This document shows positions 1 through 64,000 of a stretch of 64,000 bases of DNA, piece after piece. Location: contig NZ_FNKY01000001.1 in NCBI RefSeq assembly GCF_900103165.1, positions 2,046,001 through 2,110,000 on the forward strand, in the 5' to 3' direction. Both the position numbers and the translations under genes were made by a program. The notes beneath the pieces are model-generated. The model made no database searches. It saw only the letters and a program-made list of their open reading frames with translations, and had not been told where the DNA came from. Origin of the DNA: Nitrosospira multiformis (GTDB lineage Bacteria > Pseudomonadota > Gammaproteobacteria > Burkholderiales > Nitrosomonadaceae). Each line of letters opens with the position of its first letter. Within the stretch, counting starts at the first letter, position 1.

Positions 1-137
1 GCCGTATCGTCGATACCGATTTTGCGGCGGAAACCGCCACATTATCGAGGAACCAGGTGCTGCAACAGGCGGGGACGGCGATGCTGGCCCAGGCCAATGC
101 CATGCCGCAGTCTGTGCTGGCACTGTTGAGAGGTTAA
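1..137 (+). CDS. fliC: Flagellin, C-terminal end (partial)
   Basis: The first 137 bases read open from base 3 and end in TAA at 135-137. The 44 visible residues form a flagellin D0 C-terminal helix, ending with the typical [11 protein letters not shown]. Flagellin polymerises into the external filament, and this terminal helix packs into the filament core. The start lies outside the window. It is followed by two hairpins and then fliD, the usual fliC-fliD order. Assignment is firm for the domain; the paralogue cannot be named. Confidence 0.88.
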
Positions 138-178
138 CCAGGCAGGCGATTAACCGGTCAAGAGCCGGTTATCAGGAA

Positions 179-213
179 CGAATCCGGGGGTGATCCCCCC
201 GGATTCGAGTTTT
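179..213 (+). terminator. Rho-independent terminator of flagellin gene
   Basis: A 12-bp GC-rich stem (179-190 paired with 196-207, core CCGGGGG/CCCCCGG, 5-base loop) is followed by a short T tract at 210-213. It lies 42 bases after the flagellin stop. A weaker hairpin (AACCGG/CCGGTT, about 152-170) sits just before it. This would separate the abundant flagellin transcript from fliD. Confidence 0.75.
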
Positions 214-224
214 GAAATCAAACG

Positions 225-262
225 CTTTGTAATCCGATTTCGACTGAAGTCGGATTACAAAG
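225..262 (+). repeat. Perfect inverted repeat in the fliD leader
   Basis: A perfect 13-bp stem (225-237 with 250-262) can extend inward through a wobble pair and three more pairs to a GACT tetraloop. No T tract follows. It lies between the flagellin terminator and the fliD start at 361, so it would be in the fliD 5' leader if transcription starts upstream. It could be a second terminator-like or mRNA-stabilising hairpin, or an operator. Confidence 0.5.
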
Positions 263-360
263 ATAGCAGCGAATTGAATAAACCCGTGCCGGATCGCCAG
301 CAAGCTTCCGGCCGCGTGGTAAATGGGACCAATAGGACCCTAACGAGTATAGGCGGAGAC

Positions 361-2370
361 ATGGGCATATCTGCAGCAGGCATTGGCTCGAATCTGGATG
401 TGGATGGAATCGTCAGCCAGTTGATGGCGGTCGAACGGCAGCCGCTTACGCTGCTGGCGAAACGCGAAACCGACTACCAGGCGAAGCTGTCCGCGTACGG
501 GACACTGAAAGGCGCGCTGGCATCGTTCCAGACGGTGATGAAAGGAATGGCTGATGGGACCAAGTTTCAAGCGCTCACAGCCAGCCCGGGGGATGCTTCC
601 ATATTAACCGCCACGGCCAATGCCGCTAATAAAGCGGTGCCGGGGAGCTATTCAATAGAGGTGCAGCAACTGGCGCAACAGCAGAAAATCCGTTCCGACG
701 GCTTTGCCAGCACCGCCAGCGTGGTGGGTAGCGGTACCCTGACGATTCAGTACGGGAGTTACGACAGCGGTAGCAACAGCTTCACCCTGAACAGCGCAAA
801 ACCGGCGCAGACGGTGGTTATCGATCCGTCCAACAACACGCTTGCCGGCGTGCGCGATGCGATCAATACTGCCAATATCGGCGTTAGTGCGACGATCATC
901 AACGATGGCACCAGCAACAGGCTGGTGTTGACCGCAAAGGATACCGGCGCCGCCAGCAGCATCAAGATCACTACCGCTGACAGCGATGGCGTCAATCTGG
1001 ACGCGGCCGGCTTGTCCCGGCTCGCCTTCGACCCGACGGCGGCAGCAGGTTCCGGCAAGAATCTGACCGAAGTGCAGGCTGCGCAGGACGCCAAACTTGT
1101 AATCGATGGGATCGCCATCAGCAAAGGCTCGAACATCGTTACCGATGCAATTGAAGGTGTGACGCTCAATCTACTCAAGAGCAGTATCGGCACCCCGACC
1201 ACGCTAGCGGTGGCGCGTGACAGCGCTGGCATCAAGGCGTCAGTCGAAGCATTCGTCAAGTCTTACAACAATGTCAACCAGACGCTTTCGGATCTCAGTT
1301 CCTATAACGCAGCGGCAAAAAAGGGCGGCATACTGCAGGGCGACTCGGCAGCTTTATCGATTCAGATCCGCATTCGCGCCACGCTATCGGTCGCGGTGGG
1401 AGGCGTGTCGGGTGGCATTGACTCATTGTCCCAGATAGGCGTCGCTTTCCAGAAAGATGGCAGCCTGGCGCTGGATTCCACCAAGCTCCAGACAGCGCTC
1501 GACAATGGCTTCGATGGCATCGCCGGTCTGTTTGCCGTGCGTGGTACGCCGACGGACAGCCTGGTTTCCTATGGCGGAGCCACCAATAAGACGGCAGCTG
1601 GAAATTATGCGGTCGCGGTTACGCAACTTGCGGCCCAAGGCAGCCTCATCGGCAGCCAGGTGGCGGGACTGGGCATTATCGCCGGAGTCAACGACCAATT
1701 GAATATCAATGTGGATGGCGTAGCGGTCAGCGTCACACTTGCCGCAGGGACTTACGCATCGGCGGATGCGCTGGCGGCTGAGGTGCAAAGCAAGCTGAAC
1801 GGCGCCGCCGGCCTGATGGGTGCGGGTAGTTCAGCCGTGGTTTCACAAGCAGCCGGGGTGCTCAGCATCACGTCGGCACGCTATGGTTCCGCCTCCAGTG
1901 TCACCGTCACGGGTGGTAACGGTGCCGCCGGTCTGATGGGTGCAAGTCCCGCGTCGGCGGCCGGAGTGGATGTGGCCGGCACTATCAACGGTGTAGCCGC
2001 GACCGGAACGGGACAGACTCTCGCGGCTGCAACCGGGAACGCCGCAGAGGGCTTGCGCCTGACCATCAACGGCGGCGCGCTGGGCGTCCGCGGTACCATC
2101 AGTTTTTCGCGCGGTTATGCCGATCAGTTGAACACGCTGGCGGCAGACCTGTTGACGAGCGACGGCATCATCGCCAGCCGCACCGACGGCATTAATGCCA
2201 GTATCAAGGATATTGATCGCCGCCAGGAGGACTTTACCCGCCGCCTGGAGGGTATTGAGGCGCGTTACCGGGCGCAGTTCACCGCGCTGGACACGATGCT
2301 CAGCAGCCTGAACCAGACCAGCCAGTTTTTTGAGCAGCAACTGGCCAGCCTGCAACAAAACAAATCTTAA
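361..2370 (+). CDS. fliD: Flagellar filament cap protein FliD (HAP2)
   Basis: This is the filament-capping protein that sits on the filament tip and folds incoming flagellin. The start at 361 was chosen because MGISAAGIGSNLDVDG is the standard FliD opening and a GGAG lies just upstream. The frame stays open to 190, but that stretch covers the terminator hairpin. The product is 669 aa. The FliD N-terminal domain covers about residues 5-105. A flagellin-hook-IN-like segment (YAVAVTQLAAQGSLIGS) lies in the middle, and the coiled C-terminal helical domain ends in SQFFEQQLASL. The central part repeats GAAGLMGA twice, suggesting duplicated outer-domain segments. fliS follows after 15 bases, so they are co-transcribed. 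Confidence 0.93.
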   Translation: MGISAAGIGSNLDVDGIVSQLMAVERQPLTLLAKRETDYQAKLSAYGTLKGALASFQTVMKGMADGTKFQALTASPGDASILTATANAANKAVPGSYSIEVQQLAQQQKIRSDGFASTASVVGSGTLTIQYGSYDSGSNSFTLNSAKPAQTVVIDPSNNTLAGVRDAINTANIGVSATIINDGTSNRLVLTAKDTGAASSIKITTADSDGVNLDAAGLSRLAFDPTAAAGSGKNLTEVQAAQDAKLVIDGIAISKGSNIVTDAIEGVTLNLLKSSIGTPTTLAVARDSAGIKASVEAFVKSYNNVNQTLSDLSSYNAAAKKGGILQGDSAALSIQIRIRATLSVAVGGVSGGIDSLSQIGVAFQKDGSLALDSTKLQTALDNGFDGIAGLFAVRGTPTDSLVSYGGATNKTAAGNYAVAVTQLAAQGSLIGSQVAGLGIIAGVNDQLNINVDGVAVSVTLAAGTYASADALAAEVQSKLNGAAGLMGAGSSAVVSQAAGVLSITSARYGSASSVTVTGGNGAAGLMGASPASAAGVDVAGTINGVAATGTGQTLAAATGNAAEGLRLTINGGALGVRGTISFSRGYADQLNTLAADLLTSDGIIASRTDGINASIKDIDRRQEDFTRRLEGIEARYRAQFTALDTMLSSLNQTSQFFEQQLASLQQNKS

Positions 2371-2385
2371 AAGGAGAAATCTGAT

Positions 2386-2853
2386 ATGTACACCGCGTCC
2401 GGCTATGGCATTCATGGCGTCAGCGCCTACGCCCGGGTGGGCCTGGAAACCGGCGTTATCGCGGCTAGTCCGCACAAGCTTATTCTGATGCTGTTCGAGG
2501 GTGCGCGCACTGCGTTGTCATCCGCTCTCCTCCATATGAGAAATGGCGAAATTACCCCCAAGGGGGAAGCAATTTCCAAAGCCATTGCGATCATCAGTTC
2601 CGGGTTGCAGGCCAGCCTCGATGTCAAGGCCGGTGGCGAACTGGCCCAGCAGCTTCATGCGCTCTACGATTATATGAGCCGCCGGCTGTTACAGGCCAAT
2701 CTGCACAACAAACCCGAGTATATCGAGGAAGTGGCCCGCCTGCTGGGCGAACTGAACGAAGCATGGGAAGCGATAAGTTTATCCCCTTCGCCACAAGCGG
2801 GGGATTCCAGTGTTCAAGCAGCGGGGCTTGCCGCCGGTTATGGAAAGGCATGA
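2386..2853 (+). CDS. fliS: Flagellin export chaperone FliS
   Basis: FliS is a cytoplasmic four-helix chaperone that binds the flagellin C terminus and prevents premature polymerisation. The 155-aa product has the family signature SPHKLILMLFEGA near residue 28, a central helix with GLQASLD, and the LYDYMSRRLLQANL motif. A strong SD (AAAGGAGAAA) precedes the start. Its stop overlaps the fliT start as ATGA, which supports translational coupling in fliDST. Confidence 0.94.
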   Translation: MYTASGYGIHGVSAYARVGLETGVIAASPHKLILMLFEGARTALSSALLHMRNGEITPKGEAISKAIAIISSGLQASLDVKAGGELAQQLHALYDYMSRRLLQANLHNKPEYIEEVARLLGELNEAWEAISLSPSPQAGDSSVQAAGLAAGYGKA

Positions 2854-3194
2854 ATCCCATGAATAGCACGGATACGCTCGCCGCCTACCAGAACATTTCC
2901 AATGTTACCGGCGAAATGGTCGCAGCTGCCCAAGCCGGTGAATGGGACCGTCTGACGGTACTGGAACGGCATTACGCCACACTGGTGTCGCGTCTCGCGA
3001 CCGCGCAGCCTGCGCGGCTTACAAACGAAATGCTCCGGCAAAAAATTGAATTGATTCACAAAATCCTGGCTGATGATGCCGAAATACGCAGCCACACCGA
3101 GCCCTGGCTGGGGCGTGTGCAGAGTTTGCTCGGCAATGCGGGAATGGAACGGCGTTTACGCCGCGCGTACGATCAGGAGCCGGGTGGCACATAA
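2850..3194 (+). CDS. fliT: Flagellar chaperone FliT-like protein
   Basis: This small, mostly helical protein (114 aa from 2850) occupies the fliT position directly after fliS. FliT proteins bind FliD and, in enterics, the master regulator. The fold is supported by a heptad-like helix (AAAQAGEWDRLTVLERHY) and a second long helix around QKIELIHKILADDAEI. The ATG at 2850 overlaps the fliS stop. An alternative ATG at 2859 sits at better spacing from GGAAAGG at 2842-2848. Sequence conservation in FliT is low, so the call leans on position, size and the helix pattern. Confidence 0.8.
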   Translation: MNPMNSTDTLAAYQNISNVTGEMVAAAQAGEWDRLTVLERHYATLVSRLATAQPARLTNEMLRQKIELIHKILADDAEIRSHTEPWLGRVQSLLGNAGMERRLRRAYDQEPGGT

Positions 3195-3241
3195 CAAACC
3201 GGATGGGGCGGCGACCTTACAAAGTACCCTGGACACACGAT

Positions 3242-4363
3242 ATGTTTGCATTCAATGCACTCAACGCATTAACCCGTATTTATCCCGGCCTGATGCTGGC
3301 GCGCCGGCAATCCGGCGACACCCAGTTGCTGGCGGGACTGGAACCGGGCCAGCGGCTGCGGGCCACGGTACAGAATAGTCTTGCCAACGGCGAGTTTATG
3401 GTGGCGCTGGATGCCCGCAATGCAGGCAATACGGGGAGCGGGCAGACATTACACATGAAGCTGCCCGCAGGAGTCAGCTCAGGTGACGTGTTGAACCTGA
3501 TTTTTGTCTCCCGCGAGCCCCAGCCAACATTTACGCTGACCACTGAGGCGTCACCTGCGGGAGTTTTTTCACGATTGAGCGAGACTGGCCGTCTTATCGA
3601 TAGTCTGCTGCGCCACCCGATCTTCCCAAGCGGTTCCGCAACGTCGTCAAGCGCGACTTCCTTTCATTTTCCGTTGCTCGCCATGCCGCCGGCCGATGGC
3701 ACTGACCTGGCACGGAGCCTGGAAAGTGCTCTTAGCCGTAGCGGGCTATTCTACGAATCTCATCTGGCACAGTGGGTCGCGGGCACAAGGTCGTTGGCGG
3801 AACTGCTGCTGGAGCCGCAGGCGCGCCTGTCCGGACAGCCAATCCGGTTCTTTGCGGACGCCGAGTCGAACGCGGCCATCGCGCTACACAACAATAGCGC
3901 TGATGATACCGGCACCGCTGACGCCACGTTCGCATCCGAGGTGCCCGATCCGGTGCATCCCTCCGCCATGGCTCTTGTGCGGCAACAACTGGAAGCTTTC
4001 GAGATGCGCCATTTTTCCTGGCAGGGTGTGGCATGGCCCGGTCAGGCCATTGCATGGGAGGCGCTCGAAGAAGCACCGCAAGAGCAAGAAGAGCGGGAAG
4101 GGCTGGAAGGGCTGGATCAGCCCGCCGCAGCCTGGCAAACCCGCTTGCGGTTGACGCTGCCGAACCTGGGGCTAATTACCGCCAGTTTGCGGCTCAACAC
4201 TCGCGGCACGGGCGAGATGAGCAGCGTGGATGTGCGGCTCACCGCGGCGGAGTCAATGACGGCGACCGCTCTACGGGCAGGCGTTGCACCGCTGGCGAAT
4301 GGTCTGGAAGCCGTTGGAATCAAACTGCTGAACATGGGCGTGGATCTTGATGAAGAGGCCTGA
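3242..4363 (+). CDS. FliK-like hook-length control domain protein
   Basis: This 373-aa product has no clear N-terminal domain. It ends with a FliK/Flg_hook-type C-terminal domain: a beta-rich LRLTLPNLGLITASLRL segment followed by VDVRLTAAESMTATALRAG. In FliK this domain contacts FlhB to switch export specificity. The next gene is an FlhB C-terminal homologue that overlaps it by 14 bases, so the pair may mimic the FliK-FlhB interaction. A second, more canonical FliK lies at 11274-12746. The start at 3242 (MFAFNALNALTR) is preceded only by a weak GGA; the frame is open to 3203. The middle is Ser/Thr/Ala-rich and probably disordered. Confidence 0.68.
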   Translation: MFAFNALNALTRIYPGLMLARRQSGDTQLLAGLEPGQRLRATVQNSLANGEFMVALDARNAGNTGSGQTLHMKLPAGVSSGDVLNLIFVSREPQPTFTLTTEASPAGVFSRLSETGRLIDSLLRHPIFPSGSATSSSATSFHFPLLAMPPADGTDLARSLESALSRSGLFYESHLAQWVAGTRSLAELLLEPQARLSGQPIRFFADAESNAAIALHNNSADDTGTADATFASEVPDPVHPSAMALVRQQLEAFEMRHFSWQGVAWPGQAIAWEALEEAPQEQEEREGLEGLDQPAAAWQTRLRLTLPNLGLITASLRLNTRGTGEMSSVDVRLTAAESMTATALRAGVAPLANGLEAVGIKLLNMGVDLDEEA

Positions 4364-4730
4364 TCCACGCGAAGCCGCCGTCGCGCTGGCCTATCGTGCC
4401 GGGCAATCCGCCCCGCAAGTCATCGCCAAGGGACGTGGCATGGTTGCCGAGAGTATTATCAGGAAGGCGCGAGACCACGGCGTCTACGTGCATGAGTCGG
4501 CGGAGCTGGTATCGCTATTGATGCAAGTGGATCTGGATCAACGTATCCCGCCTCAGCTATATCAGGCGGTAGCGGAATTGCTCGCCTGGCTTTACAAGCT
4601 GGAGGCGGGCGCGGCTCTTCCACTTCCCTATAAGGCTTTGCCCTCTCCATCCGAATCCACCGGAAGAACGGAAACCCTTCTACTCGACAAACGCGGCACC
4701 CTGCCGGATAAATCTAAATCCGGTAGTTGA
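4350..4730 (+). CDS. FlhB C-terminal-domain-like small protein (FlhX type)
   Basis: The 126-aa product matches the cytoplasmic domain of FlhB/YscU export switch proteins without the membrane part. Visible signatures are AAVALAYRAGQSAPQVIAKG and VPL-like helices ending LLAWLYKLE. In FlhB an NPTH motif before this block is autocleaved. Here that position reads DPRE, so cleavage is not expected. Such free FlhB-C paralogues are known in several proteobacteria and can partly replace FlhB-C in export switching. A TTG at 4347 is an alternative start. The last residues (SKSGS) and the stop lie inside the terminal inverted repeat of the element at 4711-5099, so the native C terminus may have been changed by that insertion. 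Confidence 0.8.
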   Translation: MKRPDPREAAVALAYRAGQSAPQVIAKGRGMVAESIIRKARDHGVYVHESAELVSLLMQVDLDQRIPPQLYQAVAELLAWLYKLEAGAALPLPYKALPSPSESTGRTETLLLDKRGTLPDKSKSGS

Positions 4731-5099
4731 CTGCTCATTCATGAGTTTAGTTCTATGATTCATAAAGATTTCCTGTGTCATTTGAGGTTTACCTTTTGGG
4801 TGAGTCCGCTACAGGGCGGATCGCACGGTTTTTATGGCGCATGGCGGTGTTGCAACGCCTTGAAATGGAACGGTGCCCCGAAGCGTCGCACGAGGGGCCC
4901 CGCGAAGCGGGGATCGGGCAGCGTAGGGGATGCCGCGCCCGCGCCCAACGTCCATGGGGCGCCCGCATCCCGCTTCGGGGTCGCACCTTCCTGCGGAAGG
5001 CACTGCTCCACCCTACGCGGTCGCATTTCGCGTTGTTACGTCTTGCCCCGCACCCCAAAAACCGCACGCTCCACCCTGTCCAACTACCGGATTTAGGTT
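4711..5099 (+). mobile_element. 389-bp MITE-like element, copy 1
   Basis: A 19-bp terminal inverted repeat (AATCTAAATCCGGTAGTTG at 4711-4729, its complement at 5081-5099, 18/19 matches) bounds a GC-rich body. The same body, same ends and almost the same length occur inverted at 15404-15793. No transposase is visible; open frames on both strands follow from base composition. An internal hairpin contains GGGGCCCCGCGAAGCGGGG. No clear target duplication was found. It fills the gap between the FlhB-like gene and fliE. The family name is not known to me. Confidence 0.75.
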
Positions 5100-5126
5100 A
5101 AACCGCCAGATCGATAAATGCCAGTT

Positions 5127-5471
5127 TTACACCGGCATGTTCATGATGTCCTGATATGCCATGACTAGTTTGTTGCGAACCTGCAAGGTGTATTGAAGTG
5201 AAATGTTCGCTTTTTGCATCGAGATCATCGCTTCGGTCAGATTGGCGCCCGGCGCGCCTATTTCAAAATCCTGCATGAGTTTTGCGGCATTTTGTTGCGA
5301 GTTATTGACCTGATCCAGCGAGTGTTTGAATACCGTGCTGAAATCAACGCGTCCACCTTCATTCGTTTCGCGCACGCCTGGCGTGGTTGCGCCGGATACC
5401 GGTTTGCCGGAAGCCACCGCCGCACCGGCCCGCAATTGCGCGAGCATTGCGTCTATCTTCGATACATCCAT
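5127..5471 (-). CDS. fliE: Flagellar hook-basal body protein FliE
   Basis: FliE links the MS ring to the proximal rod and is exported early. The 114-aa product carries the family C-terminal half (FSTVFKHSLDQVNNSQQNA, then LTEAMISMQKANISLQYTLQ and NKLVMAYQDIMNMPV). The start at 5471 has a GTGGGGA SD at good spacing. An in-frame ATG 18 bases upstream is possible. It is transcribed divergently from fliF, with 234 bases between them for promoters. Usual FliE length is 100-115 aa. Confidence 0.93.
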   Translation of the reverse strand: MDVSKIDAMLAQLRAGAAVASGKPVSGATTPGVRETNEGGRVDFSTVFKHSLDQVNNSQQNAAKLMQDFEIGAPGANLTEAMISMQKANISLQYTLQVRNKLVMAYQDIMNMPV

Positions 5472-5705
5472 ACGGTCCCCACTTTTCATATCCGAATATG
5501 CGCACGATAGCATTCCCGCCTTAAATCCGTGCCCTGAAATGGCGGTAAAACTGGCTTCTGTTCTCCGCTTTAAATTCGGCCGGGACATTGATAATGCTGT
5601 CATTCGGTTAAAGCAAGCGTTGCATCCAATGATTGGACGCGAGTTGCGTTCGATGATCGCGAGTAGGAAAACACTTTTGATTGATATTGAATCACCGGGG
5701 AGAGC

Positions 5706-7430
5706 ATGATGACGGCGGGCGCGGAAGCGGTTGCGGTAAGCAGTCCAATGAGTTTGAGTGGTCCACAGATTTTCCTGAGCCGGATGTCCAGCCAGCAAAA
5801 GATGGGTTTTATGCTGGCCGTTTCCGCCATCATTGCATTACTCGCGGGCGGCTGGATGTGGAGTCAGGCTCCCGACTACAAGGTGCTGTTCAGTAACGTG
5901 TCCGACCGCGACGGCGGCGCCATTATTGCAGCCCTGCAGCAAATGAACGTGCCGTATAAATACGCCGACGGTGGCGGCGCCATCCTGGTGCCTGCCAAGG
6001 AAGTACACGATGCCCGTCTCAAGCTTGCTGCACAAGGGTTGCCCAAAGGCGGCCTGGTGGGCTTCGAGTTGATGGAAAACCAGAAATTCGGTACCAGTCA
6101 GTTTCTTGAACAAGTGAATTTCCAACGCGCACTGGAAGGGGAACTTGCACGTTCGGTCCAGGCGCTGGCGGCGGTCAGCAGCGCCCGCGTTCATCTGGCC
6201 ATGGCCAAGCAATCGGTATTCATGCGTGAACAACAGAAACCCAGTGCCTCGGTGCTGGTTAATCTTTACGCGGGACGCACACTTGATTCGCAGCAGGTGA
6301 ATGCGATCGTGCACCTGGTATCGAGCAGCGTTCCGAATCTGCCCATCAAGAATGTGACAGTGGTGGACCAGACCGGCAGCCTTCTAAGCAAGACGGATGA
6401 AGCCAATCCCGGCACCGGCCTGGACCCCAACCAGTTGAAGTACGTGCAGGCATTGGAGCAAAGCTATGTGAAACGGATCGAGGCAATCCTGATTCCGATC
6501 GTCGGACAGGAAAACGTGCGTGCCCAGGTTGCGGCAGATGTGGATTTCGCCCATTCGGAGCAGATGGATGAGCGCTACAAGCCCAATCAGACGCCGGAAA
6601 GTGCCGCGTTGCGCAGTCAGCAGACGTCGGAATCGATGACCTCCGGTCAAGGCGAAGGCGGGGTGCCCGGCGCGCTCTCCAATCAGCCTCCCGCGTCCGC
6701 GACAGCCCCGATTACGACAACCCCGGCCACGCCGCCCAATCAGGCGCCGATACCCGGAACGCCTGGCGCACCCGCCCAGGCGGGCGGCGAGCCCGCCGTC
6801 CCAGCCGTGCCACCGCCGCCCGTCAATACGCGCAAGGATGCCACCACCAACTACGAAGTGGACAAAACCATCCAGCATGTGCGCAAGCAGGTTGGCGGAA
6901 TCAGACGGCTGTCGGTTGCGGTGGTGGTCAATCACCGCAGGGTGACGGACGAGAAGGGAATAACCAGCATGCAACCCCTGGGCGAAGCGGAAAAGGCGCA
7001 GATCATGGATCTGGTGAAAGAGGCCATGGGTTTCAGCAGGGAGCGCGGCGATACCCTGAACGTGGTCAACAGCCCCTTTACGGATATAGAGAAAGAATCT
7101 GTGCCGGAGCTTCCCTTGTGGCAGCAACCGGAGATGATCGAGCTTGCCAAGGAAATCGGCAAGAATGTGCTGATCGGCGCACTGATTCTGTATCTGGTAC
7201 TCGGCGTGCTGCGGCCGATGCTGAAGCGCATGAACCAGCCACCGGCGCAGGCGCCCGCATTACTAACTGGGAATAATGAGGATCAAGAGATGCAATCGAC
7301 GTCTGCTCTAAACCAAGCGCCGCAGCTTTCCCAGTACGATGAAAAACTGGCTCTGGCCCGGCAACTGGCAAGGGACGATCCGAAGATGGTGGCGAGCGTG
7401 GTCAAGAAGTGGGTGGCCGGCCATGACTGA
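5706..7430 (+). CDS. fliF: Flagellar MS-ring protein FliF
   Basis: FliF forms the MS ring in the inner membrane, the platform for rod, switch and export gate. The 574-aa product has a first membrane helix at about residues 32-52 and a periplasmic ring domain with YscJ/FliF-type motifs (ARVHLAMAKQSVFMRE, then ASVLVNLYAGRTL). A Pro/Ala-rich linker runs at about 320-375, and a second membrane helix at about 486-503. The C-terminal FliG-binding tail reads LARDDPKMVASVVKKWV. A strong GGGGAGAG SD precedes ATGATG. The end overlaps fliG by 8 bases, so the two are translationally coupled. Confidence 0.96.
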   Translation: MMTAGAEAVAVSSPMSLSGPQIFLSRMSSQQKMGFMLAVSAIIALLAGGWMWSQAPDYKVLFSNVSDRDGGAIIAALQQMNVPYKYADGGGAILVPAKEVHDARLKLAAQGLPKGGLVGFELMENQKFGTSQFLEQVNFQRALEGELARSVQALAAVSSARVHLAMAKQSVFMREQQKPSASVLVNLYAGRTLDSQQVNAIVHLVSSSVPNLPIKNVTVVDQTGSLLSKTDEANPGTGLDPNQLKYVQALEQSYVKRIEAILIPIVGQENVRAQVAADVDFAHSEQMDERYKPNQTPESAALRSQQTSESMTSGQGEGGVPGALSNQPPASATAPITTTPATPPNQAPIPGTPGAPAQAGGEPAVPAVPPPPVNTRKDATTNYEVDKTIQHVRKQVGGIRRLSVAVVVNHRRVTDEKGITSMQPLGEAEKAQIMDLVKEAMGFSRERGDTLNVVNSPFTDIEKESVPELPLWQQPEMIELAKEIGKNVLIGALILYLVLGVLRPMLKRMNQPPAQAPALLTGNNEDQEMQSTSALNQAPQLSQYDEKLALARQLARDDPKMVASVVKKWVAGHD

Positions 7431-8421
7431 GCTGGGTGTCAATAAAAGCGCGATCCTGCTCATGTCGCTGGGTGAGGACGAAGCGGTGCAGGTGCTCAAG
7501 CATCTCACTCCCCGTGAGGTGCAGAAGGTCGGCACTGCCATGGCAAAGATCAAGAACCTGAGCCGGGATCAGATCGATAGCGTGATCAGCGATTTCTGCA
7601 GCCAACCGAAAGATAAGACCACCGCTTTGGCTCTCGACCCGGAGGGCTATGCCCGCTCGGTGCTTCATAAAGCGTTGGGCGAGGACAAGTCCGCGGATCT
7701 CATCAGCCGCATTCTGGAAGGCAGCGATACCAGCGGCATAGAGGGCCTCAAATGGATAGATTCGCCGTCGGTGGCGGAGCTGATCAAGAGCGAGCATCCG
7801 CAGATTATCGCCACCATCCTGGTGCATCTCGACCGTGATCAGGCAAGCGAGATTCTGGGACAGCTTCCCGAATTGCTGCGTAACGACGTGCTGCTGCGTA
7901 TTGCCACGCTTGACGGCATCCAGCCTTCGGCATTGCGGGAACTCAACGATGTGCTGACCGACCTGCTGTCGGGGAGCGAGAATATCAACAAAAGTCCGGT
8001 GGGGGGCACCCGCACCGCGGCAGAAATCATTAATTTCATGGGCAGCGCAGCTGAGACTTCCGTACTCGACAATTTGCGCGAATTCGATCCGGATCTGGCC
8101 CAGAAAATAATAGACCAGATGATCGTGTTCGAAAACCTGATGGATATCGATGACCGCGGCATACAGCTGGTGCTGCGCGAGATCCAATCCGACACGCTCA
8201 TCATCGCGCTGAAAGGCGCCGTGCCGGAACTGCGGGAGAAAATATTCAAGAACATGTCCAGCCGGGCTTCGGAAATGCTGCGCGAAGATCTGGAAGCAAT
8301 GGGTCCGGTGAAAGTGCGAGAAGTAGAGGCCCAGCAAAAGCAAATACTGCAGACCGTCAGGCGCCTCGCTGATGAGGGTCAGATCGCATTCGGCGGCAAG
8401 GGCGAAGAGAGCTACGTTTAA
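7423..8421 (+). CDS. fliG: Flagellar motor switch protein FliG
   Basis: FliG is the torque-generating switch subunit, bound to FliF on one side and FliM on the other. The 332-aa product starts MTELGVNKSAILLMSLGED. The N domain binds FliF. The middle domain contains the EHPQIIATILVHLDRDQASE motif that contacts FliM. The C domain carries the charged stator-facing helix (LVLREIQSDTLIIALKGA, then EKIFKNMSSRASEMLREDLE). The start at 7423 overlaps the fliF end; a longer open frame upstream lacks homology. A strong hairpin follows directly after the stop. Confidence 0.96.
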   Translation: MTELGVNKSAILLMSLGEDEAVQVLKHLTPREVQKVGTAMAKIKNLSRDQIDSVISDFCSQPKDKTTALALDPEGYARSVLHKALGEDKSADLISRILEGSDTSGIEGLKWIDSPSVAELIKSEHPQIIATILVHLDRDQASEILGQLPELLRNDVLLRIATLDGIQPSALRELNDVLTDLLSGSENINKSPVGGTRTAAEIINFMGSAAETSVLDNLREFDPDLAQKIIDQMIVFENLMDIDDRGIQLVLREIQSDTLIIALKGAVPELREKIFKNMSSRASEMLREDLEAMGPVKVREVEAQQKQILQTVRRLADEGQIAFGGKGEESYV

Positions 8422-8487
8422 CCCGATAATCCATTAAGGCACTAGCACCCAGGTAGGTTTGGAGAGCCGCCTGATGGATTATCCGGG
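8422..8487 (+). repeat. Long imperfect hairpin between fliG and fliH
   Basis: Arms at 8422-8440 and 8469-8487 pair over about 17 of 19 positions, with core ATAATCCAT/ATGGATTAT and CCCG/CGGG ends. The loop is 28 bases. It begins right after the fliG stop and has no T tract downstream, so it looks more like an mRNA processing or stability hairpin than a terminator. A smaller CTCCC/GGGAG hairpin lies near 8560, just before fliH. Confidence 0.5.
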
Positions 8488-8595
8488 CTTGAATAAATAG
8501 TCTCCCTGTAAATTTGGTTTCAGGTTTTGAATTCATAAAGGCGCTTCAAATTTCGACTCCCAGCCGGGAGGGAATGACGCAGGAAATAACAGCCA

Positions 8596-9288
8596 ATGGT
8601 CAGTCAAATTATTCCTAGAGAACACCTCGCCACTTATGAGCGCTGGGAAATGAGCGCCTTCAAAAAAACCGGTGCCTCCGCCATGGCACCGGCATTTGGT
8701 TTCGAGATCGAGGAGCCGGAACAGCAGTCAGCGGTCATTCTGCCTACTGTCGAGCAGATCGAGCGGATACATCAGGAGGCGCAGCAGGAAGGCTACGCGA
8801 CGGGGCACAAGGCGGCTCAAGAGGCGGGTTACGGGGCGGGTTATGAAGCCGGGCGCGAACAGGCCACGATGGAAGCTGAAAGATTGCAGAGCCTGCTCAG
8901 CGGTTTCCAGCGGGCATTGACTGACGCCGATCGGACCATCGGCAACGATTTGCTTGCTCTGGCTCTCGATCTTGCCAAGCAAATGGTACGCGAGGCCCTC
9001 AGAGTGAAGCCAGAACTCGTGTTAACGATAGTGCGCGAAAACATACACCATGAGTCCGCATTCAGTCAGCCGCCACAGTTATACCTGCACCCGGAGGATG
9101 CCGCTCTGGTACGCGAATACCTGAACCACGAACTCAACGACTGCACAGTGCACGTCGACACCCGTCTGGAGCGTGGCGATTGCAGGGTAAAGACGGGCCA
9201 CGGCCAGGTCGATGCCACCCTTGCCACCCGGTGGCAGCGTATCACGCAAGCACTGGGACAGAATAGCGCCTGGCTGGAACAACCCTAA
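8596..9288 (+). CDS. fliH: Flagellar assembly protein FliH
   Basis: FliH regulates the export ATPase FliI and tethers it to the C ring. The 230-aa product shows the glycine-repeat helix typical of FliH (EGYATGHKAAQEAGYGAGYEAG, residues about 62-83), where GxxxG steps repeat. The conserved C-terminal domain has QMVREALRVKPELV and a final beta-rich part (HVDTRLERGDCRVKTGHGQVDATL) as in the ATP synthase delta/b homologues. fliI follows after 16 bases. Confidence 0.92.
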   Translation: MVSQIIPREHLATYERWEMSAFKKTGASAMAPAFGFEIEEPEQQSAVILPTVEQIERIHQEAQQEGYATGHKAAQEAGYGAGYEAGREQATMEAERLQSLLSGFQRALTDADRTIGNDLLALALDLAKQMVREALRVKPELVLTIVRENIHHESAFSQPPQLYLHPEDAALVREYLNHELNDCTVHVDTRLERGDCRVKTGHGQVDATLATRWQRITQALGQNSAWLEQP

Positions 9289-9304
9289 ACCCGACGGATG
9301 AACA

Positions 9305-10744
9305 ATGACGCAAATTCCTGCCCATAACCCGATCGACACCCATGCCGGCCGATGGCGCGGCTTCCTCAATGGCTGCAGTGATATAGCAGCCGGTACCGAA
9401 TCCTTTCAGCGGTCAGGCAGCCTCACTCGCGTCACCGGGCTGGTAATGGAAGCGGTCGGGCTCAAGCTTGCGGTGGGCAGCGGTTGCACGGTGCTGATGC
9501 CCAACGGCAACAGGGTGGAGGCGGAGGTGGTGGGCTTTCATGGGGAGAGGCTTTACCTGATGCCGACCCAGGACGTGTTTGGATTGACACCTGGCGCCAA
9601 GGTCATTCCGTGGGAAAACACCGTGAACCCCGCAACATTGTCTGAGCCCGGCGTTGCCAGTCATCCGCGCCGCCGCGCCTCCGACCGGGTCAGGCATTTC
9701 CCGGTGGGGGAAGGCCTGCTGGGGCGGGTGCTCGATGGTGCGGGGCGTCCACTGGATGGGCTCGGGCCATTAAAGGCTGAACGTGACGCGCCGCTCGTCA
9801 ACCAGTCGTTCAACCCGCTTGACCGGGAACCCATCAAGCAAATACTGGACGTCGGGGTGCGTGCCATCAATGCGCTGCTCACGGTGGGGCGCGGCCAACG
9901 CATGGGTCTGTTTGCCGGTTCCGGGGTGGGGAAGAGCGTCCTGCTCGGCATGATGGCACGCTATACCAGTGCCGACGTGATTGTGGTCGGATTGATTGGC
10001 GAGCGGGGCCGCGAGGTCAAGGAATTCATCGAACAAAGTCTTGGTCCGGAAGGGCTGGCCCGCTCGGTGGTGGTTGCCGCACCTGCCGATACCTGGCCCT
10101 TGATGCGATTACAGGGCGCGTCCTACGCTACGTCCATTGCCGAGTACTTTCGCGACCAGGGCAAAAACGTGCTGCTGATCATGGATTCACTTACGCGCTA
10201 TGCCATGGCGCAGCGAGAGATTGCGCTGGCGATCGGAGAGCCGCCGGCCACCAAGGGATATCCGCCTTCGGTGTTCGCCAAGCTGCCGCAACTGGTGGAA
10301 AGAGCCGGGAATGGTGTCAAGGGCGGGGGCTCGATCACCGCGTTTTACACCGTATTGACCGAAGGGGACGATCAGCAGGACCCAATCGCCGATTCAGCAC
10401 GCGCGATTCTTGATGGCCATGTTGTCTTGTCGCGCCAGCTCGCAGAAAGCGGACATTACCCCGCTATCGACATTGAGGCTTCGATCAGCCGCGCCATGTC
10501 CGGTCTGATCACTCCTGAGTACTTCGAGCAGGTGCGCGGCTTCAAGCAGCTCTACTCGCGCTATCAGCGATCGCGCGATCTGATCAGTGTCGGTGCTTAT
10601 GCGCCGGGAAGCGATCCATTGCTGGATCGGGCGATCATGCTGCATCCCCAGCTGGAGGCATTCCTTCAGCAGGGCATGTTCGAGTGCGCCGATTATACGG
10701 ACAGCGCCGCTAAATTAGGTACATTGCTCGCCCCACGAGGCTGA
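9305..10744 (+). CDS. fliI: Flagellum-specific export ATPase FliI
   Basis: FliI is the hexameric ATPase that energises substrate release at the flagellar type III export gate. The 479-aa product has the Walker A motif GSGVGKS near residue 207 and the Walker B strand [13 protein letters not shown]. It also has the T3S ATPase signature around [23 protein letters not shown], with strong F1-beta likeness. A GGA lies 8 bases before the ATG. It sits between FliH, its regulator, and FliJ, the central stalk, as expected for this complex. Confidence 0.96.
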
Positions 10745-10784
10745 TTAGTCTTATTAAACCCTGACCGAGATTCTGATTAAAAAA

Positions 10785-11234
10785 ATGGCAAAAAAATCTG
10801 CTTTGGATACGCTGCTCGAACTCGCCCAGACGCGCACCGACGATGCGGCAAAACGCCTGGGCGCGCTAAATGCGCAAGGGTTGGACATGGAAGCGAAGCT
10901 GGCGTTGCTGGTGCAATATTGGCAGGAATACTCCGCTCGCTTCCAGGCTTCAATGCAGCAGGGGATAACAGCATCTGATTGGCGCAACTACCAGGAATTT
11001 CTTAACAAGCTTGACGCCGCTGTTATGCAGCAACGCGAGCTTCTAGCCGCCACACAGCAACGCGTCGAGGTTGGCCGGGTGGCCTGGCAGTCGGCCAGGC
11101 GTACCCTCAAGTCCTATCACATGCTGGCACAGCGTCAGATGAGAGCGGAATTACTGCACCTGGCAAGGCACGAACAAAAGGAAACCGACGAGCGTGCGGT
11201 GAACGCCGCCGCGCGTCCGAAAGAATCGTACTAA
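10785..11234 (+). CDS. fliJ: Flagellar export protein FliJ
   Basis: FliJ is the coiled-coil stalk of the FliHIJ ATPase complex and a chaperone-escort factor. The 149-aa product is almost wholly helical and charged, opening KKSALDTLLELAQTRTDDAAKRLG and continuing with long heptad-like stretches. Length matches the family (140-150 aa). Its position after fliI and before fliK is standard. Confidence 0.88.
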   Translation: MAKKSALDTLLELAQTRTDDAAKRLGALNAQGLDMEAKLALLVQYWQEYSARFQASMQQGITASDWRNYQEFLNKLDAAVMQQRELLAATQQRVEVGRVAWQSARRTLKSYHMLAQRQMRAELLHLARHEQKETDERAVNAAARPKESY

Positions 11235-11273
11235 GCGTACAACCACCCACCTTATGACAATCGGGAATATGCG

Positions 11274-12746
11274 ATGCTAACCTCACCCATGATACAGAAT
11301 TCGCCAAGTAATATACCCTCTTCCACAGTCAGGAATACTGCCTACGCTAATACCGATGAGGATATGCAGATTCCCAGCTTCGGCAAGGCGCTGGCGCAGG
11401 AAATGAACGCTAAAGGCAATGCGCCTGAAACCCGTCCAGCGGATACGAATACAAAGGCCGGCGATATCCCCGAGGAGACGGATACGGCTGCTGGCGATTC
11501 AAAAAATATGACAGATGCTAAGGATTCAACGGAATTGGAGGATTTGCGAGATTTGAAGGATACAAAGGAATTGAAGGAATTGGAGAATTCAAAGGATATG
11601 AAAGACATAAAGGATGTGAAGGATGTGAAGGGCATGGCCGTCAACAGCCCGGAGATGCGGGAAACAAGGGAAATGATGATCGATACGGCCGCCGCTTCTC
11701 CCCAATTGATGGATCTCGGCAGTATCCTGCACGGTCTGATCGCCGCGTACCGGCCTGAAGGCAGAACCGATACTCAAGCCAATACCGCAACCGATGCCGC
11801 AAATGCTTTAACCGATATACGGACAGGGCTGGCAGCTACCACCGAACAGCAGGCCAGTCTCGGGGCCATGCAGCCCGGCATGGCCGCTGTGCATCTCGGT
11901 AAAGATGGAATACCTGGGGTGCCTGATGCAGCGGCAATCGCGGATACCAGCGATCTAATGCCCGGGAACCCCAGCATGCTGGCCGCTGCGTTGACCACAC
12001 CGGCAAAAGCGAAACATGCCCCAGATATCCAGGATATCCGCAGTGGAACGGCGATCAAGCTGGAACCGGGTGCCACGCAGAGCGATTTGCAACAAATCGT
12101 GCCTGGCGTGCCGGCATCCGATCAGCCCATCAACACCACAGGGCCTGGAAAATCGTTGCTGGAATCCGCACTCAGCGCGCCCAAGGATTTCCTTATAGTG
12201 GATCCTTCCGTTGCGGGATTAACCAATACGCCGATGCCGCTGGGGGCCGTATCGGCTGAACGCAGCGTTGCACCTGCCGCTGGCGCATTTGCTCATAGCG
12301 CGTTTGGCCTGGAGCCTCGTATTGGCGCGACCGGCTGGGACAACGCTCTGGGACAGAAAGTCCTGTGGATGGCTTCCAATCAGCAGCAGGTTGCGGAGTT
12401 GACCCTTAATCCATCCGATCTGGGTCCCTTGCAAGTGGTCCTGTCCGTCAACAATGACCAGGCCAGCGCAACATTTATTTCTCAAAACATTGATGTGCGG
12501 CAGGCGCTGGAAGCCGCGCTGCCGCGACTCAGGGAAATGATGGCGGACAGCGGAATCAACCTGGGCGAGACCACCGTCAGTGCCGACACTTCGCAACGGC
12601 AGGGGACATTCGGGCAGCAGGATCGCTCCCATGCACGCAACAGTGGAAGCAGAGAAACAATGATTGGGCCGAATATCGAAAGTACCGGCATCGGCATGGG
12701 CCATATTCCTGCTGGTGGGAACCGGTTGGTGGACACGTTTGCCTAA
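11274..12746 (+). CDS. fliK: Flagellar hook-length control protein FliK
   Basis: FliK is the secreted molecular ruler that ends hook growth. The 490-aa product has a disordered N-terminal part and a conserved C-terminal domain (QVAELTLNPSDLGPLQVVLS, residues about 373-392), followed by VRQALEAALPRLREMMADSG. Residues about 85-122 form a highly charged stretch of repeating Lys-Asp/Lys-Glu steps (for example DMKDIKDVKDVKG), encoded by near-repeating DNA. The TAA stop at 12744-12746 is also the first three bases of the inverted-repeat element that follows, so the C terminus may have been altered by that insertion. Confidence 0.92.
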   Translation: MLTSPMIQNSPSNIPSSTVRNTAYANTDEDMQIPSFGKALAQEMNAKGNAPETRPADTNTKAGDIPEETDTAAGDSKNMTDAKDSTELEDLRDLKDTKELKELENSKDMKDIKDVKDVKGMAVNSPEMRETREMMIDTAAASPQLMDLGSILHGLIAAYRPEGRTDTQANTATDAANALTDIRTGLAATTEQQASLGAMQPGMAAVHLGKDGIPGVPDAAAIADTSDLMPGNPSMLAAALTTPAKAKHAPDIQDIRSGTAIKLEPGATQSDLQQIVPGVPASDQPINTTGPGKSLLESALSAPKDFLIVDPSVAGLTNTPMPLGAVSAERSVAPAAGAFAHSAFGLEPRIGATGWDNALGQKVLWMASNQQQVAELTLNPSDLGPLQVVLSVNNDQASATFISQNIDVRQALEAALPRLREMMADSGINLGETTVSADTSQRQGTFGQQDRSHARNSGSRETMIGPNIESTGIGMGHIPAGGNRLVDTFA

Positions 12747-13010
12747 GGCCTGTTAACACTTATTTCGCACCCGCGACGGCGACGGATTTCATCCAGCACG
12801 AGGCATGAGCCGCGCGGCGGAGCAGGGCTCCGTAAGCGGCGAGTAACGAAGGGCTGGATGAAATCCGTCCCGTCCCTTCGGGTTGCGCAAAAAAACGCGG
12901 ATGCCGCGTTGCAAAGCTTAGCCATAGGCCCACTATGGCCTGCGCTTCGTGCCTTGCCTCCACGTTTTTGTGTAGCAACGCGGGTGCGAAACAAGTGTTA
13001 ACAGGCCTTA
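12744..13010. mobile_element. 267-bp MITE-like element with 32-bp ends
   Basis: Terminal inverted repeats at 12744-12775 and 12979-13010 match at 31 of 32 positions; both begin TAAGGCCTGTTAACACTT. A second, internal perfect 16-bp inverted repeat (ACGGATTTCATCCAGC at 12782-12797, complement at 12853-12868) is nested in the left half. No transposase frame is seen. The left end supplies the fliK stop codon. The right end abuts the start of a second element type. Confidence 0.75.
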
Positions 13011-13081
13011 GCAGTCTGTCGGATTTAAAGGAAATCGGCTGCAGAAGCGTCTGGCTGGTCCATATTTCGCCGCTTTTTCGT
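13009..13081 (+). mobile_element. Partial copy of the TAGCAG-ended element
   Basis: These 73 bases closely match the left 73 bases of the complete 166-bp element at 61041-61206 (about 85% by eye), including the TAGCAG terminus and the segment CCATATTTCGCCGCTTTTTC. The right end is missing: the sequence diverges at about 13082. It shares the TA at the end of the 267-bp element, so one element may have inserted at the tip of the other. It forms part of the leader of the following cyclic-di-GMP gene. Confidence 0.6.
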
Positions 13082-13173
13082 CCAAAAATGAGTTGCGTAT
13101 ATCACCGCTAAAGAAAGTGCCAGCACCGCCGTTATCAAGTTATTGCTACTAAAATCATATTATGGGGATCGGC

Positions 13174-15276
13174 ATGCACAGCACCTATGATTACTGGCTC
13201 GTCGCGCTATCGCTTGTCGTGGCCACGCTTGCCTCTTATACCGCGCTGGATCTGTCGGGCCACATTTCCGTATTGACGCGGCCCAGGCTACGCCACGCAT
13301 GGCTCGCAGGTGGCGCGGCGGCGATGGGTATCGGCATCTGGTCGATGCATTTCATCGGGATGCTCGCCTTCTCGCTGCCCGTCCCGCTTGGCTACGATTT
13401 TGTAACTACCGGTTGCTCGCTGGTGATCGCCATGCTGCTCTCCTATTCGGTGTTGTATGTCGTCACGCAAACGAAACTGACACTTCTGCGTCTCATCACC
13501 GGCGGCACCCTGATGGGCTTCGGCATCTCCAGCATGCATTACACCGGTATGGCCGCCATGGAGATGCACCCCACCATTCACTACGATCCGATGCTGTTCG
13601 TCACGTCAATTGTCATTGCCATCGCCGCGGCCAATGCCGCCCTGTGGATTGCGTATAAGCTCAGTGACGCGGATCAGACCCACCTGATCGCCAAACGTAT
13701 TGGCGCTGCCTTCCTGATGGGTATCGCGATTACCGGGATGCACTACACTGGCATGGCTGCTGCCCATTTCCCGCACGGTTCGGTGAGCGGCGCAGCCAAC
13801 GACATCGATTCGCAGTGGCTTGCCACCACCATCATTTTGCTTACATTCGCGACCCTGATCGTGACGCTCATGTTGTCGCGTTTCGATGCGAGGACGAATG
13901 TTCTTATCGGCTCGGTATCTCAACTCAACGGCCAGATCGTTCGCCTGGCGACATTCGATACGTTGACGAATCTGCCGAATCGCTGGACGCTCATGGAGCG
14001 GATGGAACAAGCGATTCACGCATCCAGGCATCACCAGAAGATGTTTGCCATCCTGTTCATGGATCTTGACGGATTCAAGATTATCAACGACTCGCTAGGA
14101 CACTCAGCGGGCGATGAAATCCTGAAAGCATTCGCGCAGAGGTTGCTGCATTGCGTGCGCGGCGGCGACACGGTCGCCCGGCTGGGCGGTGACGAATTCG
14201 TGGTGTTGCTCGAAAACCTTGCGTCCCCGGACGACGCAGCGGAAATGGCGGAAAGCGTGCTCAGCCGCATGCGCCAAGGCCTATGGGCCGATAGCCAGCC
14301 TCTGCAGGTAATGCCGAGCATCGGTATTTCCTTGTTTCCGCAAGATGGCGAAACTGTCGAAGCGCTGCTGAAGAATGCGGATGCCGCGATGTACGAAGCA
14401 AAACGGGGCGGGCGCAGCACCTACCGCTTTTTCGAGGCGAGCATGAATGAGGCGGCCACTCGCACTTTACAGATTCAACATGCCTTGCACGAAGCACTCA
14501 AAGCCGACTATTTTTCCCTGTGTTTCCAGCCAAAATTCCGTGGTGACAATAGCGAACTGACCGGTGCCGAAGTACTGCTCCGCTTGCGTCATCCAGAGCT
14601 TGGACCTTTGCTGCCAATGGAATTCATCCCGATCGCCGAACGCTCCGGACAGATTGTCCAGATCGGCTACTGGGTCGTACGCGAGACATGCCGGCAAATA
14701 CGTCGCTGGAGGGAAAATGGTTTGCCGGCGGTCAAGGTGGCAATCAATTTGTCGCCCCGGCAATTGGAACAGTCGGATCTAGTCGCGAGAATGCTGGATA
14801 TTGTCCGCTCCGAACAAGTCCCATGCGAACAAATCATGTTTGAAATCACCGAGACCGTGGCGATGCAGGACGCACCCAAAACGACCAACATGATCCGAGA
14901 GTTCCAGGAAAACAATTTCGAAATCGCCATCGATGATTTCGGAACCGGCTATTCAAGCCTTGCCTACTTGCAACGCTTTCGCGCCAAGCAGCTGAAGATA
15001 GACCGTTTCTTCACCAATGGCCTGGACGAATATGGTCGCGAAGGCAGCGCCATCGTTTCCGCGATTATTAAGCTTGCCCACTCCCTCGAGATGGACGTGG
15101 TGGCCGAGGGCGTCGAAACCGCTTCGCAACTTGAAAAATTGAAAGGCATGATGTGTGACGAGATGCAGGGGTTCCTGCTTGGGAAGCCTTTGGCAGTGGA
15201 AGAATTCAGTGCGCTATTGCATGGGCATAAGGGTGGGAGTTTGCTGATGTTTAAGAAGCACAGGGCAAGCGCGTAG
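13174..15276 (+). CDS. MHYT-GGDEF-EAL cyclic-di-GMP signalling protein
   Basis: This 700-aa membrane protein has seven predicted N-terminal helices with three MHYT-type motifs (MHFIGM, MHYTGM, MHYTGM), thought to bind a metal and sense gas or redox state. A GGDEF domain follows with RLGGDEF intact, then an EAL domain. The EAL signature reads EVL (GAEVLLRLRH) while the DDFGTGYSSL and AEGVET motifs are intact, so phosphodiesterase activity is plausible. ATG 13174 is favoured by GGGGA just upstream; ATG 13162 is in frame. It lies inside the flagellar cluster between fliK and fliL with repeat elements on both sides, so it may link c-di-GMP to motility or may simply be inserted there. Confidence 0.9.
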   Translation: MHSTYDYWLVALSLVVATLASYTALDLSGHISVLTRPRLRHAWLAGGAAAMGIGIWSMHFIGMLAFSLPVPLGYDFVTTGCSLVIAMLLSYSVLYVVTQTKLTLLRLITGGTLMGFGISSMHYTGMAAMEMHPTIHYDPMLFVTSIVIAIAAANAALWIAYKLSDADQTHLIAKRIGAAFLMGIAITGMHYTGMAAAHFPHGSVSGAANDIDSQWLATTIILLTFATLIVTLMLSRFDARTNVLIGSVSQLNGQIVRLATFDTLTNLPNRWTLMERMEQAIHASRHHQKMFAILFMDLDGFKIINDSLGHSAGDEILKAFAQRLLHCVRGGDTVARLGGDEFVVLLENLASPDDAAEMAESVLSRMRQGLWADSQPLQVMPSIGISLFPQDGETVEALLKNADAAMYEAKRGGRSTYRFFEASMNEAATRTLQIQHALHEALKADYFSLCFQPKFRGDNSELTGAEVLLRLRHPELGPLLPMEFIPIAERSGQIVQIGYWVVRETCRQIRRWRENGLPAVKVAINLSPRQLEQSDLVARMLDIVRSEQVPCEQIMFEITETVAMQDAPKTTNMIREFQENNFEIAIDDFGTGYSSLAYLQRFRAKQLKIDRFFTNGLDEYGREGSAIVSAIIKLAHSLEMDVVAEGVETASQLEKLKGMMCDEMQGFLLGKPLAVEEFSALLHGHKGGSLLMFKKHRASA

Positions 15277-15403
15277 TGAGCCCGTCTTGACCGGGAGCGA
15301 ATGATCTCTGCTGCGTTTGGTCGATTGGAATAATTAGTTATTTGCCGATGCGGTCATCGTTCGCCAATTCCATGGATCTTTAGCGTCACAACTATTGGTT
15401 TCC

Positions 15404-15793
15404 AACCTAAATCAGGTAGTTGGACGAGGTGAAGTGTGCTGTTTTTTGGGGTGCGGGGCAAGGCGCAACGACGCGGAATGCGACCGCGCAGGGCGGAGCA
15501 GTGCCTTCCGCAGGAAGGTGCGACCCCGAAGCGGGATGCGGGCGCCCCATGCACGTGGAACGCGATCGCGGCATTCCCTACGCTGCCCGATCCCCGCTTC
15601 GCGGGGCCCCTCGTGCGACGCTTCGGGGCGCCGCTCCATTCCAAGAAGTTGCAACGCAGCCATGTGCCGCAAAAACTGTGCAATTCACCCCGTAGCGGGC
15701 CTCATCCGGAAGGTGAAAGTCAAATAATACGAAATATTGTTATCAACATGACGCTGATCTATCAGATGAGCGGTCAACTACCGGATTTAGGTT
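15404..15793 (-). mobile_element. 390-bp MITE-like element, copy 2 (inverted)
   Basis: This is the inverted partner of the element at 4711-5099. The ends are AACCTAAATCAGGTAGTTG (15404-15422) and the complement of AACCTAAATCCGGTAGTTG (15775-15793). The body is collinear with copy 1 in reverse complement, with scattered substitutions. It lies between the cyclic-di-GMP gene and fliL. Having two inverted copies 10.3 kb apart could allow inversion of the fliE-fliK block by recombination; that is inference. Confidence 0.75.
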
Positions 15794-15993
15794 CAGGATT
15801 CTCAGAATCTTGATCCGGCAGGCGCCTGACCTGGTACGACTCATGTACCGAACTTTAGTTCTTCCAGCTATTTGCATGGATGATGTTCCGGCATCAAATT
15901 CCGAGATGACGCCTTTTTCCCGCTCTGTTTTCGGCATTATCCACCGGCAATTGGCTTGATAATCCGTATCACACTATGCAACGGAGCACGATC

Positions 15994-16494
15994 ATGGCAA
16001 GCAAGGCAAATGCACCAGGCAGGGAAGATAGGGGGGCCAGAGTGGAAAAAAAATCCGGAGGCAAAAAAATGACACTGATTATCGCTTCCGCGGTACTGCT
16101 GCTTGGGGCCGGGGGCGGAGGCGCAGCGTGGTATATGAGCCGGACTCAGGATGGAGCGCCGTTCCAGACAAGGCACGAACCACCGGTTTTTGTGAATCTG
16201 GAAACATTCACGGTCAACTTGCAATCCGAACACGGTGATCAGCATCTTCAGACCAATCTGACCCTGAAAATGGAAGACTCCTCCGCGGCTGATTTGATCA
16301 AACTTCACATGCCGGAGGTACGTAATCGCGTCCTGCTGCTGCTTTCAAGCAAGGCGGCATCACAAATCAATGGCGTTGAGGGGAAGAAAAAGCTCGCTTC
16401 CGAACTGCTCGAGGAAATAAAACAGCCATCCAGCGAGCGCAGTCCCGGGCATGCGGTTCAGAGCGTGCTTTTTACTTCGTTCGTCATTCAGTAG
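15994..16494 (+). CDS. fliL: Flagellar basal body-associated protein FliL
   Basis: FliL is a single-pass inner-membrane protein that supports stator function. The 166-aa product has a basic cytoplasmic N terminus, one membrane helix (LIIASAVLLLGAGGGGAAWY, about residues 27-46) and a periplasmic domain. That domain has VFVNLETFTVNLQ and the LHMPEVRNRVLLLLSSK signature. The start at 15994 is chosen for the GGAG 9 bases upstream; an ATG at 15976 is in frame. fliM begins 9 bases after the stop. Confidence 0.92.
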   Translation: MASKANAPGREDRGARVEKKSGGKKMTLIIASAVLLLGAGGGGAAWYMSRTQDGAPFQTRHEPPVFVNLETFTVNLQSEHGDQHLQTNLTLKMEDSSAADLIKLHMPEVRNRVLLLLSSKAASQINGVEGKKKLASELLEEIKQPSSERSPGHAVQSVLFTSFVIQ

Positions 16495-16503
16495 TTATCG
16501 ATC

Positions 16504-17478
16504 GTGAATAACGACTTTCTTTCGAAGGAAGAAGTGGAGGCCTTGCTCAAGGGCGTCATTGGCGGCGACGGAACCGACGGGGAAAAGCCGGCCTCGGGTT
16601 TCCGTCCCTACAATCTGGCAACACAGGAGCGTATCGTGCGCGGGCGCATGCCCACGCTTGAAATCATCAATGAGCGTTTCGCGCGGCTTTTGCGCCTTGG
16701 CTTGTTCAATTTTTTGCGCCGTAGTGCGAATGTGACAGTCGGCCCGGTGCGGGCAATCAAATTCAGCGAGTTCGTACGCCACCTGGTGGCGCCGAGCAAC
16801 CTGAATCTGGTCCATGTCAAGCCATTACGCGGTACATCGCTGTTCGTATTCGACCCGACGCTTGTGTTTCTGGTGGTGGACAACTTGTTCGGAGGCGATG
16901 GCCGTTTCCACCCCAGCTCGGAGGGCCGGGATTTCACTCAGACCGAGCAGCGCATTATTCAGCGATTGCTGAACCTGGTGTTCGACAGCTATGGCAAATC
17001 GTGGCAACCGGTTTATCCAATCGAGTTTGAATATATACGGGCGGAAACAAACACTCAATTCGCAAACGTGGCTACACCCAACGAGGTGGTCGTAGCCACC
17101 ACTTTCGAGGTCAGCATCGGTTCCGCGGTGGGAGAAATGCACATATGCATGCCGTATTCCATTCTTGAGCCGATCCGGGACTTGTTATCCAGCAGCATGC
17201 AGGGGGAGTCGCTGGAGGTGGACAAACGCTGGGTGGGGCGGCTGTCAAAGCAGGTCCAGGCGGCAGAGGTAACAATGCTGGTGGATCTGGCACACGTACA
17301 GGTCACGCTTGATCAGATACTCAATATGCAAGTGGGGGACGTCATTCCGCTGAATATTCCCGAGCTTGTCACCGCCAGCGTGGATGGGGTGCCGGTAATG
17401 GAGTGCCGCTATGGTATTTCCAACGGCCAATATGCTCTGCGCATGGAAAAGATGCTGGGCTCAGCCATTAGCGAATGA
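16504..17478 (+). CDS. fliM: Flagellar motor switch protein FliM
   Basis: FliM forms the middle of the C ring and receives phospho-CheY. The 324-aa product begins with the CheY-binding motif (NNDFLSKEEVEALLKG) and contains the family block LFNFLRRSANVTVGPVR. It also has the FDPTLVFLVVDNLFGGDGRF segment, and ends in the SpoA domain that pairs with FliN. The start codon is GTG, and no clear SD is visible, so translation may depend on coupling to fliL. The stop overlaps an ATG that could start fliN. Confidence 0.95.
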   Translation: MNNDFLSKEEVEALLKGVIGGDGTDGEKPASGFRPYNLATQERIVRGRMPTLEIINERFARLLRLGLFNFLRRSANVTVGPVRAIKFSEFVRHLVAPSNLNLVHVKPLRGTSLFVFDPTLVFLVVDNLFGGDGRFHPSSEGRDFTQTEQRIIQRLLNLVFDSYGKSWQPVYPIEFEYIRAETNTQFANVATPNEVVVATTFEVSIGSAVGEMHICMPYSILEPIRDLLSSSMQGESLEVDKRWVGRLSKQVQAAEVTMLVDLAHVQVTLDQILNMQVGDVIPLNIPELVTASVDGVPVMECRYGISNGQYALRMEKMLGSAISE

Positions 17479-17540
17479 TGTCCGCCGAACGCCGCAACCT
17501 GTCGAAACGACCCTTTACGAATAAATCCGAGGAACCGAAC

Positions 17541-17936
17541 ATGCCTGCCAATAAAACCAGCGCCGCCCGTATGACCGAACAGGAAGACGCCGCGGCGCTC
17601 GCCAACGCTGAAACCAACGTTGCGCCAGCCCAGATTTTTGAACAATTCGCGGATACGCGGAAGGCAGAAATCCATAACGATATCGATATGATCATGGATA
17701 TCCCGGTCCAGCTGACTGTCCAGTTGGGACGCACGAAAATCGCCATCAAGAATCTGTTGCAACTGGCCCAAGGCTCGGTGGTGGAGCTGGATGGCCTGGC
17801 GGGTGAACCGATGGACGTGCTGGTCAACGGCTATCTCATCGCCCAGGGGGAAGTGGTAGTGGTGAATGAAAAATTCGGCATTCGTCTGACCGACATCATT
17901 ACCCCGAGCGAGCGCATTCGTAAACTGAATCGCTGA
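17541..17936 (+). CDS. fliN: Flagellar motor switch protein FliN
   Basis: FliN forms the base of the C ring with FliM. The 131-aa product has the SpoA domain with IPVQLTVQLGRTKIAIKNLL, GSVVELDGLAGEPMDVLVNG and the final ERIRKLN. A strong SD (GAGGAA at 17529-17534) favours the ATG at 17541. A longer in-frame start at 17475 overlaps the fliM stop but has no SD. Confidence 0.94.
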   Translation: MPANKTSAARMTEQEDAAALANAETNVAPAQIFEQFADTRKAEIHNDIDMIMDIPVQLTVQLGRTKIAIKNLLQLAQGSVVELDGLAGEPMDVLVNGYLIAQGEVVVVNEKFGIRLTDIITPSERIRKLNR

Positions 17937-17982
17937 ATCTGTAATTGCGAATTTATGCACATGTGCTTTTTTTGAGGAAATC

Positions 17983-18489
17983 GTGATCGTGATGGATTCA
18001 TTGTGTTGTACCGCCCCTGTGCATCGCGCGGAGAACTGCCGGAAGAATTACCGGACTACGTTGGGACAATGGGTCTTCGTATGGTCTTTTGGTTATTGCG
18101 CATTTCCAGCCAACGCCGCACCGGCGGCCGCTGCTCCGGCTGCCGATGGCGGTATGCTCCAGGTCATGCTCGGCCTGGGGCTGGTGCTTGCCGTGATCGC
18201 CGGCGCCGCATGGCTGCTACGGCGGTTTGGCGGTATGCCAAGAGGTCCTGCCAATGCAATCAGGGTTATCGGCGGTTCGTCCGTCGGTCAGCGCGAGCGG
18301 GTAGTGCTGGTGGAAGTTGCCGACACCTGGCTGGTAATCGGCGTTGCACCGGGTCATGTGACGGCGTTGCATAGTATGCCAAAGGGGGAGAATGTTGCAT
18401 TGAATGACCCCACGGACCGTGCGGCGGGAATCGACGCGCGTTTTCCCATATGGCTCAGGCAGGTGATGGAGAAGCGGAATGAAAAATAA
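17983..18489 (+). CDS. fliO: Flagellar biosynthesis protein FliO
   Basis: FliO is a small membrane protein that helps assemble the FliP ring of the export gate. The 168-aa product has one strong membrane helix ([21 protein letters not shown], about residues 58-78), then a FliO domain ([26 protein letters not shown]). The GTG at 17983 follows GAGG by 5 bases; ATG 17992 is an alternative. The region before the helix is longer than usual and includes a possible signal-like segment. It overlaps fliP by 11 bases. Confidence 0.86.
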
Positions 18490-19240
18490 CAAGACTATGT
18501 CTTTTACCCGCATTGTGCTGGGAATGGCGCTGTTTGGGGCTTCATTCGTTGCGCTGGCTCAGGTGCCCGGCTTGCCCGCTTTCACCAGTACACCGACCGC
18601 AGGCGGAGGACAAAATTATTCGCTGAGCTTGCAAACCCTGCTGTTATTGACGGCACTTACTTTCCTGCCCGCCGTGCTGCTGATGATGACCGGCTTTACC
18701 CGTATCATCATTGTGCTTTCACTGTTGCGCATGGCGCTCGGTACCCAATCCTCACCACCCAATCAGGTGCTCGTCGGGCTTGCGCTGTTTCTGACTTTTT
18801 TTGTCATGGGTCCGGTATTCGACAAGATCCATACGGACGCCTACGAACCCTATACCCATAACAAGATTACGCAGGCCCAGGCGCTGGAGAGAGGTGTCGC
18901 ACCGCTCAAGGCTTTCATGATGAAGCAGACCCGGGAAGCGGATCTGGCATTGTTCGTCAAACTCTCCGGTCATCCGCAGCTGAATGGACCCGAAGATGTA
19001 CCGTTGCGGGTCCTGGTCCCGGCCTTTGTCACCAGCGAATTGAAAACCGCATTCCAGATCGGCTTCGCGGTGTTCATTCCCTTTCTCATCATCGATATGG
19101 TGGTGGCTTCCGTACTCATGTCCATGGGCATGATGATGGTATCGCCCGCCCTGGTGGCGCTGCCCTTCAAGCTTATGCTGTTTGTATTGGTGGACGGGTG
19201 GCATATGCTGATTGGCTCGCTGGCGGAAAGTTTCTACTAA
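18479..19240 (+). CDS. fliP: Flagellar export gate protein FliP
   Basis: FliP is the main ring component of the flagellar type III export gate. The 253-aa product has a cleavable signal peptide (ending near FVALAQ), the typical block [20 protein letters not shown], and a periplasmic loop. It ends with the conserved [19 protein letters not shown]. The length is standard. The start overlaps the fliO end, which suggests coupling within fliOPQR. Confidence 0.96.
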
Positions 19241-19333
19241 GACGTCCGGCAGGCTTGTTGATAGATTATTGAATACCGGGTGCCGGCCCTAACCAACCAT
19301 CTTTGTCATTGATGAATCACCAAGGAGAAAACC

Positions 19334-19603
19334 ATGACACCTGAAAGCGTAATGACTCTGGGCCAGAAGGCTATGGAAGTGACCTTGATGGTCTCCGCAC
19401 CCATGTTGCTGGTGGCGCTGGCGACCGGCCTGGTAGTGAGCATTTTTCAGGCCGCCACTCAGATCAATGAAATGACACTATCATTCATTCCCAAGCTGGT
19501 GGCCCTGTTCGCAACCATGGTGCTGGCCGGACCCTGGATGCTTTCCGTAATGGTCGACTATATGCGGCAGGTGCTGGAGGGAATTCCCGCAATGGTGGGG
19601 TAG
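19334..19603 (+). CDS. fliQ: Flagellar export gate protein FliQ
   Basis: FliQ is a two-helix membrane subunit of the export gate. The 89-aa product begins MTPESVMTLGQKAMEVTLMV and contains the family motif FQAATQINEMTLSFIPK and the second helix ALFATMVLAGPWM. A strong SD (AAGGAGAAA) precedes it. A 93-base gap separates it from fliP. Confidence 0.95.
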   Translation: MTPESVMTLGQKAMEVTLMVSAPMLLVALATGLVVSIFQAATQINEMTLSFIPKLVALFATMVLAGPWMLSVMVDYMRQVLEGIPAMVG

Positions 19604-19659
19604 CGATAACCATTGCATACCGCTGAGAACCTCCGATAGATTTAAAGCCTCCTTTGTAA

Positions 19660-20478
19660 ATGATAACCTTCGGCTCCGCCGATCTTAATGCCTGGATGAC
19701 GTCCTTCATATGGCCGCTGGCGCGTATCCTGGGGCTTCTGGCGGCGGCGCCGGTACTCGGAAACGCCGCGATTCCGACGCGGGTAAAAATCGGGCTGGGG
19801 GTACTTGTCACATTGATTGTCGCGCCAGCTATCGGACCACTGCCGAAGGTCGAACCGGGTTCGCTTGAAGGGTTGCTGATTCTCGGCCAACAGATCATTA
19901 TCGGGCTGGCGATGGGCTTTGCGGTACGCATCATATTCAGCGCGGTGGAGATGGCCGGCGAAATAGCGGGCCTGCAAATGGGATTGGGTTTTGCCACTTT
20001 TTTCAGTCCCCGCAGTGACGGCAGCACGCTGGTAGTGGGGCGCTTTCTCGGCCTGCTGGCGACGCTCACTTTTCTCACTATGAATGGCCATCTGTTGATG
20101 TTGTCGGTGCTGGCGGAGAGCTTCAGCGTATTTCCCATTTCCGCGGAGCCGTTCTCGGCTGGCGGCTGGAAGATGCTCGCGGGGTGGGGTGGCAAGATTT
20201 TCGAGGCGGGCCTGGGGCTTGCGCTGCCGGTGGTAACGGCATTGCTTGTCGTCAACCTGGCACTGGGTATTCTCACCCGCGCCGCACCCCAATTGAATAT
20301 TTTCGCGGTGGGTTTTCCGATCACGCTGATGGTGGGAATGGTGGCATTGATGCTGTCGCTCCCTTATTTTATCCCGGTAATCGAGCGGCTGGTTACGGAA
20401 GCGCTGGAAACCATGCTGGAGGTGGCTCGCGCCGCTACCGGCCACTCATCAGGCAATCCTCCTGGGGATTTGCCGTGA
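19660..20478 (+). CDS. fliR: Flagellar export gate protein FliR
   Basis: FliR is the large membrane subunit of the export gate. The 272-aa product has about six hydrophobic segments, the LARILGLLAAAPVLG opening, GEIAGLQMGLGFATFFSP and the RAAPQLNIFAVGFPITL motif. It closes the flagellar run in this window; flhB and flhA would lie elsewhere. No clear terminator follows, but hairpins begin about 250 bases downstream. Confidence 0.95.
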   Translation: MITFGSADLNAWMTSFIWPLARILGLLAAAPVLGNAAIPTRVKIGLGVLVTLIVAPAIGPLPKVEPGSLEGLLILGQQIIIGLAMGFAVRIIFSAVEMAGEIAGLQMGLGFATFFSPRSDGSTLVVGRFLGLLATLTFLTMNGHLLMLSVLAESFSVFPISAEPFSAGGWKMLAGWGGKIFEAGLGLALPVVTALLVVNLALGILTRAAPQLNIFAVGFPITLMVGMVALMLSLPYFIPVIERLVTEALETMLEVARAATGHSSGNPPGDLP

Positions 20479-21447
20479 TTGCCTCAATTTTCAGATTGAA
20501 ACTCTACAATCATTGCCCAAATTGCGAATTGCTTACGAAGGGGCTTGCCTCCTCAGCAGCTTGACGAAATAGCTATTATCAATTCCAGGAAGAAGGGATG
20601 AGTATATTCACGAGTTTCCGACAAGTAATCGCTGTAGGTGCAGTTTACGATACATCATTCCAGGCGAAAGACTATCCTGATGGTGCGAACGCATCCTCTA
20701 CACATGCTGATCAATATAGGTAAGCCCCCGGTTATGCCGGGGGACTCACCGGAGTTTGACCTTTACGATGGTCGGTGTGAATTTCTGATCTCTACCAAGA
20801 GAAAGAGGATGAGCACTATGATCAACTCAAACTTGGCATGTGATGCCGCCTTTAGGCGGCGCCAGTTTCTTGCCCCTTTGAGGGGTTAACAGAAATAGGC
20901 CTCCGGCTTTGCCGGAGGTAATTTGACTTGTTCTATACGCACCCATTCCAGCGTATGAACCACCTTCTCCAGCTTCGGTGTCAGCGAATCTGCTTCCAAT
21001 CTCAATTCCGGCATCAACTCACCCTGAACCACCTGCCACCGTTGCATTACTCCTGTGTGTTGCGTAGTATCCATATCGGACGTATAGATGAAGTATTCAG
21101 GACCCCCCATCTTGCCAGCATGGCCGCCCATTTCTACCCCATCCGGCGGTTAATCCCGTTCACGCGGGGAGTTTTGCAAGAAACTCACTTGTTATTTGTC
21201 GACTTTGATCTATGAATAAACTTCAGGCTAGTTCGTCATGCTGTGGATAGTGGATCAAGGTTGTGCTCAATTCACCCTGAATTCCACTATAAGCGCGATG
21301 GCAGCATAGCCGCCAGGCACCAAGAGCAGGACAACGAAGAAGGGCAGGATCATCAGGGAAGCTTCTTTTAAAGAACATTTGTTTTTCCTATTTTTCCAAT
21401 GTATTTGTTCCACTTTCGGGGCAGAGTATTGACAGAAGGAGCAGACA
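20479..21447. other. Gene-poor gap with five short GC-rich hairpins
   Basis: This 969-base gap after fliR holds a run of short stem-loops. Stems are CCCCCGG/CCGGGGG (20725-20743), GCCGCC/GGCGGC (20845-20860), CCCC/GGGG (20873-20885), CCTCCGGC/GCCGGAGG (20900-20918) and CCCG/CGGG (about 21155-21168). Small frames with SD-like sequences occur: 20598-20723 (41 aa, SD GAAGGG, ending just before the first hairpin) and 20809-20889 (26 aa). A 28-aa hydrophobic frame lies on the minus strand at 21267-21353. None is recognised. The pattern suggests old mobile-element debris or a REP-like patch. Confidence 0.4.
20886..21131 (-). CDS. Uncertain small ORF, unrecognised
   Basis: An 81-aa frame opens with ATG 5 bases after GGGG and has a protein-like central stretch (MQRWQVVQGELMPELRLEAD). 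I do not recognise it. Its last 15 codons run through the CCTCCGGC/GCCGGAGG hairpin, which makes the 3' end suspicious. A single CRISPR-repeat-like sequence lies just upstream on the same strand. It may be a gene remnant. Confidence 0.28.
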   Translation of the reverse strand: MGGHAGKMGGPEYFIYTSDMDTTQHTGVMQRWQVVQGELMPELRLEADSLTPKLEKVVHTLEWVRIEQVKLPPAKPEAYFC

Positions 21448-23079
21448 ATGGGTTGGGCACCGAATTGGGTTGGCATCAAGGGCGGTGTTGCGGCACCGTC
21501 GACTTCCATTACCTCGGTTGCGAGGTATCCGCGGCATCTCGATATCTTTTGCGTGGGCACCGACCACGGAATTTACAGCGCCTGGTGGGATATCTCCACG
21601 GGATGGTCGAACTGGTTTCATATTGCCGGTGGCATCGCGGCGCCGGGGACGACCGTCACCGTGGTCGCCCGCAATCCCGACCACCTCGATCTTTTCGTGG
21701 TGGGATCGGACCACAAGATCTACAGCATCTGGTGGGATGCGAACGGCGGGTGGGCCAACGGCTGGTTCCGTGTTTCCAACCTGACCGCGGCGCCGAGGAC
21801 TTCCGTCGCGGCCATTGCCCGAAACCCCAACCACCTGGACCTGTTCGTGGTGGGATCGGATCACAAAATCTGCAGCATCTGGTGGGACGCCCAAGGCGGC
21901 TGGGCGGCGAACTGGTTCGTTGTCAGCGGCGGCGTCGCCGCAGGCGGGACATCAATCACGGCGGTGACCCGCAACCCCAACCATATCGACCTTTTTGCGG
22001 TCGGGTCCAATCATGGCATCTTAAGCACCTGGTGGGATGCCAGCACGGGCTGGGCAAGCTGGTTCCAGGTTGCGGACGGGTTCGCCGCCGCGGGCAGTTC
22101 GGTTGCGGCCGTGGCGCGTTATCCGACCCACCTGGACCTTTTCGCCGTCGGCATGGACCATAGAATCTACAGCATCTGGTGGGACGCCAATGGTGGCTGG
22201 GCCCAGGACTGGTTTGTGGTGGCGGGCGGCACAGCGGCTCCCGACACGTCTATCAGCGTCGTGTCGCGCTATCCCGATCACCTCGATGTCTTCGCCGTGG
22301 GCACGAACCACGGCGTTTTCAGCATCTGGTGGGACGCTAGCACCGGCTGGGGCTCCTGGTTCCAGATCGCCGCAGGCGCCGTCGCGCCGGACAGCCCGCT
22401 CAATGCACGGAGTCCCTGGGACCGGCACGGTATGATTCGAGGTTTGCCGGTCGTCGCGCCGGGAACCTCGATCAATGCATTGAGCCGCTATCCCGACATC
22501 CTCGATGTCTTTGTCGTGGGAGTCGATCAGCACGTCGACATACGCAATGACTTTGTCGTGGGAGCCGATCGCCACATCGATACGATCTGGTGGCTCGACC
22601 AAATCTACTTCTTCATGCAGCCCCAGCAGCAATCGAACTGGTGCTGGGCGGCAACCGCGGCCAGCGTCGCCCTGTTCTACCAGCCGGGAAGCGGCTGGCA
22701 GCAGTGCGACGTGGCCAATGGCGAACTGGCGCGAACCGACTGTTGCGGCGCAGGGGCATCCGGCCCCTGCAACGTCTACGGCTTCCTCGACCAGGCGCTC
22801 ACGGTGGTGGGCCACTTCGACCACTGGGTGGGCGGCATCGCCACTACCGCCCAGATCGAGAACGAGGTCACCTTCGCCCGTCCGCTGGGGATCCGGGTGG
22901 CCTGGTCGGGCGGCGGCGCCCACTTCCTGGTCATCAAGGGGCAATATAGTGCGGGCGGTATCGACTATGTGTCGGTTGACGATCCGATCTACGGCCGCTC
23001 GGACGTCAATTACGCGACCCTGCAGACTGCCTATAAAGGGTCGGGGACGTGGACCCATACTTACTACACCAAATACTGA
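21448..23079 (+). CDS. Seven-repeat beta-propeller lectin-like / papain-like cysteine protease fusion
   Basis: The 543-aa product has two parts. Residues 1 to about 385 carry seven repeats of about 50 residues built on HLDLFVVGSDHKIYSIWWD, spaced by WF-x-V-x-GG-x-AAPGTS. Seven repeats and the paired Trp resemble seven-bladed PLL-type sugar-binding propellers. From about residue 385 a papain-like domain of the C39/C70 (AvrRpt2-like) type follows, with SNWCWAA (Cys399), GAHFLVI (His492) and SVDDP (Asp511/512). Several extra Cys (WQQCDVA, TDCCGAG, GPCNVYG) could form disulfides. AGGAG precedes the start by 7 bases. There is no signal peptide, so export, if any, must use another route. A 195-aa gene follows after 10 bases. 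The domain calls are by motif; the role is unknown. Confidence 0.78.
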   Translation: MGWAPNWVGIKGGVAAPSTSITSVARYPRHLDIFCVGTDHGIYSAWWDISTGWSNWFHIAGGIAAPGTTVTVVARNPDHLDLFVVGSDHKIYSIWWDANGGWANGWFRVSNLTAAPRTSVAAIARNPNHLDLFVVGSDHKICSIWWDAQGGWAANWFVVSGGVAAGGTSITAVTRNPNHIDLFAVGSNHGILSTWWDASTGWASWFQVADGFAAAGSSVAAVARYPTHLDLFAVGMDHRIYSIWWDANGGWAQDWFVVAGGTAAPDTSISVVSRYPDHLDVFAVGTNHGVFSIWWDASTGWGSWFQIAAGAVAPDSPLNARSPWDRHGMIRGLPVVAPGTSINALSRYPDILDVFVVGVDQHVDIRNDFVVGADRHIDTIWWLDQIYFFMQPQQQSNWCWAATAASVALFYQPGSGWQQCDVANGELARTDCCGAGASGPCNVYGFLDQALTVVGHFDHWVGGIATTAQIENEVTFARPLGIRVAWSGGGAHFLVIKGQYSAGGIDYVSVDDPIYGRSDVNYATLQTAYKGSGTWTHTYYTKY

Positions 23080-23089
23080 GGAGTTTCCG

Positions 23090-23677
23090 ATGGCCCTGAT
23101 CGCTCCAAAACCTCCGCAACAGGCGCTGGATGCCATGCATTCCACCTTCCTGGACTTGAGCAGGAATCGCGCCTTCAGAATCCCTGCCTTGCGCAACGCT
23201 GCCGGGCCCCTGCAGCTTGCCGAGCCGCATCAAGTGTTCACGCTCGGTCTCACCGACCTTGCGGCCGGAAAAGGCCTCGATGCGGCCAGGCCAACCGGAT
23301 GGCGCTATCTCGTGCAGGAAGGTGACAATGTCCTCGCCTCCGCCGAAACGGTTGCCGGGCCCAGGGGGGAACAGGTTTTCTCCACTCTTAACGAAGGCCG
23401 CTTCGTCGATTCGAGCGCGAAGGCGATGCGTGCGGCAAGGGACTCTCCGGAAGTGGGGCAGGGCGGCTTTGAACTGCGGCTACTCAATGTTCCCGGACTC
23501 TATGTCCTGGCTCTCTGGCTTCATGGTGCTCAGGGAAAAGGCGATCTCCTGGTACCGCTGGCACCCTCTCCAGTGGAAACTCCGGCAGGCAAACCAGTTG
23601 CTGCCGCCGTGCTGCTCAAGGAGCTTGCAGACAAGGCCCGGGCACCTATCGGGGCTGCCGACCGGAGCGGCGGGTAG
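23090..23677 (+). CDS. Unrecognised partner protein of the propeller-protease
   Basis: The 195-aa product starts 10 bases after the protease stop with a strong SD (GAGGAG), so the two form an operon. I do not recognise a domain. The N-terminal third is mixed helical; the middle has a beta-like pattern (GWRYLVQEGDNVLASAETV) with GGFELRLLNVPGLYVLALWLHG later, and the tail is Ala/Pro-rich. No signal peptide, membrane helix or Cys is evident. Tight pairing with a Cys protease makes an inhibitor, immunity or substrate/adaptor role plausible, but nothing in the sequence proves it. Confidence 0.65.
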   Translation: MALIAPKPPQQALDAMHSTFLDLSRNRAFRIPALRNAAGPLQLAEPHQVFTLGLTDLAAGKGLDAARPTGWRYLVQEGDNVLASAETVAGPRGEQVFSTLNEGRFVDSSAKAMRAARDSPEVGQGGFELRLLNVPGLYVLALWLHGAQGKGDLLVPLAPSPVETPAGKPVAAAVLLKELADKARAPIGAADRSGG

Positions 23678-24252
23678 ACTGTTGAACAAAGCGCCTGCAT
23701 TCAAGGCAGGTGCAACGCTCAAGGCACCGCCTCAGTGTTTAACGGCCGGTGTGGCCTGACGGCGGGGAATGAAATCAGGAGATTCGCGGACGCGAGAAAC
23801 GTTCGCGGTTTAGCACGCCGGTTTTAGCGAATCAGGAATTCTTTGGATAGCTGTTCAGCTAGCCGTTTAGCGTGCCACCGGAACCGGTGAATCCGAGCGT
23901 ATTCAGCCATGCCGTGATCTCCGAAGCTCGGTGATATCACCACGTCTCCAGATTGATGTAAAAAAGATCAATTTGCCCCTGGTAGTGCGTATGTTGGGTT
24001 TACCCCTTGTAGGGGGATTTTGAGAAGAGTGGCGTAGTTATTCATACGCCCGGCTGAACAAAATTTCCATACGAAACAAAAGTCCAGCAAGGACGCGCGT
24101 CAATTTATGAAACATTCGGGTTAACATTGATCTTTCGCAAATTGATGCTAAAGTTAATAGCACGTTTTGTAAATAGGTGAAGCGAGAGGCAAACTGTGCG
24201 AGCAGCCTCCGCCATTACGCCACTTTTTCTTCGCTGAACCGCCAGGAGCCGC
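23678..24252. other. Non-coding gap with truncated element at its end
   Basis: This 575-base gap shows no convincing gene. It contains a partial copy of the GTTTCATAAATTTG-ended element at about 24006-24120 and AT-rich sequence before the next gene. GGAG lies 7 bases before the ATG at 24253. Confidence 0.5.
24006..24120 (+). mobile_element. Truncated copy of the 159-bp element
   Basis: About 115 bases match, in reverse orientation, the complete element at 47481-47639. Shared parts include GGCGTAGTTATTCATACG, ACGAAACAAAAG and the terminal ATTTATGAAACATTCGGG ending at 24120. The other terminal repeat is missing, so this copy is defective. Confidence 0.65.
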
Positions 24253-25344
24253 ATGATGCCAAAACTCGACCATGCCACTTTCATTAATCGTTTAAAGGGC
24301 AAATCCATCGACGCCGCCGCGCTGCGGAGTGCTTACCCGGATTTGAACGTGAGGACCATCGCCGCTAATGGCGTTATCACAGGCACGGCACAGAATCTCG
24401 AGAAATTGTGGGAGATCATCGATAACTACGATCACGATGGCAACGTCAACACCATCTCCGATGCGCCGGCCTTATCCATTGCAGAGTGGTTGTTTACCAA
24501 GGCGGAAAGTCCTGTGTCCCTGGGCGGCGAGACGGGGAGTTGGAGGAAGGTTGCGGAATTCGGCGACAGAAGCATTACCAGCAATAGTAATGCTCATCGA
24601 TCCGCCATCGACAGCACCGGTATTGGCCTCTACTACGGGGATCATTCGCCTTTCCGTGAAAATATCCTGAGAGGGGATCGCCAGGGCCTGCAAATGCAGT
24701 TGGACGCCATGGGGGCGGGAAGCTGGCGTATGGAGTCCATCGAACCTGGATCCGTTGTTATCGAAAACACATCCGGCCAATCTGCCCGCCTTCAGGAGAG
24801 CTCATGTATCGGCTGGGTGATGCAGAATGCCAAGGCGGCTTATGAAGGCGCCGGCATGGGCGCGCGCTTCGCCGAGATCAACAACAGAGTGAAGGATGCC
24901 GATCTGCGCGGCACTGTTTTGTGCGAGGAGCTGCAGAAAGACGGCTGGACGGCTGTCTTCTACTCACCACGGACCGCCGCAGACCTGTCGGATTCGGGCG
25001 AGCGCGAGAAATTGGGCGCGCTTAACATGGCAAAGGCCGGCGCGCGCGTGTGGAAGTCACCAATTCCGGAATCGAGCGGCGTGCGTTGCGACGCGGTTAT
25101 CACCGGCTATCGCGGGGTCACGCCAGACCGCAATACCGAGGCGCTGCTGGAGAAGCTGGAGAATGTGCCCTTCTTCGTCGGCGTTGCCAATGGTGGCATA
25201 CACACTTTCGTGGGGCACAATGGAAGCGTCTGCGATTTTCACTGGACGGCGCAGCCTGACGACAGGAATGCCATGACCGAGAACCCCATTCGGGAATGGA
25301 AGTGGGATACGGGGCTCTACATGGTGCCGCCGGGATACTGGTAA
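24253..25344 (+). CDS. Unrecognised protein with Cys/His peptidase-like motifs
   Basis: The 363-aa product is not one I can name. Residues about 57-69 (DNYDHDGNVNTIS) resemble a calcium-binding EF-hand-type loop. A helix-starting Cys (SSCIGWVMQNAKAAYEG, Cys185) and later His residues in a strand-like context (GGIHTFVGHNG, His317 and His322) are arranged like a Cys/His hydrolase (papain or NlpC order). No signal peptide is seen. AGGAG precedes ATGATG. It lies between a propeller-protease operon and a lipoprotein-phosphoesterase operon, all probably envelope or extracellular enzymes. The peptidase idea is inference from motif order only. Confidence 0.6.
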   Translation: MMPKLDHATFINRLKGKSIDAAALRSAYPDLNVRTIAANGVITGTAQNLEKLWEIIDNYDHDGNVNTISDAPALSIAEWLFTKAESPVSLGGETGSWRKVAEFGDRSITSNSNAHRSAIDSTGIGLYYGDHSPFRENILRGDRQGLQMQLDAMGAGSWRMESIEPGSVVIENTSGQSARLQESSCIGWVMQNAKAAYEGAGMGARFAEINNRVKDADLRGTVLCEELQKDGWTAVFYSPRTAADLSDSGEREKLGALNMAKAGARVWKSPIPESSGVRCDAVITGYRGVTPDRNTEALLEKLENVPFFVGVANGGIHTFVGHNGSVCDFHWTAQPDDRNAMTENPIREWKWDTGLYMVPPGYW

Positions 25345-25461
25345 AACTTTACAGCTGGGCTGCGTAAATTTCTTTTTTACCCATTTGACTCATTTCCATC
25401 CATCCAAAGGATCGGAATAAAATCATGAGCACTTTCGAAGAAAAGGTTTGGGGTAACGCAA

Positions 25462-26103
25462 ATGCCTGACCGGTTTGCGGTATGGATGACTCTGGTGATG
25501 ACACCCCTGATCCTGGGTTGCGCCCAAATCAAATCCTTCACGGTGGTGCCGAGTACCATTTGTCCTGGCGAGACCGTCAGGGTTGACTGGCTTACTTCGG
25601 GCGATGCGGGCAATGGAACATTGGATTCGGTTCCGGTACTGGCGGGCGCAGGGGAGGTACCTGAGGAAGGATCGCGGTTCTTTACCCCCGCACAAAGTAC
25701 GCGTTTCATACTCAAGGTTCCGGGTGTGCTCAAGAACGCTCAGCGCGAGTGGGATGTGCAGGTAGCCCCGGAGCAGAGTTCCAGGCTGCTGGGAGGCATT
25801 GCCCAATGTGGCGGCGAACCTCAATCGGTATCGGCTTCATTTACGATTCAGCGTGAGGACTCTTCAACACGTATTCGCGCCATATTGATCACGAATAGCT
25901 ACCCCCGGCTGTTATCGATCAGCAAAGACGGCATGGAAATTGATATTCCACCAAACGGCACAACCGATGGCTTCAAAAACGTATCCATGATTGGAACCTG
26001 GATAGTTCGTAGTCCCGTCGGCCCTGATGAAGCATGCGATAACGCACTCCAAGCGGTTGCGCGCAGGTTGATTATCAAAATACAGATGGCCTGCAAGGAG
26101 TAA
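25462..26103 (+). CDS. Putative lipoprotein, unrecognised
   Basis: The 213-aa product starts with a signal sequence ending in a lipobox (LILGC, Cys at about residue 20), so it is probably a lipid-anchored envelope protein. The mature part begins with an Ig-like beta pattern (SFTVVPSTICPGETVRVDW) and has further beta-rich stretches and three extra Cys. The following phosphoesterase starts only 3 bases after its stop, so the two are co-expressed. No specific family is recognised; it may be a chaperone or anchor for the enzyme. Confidence 0.72.
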   Translation: MPDRFAVWMTLVMTPLILGCAQIKSFTVVPSTICPGETVRVDWLTSGDAGNGTLDSVPVLAGAGEVPEEGSRFFTPAQSTRFILKVPGVLKNAQREWDVQVAPEQSSRLLGGIAQCGGEPQSVSASFTIQREDSSTRIRAILITNSYPRLLSISKDGMEIDIPPNGTTDGFKNVSMIGTWIVRSPVGPDEACDNALQAVARRLIIKIQMACKE

Positions 26104-26106
26104 TCC

Positions 26107-27456
26107 ATGGCGATTCTTGATCAGATTGAGACCATTGTGATCGTGATGCTGGAGAACCGTTCTTTCGACCATATGCTTGGTCATCTCAGCATGGCCCGGT
26201 TCGGCAATCGAAAAGATGTCAGGGGCCTGGTCGATCCCGAAGCAAATCTGGACTATACGAACTTCCTCGATGGTCAGGGTTACCAGCCCTTCGAGTTGAA
26301 GGATGGACCCCTGCTGCACGATCTGCCCCATAGTAGACCTCTCGTGGCGGCTCAGTTAGGGACGCCTGGCGCTCCCTTCACCATGAGCGGTTTTGCCGAG
26401 GCATACTATCGTGCCAGCGGAAGCAAGGTAAACGATCCGCCGCCGATGGGTTTTCTCTCGCCTGCCGATGCATCCATGTCGAGTTTTCTGGCGGCGCAAT
26501 ATGCCGTGTGCGACAACTGGTTTGCGCCGCTGCCAACGGATACCCAGCCAAACCGTTCGGTGGCTTACACAGGCTACTCCCTGATCGAAGACACGAAACC
26601 GCGTCCTATTCCTACCATCAAGGGAAGCTTCATTTTCGAGTGGCTGAAAGCTCATAACGTCAGTTGGCGTGTGTATCACTGCGGAATATCGTTCTTTACG
26701 CTGTTTGATCGGTTTGATGAAGTGCTGGGCCCCAACTTTCGCAGTTTCAGACAATTTCCGGGAGATTTTGAGTCCGAATCGGTATCGGAGATGCCAAAAG
26801 TCATGTTCATCGAGCCTGAATATAGCGATTCGCCTGTCCATTTCGGCTGGACCGCCAACGACAATCATCCGCCCACGCCTGTCGGTCCCGGTGAAAATTT
26901 TCTGCGTGATATTTACAGGCTGCTGACCAGGGATGCCGCCAAATGGAATCGTACGCTGCTGATTGCCACGCATGATGAACATGGGGGTTTCTTCGATCAT
27001 GTTCCGCCGCTGACGATTCCCACTCCGGTGCCGCCCGGCGCGCTTTTCTCGACGGGATTCGAGAGTACCGGCCCCAGGGTCCCGGCGCTCATCGCATCGC
27101 CATGGATTGCGCCTGGCACCGTATGCAAGGGTGCGATGGACCATACCTCCATACTGCAGTTGCTGTCCGAGAAATTCGCGGGCACCCCGGACTATAATGA
27201 CGAAGTCAAGCGGCGTAGAAAATTGGGGATACAGAGTGTGTCGCAAGTACTGGCTCAGCCACTCGCCCAGCCGAGAATCGATATCCCGTCCCCGCCACAG
27301 GATATTATTTCAAGTTCGGTCGTGATGGCGCCGTCGACCGAGCCACAGACCGATAGTCAGCAGGCTTTTACCGAGGCGGCAAAGAAACTATTGAAGTATG
27401 ACCGTACGCGCGCACTCGAGAAGTATCCGGAACTTGTGCATATGCCGGAAGAATAA
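26107..27456 (+). CDS. Phosphoesterase of the phospholipase C / acid phosphatase family
   Basis: The 449-aa product belongs to the phosphoesterase family that includes bacterial phospholipase C and AcpA acid phosphatase. Signatures are IVIVMLENRSFDHMLGHLS at residues about 9-27 and PTDTQPNRSVAYTG. ATHDEHGGFFDHVPP near residue 290 and GPRVPALIASPWI are also present. These enzymes cleave phosphate esters of lipids or small molecules. Family members are commonly exported by Tat, but no leader is visible here. AAGGAG precedes the ATG. A lipoprotein gene lies 3 bases upstream. The substrate cannot be told from sequence. Confidence 0.87.
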   Translation: MAILDQIETIVIVMLENRSFDHMLGHLSMARFGNRKDVRGLVDPEANLDYTNFLDGQGYQPFELKDGPLLHDLPHSRPLVAAQLGTPGAPFTMSGFAEAYYRASGSKVNDPPPMGFLSPADASMSSFLAAQYAVCDNWFAPLPTDTQPNRSVAYTGYSLIEDTKPRPIPTIKGSFIFEWLKAHNVSWRVYHCGISFFTLFDRFDEVLGPNFRSFRQFPGDFESESVSEMPKVMFIEPEYSDSPVHFGWTANDNHPPTPVGPGENFLRDIYRLLTRDAAKWNRTLLIATHDEHGGFFDHVPPLTIPTPVPPGALFSTGFESTGPRVPALIASPWIAPGTVCKGAMDHTSILQLLSEKFAGTPDYNDEVKRRRKLGIQSVSQVLAQPLAQPRIDIPSPPQDIISSSVVMAPSTEPQTDSQQAFTEAAKKLLKYDRTRALEKYPELVHMPEE

Positions 27457-27498
27457 TATTTCCGAAAATGCGATCGTCATTCAGACTCTGGCAAGCTG

Positions 27499-28692
27499 TT
27501 AGCCAAGCGCTTTCGCGATGCGCCGTAATGCATTTTCCAGGTTGGTCATGTGGGTGGCGAAGGAAAGCCGGATATAGCCTTCGCTGCCGAAGGCTGACCC
27601 AGGCACCACCGCCACACCGCTGTGTTCCAGCAGATATTCGCTGAAAGCGATATCCGTGGAATCGTTAATCACTCCTTTGGCATGCAACCCGCTGATGGCT
27701 TCCCGGACATCGGCAAAAGCATAAAATGCGCCTTCAGACAACAGGCATACGACGCCAGGGATGGCATTGAGTGCGCCGGTTATGAACTGATTACGTTCCT
27801 TGAATGCTTCCACCATGGGTACAATACAGGACTGATCGCCATTAAGCGCCACTTCCGCGGCGGCCTGTGAAATGGAAGCGGGGTTGGAGGTGCTTTGGGA
27901 CTGGATATTTTCCATGGCGGTAATGATATGTGCCGGGCCGCCGCAATAGCCAATGCGCCAGCCTGTCATGGCATAAGCCTTGGATACGCCATTAAGCACG
28001 ATGGTGCGGTCATGCAGGGCAGGGCAGGCATTGAGGATATTCACGAATTTGCCGCCCGAAAGCAGTATATGCTCGTACATGTCATCGGTGGCGATTAGGA
28101 TATTAGGATATTTCAGCAGAACTTCGCCCAGCGCTTTAAGTTCATCGAATGTATAAACACCGCCGGAAGGATTGCTGGGACTGTTGATAACAAACATTCG
28201 GGTTTTGGGTGTAATAGCTTTTTCGAGCTGCGCCGCAGTTATTTTGAAACCCTGTTCGATACCGGCTTCGACAATCACCGGCTTGCCTTCGGCGATCAGA
28301 ACGATGTCAGGATAGGAAACCCAGTAGGGCGCGGGAATGATGACCTCGTCGCCGGGGTTGATGACCGAAAGCGTCAGATTGAAAAAGCTTTGCTTGCCGC
28401 CGCACGAAACCAGAATTTGCTTCGCGGAATAGTCAAAATTATTATCGCGCTTGAATTTGGCGATAATGGCATTTTTCAGGCCGGGGGTGCCGCCCACCGC
28501 CGTATATTTGGTGAAACCTTTATTAATGGCGGCAATGGCCGCATCCTTGATATGTTGAGGGGTGTCGAAATCCGGTTCGCCGGCACCCAGTCCGATGATA
28601 TCCTTTCCTTCCGCCTTGAGCCGGGCGGCGCGGGCGGTGACGGCAAGGGTGGGGGAGGGCTTGATGGCCTGAACGCGCTTTGAGAGTTCCAC
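27499..28692 (-). CDS. Class I aminotransferase (aspartate aminotransferase type)
   Basis: This PLP enzyme of about 397 aa transfers amino groups between amino acids and 2-oxoacids, most likely aspartate/oxaloacetate. It has the N-terminal GLGAGEPDFDTP motif, the NSPSNPSGG segment and the PLP-lysine block (GVSKAYAMTGWRIGY). The C-terminal GSEGYIRLSFA holds the carboxylate-binding Arg. The GTG at 28692 is favoured: AAGGA lies 7 bases upstream and MELSKRV is the common start. It is convergent with the phosphoesterase gene and divergent from uvrB. Confidence 0.92.
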   Translation of the reverse strand: MELSKRVQAIKPSPTLAVTARAARLKAEGKDIIGLGAGEPDFDTPQHIKDAAIAAINKGFTKYTAVGGTPGLKNAIIAKFKRDNNFDYSAKQILVSCGGKQSFFNLTLSVINPGDEVIIPAPYWVSYPDIVLIAEGKPVIVEAGIEQGFKITAAQLEKAITPKTRMFVINSPSNPSGGVYTFDELKALGEVLLKYPNILIATDDMYEHILLSGGKFVNILNACPALHDRTIVLNGVSKAYAMTGWRIGYCGGPAHIITAMENIQSQSTSNPASISQAAAEVALNGDQSCIVPMVEAFKERNQFITGALNAIPGVVCLLSEGAFYAFADVREAISGLHAKGVINDSTDIAFSEYLLEHSGVAVVPGSAFGSEGYIRLSFATHMTNLENALRRIAKALG

Positions 28693-28786
28693 GATAATGT
28701 CCTTAGTGTCCTTGCACTGATGCGGGTTGTGTCCGCATGATAATATAGGCGGATAGTCAAAAAATATTGGACCGGGCATTATACCT

Positions 28787-30868
28787 GTGATCGTTACCTT
28801 CCCCAATAGCCCTTACAAGCTGCATCAATCGTTCACGCCCGCTGGCGATCAACCTGAAGCCATCGACAAGCTGGTGGAGGGGATAGAGGATGGCCTCGCG
28901 TTCCAGACGCTGCTGGGGGTGACAGGTTCCGGCAAAACTTTCACGATGGCTAACGTGATAGCACGGCTTGGCCGTCCCGCGATCATCATGGCGCCGAACA
29001 AAACGCTGGCAGCTCAGCTCTATGCTGAAATGCGCGAGTTTTTCCCCGAGAATGCCATCGAGTACTTTGTATCCTACTACGATTATTATCAGCCGGAAGC
29101 CTATGTTCCTTCGCGCGACCTGTTTATCGAGAAGGATTCCAGTATTAATGAGCACATCGAGCAAATGCGCCTGTCCGCAACCAAGGCGCTGCTTGAGCGG
29201 GATGACGCCATAATTGTCGCCACCGTATCGTGCATATACGGTATTGGCGACCCGGTGGATTATCATGGCATGATTCTGCACCTGCGCGAGAATGAAAAAA
29301 TCACTCAGCGCGAGGCCATACAGCGGCTGATCGAAATGCAGTATGAGCGTAATGAGTTTGAATTCGGCCGTGGAACCTTCAGGGTGAGGGGTGACGTACT
29401 CGACATATTTCCGGCGGAAAGCTCGGAAACCGCTGTGCGAGTATCGCTGTTTGACGATATTGTCGAAAGCATGGTGTTGTTCGATCCGCTCACCGGGCGC
29501 ACGCTGAAACAAGTGTCGCGTTATACGGTTTATCCCTCCAGTCACTATGTAACGCCCAGAAGTACCACATTGCGCGCCATCGAGACTATCAAGGAAGAAT
29601 TGAGGGAGCGCATCGATTTTTTTCAGCAAAACCATAAGCTGGTGGAGTTGCAGCGTATCGAACAACGTACCCGCTTTGACCTGGAAATGCTCAATGAACT
29701 GGGGTTCTGCAAAGGTATCGAGAACTACTCGCGGCATCTTTCAGGGAAAAAACCGGGGCAGCCGCCACCCACCCTGATAGATTATCTTCGCTCCGATACG
29801 CTGATGGTGATCGATGAGAGCCATGTGACCATTCCACAGACAGGCGGAATGTACAAGGGGGATCGTTCCCGCAAGGAAAACCTGGTGGAATATGGTTTCC
29901 GCCTTCCTTCCGCGCTGGATAACCGCCCGCTACGGTTCGACGAGTTCAGGCAAATGATGCCGCAAACGGTATTTGTCTCGGCAACCCCTGCGGAGTTTGA
30001 GCGGGTTCACAGCGGCCAGGTGGTGGAACAGGTGGTGCGTCCCACCGGCCTGGTGGACCCGCAGATCGAGATTCGCCCCGCAACTACCCAGGTCGACAAC
30101 CTGATGTCGGAAGTCAGTCTGCGCACGGCCAAGGGCGAACGGGTGCTGGTGACGACGCTGACCAAGCGCATGGCGGAGGATTTGACCGATTATTTTTCCG
30201 ATCATGGCATCAAGGTGCGCTACCTTCATTCCGACATCGATACGGTGGAGCGGGTGGAGATCATTCGCGACCTTCGGCTGGGAAAATTCGATGTCCTGGT
30301 GGGTATCAATCTGCTGCGTGAAGGATTGGACATTCCGGAAGTGTCGCTGGTGGCGATACTGGATGCCGACAAGGAAGGCTTTCTGCGTTCGGAACGTTCA
30401 CTGATCCAGACAATAGGCCGGGCGGCGCGCCATATCAATGGTACCGCGCTTCTCTACGCCGATAGGATTACCGATTCCATGCGTCGCGCCATGGATGAAA
30501 CCGAGCGCCGGCGCAATAAACAAATCCTGTTTAACCTTGAGCATGGCGTTACGCCGCGAAGCGTGCACAAACGTGTCAAGGATTTGATCGATGGCGTTTA
30601 CAACATTGAAACCGCGCAGCAGCATCTAAAGGCGGCGCAGGTACAAGCCCGTTATGATTCCATGAGCGAGGTGCAACTGGCAAAAGAAATCAAGCTACTG
30701 GAAAAGCAGATGCTGGATGCCGCAAAAAATCTTGAATTCGAGCAAGCCGCTCAATATCGTGATGAGTTAAAAAGGTTAAAAAACAAGCTGTTCGTGGGAT
30801 TTATTGAACCTGAACCTGAGGTAAGCCAGGAAAAGACAGCGCCACTCAAGAAGAGGGCGCTTAAATAA
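28787..30868 (+). CDS. uvrB: Excinuclease ABC subunit B
   Basis: UvrB is the damage-verifying helicase-like subunit of nucleotide excision repair. The 693-aa product has Walker A ([14 protein letters not shown], near residue 45), the beta-hairpin region ([20 protein letters not shown]), and helicase motifs such as DESHVTIPQ and [19 protein letters not shown]. It ends with a UVR domain ([19 protein letters not shown]) that binds UvrC. The start codon appears to be GTG at 28787 with a weak SD. Length is normal for the family. Confidence 0.97.
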
Positions 30869-30910
30869 CATAAGAATCAAGTATATAAACTTGAATATTA
30901 AGGTTAATTC

Positions 30911-31255
30911 TTATTTAACAATTGTCGCGGAATTGACAAAAATAATTTGATCGAAGGTACGATTCAGTGTGCTGCTTTTGAAATTTTTCATGACCAGGCT
31001 TTGCTCGAACCGTACATGATCACCCACTTTTACCCGGGTAGTGGGCGCTGCAATCCAGAACCGTTTTTCGGTGGTGGCCAGCTCCATGTAGGTATAGCCT
31101 GGCGCATCCAGGGTGGAGAGGACCTTACCCTCATTGCTTGGCATTCCCGCTGCCGCAGTCGTTGCACTGGTGTTCGCTTTCTCGGCAGCTGCGTATAAAG
31201 GGCTTGCCAGCGCAATTCCGATAGAGAAAGCGACTGCAAAATAAGATATTTTCAA
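30911..31255 (-). CDS. Periplasmic NrfJ-like OB-fold protein
   Basis: The 114-aa product has a signal peptide (MKISYFAVAFSIGIALASPLYAA-type) and a small beta-barrel-like domain. Its signature is GKVLSTLDAPGYTYMELAT, with VKVGDHV and NFKSSTLNRTFDQIIFV. This pattern is found in NrfJ-like periplasmic proteins, whose biochemical role is not well defined. It is convergent with uvrB, and a weak dyad (TCAAGT/ACTTGA near 30879-30896) between them might serve both directions. Confidence 0.72.
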   Translation of the reverse strand: MKISYFAVAFSIGIALASPLYAAAEKANTSATTAAAGMPSNEGKVLSTLDAPGYTYMELATTEKRFWIAAPTTRVKVGDHVRFEQSLVMKNFKSSTLNRTFDQIIFVNSATIVK

Positions 31256-31401
31256 AACCGCCTCCGATAGGGGTAAATTTTCCAGACGGCATGATACACC
31301 TCAATTCCCTGGAGTTCCAATCGAAAATACCGGGTATAAATACTGAGCGTGTTGCTGGTAAAATCGAGATGATTCAATATTAGAGCATGGAGGGCTGGGT
31401 C

Positions 31402-31659
31402 ATGGAATTTGAATGGAAAGTAGTTGATGAACACCATCAGGAGGTATTTGTAGAGAAGCATATCAGAGGCCTGTTTATAGAAAAGCATGTCAGAGGCCTG
31501 CTATGGGTTACATCTGCCGGTTTCTCATTCTGGCATAGCTATCCTAACCCGGCGGTGGATCTCTCCCATGTAAAGAGTATTGACGAAGCAAAGAAAGTCG
31601 TGGAGACCGCGCTTTGTTTAGAGGAGTACTCGGCTCCCTCAGCTAATGACGGGCATTAA
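31402..31659 (+). CDS. Small unrecognised protein with a 9-residue duplication
   Basis: The 85-aa product starts at an ATG 7 bases after GGAGGG; a longer frame opens at 31387. It carries a tandem duplication (VEKHIRGLF then IEKHVRGLL) produced by a 27-base direct repeat at about 31450-31503. The rest has WVTSAGFSFWHSYPNPAVDLS and a helix (DEAKKVVETALCLEEYS). No signal peptide or known domain is seen. The function is unknown. Confidence 0.55.
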   Translation: MEFEWKVVDEHHQEVFVEKHIRGLFIEKHVRGLLWVTSAGFSFWHSYPNPAVDLSHVKSIDEAKKVVETALCLEEYSAPSANDGH

Positions 31660-31690
31660 GGCTGCTGACACTCGAACGGGGCTCATAGGG

Positions 31691-32191
31691 TTAAGGTTTT
31701 CCAGTCCAGGGATCCGTTTGGGAATCTGTCCGGGAGCTAGTCCGGGAATCAGTTCCAGGAACACTCCGGGGATCAAAGACAAAAATGGAGGGTGCCGACC
31801 CGTCCAGGAATGTCGATGAGCCTGGTACGGTACGTTGCATCATGGTCACGCCCGGGCCCAGAAATGATTCCGTGGCAGGTTGTGCAGATTGTTGCGGGGA
31901 TTGCCCGGCGCTGAGACCCGCCGGTTTATTTTTCTGTGCGCAGATCGCTGCGCCTTCCTCTGCACTCCTGCCCGCTTTTTGCTCCGCGGCTTCACAGGCC
32001 AGCGTTTGATAGACCGGCATGAATTTCGATGCTTCTGCGTAACGGCCGGTTTTCATCAGTTCTTGCACGTGGAGCTGGGCATCCCTGAATTTGCTTTGAG
32101 CATCTGGCGATTGATAAATTGGATTCGTTTCCTGGGCCTGTGCAGTGGCCGCAATCAGCGCCACGAAGATAGCCGCAATGATAAATTTCAC
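31691..32191 (-). CDS. Exported hypothetical protein
   Basis: The 166-aa product has a clear signal peptide (MKFIIAAIFVALIAATAQAQ). The mature part has a helix with two Cys (QTLACEAAEQ, AAICAQKN), then a low-complexity region. It ends with a repeat-like Ser/Thr/Asp tail (TDSRTSSRTDSQTD). No domain is recognised. It is probably a small periplasmic protein. Confidence 0.6.
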   Translation of the reverse strand: MKFIIAAIFVALIAATAQAQETNPIYQSPDAQSKFRDAQLHVQELMKTGRYAEASKFMPVYQTLACEAAEQKAGRSAEEGAAICAQKNKPAGLSAGQSPQQSAQPATESFLGPGVTMMQRTVPGSSTFLDGSAPSIFVFDPRSVPGTDSRTSSRTDSQTDPWTGKP

Positions 32192-32365
32192 GTCTTCTCC
32201 TTCTTATAAGATGGGCTTGGCTCTAATCCCAGAAGCCATTGCCGATAGTTCTTGATAATTAGAATATTTATCCCGAAATATAGCTTAATCTTACTCTATT
32301 GGCAGATCTGCGTGGGGGAACGTGATTGCCAATTGCTAATGCCTTCTCATATTGCCGATTATCCC

Positions 32366-32412
32366 AAATCCGGCAATTGACCGCCTCTTTAGGTTAAGAT
32401 TATGATTCACAA
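32366..32412 (+). repeat. Half copy of the CCGGTAGTTGAC repeat
   Basis: AAATCCGGCAATTGACCGC followed about 20 bases later by TATGATTCAC matches the left end of the 389-bp element at 4711 (AAATCCGGTAGTTGACTGC, then TATGATTCAT). The body and the right terminal repeat are absent. Similar half copies occur near 42205 and 45630. Confidence 0.5.
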
Positions 32413-32682
32413 TGGTTTTCTTGTCTTACTCGACCTTCATCTTTGATTGGTGCGCGTATCGCTGCAAAAACCGTCACATAAAATTCACGTGGAATGAGTG
32501 CGCGATAGGATTACTTCCAGAAAACATGTCCTCCCGCTTATTCGGCGTATGGTAATGAGACGGAATTTTCGGCGGTTTGGGCTTATCCATCCCTAATAGC
32601 TGATCAGGCACATCAGGGCGAGCATTTCCGCGCCGGGAAAGAGCAAAATGAATACGCCGCAGGTAAGCGAGCTCTGTAAATG

Positions 32683-32705
32683 AAAAACGGGAACCTGGGT
32701 TCCCG
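32683..32705 (-). terminator. Rho-independent terminator of PEP-CTERM gene
   Basis: On the minus strand a perfect 8-bp stem (CGGGAACC/GGTTCCCG with a two-base loop) is followed by TTTTT. It lies 23 bases after the stop of the PEP-CTERM gene, which is where its transcript should end. Confidence 0.8.
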
Positions 32706-32727
32706 TTCCGGAGTGTTTCTTCCTGAA

Positions 32728-33312
32728 TCAATTCATGGAAGCTTTACGGCGACGGCTTATTGCACCTATCAGCCCAAGACCCGCCAGTAGCATGGCATAG
32801 GTTTCTGGCTCGGGCACAGGTGCGGCATATATGAAATCATCCATGGCAACGACATCAATCACGTTATCCGGGCCAAAAGGGGCGCCATCATTGACTCCTG
32901 CACCCAGTGCCATGTTTCCGCTGGTGATCTGGACATGCGAAATGATGGCGCCTTCAGTGAAGGATACCCTCAGGAATGACAAGCTCTCGGAGTCAACTGT
33001 GCCAACGGGCACATTGAAAACCCCCAGTGAAGCATTAGCAGCGTCGAAAAACTCAATCTTTGTTGAACTGGTCAGATCGACATCCGTAAATACCGACCCG
33101 AAGCCCGAAACCAGTGCGGGGGTAGTAGTGCCTGGTAAAAAGAACGAAACATCCACGACATTGCTACCCACGCCAGTAAAGAGGCGCTGCGAACTGAAAA
33201 CTCGAAAATCTGATGAGTAAGTGGGATTGATATTATCGAATTCAACAGGGGCTATTCCGCTATTCGCACTCACCTGAACACCTGTGAATGAAAAAGTAAT
33301 TGCTGCGGTTTG
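32728..33312 (-). pseudogene. PEP-CTERM protein, 5'-truncated
   Basis: The C terminus is a complete PEP-CTERM sorting signal (VPEPETYAMLLAGLGLIGA then RRRKA), which directs proteins to exosortase in EPS-producing bacteria. The body is beta-rich, with a domain ending in DNVIDVVAMDDFIYA. The frame is open upstream to a TAA at 33313-33315, reading AAITFSFTGVQVSANSG, but there is no ATG and no signal peptide; GTG 33273 is the only internal start. A PEP-CTERM protein must be exported by Sec, so the gene has most likely lost its 5' end. A distant frameshift is possible. Confidence 0.7.
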
Positions 33313-33831
33313 TTATCAGTACAAAACGGGCCACGGCCTTATAACGATACTCGTTATCCTGAGACGTTCGGTGCGCTATCCAACATAGATAGGGAATCGA
33401 TATGAATGGGTAGCAAATTGGGTACGAAGAGGAAAGGCTGGGATTGAAACGGTGGGGTGATTTGCTTTGAAACGGCGTAAAAGAGGCCCGGCAAGGAGTA
33501 GTTGGCCTGTGCCGGGCCAGTGGTATCTACTACAAGAGGGAGAAAAAAGCAGATACCAGTGCGTATTATCTTCTCCCTTGATCTTGGCTTCTGTACGGAG
33601 CCACACATAAAGCGTATTTATCTTGCTTGATGGTCATGCGTACATTAAAACGAAATCATTTGCAGCCAAGCCAGCTGTTTCGTATAACTCAATATTTTCC
33701 CGACCCTGACCATTGGAAGCGGATGAACCGATTAAATTGACAGAATCCCGGCATGTTTAATTTGCGCATAATGTATATTATGTTAAATAGATGATAAATG
33801 GAGGCAAGCCAGCGCTGCAATCTTTTTTGCA
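33313..33831. other. Non-coding gap with stem-loop cluster
   Basis: No gene is supported here. At 33485-33579 several inverted repeats sit together: GGCCCGGC/GCCGGGCC (33485-33492 with 33511-33518), TGGTATCT/AGATACCA (33521-33528 with 33551-33558), and GAGGGAGAA/TTCTCCCTT (33536-33544 with 33571-33579). The last two interleave, so they would form alternative or pseudoknotted structures. It could be a structured RNA or the debris of an element. Confidence 0.35.
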
Positions 33832-34029
33832 TTATTCCTTCTTCTCTTCCGTAAATGCGGGCCACTTCGCAAACGCAATAACCCACAGCAGGATCAGGAT
33901 ACCTCCAGGGATGAGTGCGAGTAATGAAAATACGGGCTTGAAACCCGCCCGGGCGAAAATTCTCCAAAATGGCACGACAATAAAAATTGCGGCTCCTATC
34001 AGCCAAGGTACGATCTCGAAGTCATCCAT
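33832..34029 (-). CDS. Small two-helix membrane protein (PLDc_N-like)
   Basis: The 65-aa product begins at ATG 34029, preceded by a consensus SD (AGGAGGTTAC). It has two hydrophobic segments (VPWLIGAAIFIVVPFW and LLALIPGGILILLWVIAFA) joined by a basic loop, then a charged tail. This architecture resembles the short PLDc_N-type or superinfection-immunity-like membrane proteins. No function is known. It is probably in the inner membrane. Confidence 0.65.
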   Translation of the reverse strand: MDDFEIVPWLIGAAIFIVVPFWRIFARAGFKPVFSLLALIPGGILILLWVIAFAKWPAFTEEKKE

Positions 34030-34690
34030 GTAACCTCCTGAAGTAGATTGATGTTTAATAGTTATAGTCAAGCAGAAATACGCTAGCGAGAAATGCTAGG
34101 CTGACTTCTTTATTCATACGCATAAAAAGCGACGGAGAATGTGGATTGAATCGGAGTTCTCCACAAAATAACTTTTCTATATCAATATGATATAGTATAT
34201 TTTTAATGTAAAAATAGCGCATGCACGGCAGGTTTAGTGTTTCTTTCCTAGCGTTCAAACTGCGAAGGAGAACCAAGTTCCGTTTTATCAATGTCCGCAA
34301 ATTCTTCCATTTGCATATCTTTTTGCAAAAACCTTATTGTCGTCGCCGTGCAAGGTGAAACTCTACTCCGATGGGGAATTTTGGGGCCAGATCCTGAGCG
34401 TCATACCGCACCCGCCGCAGTCGTTGCAAGACAAGAAGAAATCATCGGTCTGGTATGATGGATCGTGGTGAGCCAATAATATCATTTTGCTCATGCTGGT
34501 CGGAAAGTCGGAAGGAATGCCGGCTGACCGGGGTGCTGTGTTTTATGCTTAACGGAAACTGTGGCTGTTACCACTCGAAAGTAGCGGCCAGCTCTAATGT
34601 CCGGATTCTTGTGCGCTGCGTGAGTGGTGGTTATCGTTACGAAGGCTCCCTCCCCTCCAGCGCGCATATTCCTTCTTATTTTCCTCCTTC
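34030..34690. other. AT-rich gap with palindrome
   Basis: These 661 bases hold no supported gene. A perfect palindrome (CTATATCA/TGATATAG, 34177-34195, 3-base centre) lies in AT-rich DNA and could be an operator. A 79-aa frame at 34455-34694 is Cys-rich with no homology I recognise and overlaps the MFS start. The MFS gene start has a pyrimidine-rich leader without SD. Confidence 0.35.
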
Positions 34691-36103
34691 ATGAATCATC
34701 CTACCGTCAAGCGATATCTGCCCTGGGTCGTCGCTACCGCGTTATTCATGGAGCAATTGGACTCGACCATTGTCAATACCGCGATTCCGGCCATGGCGGC
34801 CAGTCTGCATGCAACGCCGCTGAGTCTAAAGGCCGTTGTTGCCAGTTATATTCTGAGCCTGGCCGTCTGTATCCCGGTGAGCGGCTGGATGGCCGACCGT
34901 TACGGAACACGGCGGGTATTCAGCATTGCCGTCATCATTTTTACATTATCGTCCATTTTATGCGGGTTGGCTGTCAATGTGCCTATGCTGATAGCGGCGC
35001 GCATTTTGCAAGGAATGGGTGCCGCCATGATGCTGCCCGTGGGAAAACTCGCCATCATACGAACCTTTCCCAAGTCCGAGCTGCTGATGGCAATGAATTT
35101 CGTAATCATACCGGCTCTGATCGGTCCGTTGCTGGGTCCTACGGTGGGTGGTCTTATCGTGCACTGGCTATCGTGGCGGGAAATATTCTTTATTAACGTT
35201 CCTGTTGGCCTGGCGGCGCTTTATCTTATACATCGGCACATGCCGGATTACCGTGGTGACACGCCTCGCCCGCTGGATTTCATCGGTTTGGCTTTGTTTG
35301 GCAGCGGTGCAGCGCTCCTTTCGTGGCTGCTGGAAATATTCGGCGAGCACGAGATCGGCATGACTCCAGCCATTATTCTGTTGCTCATTTCCTTGAGCTT
35401 GCTGGTTGCTTACGGCTGGCATGCCAACCATACGGCTTATCCATTGCTGCGGCTGACTCTATTTCGGGTTCGCACGTTTCGCGTTGCGGTGGTCGGAGGT
35501 TTCGTCACGCGCTTGGGTGTGGGCGGCCTTCCCTTCCTGCTGCCCCTGCTCTATCAGCTAGGCCTGGGCCTGCCCGCTTGGCAGTCGGGCCTTCTGATGA
35601 TGCCTACCGCGGCCGCGGCCATGGGAATGAAACTCCTGTCAGGACCGATATTGAGACGGTATGGGTACCGGCGGGTGCTGATTCTGAACACCGTAATGAT
35701 GGGACTTACGATAAGCTTTTTTTCATTAGTGGATGCGGCCACCCCCATGGCGTTGATCGTGGTCCTGGGATTGGCGCAAGGCTTCTTCAACTCGCTTCAG
35801 TTTTCCAGCATGAATTCCATGGCCTATGCGGATATTGAAACATCGGACTCAAGCATGGCGAGCACCATTTCAAGCTCGCTACAACAAATGTCGTTGAGTT
35901 TTGGGCTTGCTTGCGGGTCGCTAATTACCAGCGGGTACCTGGGTGGATTACCACAAACCGACCATCTGGCCGTGACGAATGCGCTGCATTATGCATTTTT
36001 AACGCTAGGGGGACTCACCATTCTGTCATCCCTTTCATTCTGGACGCTGCATTCTCGAGATGGCGAAAGTGTCAGCAAGGGAAACTTGCAAGACATGCAA
36101 TAA
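34691..36103 (+). CDS. MFS drug transporter, DHA2 family
   Basis: The 470-aa product is a proton-driven efflux permease of the 14-helix DHA2 (EmrB/QacA) family. Motifs are MEQLDSTIVNTAIPAMAASL in helix 1, GWMADRYGTRRVF in the first loop, and the ARILQGMGAAMMLPVG antiporter motif. It has about 14 hydrophobic segments. No membrane-fusion partner gene is adjacent. No SD is visible before the ATG. The substrate is unknown. Confidence 0.9.
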   Translation: MNHPTVKRYLPWVVATALFMEQLDSTIVNTAIPAMAASLHATPLSLKAVVASYILSLAVCIPVSGWMADRYGTRRVFSIAVIIFTLSSILCGLAVNVPMLIAARILQGMGAAMMLPVGKLAIIRTFPKSELLMAMNFVIIPALIGPLLGPTVGGLIVHWLSWREIFFINVPVGLAALYLIHRHMPDYRGDTPRPLDFIGLALFGSGAALLSWLLEIFGEHEIGMTPAIILLLISLSLLVAYGWHANHTAYPLLRLTLFRVRTFRVAVVGGFVTRLGVGGLPFLLPLLYQLGLGLPAWQSGLLMMPTAAAAMGMKLLSGPILRRYGYRRVLILNTVMMGLTISFFSLVDAATPMALIVVLGLAQGFFNSLQFSSMNSMAYADIETSDSSMASTISSSLQQMSLSFGLACGSLITSGYLGGLPQTDHLAVTNALHYAFLTLGGLTILSSLSFWTLHSRDGESVSKGNLQDMQ

Positions 36104-36362
36104 GTTGAACACAATGTGTGTCTGCATGGGATTGGCTGATAATAGAAACACTTCAGGTTTTATCTGGGGCATTCGCAGGAGAGCGAGCGCCTCGTCCGAA
36201 CCCGGCTTTATCCACTCTTTTCCGCTTCATTAACAGAGACAGAGCTCCTGCAAATTCCCCGCCTCGTTCCGTACGCGAATATCTTGCATGTCTTTTTCGC
36301 GCACATCATATTTCAAGGATAATAACGGTGTTGACTCCGCAAACCAGGATCCCATTTTTTGC

Positions 36363-37088
36363 ATGCACCTCTCAATTATCATTCCAGCTTTTAATGAAGA
36401 GCGTCTGATTGAACACTGCCTGCACTCCATTTCTGCATCACTCGCCGAAAATGACAGGCCCGGTTTTACGTCCGAGATCATTGTGGTGGATAACAACTCC
36501 ACCGATAGCACGGCCGAACTGGCGAGGCAGGCGGGTGCCCAGGTCGTTTTTGAGCCAATCAATCAGATTGGCCGGGCACGCAATGCCGGCGCAGCGGTGG
36601 CGGCGGGCGACTGGTTGCTGTTTGTGGATGCCGACAGTATTTTAAGCCCCGGATTGCTTGCCGATATCTTGCGGCTGATTGAAGACGGCAAGAGTGTAGG
36701 TTGTGGCAGCACGGTAAAGATGCACGGGTTGCCGTGGTGGGCACACTGGATGCTGCAACTGTGGACACGCATATCGATGCTGTGTCGCTGGGCGGCAGGC
36801 GCGCTCGTTGTGTGCCGCAGCGACGCGTTTCGTGATGTCGGCGGGTTCAACCAGGAACTCTACGCTGCCGACGAAATAGACTTGAGTCAGCAATTAAAGA
36901 AGTGGGGCCGGCGACGCGGCCTTCAATTCGCCATCCTGACTAGGCATCCGCTGGAAACATCATCGCGCAAGGTACAACTTTACTCCGCGCAAGAGATGGC
37001 CGGTCAAATTCTGCGCGTTATGCTGCATCCACGCCGGTCCCTGCAGGATAGGAAGCAGTTACCGATCTGGTATGATGGCCGGCGTTAA
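36363..37088 (+). CDS. Family 2 glycosyltransferase
   Basis: The 241-aa product has a GT-A fold: MHLSIIIPAFNEERLIEHCL at the N terminus, the IIVVDNNSTDSTAELA nucleotide-binding segment and GRARNAGAAVAAGDWLLFVDADS with the DxD motif. A later part has ALVVCRSDAFRDVGGF with an acidic DEIDLSQQL catalytic-like segment. GT2 enzymes add sugars to lipids, glycans or proteins. The start at 36363 is chosen because it opens the domain; the frame continues upstream to 36288. No glycan cluster adjoins it. Confidence 0.9.
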   Translation: MHLSIIIPAFNEERLIEHCLHSISASLAENDRPGFTSEIIVVDNNSTDSTAELARQAGAQVVFEPINQIGRARNAGAAVAAGDWLLFVDADSILSPGLLADILRLIEDGKSVGCGSTVKMHGLPWWAHWMLQLWTRISMLCRWAAGALVVCRSDAFRDVGGFNQELYAADEIDLSQQLKKWGRRRGLQFAILTRHPLETSSRKVQLYSAQEMAGQILRVMLHPRRSLQDRKQLPIWYDGRR

Positions 37089-37266
37089 GCCGATACGTTA
37101 TTGTCGTTTGATACTTTTTTCTATCGCGGTAACAAACCCAGACGTCGTTCGTCACCAGGATCAGTCGCTCCTGTAGGAGCCGGATCTGCTCCTCACCATC
37201 ATGTTCCTCAAGTTTCATATCCCCAAGTCGTAATAGACACATAACCCCTTACTTGGAGGATATGTC

Positions 37267-38835
37267 ATGTTATACCTGTTTTTAAATCACAGCTCCTGGA
37301 TGATAGCCGGGTCCGTACTGATCGCAAGTTTTGCCGCCCATAGTGCGGATAGCACGCTGCTGGTCTTGGCGTTGCCTGTCTTCATACTCGTGATACGCAT
37401 GCACCTTTCAAAGTCATTGAAGGCTGCCAACGCGCGACTGGAATCCGCCAATGAAGAGTTGCAGAAGCGCGCCCTCCTCGATCCGCTTACGGGATTGCCC
37501 AATCGCGTGTTGTTCGAAGATCAGTTAATGCGCGCGGTCTCGGTCTGCGATTGCGGGGAGGAACATATCGCCGGGCAAAACCCGAAAAAGCTTGCGGTAT
37601 TGTTCGTTGATCTTGATGGCTTCAAACCTGTCAATGACTCCTTCGGCCACGCTGCCGGTGACCTGGTGCTTAAGGAAGCGGCTTCGCGGCTCCGCGGCAT
37701 CGCACGCAACAGTGACACAGTGGCGCGTCTGGGCGGCGATGAATTCGTACTCCTGATGGAAGACGTCCGCAATGTGGCTGACTGTACCCAGTTTGCAAAC
37801 CGGTTGGTGAAGGCGCTGGCACAGCCGTTTGACATTAATGGTCAGCAGGTTGAGATATCCGGTTCGGTGGGCGTTGTGGTCTATCCTGATCAAGGTCGCC
37901 GCGATAAGCTGGTGGCATATGCCGACGCCGCGATGTATGCCGCCAAGCGTTCCGGTGGGAGTGGTTATGCATTATTCGAGCCTCAAATGGAAGACAATGC
38001 GGTGGATCAGCTGAACTTGCAGAAAGACCTTCGTCATGCCGTAGAGCTTGGACAGCTGGAACTTTACTATCAGCCCAAGGTGGATGGACGTAGTAGCGAG
38101 ATTAAGGGTATGGAGGCACTGCTGCGCTGGAATCATCCGGAGAGAGGCATTATCAGTCCGGAAGTGTTCATCCCGATCGCTGAACGCTTTGGCTTGATTA
38201 ACGGGTTGGGCAACTGGGTCATCAATGAGGTTTGCCGCCAGATGCAGGCCTGGTTAGATGAGGGAGTGCGGGTGAATGTAGCCATCAATCTATCGGGACA
38301 CCAGTTGCACCAGGAGGATCTTATCAGCAGCATCAGCCAGGCGTTGAAGCGTCATCAGGTGGATGCGTCGCAATTGATGTGCGAACTCACCGAATCGGTC
38401 GCAATGAAAGATATCGCAGCAACACAACGTTTTTTCAAGGGGCTGGCGGACATCGGCGTGCGCCTATCGATTGACGACTTTGGTACTGGCTATTCCAGCC
38501 TGAGCTACCTGCGCCAGCTAACAGCGAAGCAGTTGAAGATTGATCGCAGTTTCATCAATGATATCGAGTCGAGCAGCGATGCGCGTGCGATAGTTAAGGC
38601 GGTGATCAATCTGGCACATGTGCTGAACCTGAGCGTCGTCGCGGAAGGCGTTGAGACAGAGGCGCAACGGAAGATTCTTCAAGACTTCGGCTGCGATGAA
38701 CTGCAAGGCTTCTTTTTCTCCAAGCCCATGCGTGAAGACAAAATGATCGCCTGGATAAGCAGGCAGAAGCTGACGAGTGCGACCGATCGTTCGCCTTTGA
38801 CCATGCCCCGGCTGCTGGTATTGAGCCAAGGCTAG
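37267..38835 (+). CDS. GGDEF-EAL cyclic-di-GMP protein with short membrane anchor
   Basis: The 522-aa product has two N-terminal hydrophobic segments (about residues 11-45), a short coiled linker, a GGDEF domain (ARLGGDEF intact) and an EAL domain. The EAL domain has MEALLRWNHPERG, IDDFGTGYSSLSYLRQ and AEGVETEAQ, all expected for phosphodiesterase activity. So both synthesis and hydrolysis of c-di-GMP are possible, with phosphodiesterase usually dominant. GGAGG lies 7 bases before the ATG. It is the second such protein in this window and is not in an operon. Confidence 0.92.
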   Translation: MLYLFLNHSSWMIAGSVLIASFAAHSADSTLLVLALPVFILVIRMHLSKSLKAANARLESANEELQKRALLDPLTGLPNRVLFEDQLMRAVSVCDCGEEHIAGQNPKKLAVLFVDLDGFKPVNDSFGHAAGDLVLKEAASRLRGIARNSDTVARLGGDEFVLLMEDVRNVADCTQFANRLVKALAQPFDINGQQVEISGSVGVVVYPDQGRRDKLVAYADAAMYAAKRSGGSGYALFEPQMEDNAVDQLNLQKDLRHAVELGQLELYYQPKVDGRSSEIKGMEALLRWNHPERGIISPEVFIPIAERFGLINGLGNWVINEVCRQMQAWLDEGVRVNVAINLSGHQLHQEDLISSISQALKRHQVDASQLMCELTESVAMKDIAATQRFFKGLADIGVRLSIDDFGTGYSSLSYLRQLTAKQLKIDRSFINDIESSSDARAIVKAVINLAHVLNLSVVAEGVETEAQRKILQDFGCDELQGFFFSKPMREDKMIAWISRQKLTSATDRSPLTMPRLLVLSQG

Positions 38836-38979
38836 CCTGACGTAGCTTAACACCATGTGCCGGTTCAATTTTCTGACTGATCCTTCTGGACAGCCCTTGT
38901 AGGATTGAGCCGGTAAAAATACTGCCCTACCGGGAATATATCAGTCCAAACATCTTCAACTTTTCGATCCCCAAATCCC

Positions 38980-41409
38980 TCAATCCCCTAAAGCGGCACA
39001 AGCCAAACCATAGAGCAGCACTGCCAAGAGAATTACTACGGCAAAACCCAGGTGAATAGCCAGCAAGGTGGCGAGGACGGCCCCTATCACCGAGGCAAAA
39101 CCATTGATTGCCCATGCCCAGGGAATGGCGTCTTGCGCTGTGTGCGCGAGCCGCATCATACCCGTGGGAAAAGGGATTCCCATGCATACCGCGATGGGCG
39201 CGATCAGCGCTATGGAAATAACTATTTTTACCGCATCGGGCAAATGGATGAGCGCCTGAAACACGTCTGGCAAGGCGGCAAGGTAGAGTGCCGCCAGGGC
39301 GCCTATTATCATTACCGCCAAGGTAACATTGCGGCTGCCGGCCACCCTGCTCTGCCACCGCTGGGCAAGCCAGCTCCCCACGGCGGCGAACACCAGAAAT
39401 GCGCATAACACGACCGCTACGGCATACAGGGGGTGAGCCAGAAATAGCACAAATTTCTGGATGAATGCGATTTCCATGAACATGAAGGCCAGGCCGATGG
39501 CGAGAAAATACAGTACCACCCGCGCAGTGGGTAATGTGTGGCGGCAACGCGACACCGCAAGCGGCACCAGGATAAGAAGGATACTTGCCAAGAACGATTG
39601 TCCCAGCGTTGCCACCAGCAGCGGATAGCTCCAGTCGAGCAGCGCCATACCGCCCTGCTCGCGCAAGGCAAATAATTCCGCGGCGGCGTTCCATTTGAAC
39701 AAGCGGAAAAAATAAGGCCGATCGTCTGTTGCCGGCTCGATATAGAACTTGTACCGGTCGAGGAATGCTTGCCGTTCCGTACCCAGCAGCGCAACCGCCC
39801 CCTCGAAGAAATAGGGCTGCGCCAGCAAGTTGTAACGGTTCGCCTCGTCAGCGCGCATCCCGGGGTAGTAAGCCAGATCAAAGGAACGTGCGCGGCTGAA
39901 TTCCTTGATCGCTGCGATTTCGTTCGATGTGAAATCGCTGTTCTTCACCAGCAGCGTGACGGTTTTCCAGCCCCGTATCATTGCCAGCCGCGCGGCGGGG
40001 TTGGATACACCGGCCCGCTCCAACGCGGCTACGGCTGTGGCAAACAGTTTCAGTGAATCGCGCGGCGGCAGGTTGAGCCAGCGGGTGACAGCCAGCATGC
40101 CACCCGGGGTCAGGCGGTTCAGGTAGGTTTGCAATGCCTCAACCGTATAGAGATAGCTTTCGCTGAGGCCGTATAGTCCGGCGGAGGCGACGCCAAATGA
40201 ATCCAGCAGCGCCACCTGGATCAGATCATAGCGGTCATGGCTGATATTGACGAAGCCACGCGCCTCGCCTTCATGCACCTGTACACCAGGACGGGTGTAG
40301 AGGTCCCCGGCAAAATCATGAAAGCGGTGCTGAAGCAGATCGATGACATTGTGGTCAAGTTCCACGGCATCGATCTTGCTGGCGCCGTAATACAATGCCT
40401 GCAATACATCACTGCCTGCCCCTGCCCCCAGGACCAGCACGTGCGGCTTACCACGTGGCTGCTCCAGCACGTGATAAGGCAACGCCGAGGTAAGCTGGTC
40501 AAGATAGGCCAGCGGCGCGAGATTGCCGTCAAATCGCGTGATGACCGCCGGACCGTTTCCGTCCACGAACACCGCCAGTTGCGGTGGTGGTTCATCTGTG
40601 GCGTTGAAGCTCATTCCCGGCGCATGACGGAACGGAATTCGACTGCTTTCCACCACCGTAACCTGCCCTAGTGGACTGGAACTTTCCTCGATTACCCGCA
40701 TTCCGGTAATGTTCAAGGTCTGGCTCAAATCCTTGTAAAGGGAGGGTTGCATCAGCAGCCAGTTGCCGGGTAGCGCCATAGGCGCCAGTATAGCCAGCCC
40801 AAAAAATACCTTCGCCATCCATTTCGGCCGCATTTCCAGCTCGATGACGGCAATGGCGGCGGCCAGCAAAGCTAGCGTCGTGAGAATGATCAGCACCTTG
40901 TGGGGTGGCACGATATAGAGCAGGCCGATAACGCCCAGGCTGCCCGCCCCCGCACCAAAAATGTCGAATGCATAGATGCGCCCCGCGTTGTCGCCGAAGT
41001 ACCATAAAACCAGACCTATGCACAGTCCGCCGAAAAAGAAGGGCAACATCATCAGCAGATAAATGACGAGTAGTTTGGCGGGCTGGGTACTATCCCATAG
41101 CAGTTCGAGTGGATTGAAGGGAACTTGTTGCGCGAGCAGGAACGCCAGGGGCATCATAAAAGCCATCCCGGCGGCGGCGATGAGATACACCGCACCGACG
41201 TGGGGCGCAATTTTTTCCTTGAGTAAGGTTAGCGCTGTACCACTTGCCCCAAAGCCCAGCATCGCCGCGCTGATGATCATATAGGCGAAGTGATGCCATA
41301 GCACGATACTGAATAAGCGTGTCAGCAGTACCTCATACGCCAGCAGGCAACCGGAGAGCAGCCCAATGGCGAAAAACGGCGGCCTCGTCACGAACATGAG
41401 TGTCGGCAT
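38980..41409 (-). CDS. Membrane-embedded spermidine synthase-like protein
   Basis: The 809-aa product has an N-terminal bundle of about six membrane helices, a soluble SAM-dependent domain at about residues 230-560 and a C-terminal bundle of about seven helices. The soluble part shows VLVLGAGAGSDVLQALYYGA, a classic SAM-binding glycine loop, then VELDHNVIDLLQHRF and YDLIQVALLDSFG. It also has TGGMLAV-like (RLTPGGMLAVTRW) and ATDDRPYFF, seen in spermidine synthase-like membrane proteins. The polyamine activity is not certain. A signal-peptide isoaspartyl methyltransferase gene follows upstream in the same direction after 31 bases. Confidence 0.8.
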   Translation of the reverse strand: MPTLMFVTRPPFFAIGLLSGCLLAYEVLLTRLFSIVLWHHFAYMIISAAMLGFGASGTALTLLKEKIAPHVGAVYLIAAAGMAFMMPLAFLLAQQVPFNPLELLWDSTQPAKLLVIYLLMMLPFFFGGLCIGLVLWYFGDNAGRIYAFDIFGAGAGSLGVIGLLYIVPPHKVLIILTTLALLAAAIAVIELEMRPKWMAKVFFGLAILAPMALPGNWLLMQPSLYKDLSQTLNITGMRVIEESSSPLGQVTVVESSRIPFRHAPGMSFNATDEPPPQLAVFVDGNGPAVITRFDGNLAPLAYLDQLTSALPYHVLEQPRGKPHVLVLGAGAGSDVLQALYYGASKIDAVELDHNVIDLLQHRFHDFAGDLYTRPGVQVHEGEARGFVNISHDRYDLIQVALLDSFGVASAGLYGLSESYLYTVEALQTYLNRLTPGGMLAVTRWLNLPPRDSLKLFATAVAALERAGVSNPAARLAMIRGWKTVTLLVKNSDFTSNEIAAIKEFSRARSFDLAYYPGMRADEANRYNLLAQPYFFEGAVALLGTERQAFLDRYKFYIEPATDDRPYFFRLFKWNAAAELFALREQGGMALLDWSYPLLVATLGQSFLASILLILVPLAVSRCRHTLPTARVVLYFLAIGLAFMFMEIAFIQKFVLFLAHPLYAVAVVLCAFLVFAAVGSWLAQRWQSRVAGSRNVTLAVMIIGALAALYLAALPDVFQALIHLPDAVKIVISIALIAPIAVCMGIPFPTGMMRLAHTAQDAIPWAWAINGFASVIGAVLATLLAIHLGFAVVILLAVLLYGLACAALGD

Positions 41410-41440
41410 AACCCCGGGCTACCAAGGTTCCTGATACCGC

Positions 41441-42151
41441 CTAATGGCCGCCAGTGAGCGGAACGAACGCCACCGGCGTAATTTGACGGCTGGTGATCGA
41501 ACCATCCATATGTTTCTCCACCAGCATTAAATACTGGGTCATGAATTGCGCACCGAGCGGAATCACCATACGGCCACCTGGTTTGAGTTGTTTGATCAGA
41601 GGTGGCGGGACATGGCTCGAGGCGGCGGTCACCATGATGGCATCGAACGGAGCCGCTTCCGGCCAGCCATAGTAGCCGTCGCTCAGCCTTACTTTTACAT
41701 TGCCGTAGCCAAGAGATTTCAACCGCTCGGCCGCTTCTTTTTCCAGTGGCTCAATAATTTCGATGCTGTACACCGATTCGGTTATTTCCGCCAGAACAGC
41801 GGCCTGATAGCCTGAACCGGTACCGATTTCAAGCACCCTGTCGCCAGCCTTGACCTTTATCAGGCTGGTCATCAGTGCCACGATGACTGGCTGCGAAATC
41901 GTCTGGCCATGGCCGATGGGAAGCGGGCGATTGAGATAGGCAAACGCAGTCAGCCAGTTTGGCACGAAGCGATGCCGGGGTACCTTTTCCATCGCCGCCA
42001 TGACGCCGGGGCTGAGCGTGAAACCATCGTTGGCGGCTATATCAGCCAATACTTCTTCCATCATTTTATGGCGTTTTGCGTCGAACTCCTCGCCATGCGA
42101 TGGAAAGGCGCAACAGAGATAAAGGAATGTGCCCAGGATGAAGTGCTTCAT
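41441..42151 (-). CDS. Protein-L-isoaspartate O-methyltransferase with signal peptide
   Basis: The 236-aa product has the PCMT fold: HRFVPNWL, GHGQTISQPVIVALMT, and the SAM loop VLEIGTGSGYQAAVLAE. The C-terminal LKPGGRMVIPLG is also typical. PCMT methylates damaged isoaspartyl residues for repair. Here the first 20 residues (MKHFILGTFLYLCCAFPSHG) look like a Sec signal peptide, which is unusual since SAM is cytoplasmic. The hydrophobic stretch may instead be a membrane anchor. It likely shares an operon with the downstream spermidine synthase-like gene. Confidence 0.86.
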   Translation of the reverse strand: MKHFILGTFLYLCCAFPSHGEEFDAKRHKMMEEVLADIAANDGFTLSPGVMAAMEKVPRHRFVPNWLTAFAYLNRPLPIGHGQTISQPVIVALMTSLIKVKAGDRVLEIGTGSGYQAAVLAEITESVYSIEIIEPLEKEAAERLKSLGYGNVKVRLSDGYYGWPEAAPFDAIMVTAASSHVPPPLIKQLKPGGRMVIPLGAQFMTQYLMLVEKHMDGSITSRQITPVAFVPLTGGH

Positions 42152-42204
42152 GTTTTCATTAAAGCAAATTCCTGGCGTGATGCCAGGAATCTCTGAATAA
42201 TTCC

Positions 42205-42254
42205 ATATCCGGCAGCTGATCGCTCATTTTCTTGCTGGATGTATGATTCACGAA
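42205..42254 (+). repeat. Half copy of the CCGGTAGTTGAC repeat
   Basis: ATATCCGGCAGCTGATCGCTC followed by TATGATTCACGA keeps the order seen at the left end of the element at 4711. Only about 50 bases are recognisable. It lies in the intergenic space before the SnoaL-like gene. Confidence 0.4.
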
Positions 42255-42316
42255 AACTTTTATGATCCCATTTGTTTATGACCGATACCGATTTACAGGC
42301 CAACGAGGAGAACTAA

Positions 42317-42736
42317 ATGACGATAGCTTCCAATCTCTTACATCAGCATATTCAGACATTTGTCGGGAACAACACGCAATGGCAGACACTGATCGCCGAT
42401 GATCTCTTGTGGGAGCTACCTTATGCACCCTCCCTTGGCCATCCAGCACGGCTGACGGGACGACAGGAGGTGATGAATCATGTAACGTGGTTCCTGGAGG
42501 CAGTAGAGAATTTCCGTTTCTTCGACGCCAAGGTCTACGCCTCAACCGATCCAGAAGTGGCGATTGCCGAATTTAGTGCAGAAGGACTCATCAAGTCGAC
42601 AGGACGTGTCTATATCCAGAATTACGTGCTATTTTTGCGGGCTTCAGAAGGAAAAATCATATTCCTGCGCGAATATTTCGATCCCGTGCAGGCAGCCAAG
42701 GCTCTGGATACGCCGATTCTCGGTATCGAATCCTGA
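42317..42736 (+). CDS. SnoaL-like/NTF2-fold protein
   Basis: The 139-aa product has the cone-shaped NTF2/SnoaL pattern: an N-terminal helix, a charged strand (LIADDLLWELPYAPSLGHPARLTG), then a beta-rich part with YIQNYVLFLRASEGKIIFLREYFDP. That last segment is typical of SnoaL-like proteins, which include ketosteroid isomerases and polyketide cyclases. AGGAG precedes the ATG. The substrate is unknown. Confidence 0.78.
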   Translation: MTIASNLLHQHIQTFVGNNTQWQTLIADDLLWELPYAPSLGHPARLTGRQEVMNHVTWFLEAVENFRFFDAKVYASTDPEVAIAEFSAEGLIKSTGRVYIQNYVLFLRASEGKIIFLREYFDPVQAAKALDTPILGIES

Positions 42737-42897
42737 GAACAATGGGTGCATCCAGGCGCGATGAATCGTCAAAAAGTATCTTCACGGTGATATGTCGATG
42801 CCGGAAGCGTGGCTGATCTTCACAAAAGCCACGGCCGGTTGCTGCCAGGGCTTTTGATTTCGATATTATGGATGCGACGCAAAGGCAGTTTTTGTAT

Positions 42898-43320
42898 TTA
42901 CCCGATCGGAATTACCCGACCGGAATTGCGGTATGAATCGATGCTGAATGCGCCGGCTCCGAAAGCCATCACTTGAATCAAACCCCCCGTCATGGCGATA
43001 TTCTTCATCAGGTGAATGAACTGATTCTGATCGCCAATGACGTTATGAAACACTACACCCGTGACCACGGAGAAGATCGCCAAAACCAATGTGGTAATAC
43101 GTGTCTTATAGCCCAATGCAAGCAGAAGACCGCCGATAATTTCTACGGCTACGGCGATCGCCAGTCCCAATGCTGGAAAAGGTAAACCGACCGACGCGAT
43201 GTAGCCAATAGTCATTTGCGGAGCTGCGGCTTTGGCGAAGCCGCTGACCAGGAAAATTGCTGCCATCATCAAGCGGCCGATCATCGGAAGAGCGGGAAAT
43301 GTTTTTTCAACGTTGTTCAT
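42898..43320 (-). CDS. DoxX-family membrane protein
   Basis: The 140-aa product has four hydrophobic segments and the DoxX opening IGRLMMAAIFLVSGFAK, followed by the central GLAIAVAVEIIGGLLLALG. DoxX-like proteins are small inner-membrane proteins, often linked to thiosulfate or redox stress, but the function is loosely defined. It is encoded beside pirin on the same strand, with 32 bases between, a pairing common in proteobacteria. Confidence 0.85.
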   Translation of the reverse strand: MNNVEKTFPALPMIGRLMMAAIFLVSGFAKAAAPQMTIGYIASVGLPFPALGLAIAVAVEIIGGLLLALGYKTRITTLVLAIFSVVTGVVFHNVIGDQNQFIHLMKNIAMTGGLIQVMAFGAGAFSIDSYRNSGRVIPIG

Positions 43321-43352
43321 GGTGACTCCTTGAAAGTTGATTAAAAAGCTGG

Positions 43353-44258
43353 TTATGGCGTGTAATGGTTAAATCGGATTATCCAGAGGCTGGGAGCGGC
43401 GTTTTCGATTGAATATGTTATTTGTTGACCAATCCGTTTGATCTCGGCTTCGCCACGTTCGAGCGCTTTACTGCTGGTGTGTACCGAGTAGTAACCCAGG
43501 ACTAATTCGTGAGGATGTTTGATTGACGAGCCAAGGACAAATTCGGTGTCCCCATCCGCGGTGAAATCGATAGCCAGGTTGGATTCGTCAAATACCGCGA
43601 TCTCGTTTTGCAGTGTGCCGGTAGCAGTGCATAATTTCCCCCGGTTTGTGGCAATCCAGGCGACGGTATGATCGGTCGGCGGCTGATAGCGCCAGTGTTC
43701 GCCGTCTTTCAAGCGCACGTGTAGATAATTCATCGGGGTGCGGGTCCTGATCAAACTTTTCGCCTGGCCATACTGACCGAGAATGACTCGTGCCGGGCCA
43801 CTCGATGGCACTTGTTCCGGAGGAAGATACCGGCTATATGCAGTGCCGTTTTCGTCTTCCGGAGGCAATGCCACCCATAGTTGATAACCCTGGACACGCT
43901 CGTTCTCAGCTGCGCCGCCGTCGTGCCACACACCACCGCCGGCGTTCATCCATTCGATGCCACCTGCAGGCAGCGTTCCATGCATGCCGGTGGTATCGGC
44001 ATAGTCAAGCTTTCCGGACAGGATCACTGCCAAGGTTGCGATGCCGGAATGCGGATGCATGTTCATCCGGGCTCCGCTCGATACCATGTCAAAGTAATCC
44101 AGGAAAACAAAAGGCTTGATCGAATTGCCCAGATCGGATGGACTGACGAGACGGGTAATGCCGCCTTGGTTCCGGCCCTGGGTGCGATAATGGACTCGCC
44201 GTTGAAAAATTTTATTTTGGTCTGAAAAGACGGCAATATCTTTAACGATGTCATTCAT
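43353..44258 (-). CDS. Pirin-family protein
   Basis: The 301-aa product is a bicupin pirin: FVFLDYFDMVSSGARMNMHPHSGIATLAV holds the metal-binding HPHSGIAT motif, with a later ALPAGGIEWMNAGGGVWHDG. Bacterial pirins bind iron and include quercetinase-like enzymes and metabolic regulators. It lies upstream of doxX on the same strand and is divergent from a LysR regulator, which likely controls the pair. Confidence 0.9.
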   Translation of the reverse strand: MNDIVKDIAVFSDQNKIFQRRVHYRTQGRNQGGITRLVSPSDLGNSIKPFVFLDYFDMVSSGARMNMHPHSGIATLAVILSGKLDYADTTGMHGTLPAGGIEWMNAGGGVWHDGGAAENERVQGYQLWVALPPEDENGTAYSRYLPPEQVPSSGPARVILGQYGQAKSLIRTRTPMNYLHVRLKDGEHWRYQPPTDHTVAWIATNRGKLCTATGTLQNEIAVFDESNLAIDFTADGDTEFVLGSSIKHPHELVLGYYSVHTSSKALERGEAEIKRIGQQITYSIENAAPSLWIIRFNHYTP

Positions 44259-44423
44259 TTTTTCTCTCCGGTTAATTTACGTTTGTTCAAGACCCATGTC
44301 TTAGGTAACTTGGGTCGTTTGAGCATGGTTTTGCATTGCTGAAACGATGAGTGAATGATAGATACTGGATTAATATCTGGGAAGTCTATATATTTAGATA
44401 TAAAGTATCGTCAGGAGAGATAG

Positions 44424-45314
44424 ATGTTAGACGCGATGTCCATGGATCAACTGCGCACCTTCATAGCTGCCGCAGACGAGGGAAGTTTTTCGGCTGCCGG
44501 TCGCAAATTGCGCCGAGCGCAGTCAGTCGTGAGCCAAACGCTGGCTAACCTGGAATTGCAGGTGGGGTTTCCCTTGTTTGATCGGACTGGACGCTATCCC
44601 CGGCTGACAGAGGCGGGGCGGGCATTACTTGCAGATGCACGCATTGCTGCCAATAGCATGGATGCGTTTAAGGCAAAAGCACGAACCCTGGAAGAAGGGC
44701 TGGAGCCGGAATTGGCGGTTGCAGTAGACGTGATGTATCCCATTGCCGCATTGACCGAAGCAGTGCACGCGTTTCATGGGGCTTTTCCCTCAACGCCGCT
44801 ACATCTGTATGTTGAGGCGCTTGGCGCGGTCCTGCAGCCAGTTCTGGACGGACGCTGCCGCGTTGGAGTAATTGGTTCATTTCCCGATGTCCCGGCACAC
44901 TGCTCTTCCGAGTATCTTTTGAGCGTGCGTGCGGTAACGGTGGTGGCGCCGTCGCATCCTCTGGCAAAACAAACGGGTATCGTTCTTCGGGCTGATGCCG
45001 CCGATCACTTGCAACTCGTGCTTACTGATCGTTCTACCTTAACGGAAGGGCGCACTTTCGGCGTTTTCTCACCAAAAATCTGGCGGCTCGCGGATCTGGG
45101 TGCGAAACATGCATTTTTACGGGCAGGTTTGGGTTGGGGCCATATGCCACTGCCAATGGTGGAGGAAGATCTGTCGCGCGGTACCCTGGTCCGTATTGAG
45201 TTGGAGCCTCACCCTTCCGTCGGTGCTGCATTTTCCATGCATGCCATTCACCGCAAGGATGCACCTCCCGGCCCGGCAGGCCGGTGGTTCGTCAAGAAAT
45301 TAAAACAAGGATAA
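44424..45314 (+). CDS. LysR-family transcriptional regulator
   Basis: The 296-aa product has an N-terminal winged helix-turn-helix (MDQLRTFIAAADEGSFSAAG to about residue 64, with VSQTLANLELQVGFPLFDR) and a C-terminal sensor domain. LysR regulators usually control the divergent neighbour, here pirin-doxX. The 165-base intergenic space contains TATCT-N17-AGATA (44374-44400), a possible binding site. A start at 44424 or the downstream ATG at 44439 is possible. Confidence 0.9.
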   Translation: MLDAMSMDQLRTFIAAADEGSFSAAGRKLRRAQSVVSQTLANLELQVGFPLFDRTGRYPRLTEAGRALLADARIAANSMDAFKAKARTLEEGLEPELAVAVDVMYPIAALTEAVHAFHGAFPSTPLHLYVEALGAVLQPVLDGRCRVGVIGSFPDVPAHCSSEYLLSVRAVTVVAPSHPLAKQTGIVLRADAADHLQLVLTDRSTLTEGRTFGVFSPKIWRLADLGAKHAFLRAGLGWGHMPLPMVEEDLSRGTLVRIELEPHPSVGAAFSMHAIHRKDAPPGPAGRWFVKKLKQG

Positions 45315-45401
45315 ATTTAGCCCTCACCAGGCGGCGGAACACGCACATAGCCGAGTGCGGCGGCACGACGCTTAAAGGGGATCTGGTCAGACTCCAGGGG
45401 A

Positions 45402-45620
45402 TTACCATAGATCCCCCAGTACCCTATTGATAATAAAGAGCACGACGGCGAGGGCAATCAAGCCCAGTAACGGCCGATTCTCTTCAATTACGTTGGTTGC
45501 CAGGTCAGATATTCGAGTAGACCGGCGGAGATAGTACAACGCAGCAATAACGCCAACTACCAATGCCGCATACAATAGTTCCACATACCCCGTTTCATAA
45601 TACCATTCGTTGTTGTCCAT
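45402..45620 (-). CDS. Small two-helix membrane protein, unrecognised
   Basis: The 72-aa product has two hydrophobic segments (LLYAALVVGVIAALYYL and LLGLIALAVVLFIINRVLG) separated by a charged loop of about 20 residues. No named family is recognised. It is probably an inner-membrane protein. The repeat fragment at 45630 begins just upstream of its start. Confidence 0.55.
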   Translation of the reverse strand: MDNNEWYYETGYVELLYAALVVGVIAALYYLRRSTRISDLATNVIEENRPLLGLIALAVVLFIINRVLGDLW

Positions 45621-45629
45621 GCTAACTAT

Positions 45630-45660
45630 CCCGGATCAGCAGTTGACCGCTCATTTATAC
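45630..45660 (+). repeat. Fragment of the CCGGTAGTTGAC repeat
   Basis: CCCGGATCAGCAGTTGACCG then CTCATTTATAC resembles the first 30 bases of the element end, with a small insertion. It is the shortest of the half copies and may be a decayed end. Confidence 0.35.
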
Positions 45661-45695
45661 CCCGTTTTTCAGCCTGACGCCACGATCCAGAAAAT

Positions 45696-46379
45696 TCAGG
45701 TGGAGCGAAGCAGCTTCAGCAGCTCTTCCGCGCCTGGCCCCGAAGAGGCCGGATTCTGGCCGGTTACCAGCTTGCCGTCCACCTGGACGTAGGGAACCCA
45801 GTTGGCAGTCTTGCTATAGATGCCACCCCGTTCCTTTAACCTGTCTTCCAGCAGGAAAGGTACCACTGTGGTGAGGTTCACCACCTCTTCTTCCTCATTG
45901 GTAAATCCGGTTACACGCTTGCCTTTAACCAGATACTCGCCATCTTTTCCTCGCACATTGACAAGCGCGACCGGCGCATGACATACCGCGGCCACTGGTT
46001 TGCCGGCCTTTACGAAGGCTTCGATCAGCGCAATGGATGTCGCGTTCTCGGCCATATCCCACATCGGGCCATGTCCGCCGGGGTAAAAAACCCCATCGAA
46101 ATCATCCGCTGATACGTCAACGAGTTTTTTCGTGCTGGCAAGTTCAGCCTGCGCGGCGGTATCCGTGCGGAAGCGCTGCGTTAACAGGGTCTGATTTTCG
46201 GGGAGATCGCTCTTCGGATCGAGCGGAGGCTGGCCACCTTTTGGCGAGGCCAGCGTGACCGCTACGCCGGCATCCTTCAGTACGTAATAGGGAGCGGCGA
46301 ATTCTTCCAGCCAGAAACCGGTTTTTTTGCCGGTGTTGCCGAGCTGGTCATGCGACGTGAGAACAATGAGCACCTTCAT
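45696..46379 (-). CDS. DJ-1/PfpI-family protein (Hsp31-like)
   Basis: The 227-aa product is a type 1 glutamine amidotransferase-like protein with MKVLIVLTSHDQ, FYPGGHGPMWDMAE and the nucleophile elbow AAVCHAPVALVN (catalytic Cys). Relatives include Hsp31-like glyoxalase III and chaperones that act on methylglyoxal. A good SD (AAGGAGGTC) precedes the ATG. No operon partners are close. Confidence 0.88.
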   Translation of the reverse strand: MKVLIVLTSHDQLGNTGKKTGFWLEEFAAPYYVLKDAGVAVTLASPKGGQPPLDPKSDLPENQTLLTQRFRTDTAAQAELASTKKLVDVSADDFDGVFYPGGHGPMWDMAENATSIALIEAFVKAGKPVAAVCHAPVALVNVRGKDGEYLVKGKRVTGFTNEEEEVVNLTTVVPFLLEDRLKERGGIYSKTANWVPYVQVDGKLVTGQNPASSGPGAEELLKLLRST

Positions 46380-46539
46380 GGCTGACCTCCTTTCTTTGAG
46401 AAACTTTTTCTGCTACTTCTACTACTTGAGCGATTAGTAGCCTGTCGGAAAAATACAGTAACAGAGGATGGTTCAATAAACTACAGACTTCTGCCAACCG
46501 GCAAAACTCCTCACAGCCCGTCTCGCCATCACTCGCGTC

Positions 46540-47454
46540 CTAATGGACTATTTGGGGTAAACCGGCTGTTCGCACCGGCGATAGAAGCGCGCGTATATCG
46601 GATTCCCAGCCCTTGAACTTTATTGCCGCATGTTTTCTTTGTGCCGCGCTTGTGGTGCCATGGAAGTTCGACACAAAAGCGCAGTTATATTGCGATAATC
46701 GCTCCGTGTATTTTCGATAGTCATCATTGGGCGAGCGGTGAATACGCTCGACGTAAGCGCGCAACCTAGCCTGCGCCTTTTCCTGACTCAAGCCATTCTC
46801 CCTCAATTGACGCAGCACCTGCATGAAATCCTGCTGGCGCCGTAGACGTTCGGTATTCCATATATTGACGTCATAGGGCGAAAGGGTTACCAACCGGGTG
46901 ATGAGTTCTTGTTGCGTGTTATCGAGATCACCATAGAAAAACTCCGCTCGTTCAACCGTGCGCTTGATCGATTTCTTGAGCCGCTGAGAGGCGTCGCCCC
47001 GCAGGTTTTCGTCATGGAATTCCTTGTTAGACTTGATATATCGCTGTTCGATATTCTGTATCTGCTGTGGTGTCAGCGTTGAGGCTATTTCCACGGTTGA
47101 CGGTATGGCGCGCTCGAATGCCTCATCCATGTAGCCGCGTACTTCAGTCCACAAGCCGCACGTACGCTCGGCGGTGATATCTTCCGCTACGAGATTTTGC
47201 GCGTGAGCAAGCAGATTGGCATATTCGGGCAAGTGCGCACGCCGATGCCAGGCAAACCATTGTGTGAGCGCCTCGCGGGTGCGCGGTTTTTGCGCATCGT
47301 TGAAATCGACAAAACCGTCAAGCCACCAGTAAGTGAGATAATCCGCCTGGTTGTAGCCAAGGCGCATTACACTGCAGCCCGCAAAGGTAGACAGGACCAA
47401 TGCGAGCACCACGATCGTTGGCAGCCTTAAAGAAGATTTAATCATGTCTATCAT
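46540..47454 (-). CDS. DUF6279-type lipoprotein
   Basis: The product has a signal peptide ending in a lipobox (STFAGC) and the motif MRLGYNQADYLTYWWLDGFVDF directly after it, as in DUF6279 envelope lipoproteins. The rest is helical and charged (AQKPRTREALTQWFAWHRRAHL and later repeats of similar length). Start options are GTG 47463, ATG 47454 and ATG 47445; the middle one is used here. The function is not known. The family is frequent in gamma- and betaproteobacteria. Confidence 0.78.
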   Translation of the reverse strand: MIDMIKSSLRLPTIVVLALVLSTFAGCSVMRLGYNQADYLTYWWLDGFVDFNDAQKPRTREALTQWFAWHRRAHLPEYANLLAHAQNLVAEDITAERTCGLWTEVRGYMDEAFERAIPSTVEIASTLTPQQIQNIEQRYIKSNKEFHDENLRGDASQRLKKSIKRTVERAEFFYGDLDNTQQELITRLVTLSPYDVNIWNTERLRRQQDFMQVLRQLRENGLSQEKAQARLRAYVERIHRSPNDDYRKYTERLSQYNCAFVSNFHGTTSAAQRKHAAIKFKGWESDIRALLSPVRTAGLPQIVH

Positions 47455-47480
47455 GTGCCGCACGGCAATCTGGATCTTAT

Positions 47481-47639
47481 CCCGAATGTTTCATAAATTT
47501 GCGCGTCCTCGCTGGTCTTTTGTTTCGTATCGAAATTTTGTTCAGTCGAGCGTATGAATAACTACGCCACTCTTTCACAGAATCCCACTACAAAACAAGA
47601 TCCTGTGAGATCATCACGCAAATTTATGAAACATTCGGG
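47481..47639. mobile_element. 159-bp MITE-like element with 23-bp perfect ends
   Basis: Perfect 23-bp terminal inverted repeats (47481-47503 and 47617-47639, starting CCCGAATGTTTCATAAATTT) bound a body without a coding frame. A truncated relative lies at 24006-24120. It sits in the gap between the DUF6279 gene and the GlpD-like gene. No target duplication is evident. Confidence 0.75.
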
Positions 47640-47761
47640 TTATATTTTCGATAGCGCTACGATACAGTCAACTCCATCAGAAATCCATTTTCTGCTTTAT
47701 TTGCTCTGACGGAAAGATGCAGGTAGGCTTTGCAAGAAATTCGGACGCTCCTGACAAGCAA

Positions 47762-48949
47762 ATGACGGAAACCTACGACGTAGTCGTCATCGGTGGCGGC
47801 ATCCACGGTGCGGGTATTGCCCAAGCGGCATCAGCGCGAGGCTTTTCGGTGATGGTGCTCGAGCAGACCGGGATCGCAAGTGGCACCTCCAGCCGCTCCA
47901 GCAAGCTCATTCACGGCGGGCTGCGCTATCTGGAAAGCAGGCAATTTTCGCTGGTGCGCGAATGCTTGCGTGAACGCACCCTGCTGCTCGAGCTTGCGCC
48001 ACAACTGATTGAGCTTAAACCATTTTACATTCCGGTATATCAGGACACCACGCGCCGCCCCTGGCTATTGCGCGCAGGATTGAGTCTTTATGCGGTGCTG
48101 GGTGGTTTGCATCCGGCAACGCGCTTTCGCCGCGTACCGCAAGACCAGTGGAAGCGCCTGGATGGGTTGGACACGGCTCACCTTGAAGCCGTGTTTCAGT
48201 ATAACGATGCGCAGACCGATGATGCGGCACTGACTCGTGCGGTCATGCGTTCGGCGCAGCGGATGGGCGCGCAATTGAAAATGCCCGCCACATTTACCGG
48301 CGCCCATCTTGATGACCGGTACAACACAATCGAGTACCGGCACAACGGAACCATTGAAACATGCAGGGCGGCGGTGCTGGTCAATGCAGCCGGACCGTGG
48401 GTGCGGCAGGTATTGAGCCGGATTACGCCAGCCCCTCCTCAGCTCAAAATCGAACTGGTCCAAGGCACCCACATCATGGTGCCGGGCACGCTCACGCAAG
48501 GGATCTATTATGTCGAAGCACAAGACGAACGGGTGGTATTTGTGATGCCCTGGCAAGGAAATATACTGGTGGGTACAACCGAATCCATCTATCAGGGTGA
48601 CCCGGCGGATGTCAGACCGCTGCCGCAGGAGATTGCTTATCTGATGGAAACGCTCTCGCACTATTTTCCACGCTATCGATCCGGGTTACCCATTCTTGGA
48701 GCCACTGCGGGTTTGCGTGTTTTGCCCTCAAGCGGAGACGGAACTGAAAGTAGTGCGGTATCCGTCAATGCGCGTTTACGCGAAACAGTTTTGCAATCCG
48801 ATCGGCGGAATCGCCCCCGCCTCCTTACCGTGTATGGCGGCAAACTGACAACGTACCGCTTGACCGCCGAGCGGGTAATGGCGCATCTGGCGGACGTGCT
48901 GCCGGTGCGTGAAATGGTTGCGGATACCCGTCATCTGAAGTTGACTTGA
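47762..48949 (+). CDS. GlpD-like FAD-dependent oxidoreductase
   Basis: The product is about 395 aa and belongs to the DAO/glycerol-3-phosphate dehydrogenase family. It has the FAD-binding YDVVVIGGGIHGAGIAQ motif, SSRSSKLIHGGLRYLE and the C-terminal FAD segment LTVYGGKLTTYRLTAE. Canonical GlpD is about 500 aa with a helical C-terminal domain that is missing here, so the enzyme is a shorter variant with uncertain acceptor. The start at 47762 is inferred from the FAD motif; ATG 47717 is in frame but GGAAAG sits too close to it. Confidence 0.82.
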   Translation: MTETYDVVVIGGGIHGAGIAQAASARGFSVMVLEQTGIASGTSSRSSKLIHGGLRYLESRQFSLVRECLRERTLLLELAPQLIELKPFYIPVYQDTTRRPWLLRAGLSLYAVLGGLHPATRFRRVPQDQWKRLDGLDTAHLEAVFQYNDAQTDDAALTRAVMRSAQRMGAQLKMPATFTGAHLDDRYNTIEYRHNGTIETCRAAVLVNAAGPWVRQVLSRITPAPPQLKIELVQGTHIMVPGTLTQGIYYVEAQDERVVFVMPWQGNILVGTTESIYQGDPADVRPLPQEIAYLMETLSHYFPRYRSGLPILGATAGLRVLPSSGDGTESSAVSVNARLRETVLQSDRRNRPRLLTVYGGKLTTYRLTAERVMAHLADVLPVREMVADTRHLKLT

Positions 48950-49001
48950 ATCGATCAGCCGTGGCGGCGAAGCCCCAGCCTGCGGTTTCTTCGTCCATAA
49001 T

Positions 49002-49127
49002 CTACTTACGCCGGATGGACCCCAGTTCCTGGCCAATCTCGTTTACCGTCCTGATGCCTCGGAGCGCTTCCAGTACCATGCTGGCCTTGCATTCATCCGC
49101 AAAATTCTTGTGCTTCATCTCACTCAT
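49002..49127 (-). pseudogene. IS3-family OrfA transposase remnant
   Basis: A 41-residue frame reads KNFADECKASMVLEALRG followed by RTVNEIGQELG, matching the helix-turn-helix start of IS3-type OrfA (a typical form is EFKAKVALEALRG-x-T-x-x-ELA). It stops at TAG 49002-49004 after SIRRK. There is no OrfB. It is a degraded insertion-sequence trace. Confidence 0.6.
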
Positions 49128-49348
49128 CACCCGCTCCTTTTTACCGCAGGCTGCATCCCAAATTATTATCCGGAAATCGGGTCCGTTAACTGCCGGGATT
49201 TCTTATGGCGGCTGGCTATTTTGAATTTTAAGATCTATAAAACAAAGGCACAATGTTGTAAATCGCTCCTGAGTATTTGTCCACCAAGTGCTGGTTCAAC
49301 CGTTATTCCCTATACTCATTCTTTTAAATTTGTTCCATGGAGAATCTC

Positions 49349-49768
49349 ATGTGCCTGCCTCTTTTACTACTCTCCGCAAATCGCCTGATTATCTCCGCTA
49401 TGCTTTTTCTTGCGATCGCCTCCCCCACGGCGTTTGCGCAGGTACCACAGCCCGCAGAGGCGCCGCAGCCCGTTGAAAGAACCATGAAAAGCATGATTTC
49501 AGCTATTCGGGCCAACTTCTTACCGGATTTCGTAGCACCCGGAGATGAAGCGTTTCAAGCTGGGATGACACGGGAAATGCTCAGTAGTATTAACCAATCC
49601 CTCGCCTCTCGTCTCACGCAGGGCACCACCACTACGTTCTTGACCAGGCTGAATCAGCAGGGATTCGAGGTTTACGTCTGGAAGTTGGAGTTCAAGGACG
49701 GCAATGATGATGTGCTTGTATTCATGGCCCTAAAGGACGGAAAAGTCGGCGGATTCTGGCTGAGGTAG
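49349..49768 (+). CDS. Exported hypothetical protein
   Basis: The product has a signal peptide (MCLPLLLLSANRLIISAMLF to about PTAFAQ). The mature part has a helix (ERTMKSMISAIRANFLPDF) and a C-terminal beta part (FEVYVWKLEFKDGNDDVLVFMALKDGKVGGFWLR). GGAGA lies 7 bases before ATG 49349; ATG 49337 is also in frame. No domain is recognised; the beta part resembles small periplasmic DUF folds. Confidence 0.6.
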   Translation: MCLPLLLLSANRLIISAMLFLAIASPTAFAQVPQPAEAPQPVERTMKSMISAIRANFLPDFVAPGDEAFQAGMTREMLSSINQSLASRLTQGTTTTFLTRLNQQGFEVYVWKLEFKDGNDDVLVFMALKDGKVGGFWLR

Positions 49769-49825
49769 TTTATCCATAAATACCTGACTCAGCAGCTCAA
49801 CTATTCGTGCGAACCGGAGGCGTGA

Positions 49826-50440
49826 ATGAAAAAGATCAAATGGATGTGCCTTGTCCTTATCCTGTTTGGATTGATTTCTGGCACTTCTGCATGGGCGCGG
49901 GGTGGTGGGGGTGGAGGCGGAGGTGGGGGATTTCGCGGTGGCGGGCACATGGGGGGCGGAGGCTGGGGGCATGGTGGTGGCGGACATCCCGGAGGGATGC
50001 ATTATGGGGGTGGAGAGCATTTCGGTGGAAGTGTAGGTTATTATCGGGGCGGTGGCGTCGGTTTCTATCGTGGGGGTGGATTTGGCTACTATCGTGGCCC
50101 AAGAGGTTTCTATCGCGGTTATGGTTATGGCCTCGGATTTGGTTTTGGCGGATACGGGCTGGGATTAGGGCTAGGGTATGGACTTGGGTATAGCCTGGGT
50201 TATGGCGGTTATGGTTATGGGCCGCCTTATTACCCGTATCCACCCGTGGTAACCGTGCCTGCGGCACCGCCAGTATACATACAGCGACAAGACATGCCGC
50301 CACAAGACGATATGCAGCGCTCGACGCAGCCACCACTCAACTATTGGTATTATTGCAGAGCATTAGAAGGCTATTACCCGTATGTCAAGGATTGCCCGAA
50401 TGGCTGGGAGCAAGTGGCTCCGCAGCCACCTGCCCAATAA
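49826..50440 (+). CDS. Gly/Tyr-rich exported protein
   Basis: The 204-aa product has a signal peptide (ending at SAWARG) followed by glycine tracts (GGGGGGGGG, GHMGGGGWGHGGGG) and Gly/Tyr/Phe-rich repeats such as GYGLGFGFGGYGLG. The C-terminal part (NYWYYCRALEGYYPYVKDCPNGWEQV) has two Cys in a short domain seen at the end of many such proteins. A CGGAGG SD precedes the ATG. Function is unknown, perhaps a surface or matrix component. Confidence 0.7.
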   Translation: MKKIKWMCLVLILFGLISGTSAWARGGGGGGGGGGFRGGGHMGGGGWGHGGGGHPGGMHYGGGEHFGGSVGYYRGGGVGFYRGGGFGYYRGPRGFYRGYGYGLGFGFGGYGLGLGLGYGLGYSLGYGGYGYGPPYYPYPPVVTVPAAPPVYIQRQDMPPQDDMQRSTQPPLNYWYYCRALEGYYPYVKDCPNGWEQVAPQPPAQ

Positions 50441-50492
50441 TAAGTAGCGGCTGCTGTAGATGGCCCTCCTCCCAACCTTCGGTCGACACACC

Positions 50493-51497
50493 ATGCTGGC
50501 TATCGATATCCGGCACCCCGGAGGGCCGGAAGTGCTGGTGCCTGTCTCACACCCGATCCCCCAACCCGCAACCGGACAGATCCTGATCAGGGTGGAGGCG
50601 TCCGGCGTCAATCGTCCTGACATTGTGCAGCGGCGCGGGTTGTATCCCCCGCCGCCGGGCGTTTCGGAGATTCCGGGGCTTGAAGTTGCCGGAAGGGTTG
50701 CCGCGCTGGGCCATGGAATGGTCCGTTTCAAGTTGGATGATGAGGTATGCGCACTCGTCGCGGGTGGCGGTTACGCTGAATACTGCGTCGTGCATGAAAG
50801 CAATGCACTGCCAGTGCCGCAAGGCTTCAGCATGGTGGAAGCAGCGGCCTTGCCGGAGACTTTTTTTACGGTTTGGACTAACGTATTTCAGCGAGGCGGG
50901 CTCAAAGGCGGCGAAACGGTGTTGATTCATGGCGGTTCCTCGGGCATCGGCACGACCGCTACAATGCTCTCCAAGGCATTTGGCGCGACTGTGCTGGTGA
51001 CCGTTGGCTCGGAAGAGAAGCGGGAGGCCTGTCTGGCGCTGGGCGCCGATCTCGCGATCAATTACCGCACACAGGATTTTGTCGAAGAAACCAAGAAATT
51101 CACTGGCGGCAAAGGTGTCGATGTCATCGTTGATATTATCGCCGGCGACTACGTCGCCCGGAATTACAAGGCGGCTGCGCTGAATGGCCGTATTGTACAA
51201 ATTGGGGTCCAGAATGGTCCTGCGAAGGAGTTGAATCTGATGACCATGCTAGCCAAGCGTCTTACGCATACGGGGTCGACGGTGCGATCCCGCAGCGTTT
51301 CCGAGAAAGCCCTGATTGCTAGGGAACTGGAATGCCAAGTCTGGCCTTTGCTGAATGAGGGAAAATTAAAACCCCTGATATTCAAGGTCTTCAGGTTGGA
51401 GGAAGCGGCCAAGGCGCATGCGTTGATGGAATCCGGCACGCATATTGGCAAGATTGTTTTGACGACCACTGCTCAGCATGCGGATCGCGGTTTGTAA
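50493..51497 (+). CDS. NAD(P)H quinone oxidoreductase (zeta-crystallin type)
   Basis: The 334-aa product is a medium-chain, zinc-free alcohol dehydrogenase-family oxidoreductase. Motifs are ILIRVEASGVNRPDIVQRRG, ALPETFFTVWTNVFQRG and the Rossmann loop VLIHGGSSGIGTTATMLSKAFGA. The first 11 residues before MLAIDIRHPGG appear not to be part of the conserved domain, so the start is placed at 50493. It is likely a detoxifying quinone reductase. Confidence 0.88.
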   Translation: MLAIDIRHPGGPEVLVPVSHPIPQPATGQILIRVEASGVNRPDIVQRRGLYPPPPGVSEIPGLEVAGRVAALGHGMVRFKLDDEVCALVAGGGYAEYCVVHESNALPVPQGFSMVEAAALPETFFTVWTNVFQRGGLKGGETVLIHGGSSGIGTTATMLSKAFGATVLVTVGSEEKREACLALGADLAINYRTQDFVEETKKFTGGKGVDVIVDIIAGDYVARNYKAAALNGRIVQIGVQNGPAKELNLMTMLAKRLTHTGSTVRSRSVSEKALIARELECQVWPLLNEGKLKPLIFKVFRLEEAAKAHALMESGTHIGKIVLTTTAQHADRGL

Positions 51498-51525
51498 TAC
51501 ACCACTCGGGAATGTCCCCTATTCT

Positions 51526-52814
51526 CTATGGATTCGATGGAGCAGCCATCGATTGCCCGCGATGGACAATTATGCTCACCAGCGCCAGCCCGGCAAGCAG
51601 CATGGCATTCGTCTCGGGCTCAGGTACCGCGGTTATCTGCAAGGCAACGAACTGAGTAAATTGTGCGTTGTTGAAGTTGTTGTCCGACACGAGAATCAGA
51701 GTTTCCATGCCGTTGATTTTCGGGCCGAAGGTAATGCCTTCGATGTTGTCGAGTGCCAGCGGAGTGCCGTCGTCATGCTTCAGGTCGGATAGGTCAAGCA
51801 GCAGGGTTTTGGTCACGGCATTGATGTTTTGACCGGAAATCGATTCCAAGCCGGAAACATCGGTGGCGTTCCGCGCATCGGCGTAGAACAGGCGAATGGT
51901 ATTGCCGGTGACCGGTGTGCCAGGCGTCTGGGCGCCCACCGCAAAAGAGCGCTCGATCGTAATGAACTGGCGATCGCCAACCACGATAAAATCGGTCAGC
52001 CCGTTGGTGGCAAACAGATCTGCCGGAACGGGCGCGATGGCGACCGGCGACACATCATAAATATACTCGGCCTTTGATTGTCCTGTTGCGATGTCGAAGG
52101 ACAGGATGCGCGAGCGGGAGCCGCTGGAAATGGATGCCGGCAAGCTGTCCTGGGTCAGACCATTCTCGGTGGCGGTATACAAGGTGTTGCCGTCTTTTGA
52201 AATAGCCAGATTCTCGAAGCCCAGGTTGTTGTGAACGCCCTTGTCACCTGCGGCAAGTCCGGCAGCAGAGCCGGAAGGATGATAGCGATGGGTACGGCAA
52301 AATCGCGCACCTGACTGCCATCCATGTTCATCTCGCGTACAGTAGGATTCTGAAATCCAGCCCCGCTGCGCTGGCCTTCATTGCTCCAGTAGGTCCTGTT
52401 GCGGGCGGGATCGAAGCGTAAGCCCTCGGGGTCCACCGTGTTGGCGGCGAAGGCGCCGCCACCCGCTTTCTGAATGGTGGTAACCGTATTGAAGCTTACG
52501 CCGTCCTGGCCGGGAGCGGATGAGCGTCGAAATTTTTCGAGATCCAGGCTCAATTCATAAAAACGGGCTGGATTGATATTGCTGCGGTCATCGCTGATGG
52601 CAAGGTATCGACCCGTGCCATGATTGTAATCCAGGGAAGAAAGACCATCCACGGTGGTGCCATTGAAGGTTGTCCCGGTAGGGATGATTTGTTGACCCAG
52701 ATAACTCAGTCTGGAATTTACTGAGAAATCGACTGCGTAGACCGGCGTGGTGATACTGGCGGCAAATAAGCTGGCGGCAAATACGACGGCACACGTTTTT
52801 CGAATGAAATCCAT
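51526..52814 (-). pseudogene. Phytase-like PEP-CTERM protein, frameshifted
   Basis: Two overlapping frames join into one gene. The first (52155-52814) has a signal peptide and a phytase-like beta-propeller start (TTVDGLSSLDYNHGTGRYLAISDD and GAFAANTVDPEGLRFD). The second (51526-52182) continues with the propeller and ends with a PEP-CTERM signal (VPEPETNAMLLAGLALV). The break lies near 52283-52291: the interrupted sequence reads on in the other frame as YHPSGSAAGLAAGDKG. The span is 1289 bases, so one base is missing or two are extra. It is a real frameshift or a sequencing error. Confidence 0.8.
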
Positions 52815-52994
52815 TGCGGAAGTCCTCGTTCCAGGTTGAGATCTGGATAGGTATTTTAGACCCTCCAGATGTCAGTTATGTGATGGGAGTCATGTCCCAG
52901 ATCAAACCGTCCAGCGGGGAGCGAGCTGTCTGACCAGATACCGCCCGTTGCACCTTCATTCAGAAAGATAATTAAAGAACTGAGGGCCGCTTAC

Positions 52995-53029
52995 TTGACT
53001 TTTCCTAATAATTCGATGATTATAGAACT
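52995..53029 (+). promoter_or_regulatory. Putative arsR promoter and ArsR operator
   Basis: TTGACT at 52995-53000 and GATTAT at 53018-53023 are spaced 17 bases, as a -35/-10 pair. Between and over the -10 lies the dyad ATAAT-N6-ATTAT (53008-53023), like ArsR-type operators. Transcription would start at about 53030, almost at the arsR ATG, so the mRNA would be leaderless or nearly so. No SD is visible before that ATG. Confidence 0.45.
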
Positions 53030-53404
53030 ATGGAAACAAAAGAAGCAGTCATTGCCCTTGCCGCACTAGCCCAGGAAACGCGCCTTTCGATATTTCGCCT
53101 CCTGGTACAGATAGGACCAGAAGGGATTCCTGTGGGGCAGATCGGTGAAGAGGTGAAAGTCGCGCCCGCCACGCTATCGTTTCACTTGAAGGAGCTCTAT
53201 CACGCAGGGCTGATTTCATCGCGCCAGGAAGGCCGGTTTATCTACTACACGGCCAATTTCGAGCGTATGGCTGCAATCATGACCTTTCTCACCCAGAATT
53301 GTTGTCAGGGTATGCCGCAGGAGTGCCTTACCGTGGTTGAAACCGCTCTTGGAGGATGCTGTCCGCCGCAATCCAACCCTAAATCTACAAGGAGCCAATC
53401 ATGA
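53030..53404 (+). CDS. arsR: ArsR-family arsenic-responsive repressor
   Basis: The 124-aa product has a winged helix-turn-helix (LAALAQETRLSIFRLLVQIG, VAPATLSFHLKELYHAGLIS). The C-terminal tail is Cys-rich (QNCCQGMPQEC and GGCCPPQ), likely the arsenite sensor. Without As(III) it represses the operon. It overlaps arsI by 4 bases. Identity as arsR follows from the operon content. Confidence 0.9.
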   Translation: METKEAVIALAALAQETRLSIFRLLVQIGPEGIPVGQIGEEVKVAPATLSFHLKELYHAGLISSRQEGRFIYYTANFERMAAIMTFLTQNCCQGMPQECLTVVETALGGCCPPQSNPKSTRSQS

Positions 53405-53877
53405 AACGTTTTCACGCTCACATTGCCGTTGATGATCTTGAAGCCAGCATCCGCTTTTACTCCGCAGTATTCGGAGTGCCTCCTACGGTAGCAAAACCTG
53501 ATTACGCAAAATGGATGATCGAGGATCCGCGGATTAATTTTGCTATCTCGAACCGTAGCGCAAAAACCGGGCTGGACCATTTGGGGTTTCAAGTCGATTC
53601 AGATGAGGAGCTGAACGAATTGCGCCAGAAAGTAGCCAATGCGGAGATTGCCGCGCTTGATCAGCCACTCTCGGAATGCTGCTATGCGCGTTCGGATAAA
53701 TATTGGATCACCGACCCGCAGGGTATTGCCTGGGAAACCTATCATACGCTCGGCGCGGTCGAGATTTATGGGATGGATATGCCCAAAGCCGCAGAACCTG
53801 TCGCTGAACGGGCCGCATGCTGCGCCCCCAAGCCCAATTTAATTAAAGCCACCCCGAAGCGCGCAAGCTGCTGCTAA
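53401..53877 (+). CDS. arsI: ArsI-like C-As lyase (CadI family)
   Basis: The 158-aa product is a vicinal oxygen chelate-fold protein of the ArsI/CadI family. ArsI cleaves the C-As bond of trivalent organoarsenicals using Fe(II). Visible key features are a Cys pair ([16 protein letters not shown], Cys93-Cys94) and metal ligands in family positions: His5/His7, His60 (GLDHLGF) and Glu112 (GIAWETYH). Extra Cys near the C terminus (AACCAPK, ASCC) may help bind arsenic. The ATG overlaps the arsR stop. Confidence 0.85.
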
Positions 53878-53882
53878 AGATC

Positions 53883-54380
53883 ATGACCATTCGCCCCCTC
53901 AATGTCTTGTTTCTGTGTACTGGTAATTCTGCACGAAGCATTCTTGCCGAAACTTATCTCAATGCGTCCGGACAAGGCCGGTTCCGCGCCTACAGTGCTG
54001 GAAGTTTTCCAACGGGCAAGGTAAATCCCTATGCGCTTGAGCTTCTGGAGAAAAATCACCTTCCAACCGAAGGACTCAGGAGCAAGGCATGGGATGAATT
54101 TGCCAAGCCCGAGGCGCCGAAAATGGACATCATCATTACGGTCTGCGACCAGGCCGCAGGGGAAGTGTGTCCAGTCTGGCCTGGGCAACCTGTTACGGCA
54201 CACTGGGGCGTGGAAGATCCGGCGGGAGGAGCTGGCGATAGTGATGCCAAGCGGGCCGCCTTTCTCCACGCCTTCTCGGTACTACAGCGGCGCATTAACC
54301 TTCTTGTAAATCTCGACCCCGGCGCGGTTACCCGCATGGCTATGCAGCAGGAGCTGCAGGCGATCGGTGAAACGCAATAA
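53883..54380 (+). CDS. arsC: Arsenate reductase, low-molecular-weight phosphatase type
   Basis: The 165-aa product has the Cys-phosphate loop CTGNSAR at the N terminus and a later thiol in [16 protein letters not shown]. It reduces arsenate to arsenite, normally with thioredoxin or a similar donor. It starts 5 bases after arsI. Together with ArsB it gives the classical detoxification pair. Confidence 0.93.
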
Positions 54381-54536
54381 GGTCGCGTCAAATCCTGAAA
54401 TATTACTGAATATCGCTTCTGGCAAACTCCACCCCCCGGACTCCCCGACACACCGTTTAGCCCGTTCTGTTTCAGACTCAGCTGCTAAAGCCTGCTAGTC
54501 ACCGTGAGCGGTTGACCCGTTTAAAGGGAGAATGAC

Positions 54537-55823
54537 ATGCTTGTCGCCTTACTGATTTTTCTTGTCACCATTATTCTGGTGATCTGGCAACCGCGCGGGC
54601 TCGGAATCGGCTGGAGCGCTACGCTCGGGGCCTCGGTGGCGCTGCTATCCGGCGTGGTCCATCTCGCCGATATCCTAACAGTCTGGCAGATTGTCTGGAA
54701 TGCAACGGCTACCTTCATCGCCGTTATCATCATCAGTTTGCTGCTGGATGAAGCCGGTTTTTTCGAATGGGCGGCCCTGCACGTGGCACGGTTGGGCGGT
54801 GGACATGGCAGCATGCTATTTGCCTTGATCGTCCTGCTTGGAGCGTCAGTTGCTGCCTTATTTGCCAATGATGGCGCGGCCCTGATCCTCACGCCTATCG
54901 TAATGGCGATGCTCCTGGCGTTGGGATTCAATCCGGGAACGACTCTCGCGTTCGTAATGGCGGCAGGTTTCATCGCCGATGTTGCCAGCCTCCCCTTTGT
55001 CGTTTCCAACCTGGTCAATATCGTGTCAGCCGATTTTTTCAAGATCGGTTTCAAGGCGTACGCCGCCATCATGCTTCCGGTGAATATCGCTGCCATCACC
55101 ACCGCTCTGGCGGTGTTATTGCTCTATTTTCGTAAAAGTATTCCGGCACGCTATGACGTGAATCAGCTTAAACGGCCAAATGATGCCATTCGGGACGGGA
55201 CCACATTCCGCATGGGCTGGGTGGTGCTCGTGCTGTTACTGGTCGGATTTTTTGGACTCGAACCGCTTGGGATACCTATCAGCGCGGTGGCCGCTGGCGG
55301 TGCCGTACTTCTATATATCGTGGCTGCGCATGGGTATGTCATTAGTACCCGCAAGGTACTTCGGGAGGCCCCCTGGCAGATCGTAATCTTCTCTCTTGGC
55401 ATGTACCTCGTCGTTTATGGGCTGCGCAATGAGGGGCTTACCGACTATCTCACCAGGCTGCTCGATTACTTTGCACAGGGAGGGATATGGGGAGCCGCGT
55501 TCGGAACGGGCGTTCTTTTCGCGCTATTGTCCTCAGTCATGAACAATATGCCAACGGTGCTGCTTGGGGCGCTTGCCATTGATGCCACAAATGCAACAGG
55601 TGCGGTCAAAGACGCAATGATCTACGCCAATGTGATTGGCTGCGACCTGGGCCCCAAGATCACGCCTATCGGTTCATTGGCAACTTTGCTATGGCTTCAT
55701 GTTCTGGCACGCAAGGGCATGAGGATTACCTGGGGCTATTATTTGAAGGTAGGGATAATACTTACCACGCCGGTATTGCTTGTTACACTGGCGGCGCTGG
55801 CATTACGTTTGTCCGAGCAATGA
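54537..55823 (+). CDS. arsB: Arsenite efflux permease ArsB
   Basis: The 428-aa product is a 12-helix membrane carrier of the ArsB family, moving arsenite out of the cell by proton antiport. Signatures include [40 protein letters not shown], and the [16 protein letters not shown] and [19 protein letters not shown] motifs. No arsA is seen. It follows arsC after 156 bases, with AGGGAGAA as SD. Confidence 0.95.
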
Positions 55824-55875
55824 AGACGTGAGCATGCGCTATGAGGGAGATATTAGAGAAGTATCAAATAAGCAT

Positions 55876-56298
55876 TTACTTTTGGGGCTTGGACTGGAGC
55901 CATGCCTCAAAACTTGTCGGGCCGATGCGCGCGTTGTCGCCGGGGACAAGGGATTGATCGTTCAATTCCGCACCGGAGTAACGTGAGTGGACGTCTGCGA
56001 TTACCTTGCGTGCGTCGTGCTTTGCACTCAAGAATCGCTGGACAATTTCGGCAAGAGGTGCCCGCTCGGGACCAGCTATCTCGACGGTGCCGTTGACCGG
56101 CGCCCCCAGCGTGGCGTCGGCCATCGCGGCAGCCACGTCATCCGAGGCGATGGGCTGCATAAGAGCAGGTGACAGGTGAACCGTTTGTCCATCCGTTTCC
56201 GCTAGAGCGACGATGTCACCCAAGAACTCAAAGAACTGCGTCGAGCGGACGATCGTGTAGGGAACCTTGGATGCCTTGATCAGCTTTTCCTGGGCCAT
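55876..56298 (-). pseudogene. NAD(P)-binding SDR/NmrA-like protein, 5'-truncated
   Basis: The 140-aa frame matches the C-terminal half of NAD(P)-binding SDR proteins of the NmrA type (YTIVRSTQFFEFLGDIVALA, LSPALMQPIASDDVAAAM, VPGDNARIG). The N-terminal Rossmann part is missing; upstream sequence on the same strand has a different short hydrophobic frame (MNYFLAVFLGLTGVLFTYQF). It looks like a deletion remnant beside the ars operon. Confidence 0.7.
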
Positions 56299-56409
56299 CT
56301 TTCCGCGGAAATTGATAGGTAAACAGAACCCCGGTCAAGCCCAGGAATACAGCTAAAAAATAGTTCATCGTATATTTTTCCATTTTGCCTGTTAGAAGGT
56401 TAGCCATGC

Positions 56410-56861
56410 TTACGCTTTCACAGGATAACGGCTGGAAATGGCAATGCGATTCCAGGCATTGATGACTACCGAAAGCCACTCGACAGCCGATATTTCATCT
56501 TTTGACAGATTGGCTGCGGCTTGCTCATAGATGGCATCTGGCACTTGCCCGTCAGAGATCAGTGTAATGGCTTCTACCAGTGCCAATGATGAGCGTTCCT
56601 TTTCGGTGAAATACGCGGTTTCCCGCCAGGCCGGTAAGATGCTTATGCGATCGCTTGACTCGCCACTGGATAAGGCATCTCGAGTATGCATCCTGATACA
56701 GAATGCGCACTGGTTGAGTTGAGATGCACGAAGGCGCAACAGATGTGCAAAACCTCCGGGATGCTTGCAGAAGCAACGGCCTCGGTCGCCAGCTTCTCAA
56801 GGCCAATGACTGCCTGGTAAAGCGCTGGAGCGGATTTACCAAGATTGATTCTTTCTGACAT
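56410..56861 (-). pseudogene. AhpD/carboxymuconolactone decarboxylase-like, frameshifted
   Basis: The intact gene would encode about 150 aa of the AhpD-like family. The N part (MSERINLGKSAPALYQAVIG, 56643-56861) and C part (LRASQLNQCAFCIRMHTRDA, with the CxxC motif QCAFC, 56410-56739) lie in different frames. One base is missing near 56752-56754, where GAGGTTTTGC probably replaces GAGGGTTTTGC. The redox motif itself is intact. A GGAG SD precedes the start. It is a recent frameshift or a sequencing error. Confidence 0.8.
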
Positions 56862-56976
56862 GGCATCTCCTTACGTGTATGTACAAGGCTAACGAATAAG
56901 CTCACCGGCCCGGCCGCTCAACACCTGCGTGATAACGACAAGCCGGCGAGCAGAGTGAGCTACAAAATAAGCGGTG

Positions 56977-59427
56977 TCAGCTTTCGTCATCGTCATCATC
57001 TTCATGGCCATGACTCTCATCATCGCAACAGGCGTCGATACCCTGGGCAATACAAGATCCATCATGGTGTTTCTCGCAACACCCCTTACGGCAATCGCTG
57101 CACTCGCAATCGCTCCAGATCGTGTAAGCCATAACATCGAGCGTTTTCACAGGGATCTCTGGATCATCGCTCATGATGACCAGTTCGCAGCATCGCGGGC
57201 ATTTCTCAGTTGCCTTGTACCGGATCAAGACGCTCAGGCACGAACCGGGCACTAGCGTCGCCGGGAAGGGATTATTGATCAGCTTCCAGTGCTTGCTTTT
57301 GCGCTTGAATGCAACGCTTGTCACGTATAGTTTGCAGTCGCCTACGTTGCAGATGGAGATGGTACGCTCGCCGAGGCAACATGCCTTCACGCCCCCGATG
57401 CATGTAGAGCCGGTGACGACGAGCTTTCCGGAAGGCGCATTCCCGGAGACGGCGACGGTCTTTGCGCCTGCCGGATTGTCACTTTTGATCGTGATCATGG
57501 CCGCCCTTGGGCCGAAGCTATTTGGTTCAAACCGAATAGGCACCTGCAAGGAACCGCCAGCCGCTATAGCGATTGGATACGCCAGGACGTTGGGGGCAAG
57601 GAACTCGGCAGAAGAGGAAGTGATGCTGGTTATTGTGAGTGTGCAATGGCCGCTATTGCTTAAGGTCACCATCTCATCGACAAAAGATCCGATGCATGCA
57701 TTACCAAAATTGCCTGCATTCGCGATTATCGCAACCAACCTTGGCGCCCCTACTGCTCCTGATATCTCCACAGATTTCGGACTGTTTGGATCGTTGCTGA
57801 ACACAGTAATAGTTTCCGCTTTTGGACCGGGACTATTCGGTTGTAGCCGGATGGGTACTTCAATAGCGTTTCCTGCCTCAATGGTGATGGGATATGACAA
57901 TACGCTCGGAACAAGGAACTCAGCAGAAGAGGAGGTAATGTTGGTTACGGCAAGCATATTGCCACCGCTGTTACTCAAGCTCAGGACCATATCCTGAAAG
58001 GCCCCGATGCATACCTCGCCAAAGTCACCGCTATCTGCGATCACCGTGACCAGTCTCGGTAGAATTGTTTCAATTATCGAACGTAAATCTGGCATCACAC
58101 CAATGTTGCCAGGTACACCCCCGCCTTGGGCAGTACCCGTAGCTGGATCTGACAACAGTGCGCGCATCTCGAGAGGCGATAGCGAATAACCATTATTTGC
58201 CTTGTTCATGCCCTGAACAATGAGCGCCGCTCCTGAAATAATAGGCGATGCCGAGCTAGTGCCATTAAAGCCCGCGGTATACGTCTTATCGTTATCACCA
58301 CCGCCATTGTCGAGATCCCCATAACCTGCAGTTACAACGTTTTCACCCCAGGCATAACAGTCGACGCGGCTACCAAAATTCGAGAAATTTGCGCGATTGT
58401 GAGGCAAAGGTGAAAGAGCGGCACCCACCACAATTGCCCCTGATTCCCTGAAATCAGCGCTCCCTCGATTAAGTACGAAATTGCCGCCTCCATCTGTATA
58501 GCTGTCCAGATCAAAAGAACCATTTCCCCCTGCTTCCACTACAACGATTCCGAGCGCCACGGCGAGCCGTATCGCGTCGAAATCTGCGTCATCGGTTTCA
58601 GTAGGTAAAAGACCTTTCTGAATCTCCAGCAATAATACGTCACCAATCTGCAGCGTCGGCAGAGCACCCGCAATCGCGTCAGCTACGTGCCCTGACGAGC
58701 TGCTGGCGGTATCCCAGTGACTTGTTACATTGACCGACAATACCGAGGGGGCGATCCCGACAACACCCACCGTATTATCGTCAGCAATCACTTCGCCCAG
58801 CACTGCAGTTCCGTGATTACCCACATACCCATCCACGCCATCGTGGTTATCACCGTACAAAAGCGTGGGGGATTTACTTGAAAAATCTTCGTGATTCAGA
58901 AACCAGCCTTGTTCCAAGTCAACAAATCCAACACCATTGCCTTCCCCGTTCGGTTGAGTCCAGGCCCAGCGTGCGTCGATTCCAACAGGAGCTGCGTCCT
59001 GGTAATTTTGATTGGCATTATAAGGATCGTCAGCCGGGTTAACTGCAGGATCCGTAGCCTCCAATTCGCGATATGCAACGTCCACTTCATTGAGGGCACT
59101 GAAACGTTTTATGATCTCTTCCGATTTTTCAGGAGAATGGCGAACATCGAGTTTCCAGTAAGAAGTGAGGCTATGTAATGGCGGTAGTTCGGTTTGAGCC
59201 GCCTGTTTTTCGAGTTCAAATATCTTTTTCGGTGGCAACGCGCGTATCACGGGCCGTGTTTCTTTGATTTCATACAAATCAAGCAGTTTCTCGATACCAT
59301 GCAATTTGCACTCAGCGGCAAACGATCGTAACGATTTTATCGACTCACTCGCAGGAGCGGCTTCCTGTGCGATTCGAATGACGATAAATCCGCTATAGCG
59401 AGGGGGGTAGACCTTTCCTGTTTCCAT
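56977..59427 (-). CDS. Subtilisin-like serine protease with ASH repeats and Cys/Asp-rich tail
   Basis: The 816-aa product has an N-terminal domain of about 120 residues and an S8 peptidase domain with the triad Asp170 (GVGFVDLEQGW), His205 (YVGNHGTAVLGE) and Ser391 (FNGTSSASP), plus oxyanion Asn302. Three repeats of about 100 residues follow (about 460-770) of the ASPM/SPD-2/Hydin type (for example FEPNSFGPRAAMITIKSDNP). The tail is rich in Cys (DCECSDCRKGCCEKHHDGSC) and ends in HGHEDDDDDES, resembling a metal-binding region. There is no signal peptide at the N terminus. The start has an SD on the minus strand (AAAGGAGTT). Confidence 0.88.
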   Translation of the reverse strand: METGKVYPPRYSGFIVIRIAQEAAPASESIKSLRSFAAECKLHGIEKLLDLYEIKETRPVIRALPPKKIFELEKQAAQTELPPLHSLTSYWKLDVRHSPEKSEEIIKRFSALNEVDVAYRELEATDPAVNPADDPYNANQNYQDAAPVGIDARWAWTQPNGEGNGVGFVDLEQGWFLNHEDFSSKSPTLLYGDNHDGVDGYVGNHGTAVLGEVIADDNTVGVVGIAPSVLSVNVTSHWDTASSSSGHVADAIAGALPTLQIGDVLLLEIQKGLLPTETDDADFDAIRLAVALGIVVVEAGGNGSFDLDSYTDGGGNFVLNRGSADFRESGAIVVGAALSPLPHNRANFSNFGSRVDCYAWGENVVTAGYGDLDNGGGDNDKTYTAGFNGTSSASPIISGAALIVQGMNKANNGYSLSPLEMRALLSDPATGTAQGGGVPGNIGVMPDLRSIIETILPRLVTVIADSGDFGEVCIGAFQDMVLSLSNSGGNMLAVTNITSSSAEFLVPSVLSYPITIEAGNAIEVPIRLQPNSPGPKAETITVFSNDPNSPKSVEISGAVGAPRLVAIIANAGNFGNACIGSFVDEMVTLSNSGHCTLTITSITSSSAEFLAPNVLAYPIAIAAGGSLQVPIRFEPNSFGPRAAMITIKSDNPAGAKTVAVSGNAPSGKLVVTGSTCIGGVKACCLGERTISICNVGDCKLYVTSVAFKRKSKHWKLINNPFPATLVPGSCLSVLIRYKATEKCPRCCELVIMSDDPEIPVKTLDVMAYTIWSDCECSDCRKGCCEKHHDGSCIAQGIDACCDDESHGHEDDDDDES

Positions 59428-59509
59428 GTCAAACTCCTTTTAGGGATTCTGAAATCCAGCGGAACGAAAACGCTGAAGGGTTAATACCACCTTAGATCAT
59501 CAATACAAA

Positions 59510-59773
59510 TTGTCAATGAAGCGCATCCAAGAATCAGTCAAGGAAAGCGCGATCATGCCATTCACCACCTTGTTCTATCACGCATTGCAACGTGCAGAAC
59601 TCTGCTCCTGGTCAAGGATTTCAGGCAAGAACGGTGAGGTGTTGACGCAGCCTTACCGGCAAAGCAGGTTCACACTCCGCGACTATGCTGCGTTGACTCC
59701 GCAGATATGGGAGCACGTGAACCCATATGGACGGTTTGATCTGGACATGAATGTACGATTGGCTCTGCTGTGA
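59510..59773 (+). pseudogene. Possible Tn3-family transposase C-terminal remnant
   Basis: The 87-aa frame contains LRDYAALTPQIWEHVNPYGR followed by FDLDMNVRLAL, reminiscent of the Tn3-type TnpA C terminus, which ends with an EH-x-x-x-x-G-x-F-x-LDM block. Nothing upstream continues the transposase; the subtilase gene abuts it. It may be a decayed mobile element. The match is by pattern only. Confidence 0.4.
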
Positions 59774-59916
59774 CCGCAATGGTGGCTGATGGCACGACTG
59801 TTGGCCTACCCCTGATTGCAGAGCATGAGGATAATTTCCATCCCCTACTTCGCACTTCTTCAGAAAATGATAGTCAAAGTTCTTTAAGGAGGGGGATTTT
59901 AAGTACGGAGGTCATC

Positions 59917-60180
59917 ATGAAAACGATGCTAGAGATTTTGATGACGGCACCGCCGGAACAAGTGACGCGATGCAAAATAGCTTTGGTGGAAATTGCGCAC
60001 GGTCACTGGGATGCCGCCGCCTCGACAATGGAAGACGCGATAGATGAATCCGAAGTGGGAGAATGGGCGTTTGATTGCATGGAAATGCGGGATTTTTGCC
60101 TGACCATGGATAGAGTGAAATCCCAGGGGCTCACCGCCATAGAGAGGGCTGGATCAGACAGGGTTTATTTAGTAGTCTGA
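59917..60180 (+). CDS. Small acidic hypothetical protein
   Basis: The 87-aa product starts at ATG 59917 with GGAGG 5 bases upstream. A GGAGGGGG lies further up. It is acidic and helical (MEDAIDESEVGEWAFDCMEM) with one Cys cluster. No domain is recognised. The frame opens further upstream at 59770, but that part is less likely. Confidence 0.55.
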   Translation: MKTMLEILMTAPPEQVTRCKIALVEIAHGHWDAAASTMEDAIDESEVGEWAFDCMEMRDFCLTMDRVKSQGLTAIERAGSDRVYLVV

Positions 60181-60318
60181 AAGCGTAAGCCAAGGAGTCG
60201 AAAGGATAAATATTGTGCTTCGGTAGTTTTTCTACCGAGGAGAGGGATTCTTCGGAATCTCTTTTTTTATGCTTAGTGAAAATCGGCAACGGTGGCATGG
60301 TGGAATGTCTTGCCGCTG

Positions 60319-61008
60319 TTAGCCGCCAGTCGTCGAGATACGAAACTCGCGAACCATTTCCAGCGTACGCAACGCTTCTGCAAGAGCGGATGCATTGTCA
60401 GGATTGGTCGTTCGAATATCCATGCAATATTCGAATAATCCGGCTTGGGTAATGCGATAACTTGTATTTGCAACGGTAAATCCATGATTAATCAGAAGGT
60501 TCTTAACTTCTTGCTCCAGCATCACGTTGTTCCTGTCGAAGCTGACGTAATATTGGGCATATGACTGCAGGGGAACCCGATCTTCAATCAGTTGAAACAA
60601 AGTGAGAATACCGAGTGTGAGAATGGTTCCTACAATGGCCGGAAAATAAAATCCTATACCCATCAGTATGCCAATCGCGGCCGTGATCCAGATGGAAGCG
60701 GCGGTTGTCAATCCGCGGATGCTTAAACCTTCCTTGAAAATCACTCCAGCGCCAAGAAAGCCTATGCCTGTCATGATTCCCTGGGCCATTCGGGTCGGAT
60801 CTGTCCGTACGCTCCCTGCCGGCATGCCGGGAAGCCACATCCATTCATACAGCGCCACCAGCATCAGCAGACTGGACGCAAGACATACGAGCGCGTGAGT
60901 TCGGAAACCGGCGGGATGACCGTGGAGGCTTCTCTCGAAGCCGATGATCCCTCCCGCAATGAGTGCACCCACCAGATGCAGGGTGATGACGGAATATTCA
61001 GCACTCAT
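60319..61008 (-). CDS. MgtC/SapB-family membrane protein
   Basis: The 229-aa product has about five hydrophobic segments, the family signature GGIIGFERSLHGHPAGFRTHALV and GIMTGIGFLGAGVIFKEGLSIRGLTTAASIW. The C-terminal soluble part has an ACT-like pattern (YYVSFDRNNVMLEQEVKNLL). Family members are linked to Mg homeostasis and ATP synthase control. The start at 61008 follows GGAGG by 6 bases; ATG 61020 is in frame. Confidence 0.9.
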   Translation of the reverse strand: MSAEYSVITLHLVGALIAGGIIGFERSLHGHPAGFRTHALVCLASSLLMLVALYEWMWLPGMPAGSVRTDPTRMAQGIMTGIGFLGAGVIFKEGLSIRGLTTAASIWITAAIGILMGIGFYFPAIVGTILTLGILTLFQLIEDRVPLQSYAQYYVSFDRNNVMLEQEVKNLLINHGFTVANTSYRITQAGLFEYCMDIRTTNPDNASALAEALRTLEMVREFRISTTGG

Positions 61009-61040
61009 ACCAGCCTCCAAGTTATTGGACCCCGGTGGCC

Positions 61041-61206
61041 TAGCAGCCTGTCGGACTTAAAGAAAATCGGCTGCAAAAGCATCTGACCAATCCATATTTC
61101 GCCGCTTTTTCAGTCAATAGAACAACTATGGGCCTTCAAAATCGTCAAAATCTGCCCTCGTTCAACCACTTTCTCGCTTCGATTCTTTAAGTCCGGTAGA
61201 CTGCTA
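61041..61206. mobile_element. 166-bp MITE-like element (TAGCAG ends)
   Basis: Terminal repeats at 61041-61064 and 61183-61206 match at 21 of 24 positions (both with GGACTTAAAGAA). The body lacks a coding frame. A partial copy is at 13009-13081, and TAGTAGCCTGTCGGA at 46435-46449 may be a further fragment. It lies in the gap between MgtC and the SDR gene. Confidence 0.7.
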
Positions 61207-61318
61207 AGGCAATAAAACGTTACGTTTCGGATAAGCGCTATTTTTTCCACCAGACAGCAATAGGGATTCCCGCGAATTCTTTTTTTCTACGATTCAGATC
61301 TGGCGAGCCGATTTCGGA

Positions 61319-62083
61319 TCACGCCACTCCGCCACTGGCGCTGATGTTCTGTCCCGTAACCCAGCCGGCGTCGTCACTTACCAGAAAAAGGACTACCCGG
61401 GCTATGTCTTCCGGCTCCCCCACACGGCCAACAAATGACATGCCCGCCATGCGCTTGATCGTTTCCTCGCTTTTGCCGGTGGTAAACATTTCCGTATTCA
61501 CCGGCCCTGGCGAAACAATATTGGCAGCAATACCACGCCCGCCCTGCTCCTTCGCGAAGACGCGCGTCAGTTGCTCCACGGCACCTTTGCTGGCTGCGTA
61601 AGCACCATAATTTGGCAGCATCAGCCGGGTAACAGTGCTGGACAGACTGACCACCCGGCCGCCATCCGCAAGCCGCGTTGATGCCTCGCGTAAAGCATAA
61701 AAAACGCTCTTGACATTGATATTCAAAATCCGGTCAAAGTCCTCATCGCTGATCTCGGCCATGTTCCTGGAAATAAGCACGCCCGCATTGTTGACGAGAA
61801 TATCCACGCGGCTGAAGTGTTCGATTGCAGCATCGAAAAGTTTGCGCATTTCAGCCGAATTGCTGACGTCCGCCCTGACCGGGAGCGACTCGCCCCCTGC
61901 TTCCGCTATCGTGGCGCAAACGGCTTCGGCAGCCTTCCGGTTGCCAAGATAGTTGACAATGACTTTCGCTCCCGCGCCGGCCAGCGTACGTGCAATCTCG
62001 GCGCCGATGCCACGCGACGAGCCGGTGATAATGGCAACTTTATCCTGAAGTGGTTTCTTCATTTCAGTGACTCTGGAGGGCAT
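61319..62083 (-). CDS. Short-chain dehydrogenase/reductase
   Basis: The product of about 254 aa has the SDR cofactor motif (TGSSRGIG, after VAIITG), NNAG (LVNNAGVLISRN) and catalytic Ser-Tyr-Lys (YGAYAASKGAVEQ with SSTV). It reduces a carbonyl using NAD(P)H; the substrate is not clear. AGGCAAG precedes ATG 62083; MKKPLQDK at 62062 is an alternative start. The C-terminal INGGA-like end (ISASGGVA) is typical. Confidence 0.92.
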   Translation of the reverse strand: MPSRVTEMKKPLQDKVAIITGSSRGIGAEIARTLAGAGAKVIVNYLGNRKAAEAVCATIAEAGGESLPVRADVSNSAEMRKLFDAAIEHFSRVDILVNNAGVLISRNMAEISDEDFDRILNINVKSVFYALREASTRLADGGRVVSLSSTVTRLMLPNYGAYAASKGAVEQLTRVFAKEQGGRGIAANIVSPGPVNTEMFTTGKSEETIKRMAGMSFVGRVGEPEDIARVVLFLVSDDAGWVTGQNISASGGVA

Positions 62084-62169
62084 CTTGCCTAATCAACGCA
62101 CTCAACGTTCTTTACGTTCCTGCGTGATGGCAGATGCTGGAACCTTATTTCCTTCCTACTCCCTTATAC

Positions 62170-62772
62170 CTATGCACGTTGTTTCTTCGCAATCTCCGCC
62201 ACATGCCTTCCCTGAAAACGGGCAATTTTCAACTCATTTTCCGAGGGCTGGCGCCTGCCGTCGGCACCAGCCAGCGTCCCTGCACCGTACGGCGATCCGC
62301 CGGTAATTTCATCCATGTTAAGCAGTTCCTGACAGGTATAGGGAACGCCCACAATAATCATGCCCTGATGCAGCAAGGTGCTATGAAAAGACGTAATCGT
62401 GGTTTCATGCCCCCCGTGTTGCGTGGCCGTGGAGGTGAACACGCTGGCGATCTTGCCGGCCAGACCGCCACTTAGCCACAACCGGCCGGTCTGGTCGAGA
62501 AAATTACGCATCTGCGCACACATGTTGCCAAAACGGGTGGGTGTGCCGAAGATGATGGCATCGTACGTAGGCAATTCGTCTACCGTGGCAATAGGTGCCG
62601 TCTGATCGAGTTTGGCGCCTGCTTTTCGCGCCACCTCTTCCGGCACCAGATCGGCCACGCGCTTGATGGTAACCTCAGTGCCCTCCACACCGCGCGCACC
62701 TTCGGCTACCGCTCCCGCCATGGTTTCGACGTGACCGTACATACTGTAATAAAGAACAAGAATTTTTGTCAT
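62170..62772 (-). CDS. wrbA: NAD(P)H:quinone oxidoreductase WrbA
   Basis: The 200-aa product is a flavodoxin-like Wrb[21 protein letters not shown] binds FMN phosphate, then [19 protein letters not shown] and [20 protein letters not shown]. It reduces quinones by two electrons and is part of oxidative stress defence. GGAG lies 7 bases before ATG 62772. It is followed by the SDR gene on the same strand, with 86 bases between them. Confidence 0.94.
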
Positions 62773-62832
62773 GTCATGTCTCCGTTTTAGAATGTACTGA
62801 TGCATTGAGTATGGTCACAAGAAATAGAAGTA

Positions 62833-63222
62833 TCAGGAGGCCCTCTCGGCAAAGTTCAATTCCACGCCGTTTCCTGCCGGATCTTTAAGGAATAATTGAG
62901 TGATCCCCATCGAGGGTACCTGGCCCGTCGTAAATGAAATGTTATGCCGTTTCAGGTGCGCTTCCATTTCCGCGCGGTTGGTGCAGGTGAACGCCACGTG
63001 ATCAAAGGTGGTTGGGGTGTGTGTGAGGCGCGTTTCATCCGGCTTTGTCTGGCTCAGGTGAAGAACGCATTGATTACCGGCGTAAAGCCAGTAGCCAGGG
63101 GTCCCAAGATCCGGCCGCTGGCCTTGTTCGAGGCCCACTATGTCGCAATAGAACGCTTTAAGTTCATCCATGAGTTCACGCGGGGCGCGCAGATTGAAAT
63201 GGTTGAAGCCGATTGTGGTCAT
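62833..63222 (-). CDS. Glyoxalase/bleomycin resistance-fold protein
   Basis: The 129-aa product has a VOC-type fold (IGFNHFNLRAPRELMDELKA, then FYCDIVGLEQGQRP and FDHVAFTC). Metal ligands would be the His in FNHFN and FDHVA and a Glu in GVELNFAE. The substrate is unknown; many such proteins act on small carbonyl compounds or bind antibiotics. The start is 63222; the frame is open to 63264. Confidence 0.85.
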   Translation of the reverse strand: MTTIGFNHFNLRAPRELMDELKAFYCDIVGLEQGQRPDLGTPGYWLYAGNQCVLHLSQTKPDETRLTHTPTTFDHVAFTCTNRAEMEAHLKRHNISFTTGQVPSMGITQLFLKDPAGNGVELNFAERAS

Positions 63223-63425
63223 AGAGATTCCCGATAGTTGATGCACAAAAGACGGAAAAGTCATTATTATGCCTATGCACCATTCATGTGGTGCCGGTTA
63301 ACAAGCTTAATCCCCGGCAATCACTTCCTGTCTGCTTTTCGTCGATTATGGCCGGGTTACGCTTTGCCAACCCGACTTACTTCAACCAAAATGTCGGCAC
63401 AATTGCTGCTGCAAGAGGTTTGCAG

Positions 63426-63445
63426 GCAGCCCAGTGATGGGCTGC
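63426..63445 (+). repeat. Perfect hairpin before ankyrin gene end
   Basis: GCAGCCCA/TGGGCTGC (8-bp stem, GTGA loop) followed by CGCTTTTGTT could be a terminator for plus-strand transcription. It lies 48 bases past the stop of the ankyrin gene on the minus strand, where it lacks a T tract. The surrounding gap (63223-63493) has no gene. Confidence 0.4.
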
Positions 63446-63493
63446 GCTTTTGTTCTATTCATCATATGGAAAATCGGCCAGAGCCATTATTCG

Positions 63494-64000
63494 CTATTCC
63501 TTGGCTCCGCCGCTTTTCAGTAATTCGGCAGCGTTAAGATATTCCCTGCTCACCGCCCATTTCAGCGCGGTTCCGCCCGACTCATTGCGGATATTGGGGT
63601 CTGCTCCGTTTTTCAACAGGACTTTGATGGTGTCGGTGTGATTTCCCCTTGCCGCCATCATTAATGCGGTTGTCCCGTTCTCGGATGTGGAATTGATCGC
63701 CGCGCCTCCATCCAATAATAACTGGATAATTTTCGGATGCCCGGTAGTTGCGGCATACAGCAAGGGATTCCATCCCGCATGATTGATCTCGGCACCCTTG
63801 ACATAAAGTTTCTCCACGATATTGTAAAGGCCATTGTAGCTGGCAAGCATAATGGCGGTTTCACCATACTTATTGCGCAGATTGAGCCGGGCGCCGGCGT
63901 CGATCAAAAGATCGACCAGCTTGGCATTTTTATGCCGGACGGCTACCATCAGCAGCGTATTCCCCCGCTCATCGGGTGTGTTGGGATCGGCGCCCCGGGC
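63494..64000 (-). CDS. Ankyrin-repeat protein (partial)
   Basis: At least 168 residues are visible and the frame runs to the window end, so the N terminus is outside. It carries about five ankyrin repeats, with the typical G-x-TALMMAARGNH motif, DAGARLNLRNKYGETAIMLA, NHAGWNPLLYAATTGHP and DPNIRNESGGTALKWAV. Ankyrin repeats mediate protein binding; the role here is unknown. Confidence 0.88.
   Translation of the reverse strand, partial: ARGADPNTPDERGNTLLMVAVRHKNAKLVDLLIDAGARLNLRNKYGETAIMLASYNGLYNIVEKLYVKGAEINHAGWNPLLYAATTGHPKIIQLLLDGGAAINSTSENGTTALMMAARGNHTDTIKVLLKNGADPNIRNESGGTALKWAVSREYLNAAELLKSGGAKE

Follow-up and report, generated by a model that had tools for sequence, protein, structure and literature searches.

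A propeller-headed C70 protease gene and its linked partner gene in Nitrosospira multiformis, with a partner domain alternately detached and fused

The stretch of Nitrosospira multiformis DNA analysed here (64,000 nucleotides; hereafter the window) carries two closely spaced genes on its forward strand. The first (21448–23079) encodes a 543-aa protease in which a PLL-like seven-bladed propeller (residues ~1–384; 21448–22599) precedes a C70 papain-like catalytic domain (residues 385–543; 22600–23076) – an assignment drawn from the open reading frame, Pfam, NCBIfam, an AlphaFold model and fold matches. After a 10-base spacer (23080–23089) comes the second gene (23090–23677), encoding a 195-aa protein – henceforth the partner – that belongs to an unnamed domain family and ends in DRSGG; the GAGGAG SD of the partner gene overlaps the stop codon of the protease gene. 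The layout described in the initial annotation is real: the window shares its spacing of exactly 10 bases with four further records (L001–L004), and in other genomes the partner gene is kept beside the C70 gene. Each part is of a known kind (a PLL-like head, a C70 protease, a linked small protein) and the whole goes beyond ordinary annotation; the new element is the partner domain. A literature search, covering titles and abstract openings and with most subscription papers outside its scope, found no paper on the propeller–C70–partner architecture. Further downstream lie two open reading frames of 363 aa (24253–25344) and 213 aa (25462–26103) that match no Pfam or NCBIfam family, and then a phosphoesterase-family gene (26107–27456).

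That the N-terminal part of the protease is a PLL-type propeller is supported by seven W-motif blades within one propeller. The protein scores 189.2 bits against the NCBIfam beta propeller lectin model (NF052348), below the curated cut-off of 200, and for this reason we call it PLL-like; the mean pLDDT of the AlphaFold model is 83.1. To judge from the repeat phase, the N-terminal strand (GWAPNW) probably gives the last strand of blade 7. Alignment A2 places two insertions in that blade: one of 24 aa (residues 313–336; 22384–22455), not found in the 508-aa relatives, and one of 14 aa (residues 363–376; 22534–22575), a near duplicate of the stretch before it. pLDDT falls below 50 at residues 310–329 and 361–373, and dN/dS across residues 308–384 ranges from 0.17 to 1.37. 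Among the listed matches are forms with 3–5 repeats, but these may be collapsed assemblies of near-identical repeats, and we therefore make no claim for a variable blade number.

The initial annotation took the propeller to bind sugar, and here the residues give a divided answer. In the excerpt of PMC12203525 on which we drew, PLL lectins have a hydrophobic (H) site with two Trp and a polar (P) site with one. When the sugar-site residues are placed by eye, using the repeat alignment and the residue numbers of that excerpt, the P-site Trp is retained in all seven blades, as is the H-site Trp equivalent to W265 (in blade 7 by way of the N-terminal strand), whereas the equivalent of W251 is kept in none, being replaced from blade 1 to blade 7 by Tyr, Tyr, Cys, Leu, Tyr, Phe and Asp. 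This leaves binding of sugar plausible and its type uncertain. The PLL/PHL lectins of Photorhabdus, BP39L and CV39L differ from the window propeller on two counts: they stand alone, whereas here the propeller heads an enzyme, and in its seven blades one hydrophobic-site Trp is replaced throughout.

The catalytic domain is assigned by Pfam to C70 (PF12385; 32.3 bits against a gathering score of 19) rather than to C39. Cys399, His492 and Asp512 are conserved in 35 of 35 alignment rows, so that the papain-like reading holds at the level of sequence; Gln393, listed with them as a catalytic-domain residue, is likewise invariant by alignment, as are cysteines 420, 432, 433 and 441 in 17 aligned rows. 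These further cysteines, the propeller head and the partner set the window enzyme apart from AvrRpt2 and peptidase family C70, and its host is an ammonia oxidiser rather than a plant pathogen. AvrRpt2 cleaves with Gly at P1, and a preference for Gly is common to C70 and C39 enzymes. The model of one relative, in which C70 and partner form a single protein, matches the folds of staphopain and AvrRpt2-EA, with much of its C70 part at low confidence.

A sugar-binding propeller on such a protease had been called a rare layout. It is uncommon without being unique: the WCWAA motif occurs in 25 of the 120 matches listed, and in other listed matches a propeller of the same family (PF26607/PF07938) is joined to M64, C1 or astacin domains (P0027, P0038 and P0046, respectively). 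In the cases inspected the propeller is C-terminal, whereas in the window protease it is N-terminal. No classical signal peptide was evident by eye in 23 N-termini of propeller–protease matches, nor is one evident in the window protease. The recurrence of a lectin-type propeller on unrelated proteases that have no evident signal peptide makes the export of PLL-type proteins from the cell a testable question in soil bacteria. One match of 915 aa (P0011) has 16 WW repeats.

The partner is the less familiar half of the locus. A search at E up to 1e-3 gives 283 homologues, yet the partner matches no family in Pfam, NCBIfam or PADLOC, and 26 members scanned singly against Pfam gave just one-member matches at chance level. 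A conserved domain lacking a family name in the searched libraries accompanies C70 proteases across several phyla. The partner profile found no match among PDB sequences at E up to 5 and thus gives no sign that the partner is related to staphostatin, Spi or Cpi1. Fold searches returned no known fold for it; their lists were filled by the protease domain, and the negative consequently says little. Gly-Gly closes the C-terminus in 100 of 111 listed partner homologues of 185–205 aa.

A search of 125 family (Nitrosomonadaceae) genomes with the partner profile recovered detached copies and, in addition, distant matches inside open frames of ~390–410 aa. These frames encode a propeller-less C70 domain followed by the partner domain, in one protein. 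Realignment of fused and detached partners reveals scattered invariant residues common to both across the whole length. One fused protein used as query gave 617 matches; of the best 120 of these, 117 cover the query completely, and 116 of the 117 end in Met/Ile-Gly-Ala/Ser. Hosts named among these best 120 include Nitrosospira, Nitrosovibrio, Methylocaldum, Nitrotoga, Sulfuriferula and Pyrinomonadaceae. The motif at the very end of the protein is D-x-[ST]-G-G in most detached partners and DD-T-M-G-A in most fused ones, and is absent from the most divergent partners. A Met stands at the position of the partner's start in all six fused Nitrosospira frames examined, which suggests that the fused forms arose from once separate genes; the actinobacterial fused protein (L041) has no Met there. 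Alignment A6, the input to the model of the fused relative, has the first ~35 partner residues scattered in C70 columns, while alignments A8 and A10, with misplaced partner rows, were left out. Confidence in that model is low in much of the C70 part and in the tail, and hence it does not show how the partner would dock on the protease.

The existence of fused forms bears directly on what the partner does. The initial annotation had offered an inhibitor or immunity protein; a separate immunity protein is too simple a description, given that in related C70 enzymes the partner forms the C-terminal domain of the protease itself. That the same domain forms the tail of many related enzymes suggests, from sequence, that the partner directly controls the C70 enzyme. 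The main rival to inhibition, which we rate as a serious though clearly weaker candidate, is that the partner does not inhibit but serves as a structural or activating subunit, a domain required for folding, substrate choice or assembly that has its own gene here and is fused in relatives. Such a subunit finds support in the fused form: fused proteins are many, and permanent fusion suits a working domain better than an inhibitor. Operon order, together with precedents in other papain-like families, favours an inhibitor instead, and the partners that stand alone in actinobacteria (below) would mostly have no enzyme to serve.

How regularly do protease and partner go together? Within the family, C70 was found in 13 of 125 genomes at 16 places, 14 of them of domain length. 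All 14 have a partner: in six, the window included, it is the next gene, and in eight it is fused as the C-terminal domain (two of the eight are interrupted). Remnants of the partner (G097, G111) and of C70 (G097, G101:C33) are outside this count, and weak partner matches in G116, G118, G122 and G123 (54–57 model positions, E 5e-4 to 9e-4) were dropped as chance. Six genomes with a propeller but without C70 yielded no partner. In other Nitrosospira, decayed remnants of C70–partner fusions (L021, L024, L068) suggest loss in some strains.

Beyond the family the phylum tallies may be low, since only 8–12 candidates were scored per genome. In the Pseudomonadota sample C70 matched in 8 of 299 genomes, six of them clearly. 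The partner lies directly behind C70 in four of these six; in a fifth (L039/G287) a weak partner match lies upstream, on the other side, and was not counted as a pair, and in the sixth (G240) none was recognised. Searched with the partner, the Pseudomonadota gave six matches in 398 genomes: the window, three with C70 in front, one weak, and one (L038, E 4e-5) taken as chance. The single match among 288 Verrucomicrobiota genomes is the known pair L004. Two Acidobacteriota matches, P0004 and P0234, are filed under one organism name and are likely to represent another pair. On plasmids the partner matched at E 1e-5 in 3 of 72,556 records, each with C70 nearby, and C70–partner pairs occur on Nocardia, Rhizobium and Azospirillum plasmids. 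The Nocardia NBC_01377 plasmid has the full propeller–C70–partner layout, with a gap of 7 bases and a protease of 36% identity. On Rhizobium pRlvC the partner follows 14 bases after a C70 gene with a C-terminal extension; there (L087, 3869–5356) ~300 aa of repeats after C70, matching no Pfam or NCBIfam family, are by eye possibly another propeller. A Burkholderia contaminans plasmid (L089, 1–4033) carries a divergent pair, with a gap of 10 bases; close to this pair lie a polymorphic toxin type 15 gene and another gene whose match to the TaeI immunity family falls below cut-off.

Actinobacteria depart from this pattern, and with them the notion of a strictly dedicated partner holds only in part. 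The partner occurs in 13 of 396 actinobacterial genomes, once as a detached pair (L040, where C70 stands after DUF346 repeats) and once fused (L041). The remaining 11 (L042–L052, partner at ~1501–2100) have no C70 within 1.5 kb, and just two of these genomes have C70 elsewhere.

The wider surroundings of the pair were compared by blastn of window positions 18001–31000 and by tblastn of seven neighbouring genes against 14–17 kb around each other copy. Where the window resembles the five copies in four other Nitrosospira genomes at the DNA level, the similarity extends over the two genes and short margins and no further, which defines a cassette at 21414–23677 (forward strand). None of the seven neighbouring genes occurs within 14–17 kb around the five other copies. 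When those five are compared with each other, 9 of 10 pairs have no more than a single short piece in common outside the cassette (of 64 or 161 bases, in two of the nine), while L079 and L080 have a common flank of 4.6 kb at 91%. Six Nitrosospira copies thus occupy five surroundings, and so the C70–partner pair travels as a unit. One genome (G094) holds two copies 290 kb apart, L078 (2204000–2218000) and L079 (1914000–1928000), ~98% and 95% identical in two pieces, one of them with an interrupted propeller frame. The genes fliP and fliR (flagellar export, by Pfam) lie upstream of the cassette at 18479–20478; neither is found within 14–17 kb around the five other copies, and flagellar export as a route was rejected.

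The cassette is the most G+C-rich 2.23-kb stretch of the window (first of 618 steps), but in third-position G+C (65.3) the partner does not stand out from its neighbours; high G+C is therefore no proof of transfer, and the argument rests on unlike surroundings and distribution. Both genes are under purifying selection: against intact Nitrosospira copies dN/dS is 0.06–0.15 for the C70 domain, 0.10–0.20 for the propeller and 0.13–0.21 for the partner. The partner has a dN 2.4–5.9 times as high as the C70 domain but, in four of five comparisons, a higher dS as well, which makes the dN excess weak evidence for an arms race. In the C70 tree and in the partner tree alike, the window groups with the PLL forms of Nitrosospira and Verrucomicrobiota; pairwise distances of C70 and partner are correlated (Spearman 0.61; none of 2000 permutations as high), with many deep branches weakly supported.

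These data leave very little room for the possibility that the two genes have unrelated functions and are no more than neighbours. Stand-alone partners exist and short operons can be accidental, but fusion, the 14/14 association within the family, the reappearance of the pair in dissimilar surroundings and the correlated distances all speak to the contrary; given the fusions, we regard mere adjacency as close to refuted. From fusion, recurrence in such surroundings and operon layout together it is very likely that a functional bond joins the C70 domain and the partner.

What form this bond takes is suggested by analogy with other papain-like proteases, and the protease–inhibitor operon is an already known kind. 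Genetically linked small inhibitors of such enzymes are called a common theme in an excerpt of PMC3462683, which describes staphopain–staphostatin, SpeB–Spi and Bacteroides C10 pairs whose small proteins are inhibitors or resemble them. As here, a small gene sits close to the protease gene in the first two and in Bacteroides Bfp/Btp–Bfi/Bti. The window locus differs from these systems in that its partner is longer (195 aa, against 116–138 aa for the Bti proteins in the same excerpt), has no match among PDB sequences and is fused to the protease in many relatives; its protease, unlike staphopain, SpeB and Bfp/Btp, has a propeller and no evident signal peptide. A papain-like protease with a neutralising protein is likewise found in Cpe1–Cpi1 (T6SS; excerpt of PMC12136450) and in the CdiA-CT/CdiI pair 8ssm. 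A second rival reading is an effector–immunity pair acting between bacteria, in which the propeller would bind a rival's surface, the protease kill and the partner protect the producer and its kin. We consider this unlikely: in contrast to Cpe1–Cpi1 and CdiA-CT/CdiI no delivery domain was found in Pfam and NCBIfam scans of the window protein, and an immunity protein fused to its own toxin, as in relatives of the window partner, is odd. A role in anti-phage defence was also rejected: PADLOC gave no match, and phage records searched for the protease at E 1e-5 gave none either.

We favour, at a probability of about one half, a horizontally travelling two-gene module in which a propeller-headed C70 protease is accompanied by a partner that binds and restrains the protease domain in trans. 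Binding with restraint, as exercised by staphostatins, is what we infer to be the most likely form of control, on analogy with the staphopain, SpeB, Bacteroides C10 and Cpe1 pairs. The propeller would serve as a binding head, most likely for glycans with fucose or O-methyl groups that other cells or surfaces display, and the protease would be exported. The partner would restrain, or fold and restrain, the protease inside the producer; in the sister group the same domain, C-terminal on a propeller-less C70 protease, would act in cis in the manner of a C-terminal pro-domain. Should the partner be an inhibitor, the natural fused and split forms are ready-made pairs for comparing regulation in cis and in trans.

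A more specific and, in our estimate, improbable version makes the partner the founder of an undescribed family of portable regulators of proteases, with the terminal motif of the partner lodged in the protease cleft as a product-like plug. The motif would exploit the Gly preference of C70 and C39 enzymes, the same plug would work in trans and in cis, and the partner would exist in three states (detached gene, C-terminal domain in cis, free-standing). The propeller would be a swappable binding head on a cassette moving between phyla.

Several observations pull against restraint by a dedicated partner: permanent fusion is unusual for an immunity protein; some C70 genes (G240, Bifidobacterium pNAC3) have no recognisable partner; and the solitary actinobacterial partners fit only orphan immunity or a second role. 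Near several of these solitary partners, a frame on the opposite strand holds MGEKVVA and is presumably glutamate-cysteine ligase-like.
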